Shown: positions 1 to 12,345 of the stretch, one piece after another
Layout: each line of letters starts with the position of its first letter
How positions within the stretch are numbered: position 1 is the first letter of the stretch
NCBI GenBank assembly: GCA_024683115.1
Contig: JAIKYM010000003.1
Coordinates: forward strand, 1-12,345
DNA from: Bacilli bacterium
GTDB taxonomy: Bacteria > Bacillota_I > Bacilli_A > RF39 > UBA660
DNA length: 12,345 nt
Reading direction: 5' to 3'
Made by a program: the position numbers and the translations under genes
The notes under the pieces: generated by a model
Databases searched by the model: none
Told to the model about the DNA's origin: nothing
Seen by the model: only the letters and a program-made list of their open reading frames with translations

Positions 1-207
1 CACGATTGGCTTAGTTTCAGAAATCTATATTAAATTAATTTATTAATGTAATATATCATTTCTAATTTTTATACCAGGATAATAAATTTTATAATTTATT
101 TCTCATCAAATACTAAGTGTATAGCTATAGGAGAAAGAAAACTCAATTATTGATGAGCTTTAATATCTAATAATCTGACAATTATTTGGTATAAAAGATC
201 AAAACTT
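1..207. other. Non-coding upstream stretch, no gene recognised
   Basis: All frames here are broken by stops within a few dozen bases and I see no credible gene. The first ~45 bases could be the tail of an upstream gene in one of two frames, each ending at a TAA, but nothing identifies it. There is some RNA-like structure: an 8-bp inverted repeat (102-109 with 150-157), a 10-base palindrome at 120-129, and a 7-base segment at 175-181 complementary to the loop of the following terminator. This could be the 3' part of a small RNA or untranslated region. I match it to no known riboswitch or RNA family. Confidence 0.4.
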
Positions 208-239
208 AAAAATAGGAAGTTGTCAGCTTTCTATTTTTT
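208..239 (+). terminator. Rho-independent terminator of the upstream transcript
   Basis: A 12-bp stem (208-219 with 227-238, one G-T wobble) with a 7-base loop (220-226) ends in a run of T. It would stop transcription entering from the left and isolates the first cassette, whose promoter lies 40 bases downstream. The A-run at the 5' foot of the stem could let it work weakly on the other strand as well. Confidence 0.75.
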
Positions 240-279
240 AATGTTTTAAGATAAAAATATTTTTATTTATTTATCTCTG

Positions 280-288
280 TGATATAAT
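280..288 (+). promoter_or_regulatory. Extended -10 promoter of cassette 1
   Basis: TGATATAAT is a perfect TATAAT (283-288) preceded by the TG of an extended -10. No good -35 box lies 17 bases upstream, as is common with extended -10 promoters. The predicted start near 295 gives a leader of about 35 bases before the ATG at 330. The sequence after the box (TATAATTATTTTAGAAT) resembles that at the two other promoters in this locus. Confidence 0.65.
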
Positions 289-329
289 TATTTTAGAATG
301 TTGGAACATGATATAAGGAGGCTAGAACT

Positions 330-1211
330 ATGGCTAAACTTAAGAAAATAAAAAAAGAGCGTAAGTCATTTAGAAGAGAATATATTCCTTTATTCTTTTC
401 TATTGTTATCCTATGTGGTTTAATAGTTGGACTTGTTGTTATTATTAATAAGAAACCAGATGTTGAACCTGTTGAACAAACTAAAAACACTTTATCTGTT
501 CAAGATATAGATGTTGGTGGTGTCAATGACTATTGTGAAGGATATAATATAGATGAGTATAGGGAAAAAGCTAAAAAAGTATATTTATCTTATGAAGAAA
601 TCGAGAAAATCTATGCTGGAAAAACAGAAAACGTTGATTTGCCTCCAGATGATCCTGATTATTGGATGGATTATTATGTAAGCGGATTAAAAATAAATGT
701 ATTAGGTGCATCACCAGGACTTAGAATTAAAATTATTCTTAATTATAATAGAGTTAATTCGATGAAAGAAAATAAATCATATGAATACTTTGTATATGAG
801 GGTGAAACAGAAGATATGACATTTATTGAAACTGTTTTACTAGAACAAACACCTGTAACTGTTCGTATTTATTTAAACGATGCTGGATGCCCTAATTTAT
901 TATTAAGAGAGTTTACTTTAACACTTCCTAGATATAATACTTTATATGATTATGAATTATGTCATATGGAAAAGTTTAGAAGTGATCCTCAATGTGCTAT
1001 GTATGTTTTTAATGATAATTCGTATAGTGATGATTTAAAGATATTAGAAAAATTTGATAGGAAACTTAATAGTGAGAATAATCAAGAAAATGATGAAGAA
1101 AAAACTAACAAATTAGATATTAAAAATATAGTTATAATTGTTGCTGGAATTGTTTTAGTGGTTGGCGTAGTAATTATTGTAGCGAAAGGAAGAAGAAAAC
1201 ATGAAGAATAA
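330..1211 (+). CDS. Membrane protein with four-cysteine ectodomain (cassette 1)
   Basis: 293 aa. A basic N-terminus (residues 1-17, many Lys/Arg) precedes a membrane segment at about 19-39. An extracytoplasmic domain spans about 42-262, and a second membrane segment at about 267-285 ends in a basic tail (KGRRKHEE). Both ends are therefore probably cytoplasmic. The ectodomain looks beta-rich, with cysteines at 69, 187, 211 and 222 and the motif LLLREFTLTLPRYNTL (190-205); an acidic PDDPD lies at 106-110. The ATG at 330 has AAGGAGG at 315-321. The last 11 bases overlap the start of the next, giant gene, which suggests translational coupling and a partner role. Paralogues are the genes at 5617 and 10390, which share the four cysteines. 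I recognise no known family; an assembly partner or receptor for the exported giant is inference. Confidence 0.85.
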   Translation: MAKLKKIKKERKSFRREYIPLFFSIVILCGLIVGLVVIINKKPDVEPVEQTKNTLSVQDIDVGGVNDYCEGYNIDEYREKAKKVYLSYEEIEKIYAGKTENVDLPPDDPDYWMDYYVSGLKINVLGASPGLRIKIILNYNRVNSMKENKSYEYFVYEGETEDMTFIETVLLEQTPVTVRIYLNDAGCPNLLLREFTLTLPRYNTLYDYELCHMEKFRSDPQCAMYVFNDNSYSDDLKILEKFDRKLNSENNQENDEEKTNKLDIKNIVIIVAGIVLVVGVVIIVAKGRRKHEE

Positions 1212-4200
1212 AGTTTATTTCGTTATAATTGCGTTAATACTTATTGTAGTACCTATCACTTCAAAAGCCGCAGTGGCTTTTACCGGATATGTAAAGATTA
1301 CTCATGAATTTTCTAGTAACGATTTATACTATTTCAAAAAAAATAGTAATACTGGTAAATACGATAGTGCAAATCCTTACCAAGTAAATAGCTATTCTTT
1401 TAAATTTAATAAGAGTGATTCTGTTAGTTATCTAGCGTTTTGCGTAAAACCTGGTTATGGAGCTCATATACTTAGCAATGAAGGATATAATGCTGTTAAG
1501 TGTGAACCAATAAACTATTCTAGTTATTGTTATTCTGGAATTGCTAAATTAGTTGGAAATAGTACAGTAGATATATTTCAGAAGATTGCTAATGGTGAAT
1601 TAACATATCATGGTATGGAATCTATAGATAAATTCAAATACGATTTTATTTTTAGAATAGCGGGTTTAAGTGGCTTTAGAGCTTCAACGACAAATGATAA
1701 TTACAATTCAATGTGGAATACAAAATATAAGTTTGAAGGAAAACAAAATGATAATACTCTTCCAAAAATAGTTTTTGCAGGTGGAACAGTTGGATCAACA
1801 TATTTAGAGGCTGGTAATTATCCATATAGATATTTTAATCCGTATGATCCGTATGAACAATCGCATACCAATCTTTATGGCGAACATGAAACGAGCTTTA
1901 GAATGGTTGAAAGCGCATATCGGAATTTAATTACAAATGCTAAACCTGTTACAAGGACAACTACTGAATCTGGTGCAATTGTTTCAGCTACCGGTTATGG
2001 TACATCAGATACACAAACAGGTAGACAATACAAAATTACGGCTCAAGCTGACCCGGAATTGGAACAAAAACGTGAAGAATATATGAGATTATATAATAGA
2101 TGGTTTTCTGTTAAAGATGAACAAGATCCTTCTCCAGAAAAAGAGTATCTAAGAGGCCAAATAATGAGACTAGGAAATGAAATTAAGAGAACACCAATCA
2201 AGCTTTACGTTTCTCGTAACGATGGAACTTCTACTAGTAATCCTCCTAATTTAAGCGAATTGAATGGTGAACGTTCAGTATGGGATTGGCATGGACGCGA
2301 TGGATTCTTGACAATAACACCTAGTCCTACAAAATGTTGGATCTCATTTAACTTATCAGCAGAATTATCTTCTGGTAGTTCTGAAAAAGCGTTCTATTAT
2401 TGTGCAAATCTAGAGGGTCCTGAAAACCAAGATTTCTTAGTTTATGCACCTAAAACAGTAGATACTGATAAATTTATGTTTAAAACAACTTGTTTACCTG
2501 GTATTTCACATGAAGAAGAAGAGGACGAAATAGAAATAGAAGAAAGAAGATGTGAACCTACGCTTCTACCAACTGAGCCTCATGAAGAATTTGATATTCA
2601 TAATTGCTGTGATGATGCTAAACCAACAACAATTAGACAACGTGAACTTGATGAATTATTTTGTACTTGGATAACTACAACTATTAATGTTAATTTTGCA
2701 GCACCTAGAGAAAATGCAGAAAAATACGAAACAACTGAAGGAACAAATAGTTATTGTAAACAATATTGTGGCTCAACTATTCAATATACTCCGCCTGTAC
2801 CAACTAAAGCTATAGCAGACAGATCGTTTGTGTTTGCTAAAAACCCTTATAGTATAAGTGGAGAAAACTTTGTTGGACCTGAATTATATCAATTTAAGAG
2901 ATGTAGAACAGTTATTGATTTTGATTTGTGGTTTAATCAATATAAGAGCCAAGCTCAATCATTAGTTACTAAATATAATGCATACCAAAATAATATGGCT
3001 AAATATTATGTTTGGTCAGATGCTATAACACATAAACAAAAGGAAACATTTACTATTACATGTACTTGTACAAAAACAACATCGGTAGGTTATACATCTA
3101 CATCAAAATCGTATGACACTCTTTCTACGAAATTAAGTAATACAAGATCAACTAGTATTTCTTCTTGGGTAACTACAGCTTATTCTTCGTCAACAGGAAC
3201 ATATACTATAACTGAAAGTGAATCAAAGACTAAAAATTATGATATTTATACATATAATTTATCGCCTTATATTCCTACTAGAGTATATCCTAAACTAAAG
3301 GTTATTACTGATAGACAAACATATTTAAAATATGCAGATGATGGTACGCATCGAGTATCATTTGGTAATGGTTCTGCTGAGGGTGATAAGGAAAATGAAT
3401 CTTCTACATTAAAGTTCTCTGATAAGAGCGAAGTTGATGCTGCTATGACTGATGCACAAACTTATGTCTTAACATCGGCTTGTTCTGCAGCTGAATCTAG
3501 TGTTAGTACTGATTATAGTAACTTATCCAATTCTTATGGATCAGATGGTGGCTATCCTAAAATTGAATATAACAAGAGCAGTAGTCCATCTATCTCTACT
3601 TCGGGAACACCAGAATGTCATTTTAATTATATTGATGATCCGGTTAATGCTGAAAGCACTAGAGATGGATATTATGGATATGCAACAACATATAGAGAGA
3701 GCTACAATTCAAATTTATCTCAATTTACAACACTTGAAAGCGCATTGAATAAATGTGGTGGAGATTTAAGTACTAATAGTGCACAATCTATTATAGATAG
3801 AGTTAAATTTAAAAGTGAACCTGAATTAGTGTTTACATACAAATATGCGTTCTTAGATGATGCTAATAAGATACAAGATCAAGTAATTAAAATTGATTTT
3901 GAAAAGACAAATGGTGGTAAATGTGTTCAAGAGTTTAAAACATCATTTAATTCGGATCCGCCTGGAACTACTAAATGGTCTGAATTATGGGAATTAAAAG
4001 GATGGCAAGAACAACAATATGATAATAGAACATATGGTAACGGTAATATGTCAATGTATCACATGAATAAAATTGATGCTAACGCTTTAGATAGTGCTGG
4101 CACATCACATCAAAGTGGTTCATATACTGCATCAAAGAAATTTACTACAGACGCAGCTGGATTAATGGAATGTCGTTGGACAGATACTACACAAACAGAA

Positions 4201-4962
4201 TATACAGTTGTTCCATATGGAGTAATTGAAAAAGATGTTAAAGTAGTTAGTTCTACTGGTATAAATAATGGTAATACAATTAAATTGCATAAAGTTGTTA
4301 AAACTCATGCATCCGGTAAGTTTGAAACATACTTTACTTTAAAGAATGTTGCAGATGGTACATTTGATAAAATCTTATCTGAAGCCGGAAGTACTTGCTC
4401 AGGCTACAATGGTAAAGATAGTGAGGGTAATTTAGTTAACTTATCATGCTATCTTGAAGTTGATCAAGAAGGTTCTGAACTATTAGACTGTAGTAAGGAT
4501 GGAATTTATAATTATGGATCATCTACAACTACGGCATGTAAGCCTGTAGTAGCAAAGATGTACTTAGATTATAAAGAAGTAGATCCAAGTCAATTATTCC
4601 CTAATACAGTTTCATATGGATGGAACTGGAAGAGTTCACAAGAAGGACCTACTGTATTAGCTAAGATTCAAGATGACGCTGCAGCTGATAGAACATATTC
4701 ACCAGATAATTTAACTTATTCATTTACGTTAACTCCAAATGATTTGAAAGCTATTAAAGAGTATAATAAGTCAAGAGTTAACTATGGCGGATATACAGAC
4801 TTTAATATGGATTGTACATTAAATGGCAATGCATACGTTAAATGTAAATCTAAATTCTTAACAGCAATTTCTGGAGGTCAAAGCGTTCCTTCTGATAATG
4901 GAAAATCATTAGCTTTATCAACAAGTAACGTTAATATTCAAGAAGTTAGAAATAATTGGTAG
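1201..4962 (+). CDS. Giant secreted cysteine-rich surface protein (cassette 1)
   Basis: 1253 aa with a Sec signal peptide (hydrophobic 5-20, SKA at 21-23, likely cut after A23). The mature protein has 26 cysteines, no LPXTG motif, no lipobox and no C-terminal membrane segment. From the N-terminus: a possible thioester-like segment (LAFCVKPG, C81); a predicted helical stretch at 284-330; a paired-cysteine element C379/C401; an acidic tract at 438-448; a cysteine cluster with HNCC (468-470), LDELFC (483-488) and C519/C523; a Ser/Thr-rich region at 615-678; and a well conserved C-terminal third (about 865-1253). The paralogue at 6449 lacks the helical and acidic parts. The start is supported by AAAGGA at 1185-1190 and the matching start and signal peptide of the paralogue. 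Probably disulfide-bonded and held at the surface by its cassette partners; its function is unknown. Confidence 0.88.
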   Translation: MKNKVYFVIIALILIVVPITSKAAVAFTGYVKITHEFSSNDLYYFKKNSNTGKYDSANPYQVNSYSFKFNKSDSVSYLAFCVKPGYGAHILSNEGYNAVKCEPINYSSYCYSGIAKLVGNSTVDIFQKIANGELTYHGMESIDKFKYDFIFRIAGLSGFRASTTNDNYNSMWNTKYKFEGKQNDNTLPKIVFAGGTVGSTYLEAGNYPYRYFNPYDPYEQSHTNLYGEHETSFRMVESAYRNLITNAKPVTRTTTESGAIVSATGYGTSDTQTGRQYKITAQADPELEQKREEYMRLYNRWFSVKDEQDPSPEKEYLRGQIMRLGNEIKRTPIKLYVSRNDGTSTSNPPNLSELNGERSVWDWHGRDGFLTITPSPTKCWISFNLSAELSSGSSEKAFYYCANLEGPENQDFLVYAPKTVDTDKFMFKTTCLPGISHEEEEDEIEIEERRCEPTLLPTEPHEEFDIHNCCDDAKPTTIRQRELDELFCTWITTTINVNFAAPRENAEKYETTEGTNSYCKQYCGSTIQYTPPVPTKAIADRSFVFAKNPYSISGENFVGPELYQFKRCRTVIDFDLWFNQYKSQAQSLVTKYNAYQNNMAKYYVWSDAITHKQKETFTITCTCTKTTSVGYTSTSKSYDTLSTKLSNTRSTSISSWVTTAYSSSTGTYTITESESKTKNYDIYTYNLSPYIPTRVYPKLKVITDRQTYLKYADDGTHRVSFGNGSAEGDKENESSTLKFSDKSEVDAAMTDAQTYVLTSACSAAESSVSTDYSNLSNSYGSDGGYPKIEYNKSSSPSISTSGTPECHFNYIDDPVNAESTRDGYYGYATTYRESYNSNLSQFTTLESALNKCGGDLSTNSAQSIIDRVKFKSEPELVFTYKYAFLDDANKIQDQVIKIDFEKTNGGKCVQEFKTSFNSDPPGTTKWSELWELKGWQEQQYDNRTYGNGNMSMYHMNKIDANALDSAGTSHQSGSYTASKKFTTDAAGLMECRWTDTTQTEYTVVPYGVIEKDVKVVSSTGINNGNTIKLHKVVKTHASGKFETYFTLKNVADGTFDKILSEAGSTCSGYNGKDSEGNLVNLSCYLEVDQEGSELLDCSKDGIYNYGSSTTTACKPVVAKMYLDYKEVDPSQLFPNTVSYGWNWKSSQEGPTVLAKIQDDAAADRTYSPDNLTYSFTLTPNDLKAIKEYNKSRVNYGGYTDFNMDCTLNGNAYVKCKSKFLTAISGGQSVPSDNGKSLALSTSNVNIQEVRNNW

Positions 4963-4975
4963 GAGGTAAGAAGAA

Positions 4976-5470
4976 ATGAAAGAGAGCATGTGGGGCTATT
5001 GGATAATAGTATTAGGAATCGCAGTATTCGCCATCATGATGGTATTACAAAATTATTCAGTAACAGATGAACAATCATTCTTTTTAGCGAAGGAGAACTT
5101 AGCATCATCAATGAAGGAAGCAGTAGACTATGCGTACTTCACTGATGCTTCTCCTACAATTACAGAAGATAATTATATGAATTCAAATGAAATCTACGGA
5201 AGATTTAAAATAAACAGAGAAAAGTTAGTAGAAAACTTTATAAGAAGATTTGCAGATACAGTAGATATTAGCAAAACATATACAATAAACTTCTACTATA
5301 TATCTGAGATACCACCTGCTGCATCGGTAGAGGTGTTATCTTCAACAGGAAAGACAAACTTCGGAAGCACACAAAATGCTGCATCAGAAGAGATATCAAC
5401 ATCAAGTAGATTTACTGGAATATTATTTACAACAGAAGAATATACACCAGGATTTAATACAGCTGGATAG
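4976..5470 (+). CDS. Small single-pass membrane protein, pilin/TadE-like layout (cassette 1)
   Basis: 164 aa with one membrane segment at about 7-24 very near the N-terminus. A polar, helix-prone stretch with EQ and EA residues (about 30-55) follows, then a probably beta-rich ectodomain containing YYISEIPPAASVEV (107-120) and a Ser/Thr-rich end. It has no cysteines, unlike its partners. A short N-terminus, one hydrophobic helix and an amphipathic continuation recall pseudopilins and TadE-like pilus proteins. There is no canonical prepilin site with Glu at +5, so the resemblance is only architectural. The ATG has AGGAGG at 4961-4966, overlapping the TAG stop of the giant gene, so coupled translation is likely. 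Nearly identical to the copy at 9784, with Met at residue 68 here and Lys there. It is the last gene of the cassette; function unknown. Confidence 0.85.
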   Translation: MKESMWGYWIIVLGIAVFAIMMVLQNYSVTDEQSFFLAKENLASSMKEAVDYAYFTDASPTITEDNYMNSNEIYGRFKINREKLVENFIRRFADTVDISKTYTINFYYISEIPPAASVEVLSSTGKTNFGSTQNAASEEISTSSRFTGILFTTEEYTPGFNTAG

Positions 5471-5476
5471 AAATAT

Positions 5477-5507
5477 AAAAGAAAGACATAAAAGTCTTTC
5501 TTTTTTT
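5477..5507 (+). terminator. Terminator of cassette 1
   Basis: An 11-bp stem (5477-5487 with 5494-5504), a 6-base loop ATAAAA and a run of seven T (5501-5507). It begins 7 bases after the stop codon of the 164-aa gene, and the same hairpin follows the second copy. It separates the two cassettes into distinct transcripts. Confidence 0.88.
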
Positions 5508-5549
5508 GTTAAATATGTGTATTAAATTGTAGTTATTTGACCATAGTTA

Positions 5550-5558
5550 TGCTATAAT
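5550..5558 (+). promoter_or_regulatory. Extended -10 promoter of cassette 2
   Basis: TGCTATAAT, with TATAAT at 5553-5558 and the extended TG at 5550-5551. A TTGACC at 5538-5543 lies too close to serve as a -35 box. The expected start near 5565 gives a leader of about 50 bases. The flanks resemble those of the promoter at 10357-10365 (shared TAGTTATTT upstream and a TAGAATA downstream), so the two share descent or a common regulator. Confidence 0.65.
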
Positions 5559-5616
5559 TTATATAGAATAGTATGATTGAGTACTGGTCTAAGAATAAAC
5601 TTGGGAGGATAGTTAT

Positions 5617-6459
5617 ATGGAGAAGGAAAAAAATAATAAAAAAACTACGAAGGAATTCATACCTTTAGTTATAGCATCTACGATTTTATTATTACTTATT
5701 GTAGCTTTAGTTTATACAATTGTTTATAAACCAAAGATTAGTATTAAGGGTAATATTGAAAATTCATTAAAGACTGATGAATTAGCAATCGGTAATGTCA
5801 CATATGTTTGTGAAGGTAAAGATGTTAATAAACTTAAAGAAGAAGCAAATAATATTGTAGTTGCTTACGAAGAATTAGATAATTACTTCTTAGGTAAGGT
5901 TGAAAACATGGATGCAGATCCAGATGATCCAGATGGTGGATTAAAAGATGCATATGGTTTAGCATTAAGAACTAAGTTCTATGGTATAACTGATGATATT
6001 TATATCAAAGTTAATAATATTACTTTAGATGAACAAGTTACTTTAAAGAAATCAGATGTAACTAAGGATGGATATGCTAAATATGATAAGATTAATAATC
6101 TTCAACAAAATAAAGTAAATGTTAAAGTTTATATTAATGATGATAATTGTTCAAATGTTCTTCTAAGAGAATTCGAAGTTACATTACCTAGATATAATAC
6201 TTTAATTGATTTACCAGTATGTGCTAAGGATGAATATAAGAATACTGAAACATGTAATAAATTTGTATTTAATTCAAACTCATATAAAGAAGATTTAGAA
6301 ATATCTAAAAAAGAAGTTAGTAAAGTAGAAAAGAAAAATGAATCAAATAAAGATAAAAAGAATAGTAGTGTTGGTTATATAATTGCAATAGCTGTAATTG
6401 TAATTGTTGTTGTAATAAGTGTGATGTTATTGAAAGGAAGAATGAAACATGAAAAATAA
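5617..6459 (+). CDS. Membrane protein with four-cysteine ectodomain (cassette 2)
   Basis: 280 aa, a clear paralogue of the 293-aa gene at 330. Lysine-rich N-terminus, membrane segment at about 15-37, ectodomain at about 40-250, a Lys/Asn/Ser-rich linker, a second membrane segment at about 252-272 and a basic tail KGRMKHEK. Cysteines 65, 178, 202 and 213 match 69, 187, 211 and 222 of the paralogue, and LLREFEVTLPRYNTL (182-196) is nearly unchanged. An Asp-rich loop (DADPDDPDGG, 99-108) could bind a cation, but that is speculative. The ATG has GGGAGG at 5603-5608. The last 11 bases overlap the following giant gene exactly as in cassette 1. Function unknown; likely a membrane partner of the giant protein. 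Confidence 0.85.
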   Translation: MEKEKNNKKTTKEFIPLVIASTILLLLIVALVYTIVYKPKISIKGNIENSLKTDELAIGNVTYVCEGKDVNKLKEEANNIVVAYEELDNYFLGKVENMDADPDDPDGGLKDAYGLALRTKFYGITDDIYIKVNNITLDEQVTLKKSDVTKDGYAKYDKINNLQQNKVNVKVYINDDNCSNVLLREFEVTLPRYNTLIDLPVCAKDEYKNTETCNKFVFNSNSYKEDLEISKKEVSKVEKKNESNKDKKNSSVGYIIAIAVIVIVVVISVMLLKGRMKHEK

Positions 6460-9400
6460 ATTGTTTAAATGTTTATTATTGATAATTGTTACATTTATAT
6501 ATACAACAGCTAATGCCGAAACAATTCAGGGTGTAATAAGAGTACCAATTACTGAAGGGTCAAATTACATCTGTTACAATGGTTCATACAAATATCAATA
6601 TCATAAGTATTCATTTACTTTTAAAGATGATACAACTGAATATCCAGCGTTCTGTATTAAACCTGGTGGAAGTTTATTTGTTCAAAATAATAATGGTATC
6701 AATAATGTTGAATGTGAAGTAATGACAAGTGCAGACTTTCCACGTGTATATGCATTAATTCAAGAAGGTGCAAGAATGTGGAATACAACAAGTGATGCCG
6801 ATAGAGATTATTATGATTACTTGTTAAGATTTGCTAGTATCGCTGATAAATATGAAGAATACAATGCAATCTATAATTCAAGTTCAAATAGTAATATGAT
6901 GAGTTTCTTAAATTCTTACAGAAAAGATGTTCTAGGTATGAATATTGGAAACACTACAAAATATTATCGTGACTGTGGTACAGTTGGAGGACCAACTCCA
7001 TATACTAATGCAATTAATAGATTAAAAGAAGTTGAAGAACTTATTAGAAATAATGTTCCAACAAGTGATACACAAATAGGTGGTATTACTATAGCAACTG
7101 GTGATAAGACTTCAATGACAGCTAAAATATTTACACTTAAGTTAGTTGAAGAAACTGAATTAACTGCTACATATGAAGTTACTTCAAATGTACAAGTTAA
7201 TAATATTAAAATAACTACTAGTTCAAATATATCATTCGAATGGGTTACTCCTTGGGATAAAACAAGTGGTAAGTTAAAAATAACTAAAACATCTCCAACA
7301 GTATGTAGTGGAACATTAACACTTGAAGGAGATAATAGTGTAGATAATGCAGCAGTATATTATTGTAAACATACATATTCATCAGAATTCCAAAACTTCG
7401 TTGTTATTGGTCCTGGTGTAACTGCTGATAAATTTAAATTAGAATTTGATTGTACTGGTTGTTCATCTGATGGATGCCAAGCTACAAGACATTATAAAGA
7501 TTTTGATGAAAAAGAAATTCACAATTGTTGTGATGAAGGTGTAACAAAAGTTAGACAAGCAGCATTAGATGAATTATTCTGTGATTACAATTATGATGGT
7601 GTTAAAGTAGATTATTACAAACCTAGATGTAATGCAGAAGAATATGTAACTAATACTCCAAATGAATATTGTAAAGTTTATTGTGGAACTACAGTAATGT
7701 ATAAGATTCCTGGACCTACAAGAGCTCTTGCAGATAGAGAATTCGTATTTAGTACAAAAGTTACTGGATTCGCTGGTCCATTATTAAATCAATACAAGAG
7801 ATGTAGAGTAGTAATTAACTTTGATCAATGGTATCAAGATTATAAAACAAATGTTGATGCATTAGTATCATTCTACAATGATAATCAAAATAATTTAGCA
7901 CAAGCTAAGATGTGGGAAGATATGATTAATGATGCTAAAACTGAAACATTAAATAATTCAGTTACATGTACATCTACATTTAGTTATTCATGTCCAACTC
8001 AAACTGACCCTACAAGAACATGTACAAGTTCAGTTACAAAGACTAAAGCAGTTGAAGTAACAACAATTAATGTTTATCCAACTGATGAATATGGAAATAA
8101 AGATGCTTACTCTTATCCAACATTAAAAGTTGTAGAAGATGGCTCATATAATAGGTTAGAGATTAAGTATGCTGGAAACTTAAAACCTGGAACTGGAATT
8201 AAGTATTATGATGATGATCAAGCTACTGCTTATGAAGCTAAATTTAAATCAGCTATAGATTCTGCTAAGAGTGAAGCTGAAGCAAGTGGTGGAACTGCTC
8301 AAACATTAACAGGTACAAGTTGTACATCTCCAATTGAGTTAGTTCATATTAATGCATCAAATCAAATGAATATGTATAAGAATAATGCTAAACAAGCGTT
8401 AATCAAATACAATAATCAAGTTGATAATATTACTAAGCTTAAAGATTCATTAGATACTTGTGGTGGTAAGACTATTCAATCTGGTCAAAAAGATGCTTCA
8501 AATATCGAAGAATTAGTAAAATTTAAAGGCGAACCTGAAATGGAATTCTCATATACATCTAAATTTATAGATGACTATGGTAATCCTGCTGATCAAGAAT
8601 TAGTTGTACCATTTGAAAAATTTGATGGTGATTCAGAAGGACATTGTGCATCTGAATTTAAGACATCATTTAGTGGTGATACTAAATCTAATAGTAGTGA
8701 AGATTGGAATGAAAATTGGGATAGCATAGGTTGGTTCCCTGATAGATATGATAATAGTAAATATAAAACAGGAACATTAACTATTTACGATGTTGAAAAG
8801 ATTGATGCATCAAGTAATAGAATTGATACATCAAGTACAGCTGTACATCGTTCAAGTTCATATCAACCATATAAAGCAGATAAGAAATTCACAACTGATG
8901 GTGTTAACCATATGACATGTAAGTGGAAAGATAAAGAAGATAATACTGAATATGTAGTAATTCCTTATGGTTATATTGACTATGAACAATCATTACCAAA
9001 TGCAGAGAGATCTACATGTGATCCAAACACTAGTGATTGTACTAGATTTACTGTAACAGATGAACAAGGAATATTACACTATGGTTATAATCATCACATT
9101 CATAAAACATCAGCTGCTGGTAAGTTTGAAACATATTATACATTAAAGAATGTTGCAGATGGAATTATTGATGATGTTATCCATGATGAAGGAAAGACAT
9201 GTTCAGGATATAGTGATATTATAAATTACAATGGTACTCCAGTTAATGCAACATGTTACTTCGAAATCCAAAGAGAAGATTCAGAAATTCTTGATTGTAA
9301 CAGAAAAGAAGTATATTCAATTAAGGATGTTGCTGCTGTAACTTGTGATGGTGATGGAAAGAAAATGTATTTAGATTATAAGGAAGTTGATGCAACTCAA

Positions 9401-9769
9401 TTATTCCCTAATGATGTAACATACGGATGGAACTGGAAGAGCTCACAAGAAGGACCTGCAGTATTAAAGAAGATACAAGATGACGCAAAAGCTGATAGAA
9501 CATATTCACCAGATAATTTAACTTATTCATTCACATTAACTCCAAATGATTTAAGAGCTATTAAAGAATATAATAAGTCAAGAATTAGCTTAGGTGGATA
9601 CACAGACTTCAATATGTATTGTGAAAATGTTAATAATGTTGCAGTAAAATGTAAGTCTAGATTTATTGATGCAATTTCTGGTAAGACACCAATTGAATAC
9701 AATGGAAAGAAATTAGAATTAAAGACTAACAATACGAATATTGATAATGTCCGTTCTAGAGACTGGTAA
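6449..9769 (+). CDS. Giant secreted cysteine-rich surface protein (cassette 2)
   Basis: 1106 aa, paralogue of the 1253-aa protein. Signal peptide with ANA at 21-23, likely cut after A23; the mature part has 31 cysteines and no sorting signal, lipobox or C-terminal anchor. Landmarks shared with the paralogue: PAFCIKPG (C69), paired C286/C306 with VYYC, HNCC (358-361), LDELFC (373-378), YCKVYCG (407-413), QYKRCR (448-453), GKFETYYTLKNVADG (891-905) and YSPDNLTYSFTLTPNDL (1019-1035). It lacks the helical insertion and acidic tract of the 1253-aa protein. The start is set by AAAGGAAG at 6433-6440 and the conserved 11-base overlap with the upstream gene. Bases 9655-9717 recur inverted at the right edge of the window. 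DNA similarity to the paralogue rises towards the 3' end. Function unknown; probably exported and disulfide-stabilised. Confidence 0.88.
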   Translation: MKNKLFKCLLLIIVTFIYTTANAETIQGVIRVPITEGSNYICYNGSYKYQYHKYSFTFKDDTTEYPAFCIKPGGSLFVQNNNGINNVECEVMTSADFPRVYALIQEGARMWNTTSDADRDYYDYLLRFASIADKYEEYNAIYNSSSNSNMMSFLNSYRKDVLGMNIGNTTKYYRDCGTVGGPTPYTNAINRLKEVEELIRNNVPTSDTQIGGITIATGDKTSMTAKIFTLKLVEETELTATYEVTSNVQVNNIKITTSSNISFEWVTPWDKTSGKLKITKTSPTVCSGTLTLEGDNSVDNAAVYYCKHTYSSEFQNFVVIGPGVTADKFKLEFDCTGCSSDGCQATRHYKDFDEKEIHNCCDEGVTKVRQAALDELFCDYNYDGVKVDYYKPRCNAEEYVTNTPNEYCKVYCGTTVMYKIPGPTRALADREFVFSTKVTGFAGPLLNQYKRCRVVINFDQWYQDYKTNVDALVSFYNDNQNNLAQAKMWEDMINDAKTETLNNSVTCTSTFSYSCPTQTDPTRTCTSSVTKTKAVEVTTINVYPTDEYGNKDAYSYPTLKVVEDGSYNRLEIKYAGNLKPGTGIKYYDDDQATAYEAKFKSAIDSAKSEAEASGGTAQTLTGTSCTSPIELVHINASNQMNMYKNNAKQALIKYNNQVDNITKLKDSLDTCGGKTIQSGQKDASNIEELVKFKGEPEMEFSYTSKFIDDYGNPADQELVVPFEKFDGDSEGHCASEFKTSFSGDTKSNSSEDWNENWDSIGWFPDRYDNSKYKTGTLTIYDVEKIDASSNRIDTSSTAVHRSSSYQPYKADKKFTTDGVNHMTCKWKDKEDNTEYVVIPYGYIDYEQSLPNAERSTCDPNTSDCTRFTVTDEQGILHYGYNHHIHKTSAAGKFETYYTLKNVADGIIDDVIHDEGKTCSGYSDIINYNGTPVNATCYFEIQREDSEILDCNRKEVYSIKDVAAVTCDGDGKKMYLDYKEVDATQLFPNDVTYGWNWKSSQEGPAVLKKIQDDAKADRTYSPDNLTYSFTLTPNDLRAIKEYNKSRISLGGYTDFNMYCENVNNVAVKCKSRFIDAISGKTPIEYNGKKLELKTNNTNIDNVRSRDW
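9655..9717 (+). repeat. 63-bp inverted repeat, left arm
   Basis: Identical over 63 bases to the reverse complement of 12283-12345. It lies in the last part of the 1106-aa gene (codons from KSRFIDAISG to about NGKKLE). The match breaks at 9718 on one side and reaches the window edge on the other, so the true repeat may be longer. Confidence 0.9.
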
Positions 9770-9783
9770 GGAGGTAAGAAGAA

Positions 9784-10278
9784 ATGAAAGAGAGCATGTG
9801 GGGCTATTGGATAATAGTATTAGGAATCGCAGTATTCGCCATCATGATGGTATTACAAAATTATTCAGTAACAGATGAACAATCATTCTTCTTAGCGAAG
9901 GAGAACTTAGCATCATCAATGAAGGAAGCAGTAGACTATGCGTACTTCACTGATGCTTCTCCTACAATTACAGAAGATAATTATAAGAATTCAAATGAAA
10001 TCTACGGAAGATTTAAAATAAACAGAGAAAAGTTAGTAGAAAACTTTATAAGAAGATTTGCAGATACAGTAGATATCAGCAAAACATATACAATAAACTT
10101 CTACTATATATCTGAGATACCACCTGCTGCATCGGTAGAGGTGTTATCATCAACAGGAAAGACAAACTTCGGAAGCACACAAAATGCTGCATCAGAAGAG
10201 ATATCAACATCAAGTAGATTTACTGGAATATTATTTACAACAGAAGAATATACACCAGGATTTAATACAGCTGGATAG
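9784..10278 (+). CDS. Small single-pass membrane protein, pilin/TadE-like layout (cassette 2)
   Basis: 164 aa, identical to the product of 4976-5470 except Lys for Met at residue 68 in the ectodomain. Same layout: N-terminal membrane segment, amphipathic stretch, cysteine-free ectodomain. AAGGAGG at 9768-9774 overlaps the TAA stop of the giant gene, so translation is probably coupled. That this protein is unchanged while the giants differ greatly suggests it is a common structural or anchoring component working with either giant, or that gene conversion keeps it uniform. The first is a functional inference, the second a mechanism; both may hold. Confidence 0.85.
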   Translation: MKESMWGYWIIVLGIAVFAIMMVLQNYSVTDEQSFFLAKENLASSMKEAVDYAYFTDASPTITEDNYKNSNEIYGRFKINREKLVENFIRRFADTVDISKTYTINFYYISEIPPAASVEVLSSTGKTNFGSTQNAASEEISTSSRFTGILFTTEEYTPGFNTAG

Positions 10279-10285
10279 AAATATG

Positions 10286-10315
10286 AAAGAAAGACATAAA
10301 AGTCTTTCTTTTTTT
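10286..10315 (+). terminator. Terminator of cassette 2
   Basis: A 10-bp stem (10286-10295 with 10302-10311), loop ATAAAA, and seven T at 10309-10315. It is the copy of the hairpin at 5477-5507; one base change shortens the stem by a pair. Confidence 0.88.
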
Positions 10316-10356
10316 GTTAAGTAGAGTATTAAGATATAGTTATTTAATAATACTTA

Positions 10357-10365
10357 TGTTATAAT
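10357..10365 (+). promoter_or_regulatory. Extended -10 promoter of the 240-aa gene
   Basis: TGTTATAAT, with TATAAT at 10360-10365. Flanks resemble the cassette 2 promoter. The expected start near 10372 leaves a leader of only about 18 bases, with GGGG at 10379-10382 as the only Shine-Dalgarno-like element before the ATG at 10390. Confidence 0.6.
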
Positions 10366-10389
10366 TTACTTAGAATATGGGGTATCTGT

Positions 10390-11112
10390 ATGAATAAGAT
10401 AATTAGAAATATTTTATTGATAATACTTACAATTGTTTTAATACCTACTGCAAAAGCTGCTACTACATGTGATTATAAGTTTAGAGCAGAAGTTGGTAAA
10501 ATTGCTAAGAATGTATCAGTATCATATGAAGTAAAAACTGATGATCAAGGTAATGAGTATTTTGCATTTTCTATTTATAATGTTGTAGATGGTATATATG
10601 TAACTGCTTCTAGTGAGGGTGATCAATTAGGAAATGTAAGCTTTAATGCTTTCCCTGAAGATGCGGACGAAAATGGTATTTATACTTTTGTTTCTTACAA
10701 TACATTTGATATTATGAAGTATAATTTTAAGATTTATTCTTTAAATTCTGAATGTACTTCGTCTTTAAGATCTTTTTCGATAACTAAACCTATGTATAAT
10801 AAGTTTTCTGAATTAGAAGAATGTAAATTCTATGGTGTAGAAGATTACTTCTATTGTCAAAAGTGGATAACTAGCTCAATAAATTTATCTGAAACAGCAG
10901 TTAAAGAAAAAATAGAAAATCAAAGAAAAAATAATAATAAAACTGTAACAACTAAATGTATTTCTTGTGAAGAAAATGCTGAAATAAGTGCTAAGTTAGC
11001 TAGATTCAATAAGATTAAGAAATACATAATAATTGGTTTATCAGTAGGTATTGTTGTTGATATCGCATTTATTATATTCTTAATAATTAGAATTAAGAGA
11101 GATACTATTTAA
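10390..11112 (+). CDS. Signal-peptide, C-anchored member of the four-cysteine ectodomain family
   Basis: 240 aa. Signal peptide with AKA at 21-23, ectodomain at about 24-205, a membrane segment at about 212-233 and a short basic tail, so type I topology with the N-terminus outside. The ectodomain aligns with those of the 293- and 280-aa proteins: C27, C122, C145 and C156 match their four cysteines, the last pair spaced Cx10C in all three, and SLRSFSITKPMYNKF (125-139) matches LLLREFTLTLPRYNTL. An additional KCISC (189-193) sits just before the membrane. It has its own promoter and terminator and no giant gene after it, so it could be a stand-alone partner or the stub of a third cassette. The ribosome binding site is weak (GGGG at 10379-10382). 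Function unknown. Confidence 0.85.
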   Translation: MNKIIRNILLIILTIVLIPTAKAATTCDYKFRAEVGKIAKNVSVSYEVKTDDQGNEYFAFSIYNVVDGIYVTASSEGDQLGNVSFNAFPEDADENGIYTFVSYNTFDIMKYNFKIYSLNSECTSSLRSFSITKPMYNKFSELEECKFYGVEDYFYCQKWITSSINLSETAVKEKIENQRKNNNKTVTTKCISCEENAEISAKLARFNKIKKYIIIGLSVGIVVDIAFIIFLIIRIKRDTI

Positions 11113-11144
11113 AAAGGTGCTTTTAATAAGCATCTTTTTATTTT
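11111..11144 (+). terminator. Terminator after the 240-aa gene
   Basis: A 12-bp stem (11111-11122 with 11128-11139, one G-T pair) around loop TTAAT, followed by T-rich sequence. It begins inside the TAA stop codon (11110-11112) of the 240-aa gene. Confidence 0.82.
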
Positions 11145-11149
11145 ATAAT
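11144..11149 (+). promoter_or_regulatory. Possible -10 box for the lactate dehydrogenase gene
   Basis: TATAAT directly after the terminator, with no TG extension and no clear -35. A start about 7 bases downstream would leave a leader of only about a dozen bases before the ATG at 11168. A promoter is expected here because a strong terminator lies just upstream, but this AT-rich match could be chance. Confidence 0.3.
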
Positions 11150-11167
11150 TATAATAGGTGAAGATGT

Positions 11168-12073
11168 ATGAACAAGGTTGTTATTGTAGGTTGTGGAAAT
11201 GTAGGCATGGCTTATGCTTATGCGTTAATCAACCGTGGTAGTCGTGTTGATGAATTAGTATTAATTGATATTAACAAAGAAAGAGTAATTGGTGAAGTTA
11301 TGGATTTAAATCATTCATTACCATTTGCTCCATCAAATATGAAAATAAGAAAGGGTGATTATAAGGATTGTGCTGATGCAACAATTATTGTCATTGCTGC
11401 TGGTGCAAATCAAAAAGAAGGCGAAACTAGATTAGATTTAATCAGTAAAAACGCTAAAATATTTAAAGATATTGTTTATAATGTTATGGAAAATGGTTTC
11501 AATGGTATCTTCTTAATAGCAACTAATCCTTTAGATATCATGTCTTATTTAACATGGAAATATTCAAAACTACCAAGTAATAAAGTAATTGGAACAGGAA
11601 CAACACTTGATACGTCTAGATTACAATATATGTTAGGAAATAAGATTAAGTTAAATCCAAAAGATTGTAATGCTTATGTAATTGGGGAACATGGTGATTC
11701 AGAGTTCGTGGCTTGGTCATCTGCAACAATTGCGCAACAACCTATATCATCATTCATATCTTCCGATGATATGGAAAAAATAGAAACAGATGTTAGAGAA
11801 TCTGCTTATGAAATAATTAATAGAAAAGGTGCTACTTATTATGGAATAGGTGCGGCTTTGGTTAGTTTAACTAATTCCATATTAGATGATCAAAATCTAA
11901 TATTTACTGTATCCAACTTTGATCCAGCTAATAAAATATATATTAGTTCACCATGTATAATTAATAAAAACGGAGTACAAAAAAGAATATTTATAAAACT
12001 AAATAAATCAGAAACAACTAAAATGGAAAAGAGTGTAGCAGTTATTAAGAATGCTATAAAAACAGTTAATTAA
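11168..12073 (+). CDS. ldh: L-lactate dehydrogenase (NAD-dependent)
   Basis: 301 aa, close to the usual 310-320 of bacterial L-lactate dehydrogenases. Reduces pyruvate to L-lactate with NADH in the cytoplasm, regenerating NAD in fermentation. Visible residues (conventional LDH numbers in brackets): nucleotide-binding GCGNVG at 8-13 and D34; mobile loop GANQKEGETR with Q82 (Gln102, which selects pyruvate over oxaloacetate) and R88 (Arg109); N120 (Asn140); D148 (Asp168) and R151 (Arg171); catalytic H175 (His195) in GEHGDS; T223 (Thr246) in KGATYYGIG. The Gln argues against malate dehydrogenase. Positions 173 and 188, Arg and His in fructose-1,6-bisphosphate-activated enzymes, are Q153 and N168, so that activation is probably absent. 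AGGTG at 11156-11160 supports the start. It is flanked by terminators and metabolically unrelated to the surface cassettes. Confidence 0.95.
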   Translation: MNKVVIVGCGNVGMAYAYALINRGSRVDELVLIDINKERVIGEVMDLNHSLPFAPSNMKIRKGDYKDCADATIIVIAAGANQKEGETRLDLISKNAKIFKDIVYNVMENGFNGIFLIATNPLDIMSYLTWKYSKLPSNKVIGTGTTLDTSRLQYMLGNKIKLNPKDCNAYVIGEHGDSEFVAWSSATIAQQPISSFISSDDMEKIETDVRESAYEIINRKGATYYGIGAALVSLTNSILDDQNLIFTVSNFDPANKIYISSPCIINKNGVQKRIFIKLNKSETTKMEKSVAVIKNAIKTVN

Positions 12074-12100
12074 AAAGACAAGTAACAACTTGTCTTTTTT
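12072..12100. terminator. Bidirectional terminator between convergent genes
   Basis: A perfect 12-bp stem (12072-12083 with 12088-12099) around loop AACA, with A-run on one foot and T-run on the other. It begins within the ldh stop codon and lies 35 bases past the stop of the minus-strand gene, so it can serve both converging transcripts. Confidence 0.85.
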
Positions 12101-12134
12101 AGTAATTGTATTTGTATATCTAAAATAACCATTA

Positions 12135-12345
12135 TCATTGAGTTGTATTTTTTGTTGCAATAGTAAGTATGTCATTTATATCTTTGAATACTTCCGTTTC
12201 GCTTTCATTAGTATTAAGCGTATTAATAAGAATGTTTTTATTATTATATTTACCGCTGTAAATATTATTGTTAATAATTAAATCTAATTTCTTTCCATTG
12301 TATTCAATTGGTGTCTTACCAGAAATTGCATCAATAAATCTAGAC
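12135..12345 (-). CDS. 3' end of a giant-protein paralogue with a different C-terminal tail (partial)
   Basis: Reading the minus strand from the window edge gives 69 residues and a TGA stop (complement of 12135-12137), followed at once by TAA. The first part (SRFIDAISGKTPIEYNGKKL) equals residues 1070-1089 of the 1106-aa protein, and the DNA is identical for 63 bases. It then leaves the paralogue: instead of ELKTNNTNIDNVRSRDW it continues DLIINNNIYSGKY and ends ILTIATKNTTQ, about 30 residues longer. The rest lies outside the window, so this may be a full third giant gene, a truncated copy, or a product of recombination or misassembly. No 164-aa gene follows it, unlike in the two cassettes. 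The reading frame is secure; the identity of the gene beyond the shared part is not. Confidence 0.65.
   Translation of the reverse strand, partial: SRFIDAISGKTPIEYNGKKLDLIINNNIYSGKYNNKNILINTLNTNESETEVFKDINDILTIATKNTTQ
12283..12345 (-). repeat. 63-bp inverted repeat, right arm
   Basis: The reverse complement is identical to 9655-9717. It reaches the last base of the window, so its full length is unknown. The 2565 bases between the arms hold the second 164-aa gene, the 240-aa gene and ldh. Confidence 0.9.

Follow-up and report, generated by a model that had tools for sequence, protein, structure and literature searches.

Each Fs-giant-DUF5411 trio encoded in the window (the whole 12,345-nt stretch of DNA analysed here) is probably an interchangeable tip, or surface, module of a single Tad-like (type IVc) pilus, a reading to which we assign a rough probability of 0.58. 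In the window and at four similar loci, paralogues of the small pilin-like protein DUF5411 evolve in concert while the giant proteins beside them diverge. The tip role itself is what we infer from this pattern and from the company that the trio keeps in related genomes.

Two Cassettes and a Third Fs Gene

Between positions 330 and 10278, the ORF list gives the same order twice: a membrane protein (Fs), a giant, DUF5411 and a terminator-like hairpin. The signal peptides and membrane helices of the trio proteins are by-eye readings of the sequence.

280..288, + strand: extended -10 motif TGATATAAT, upstream of Fs1
330..1211, + strand: Fs1, 293 aa, N- and C-terminal membrane helices (by eye), Cys4 ectodomain (ORF list, family alignment)
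1201..4962, + strand: giant 1, 1253 aa, signal peptide (by eye), 26 Cys, N-terminal Cys motif AFCVKPG
4976..5470, + strand: DUF5411 copy 1, 164 aa, pilin-like, proposed adaptor (PF17424, E 1.6e-36, 125.7 bits)
5477..5504, + strand: terminator-like hairpin 3' of DUF5411 copy 1
5550..5558, + strand: extended -10 motif TGCTATAAT, upstream of Fs2
5617..6459, + strand: Fs2, 280 aa (ORF list, family alignment)
6449..9769, + strand: giant 2, 1106 aa, signal peptide (by eye), 32 Cys, N-terminal Cys motif AFCIKPG
9784..10278, + strand: DUF5411 copy 2, 164 aa (PF17424, 125.2 bits)
10285..10312, + strand: terminator-like hairpin 3' of DUF5411 copy 2
10357..10365, + strand: extended -10 motif TGTTATAAT, upstream of Fs3
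10390..11112, + strand: Fs3, 240 aa, signal-peptide type, a third Fs family member (ORF list, family alignment)
12135..12345, - strand: third giant, 3' end only, truncated where the contig stops (inverted repeat of 80 nt shared with 9655-9734, 95%)

The Fs and giant genes overlap by 11 nt in both cassettes, the gap from giant to DUF5411 is 13 nt in the first and 14 nt in the second, and a hairpin follows both DUF5411 genes; the conserved order, overlaps and spacing described in a first-pass annotation of this DNA thus stand. The conserved promoters that it also described survive in part: the same extended -10 motif does precede the Fs genes (three of the four TGNTATAAT matches in the window, at 280, 5550 and 10357), but the number of matches is unremarkable, being reached in 55 of 200 shuffles, so that only their placement is telling; a general promoter scan of the window found no excess (59 versus a shuffle mean of 86.6). 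The product of 12135..12345 groups with the giants on clustering and falls below the threshold of the giant alignment profile (A3).

Three Protein Families, One of Them Already in Pfam

The first-pass annotation had assigned none of the three proteins to a named family. This holds for the Fs proteins and giants of the window, which match no Pfam or NCBIfam model over its cut-off, but not for the small protein, both copies of which far exceed the 30-bit cut-off of Pfam DUF5411 (PF17424). The proposed Cys4 ectodomain of Fs is real: four Cys residues, together with one Asn, are invariant across 60 aligned Fs proteins. EssA was considered for Fs2 (24.0 bits versus a Pfam cut-off of 24.1; 23.9 versus an NCBIfam cut-off of 32.45) and set aside, as only Fs2 residues 220-270 are matched, to the final part of the model, and the likeness reads as that of a charged transmembrane tail. 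The giants do differ as widely as had been noted (42% identity, falling to 29% over the first 300 residues). Among 32 giants, one carries an NlpC/P60 domain (E 6.8e-8); no pilin domain was recognised in the giants, which makes any account of how they dock a guess. Sequence searches of the PDB with profiles of the giant N-terminus, Fs, giants and DUF5411, and with one single N-terminus, returned no credible relative.

What kind of pilin would DUF5411 be? Prepilins usually carry a GxxxxE motif. It is missing in 85 of 86 DUF5411 proteins and was found in none of 60 Flp-like and 63 TadE-like proteins from the same loci; all three groups commonly begin with a leaderless M-[KR]-[ED] start (73/86, 53/60 and 48/63, respectively), which is present in only 6 of 392 other ORFs. 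How pilin-like proteins that lack the usual leader motif are processed is a question in itself. The idea that DUF5411 is a full-length TadE/TadF homologue found no support: the profiles align over the first 20 columns only, with a probability of 11.6%, and comparison with the Flp-like profile gave no alignment. In some relatives DUF5411 is fused to Peptidase_M15, C39_2, Big_2 or SH3_3, wall-hydrolase-type domains among them.

In Most Relatives Examined, a Tad-like Operon Follows the Trio

Leaving aside the window's genus and a similar group of loci (L099-L103), and counting only cases with room, we find CpaB downstream of DUF5411, no more than 1.5 kb away, in 53 of 61, and CpaF no more than 3.5 kb away in 50 of 56; directly upstream stands a large ORF (at least 400 aa) in 56 of 62, preceded by Fs in 41 of 49. 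Pooled over all loci, the counts are 53/77 (CpaB), 50/70 (CpaF), 70/78 (large ORF) and 47/62 (Fs). The trio recurs across the taxonomic family, in keeping with the earlier proposal: its three products go together and suggest an assembly at the cell surface. The same proposal had called the system apparently undescribed, and here it gives way: most of the relatives examined have the trio at the front of a Tad-like operon, and a secretion system had already been predicted from an operon of 8-9 genes in Roseburia, Ruminococcus and Eubacterium that includes CpaF, PilC/GspF and DUF5411 (PMC9523054). Section 10 of that paper does not mention the giants, Fs, cassette duplication or DUF5411 homogenisation. 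A counterpart among characterised systems, named beforehand as the finding that would count against novelty, thus exists for the machinery and not for the giants and Fs proteins of the window.

In neither the window's genus nor L099-L103 does CpaB follow the trio (0/16 cases with room downstream); the two are unlinked there. All 11 genomes of the genus encode, away from the cassettes, the order CpaB-CpaB-CpaF-TadB-TadC, and next to CpaB and TadB each has a T2SSE match scoring about 90 bits (G000:C103 included); a further, stronger PilB-like T2SSE is found elsewhere in 10 of the 11. T2SSE scores are 99.6 bits in L045 and 92.1 bits in the window's genome, and RcpC/CpaB (cut-off 28.8) scores 31.1 bits in the window's genome and 27.7, just below, in L045. 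The names TadB, TadC, TadE-, TadZ- and Flp-like rest on order, length and topology, and those scanned matched no Tad model: two adjacent membrane proteins occupy the TadB/TadC place (three were scanned without a T2SSF match), and the Flp- and TadE-like proteins are short and middle-sized, with one N-terminal membrane helix in the expected place (two TadE-like proteins had no TadE Pfam match). A loss of Flp, TadE and TadZ from the genus was considered and rejected; they are missing at the CpaB-TadC locus yet found at other loci, with a TadE-like gene in 10 of 11 genomes. Peptidase_A24 (prepilin peptidase) is present in 9 of 11, the two without a match being G009 (70% complete) and the window's genome (88% complete); in two genomes it adjoins a gene that we read as PilC-like, so it does not by itself point to a dedicated TadV. 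The secretin RcpA is found in none of the 11 genomes. An outer-membrane secretin is not expected in a one-membrane cell, and its absence is why we call this setting Tad-like.

With the Tad/Flp pilus, as set out in PMC10191384, the machinery shares CpaB/RcpC, the CpaF ATPase and a pair of platform-like proteins; Flp-, TadE- and TadZ-like genes are shared as well in 22-24 of 32 operons. It differs in lacking the secretin and, in its pilin-like proteins, GxxxxE; in the additional DUF5411, giant and Fs; and, in the window's genus, in being split over several loci.

The same machinery could also serve T2SS-like secretion, with a short pseudopilus of DUF5411 and TadE/Flp-like proteins pushing the folded giant out, to be released or wall-bound with no tip formed. 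This is a serious though unlikely alternative: the operon of CpaF, GspF and DUF5411 was classed as secretion-related in PMC9523054, the giants are large, Cys-rich and apparently Sec-exported, a wall-spanning pseudopilus would suffice in the 11 secretin-free genomes, and of 32 operons with 4.5 kb of sequence beyond TadC, 8 have neither a Flp- nor a TadE-like gene there. What favours a filament is the frequency of Flp-like candidates for a major pilin, 60 complete ones being present across 78 loci; moreover, homogenised DUF5411 genes next to diverging giants, described below, fit an adaptor equally well or better.

Could the trio be an independent, Fs-anchored surface complex, its closeness to Tad genes in relatives an ancestral linkage without function? 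The unlinked cassettes of the window's genus and L099-L103, as well as Fs-giant pairs without DUF5411 at L211, L212 and L213, speak for it. Across 60 relatives, however, DUF5411 (over cut-off) tracks TadB in 58: 33 have both and 25 neither (one of these with a sub-threshold DUF5411 match), a count uncorrected for kinship, the positives all belonging to one taxonomic family. In the two exceptions, which have DUF5411 only, it lies at contig ends. Given also that DUF5411 bears the start signature of the pilin-like proteins, we consider such a complex improbable.

Least probable of all is that the entire locus serves mating or DNA transfer, with the giants as mating-pair adhesins. T4SS-like genes (VirB2-like, TrbL_4, VirB4-like) do follow the Tad operon at several loci of other genera (TrbL_4 scores 29.0 bits in L051, against a cut-off of 27, and 19.4, below it, in L045), but in the stretches fetched from the window's genus only a VirB2-like gene, beside TadZ, was found. 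Presence in 35 of the family's 37 genomes, mostly as a single copy, argues against a mobile element, as does the lack of any match for DUF5411 copy 1 in 72,556 plasmid records and for giant 2 in 50,697 phage records.

Giants Diverge Beside Homogenised DUF5411 Genes

The pattern that a tip module would explain is seen where cassettes are duplicated. The two DUF5411 genes of the window are identical at 491 of 495 nt, far above the giants, and DUF5411 paralogues are 99-100% identical in DNA at 6 of 10 duplicated loci; five of these six have two giants, 34-52% identical in protein. At the other four duplicated loci, identity between the DUF5411 copies is only 77-90%. Pairs that are 100% identical may reflect an assembly artefact, but the window's copies differ at 4 of 495 positions, and strongly differing copies should not assemble as identical. 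Concerted evolution of DUF5411 beside diverging giants leads to a testable prediction: that DUF5411 is a fixed socket and the giants are exchangeable heads. Genomes of the window's genus have one to three giants and one TadB.

How a Tip Might Be Built and Exchanged

In the tip-module reading, DUF5411 would be a minor pilin without a leader, priming the filament and linking the giant to it. Exported by Sec, the giant would cap the filament end; its variable N-terminal region would point outward and its more conserved regions would dock. Fs could act as a membrane-held chaperone or holder of the giant before assembly. CpaF and TadB/TadC would drive the tip across the wall, and the wall-hydrolase-type domains on some DUF5411 proteins and giants may clear its way or target the wall of a neighbouring cell. 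Two or three giants would then mean different tips presented on one machine.

A precedent is the Kil pilus of Myxococcus xanthus, in which four tip gene clusters, some of them lying apart from the machinery, supply a single Tad pilus (PMC12075869). There, too, a large subunit bears a variable exposed domain and a small adaptor pilin joins tip and filament. Kil tips are, according to the same paper, TadEFG-like heterotrimers of pilin fold, whereas the giant here has a signal peptide, a membrane partner (Fs) and no recognised pilin domain; the two systems are compared by description. The vWA minor pilin CpaL/TadG, likewise proposed as a Tad pilus tip subunit with an exposed domain (PMC12607857), differs in that 32 giants gave no vWA match at E 0.1.

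If the tip-module reading is right, a cell could alter what its pilus touches and leave the machine unchanged, and interchangeable Tad-pilus tips, as shown in Myxococcus (PMC12075869), would extend to uncultured one-membrane Bacilli. A Pfam family of unknown function gains a concrete proposed role, and two unnamed families, Fs and the giants, become tied to a known machine. It is from metagenomes that these Bacilli are known, several of them with a rumen or gut label.

Thioester domain (TED, PF08341/PF20610) adhesins offer a lead on the giant N-termini. The likeness is a motif around [YF]C[ILVM][DES]P in 61 of 89 giants; the difference is that the partner Gln is, by eye, not conserved (Gln was seen in L100, L101, L103, L132 and L155, Asp in both window giants). 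Among 60 giant N-termini, TED_2 matches four and TED one at E <= 1, the best at about 0.002; a profile comparison with TED gave P 3.9e-4 and a probability of 36%, against 0.56-0.92 for five controls, in a set picked by a Cys-containing motif, which makes the Cys invariant by construction and biases the comparison likewise. In two members inspected, the TED matches lie near the Cys motif and score 18.4 and 16.9 bits, below the cut-off of 27; the window giants had no TED match in the Pfam or N-terminal searches. With scores below cut-off and Gln not conserved, we keep a thioester adhesin identity of the giants only as a lead. TED_2 matches occur in 17 of 117 family genomes (two over cut-off) and, in G013 and G020 at least, on contigs other than that of DUF5411.

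A broader picture can be offered tentatively, and we think it rather doubtful as a whole: tip-swapping cassettes in one-membrane bacteria, combining a leaderless-pilin Tad machine, an invariant DUF5411 adaptor maintained by gene conversion and fast-diverging giant tips, which in some lineages might bear wall-hydrolase-type or thioester-like domains for crossing the cell's own wall or for attacking or gripping neighbours and host surfaces.

Trios and their neighborhood

The window is an entire contig (C38; 12,345 nt) in a 1.04-Mb genome, G000, of 180 contigs that is 87.8% complete. Its tandem trios, proposed in the first-pass annotation, are real: gene order is the same in both, the gene for the membrane protein Fs overlaps that of the giant Cys-rich protein by 11 nt, the small pilin-like gene follows after 13 and 14 nt, and terminators and an extended -10 motif accompany both. 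Further features are:

10390-11112: third Fs gene, downstream of the second trio, with an L-lactate dehydrogenase gene next
12135-12345, minus strand: oppositely oriented third giant, present as a 3' end that runs to the contig end

The third-giant piece shares 80 nt at 95% identity with 9655-9734, and its last residues are unlike both window giants; it could be an incomplete donor copy, mark an inversion site or be a chimera formed at the contig end.

The view that none of the three products belongs to a named family survives for the Fs and giant proteins, which match no Pfam or NCBIfam model above cut-off, but not for the small proteins, which are DUF5411 (PF17424; 125.7 and 125.2 bits in Pfam). 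In the relatives sample, DUF5411 scores above cut-off in 35 of 37 genomes within the window's taxonomic family, which we take to belong to the GTDB order RF39, and in none of 23 outside it, with one sub-threshold match there. In the phylum sample it does so in 11/295 genomes, all of this family, a count over the whole phylum sample, not a frequency within the family; three other genomes have sub-threshold matches. At loci L225, L226 and L227, in other families of the class, sub-threshold DUF5411 matches (20.7-21.5 bits) lie in frames of 414 to 676 aa.

Among species genomes, a scan found 378 relatives; the best 80 were kept, giving 78 loci with 86 DUF5411 genes, and statements about loci cover this best-scoring part. 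Among named records, those with the closest DUF5411 are MAGs of uncultured organisms under the names Bacilli, Bacillales, Erysipelotrichales, Tenericutes, Firmicutes or Clostridiales; rumen or another gut sample is the labeled source of several. An ORF of at least 400 aa lies immediately upstream of DUF5411 in 70/78 cases (one, at L166, is itself a DUF5411 fusion), preceded by Fs in 47/62. Where there is enough room, CpaB follows DUF5411 within 1.5 kb (53/77) and CpaF within 3.5 kb (50/70). A post hoc split sets nine loci of the window's genus and five similar ones (L099-L103), with no downstream CpaB (0/16), against the rest, with 53/61. The operon continues from CpaB and CpaF to TadB and TadC, then, in operons with 4.5 kb of room, to Flp-like (24/32), TadE-like (23/32) and TadZ-like (22/32) genes; in 8/32, neither a Flp- nor a TadE-like gene follows TadC. 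The CpaF and CpaB names are backed by Pfam, the remaining Tad-like names by position, size and topology. At four loci of other genera (L045, L046, L051, L053), genes named from weak Pfam matches and our own reading as T4SS-like (VirB2-, TrbL-, PrgI- and VirB4-like) follow the Tad-like operon.

A probable pilus encoded elsewhere

What, then, would the trios serve? In the window's genus, machinery occupies two loci apart from the cassette: CpaB-CpaB-CpaF-TadB-TadC, in 11/11 genomes, and TadE-Flp-TadE-TadZ, with a VirB2-like gene in most stretches examined. TadE-like genes were found in 10/11 genomes, a secretin in none of the 11, and Peptidase_A24 in nine, the exceptions being G009 and the 87.8% complete G000. 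In G000 the machinery lies on C103 and on two short contigs, C22 and C145, each of these two carrying a part. Of 60 relatives, 33 combine TadB with DUF5411 above cut-off and 25 lack both (G041, one of the 25, has a sub-threshold DUF5411 match). The other two, G028 and G031, have DUF5411 alone; in each it sits within 440 nt of the end of its contig, the end toward which CpaB would follow. This co-occurrence ignores kinship, the positives all being one family. What was first annotated as an apparently undescribed surface system looks like a variation on a known kind of system and not like a stand-alone one.

Most likely, the trios are tip modules of one Tad-like pilus. They would work in the same manner as the Kil tips of Myxococcus (PMC12075869), a parallel in mode of action. 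As the main rival, the giant may instead be secreted by a pseudopilus. A shared DUF5411 adaptor fits the copy numbers: TadB is present once per genome in the genus, giants one to three times (the single one of G003 is a contig-end fragment). Additional Fs-giant pairs sit at unlinked places with no adjoining DUF5411 in G008 (L211, L212) and G006 (L213), and the second giant of G005 lacks the DUF5411 that its near relative G009 has there.

In G002 and G007 (L037, L038), a prepilin peptidase gene and a gene we read as PilC-like adjoin the cassette, so a second, T4a-like pilus system may lie close to it in these genomes.

No description of Fs-giant-DUF5411 cassettes is among the literature matches listed on Tad pili (including those of Gram-positives), CpaL, RF39 pili, minor pilins with wall hydrolases, and thioester domains with Tad. 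In the literature searched, DUF5411 appears in one paper, PMC9523054, in a predicted operon with CpaF, PilC/GspF and a protein of remote Internalin-B similarity. The "cell invasion domain" protein of that paper may correspond to a 1923-aa protein in G006 (L093, 1416-7190), which has seven Listeria-Bacteroides (InlB-type) repeats and DUF6273 and lies between TadC and a SufS-like gene.

A pilin-like protein homogenized beside diverging giants

An M-[KR]-[ED] start and one TM are common to DUF5411 (73/86), Flp-like (53/60) and TadE-like (48/63) proteins. This start occurs in 6/392 other complete ORFs of at least 100 aa; among Fs it is found in 1/93, CpaB 0/67, TadB 0/49, TadC 0/46 and giants 0/41. 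Because members within a family are not independent, these counts express a likeness of three families. GxxxxE is absent from the first 32 residues of all Flp- and TadE-like proteins and present in 1/86 DUF5411; GGAGG precedes both DUF5411 starts in the window, and a hidden leader is therefore unlikely. Profile comparison did not support DUF5411 as TadE or as Flp.

A specialist would be surprised by one feature, a proposed adaptor that stays invariant beside diverging giants. The window's DUF5411 genes are identical at 491/495 nt; giants 1 and 2 are 42% identical overall and 29% across the first 300 residues. Ten loci, the window among them, have two DUF5411 genes, with DNA identity of 99.0-100% in six and 77-90% in four. 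At five of the six near-identical loci each copy has a giant before it, with 34-52% identity between the giants; L152, the remaining one, has its two copies side by side. In all six, the similar tract reaches no more than 80 nt upstream of the start codon and stops no further than about 50 nt past the gene. The cleanest test of concerted evolution is L101 with L103: their giants pair as orthologs (42.7% and 66.0% vs 33-34% crossed), so the duplication predates the split, and DUF5411 is 99.3% and 100% identical within genomes, about 78.5% between. Homogenization is not universal, since copies are 80% identical at L129 (giants 47%) and 90% at L161 (giants 43%). Gene conversion is the simplest cause of near-identity. 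Identical copies are direct repeats flanking an Fs-giant pair and could thereby serve cassette loss or exchange.

Variation in an alignment of 32 giants is greatest in the N-terminal part, the middle being almost equally variable.

Conservation along 32 giants (giant-2 residues; mean pairwise identity; kept Cys, present in 90% of rows)
1-330: 16.8%; 0
331-550: 26.3%; 4
551-830: 18.2%; 1
831-1106: 28.3%; 5

Grafted domains

DUF5411 proteins of at least 200 aa make up 12/86. Ten extended proteins (eight of these 12 and two from earlier loci) were scanned for domains: four (L046, L054, L166, L171) carry Peptidase_M15, L054 with SH3_3 besides, L115 carries C39_2, L140 carries Big_2 with a sub-threshold YkuD, and four have no recognized extra domain. 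Among 32 giants scanned, one matches NlpC/P60 (E 6.8e-8). A path-opening role for wall-hydrolase-type domains is plausible by analogy with Streptococcus sanguinis, where the action of a wall hydrolase increases how much of a competence pilin is extracellular (PMC13192262).
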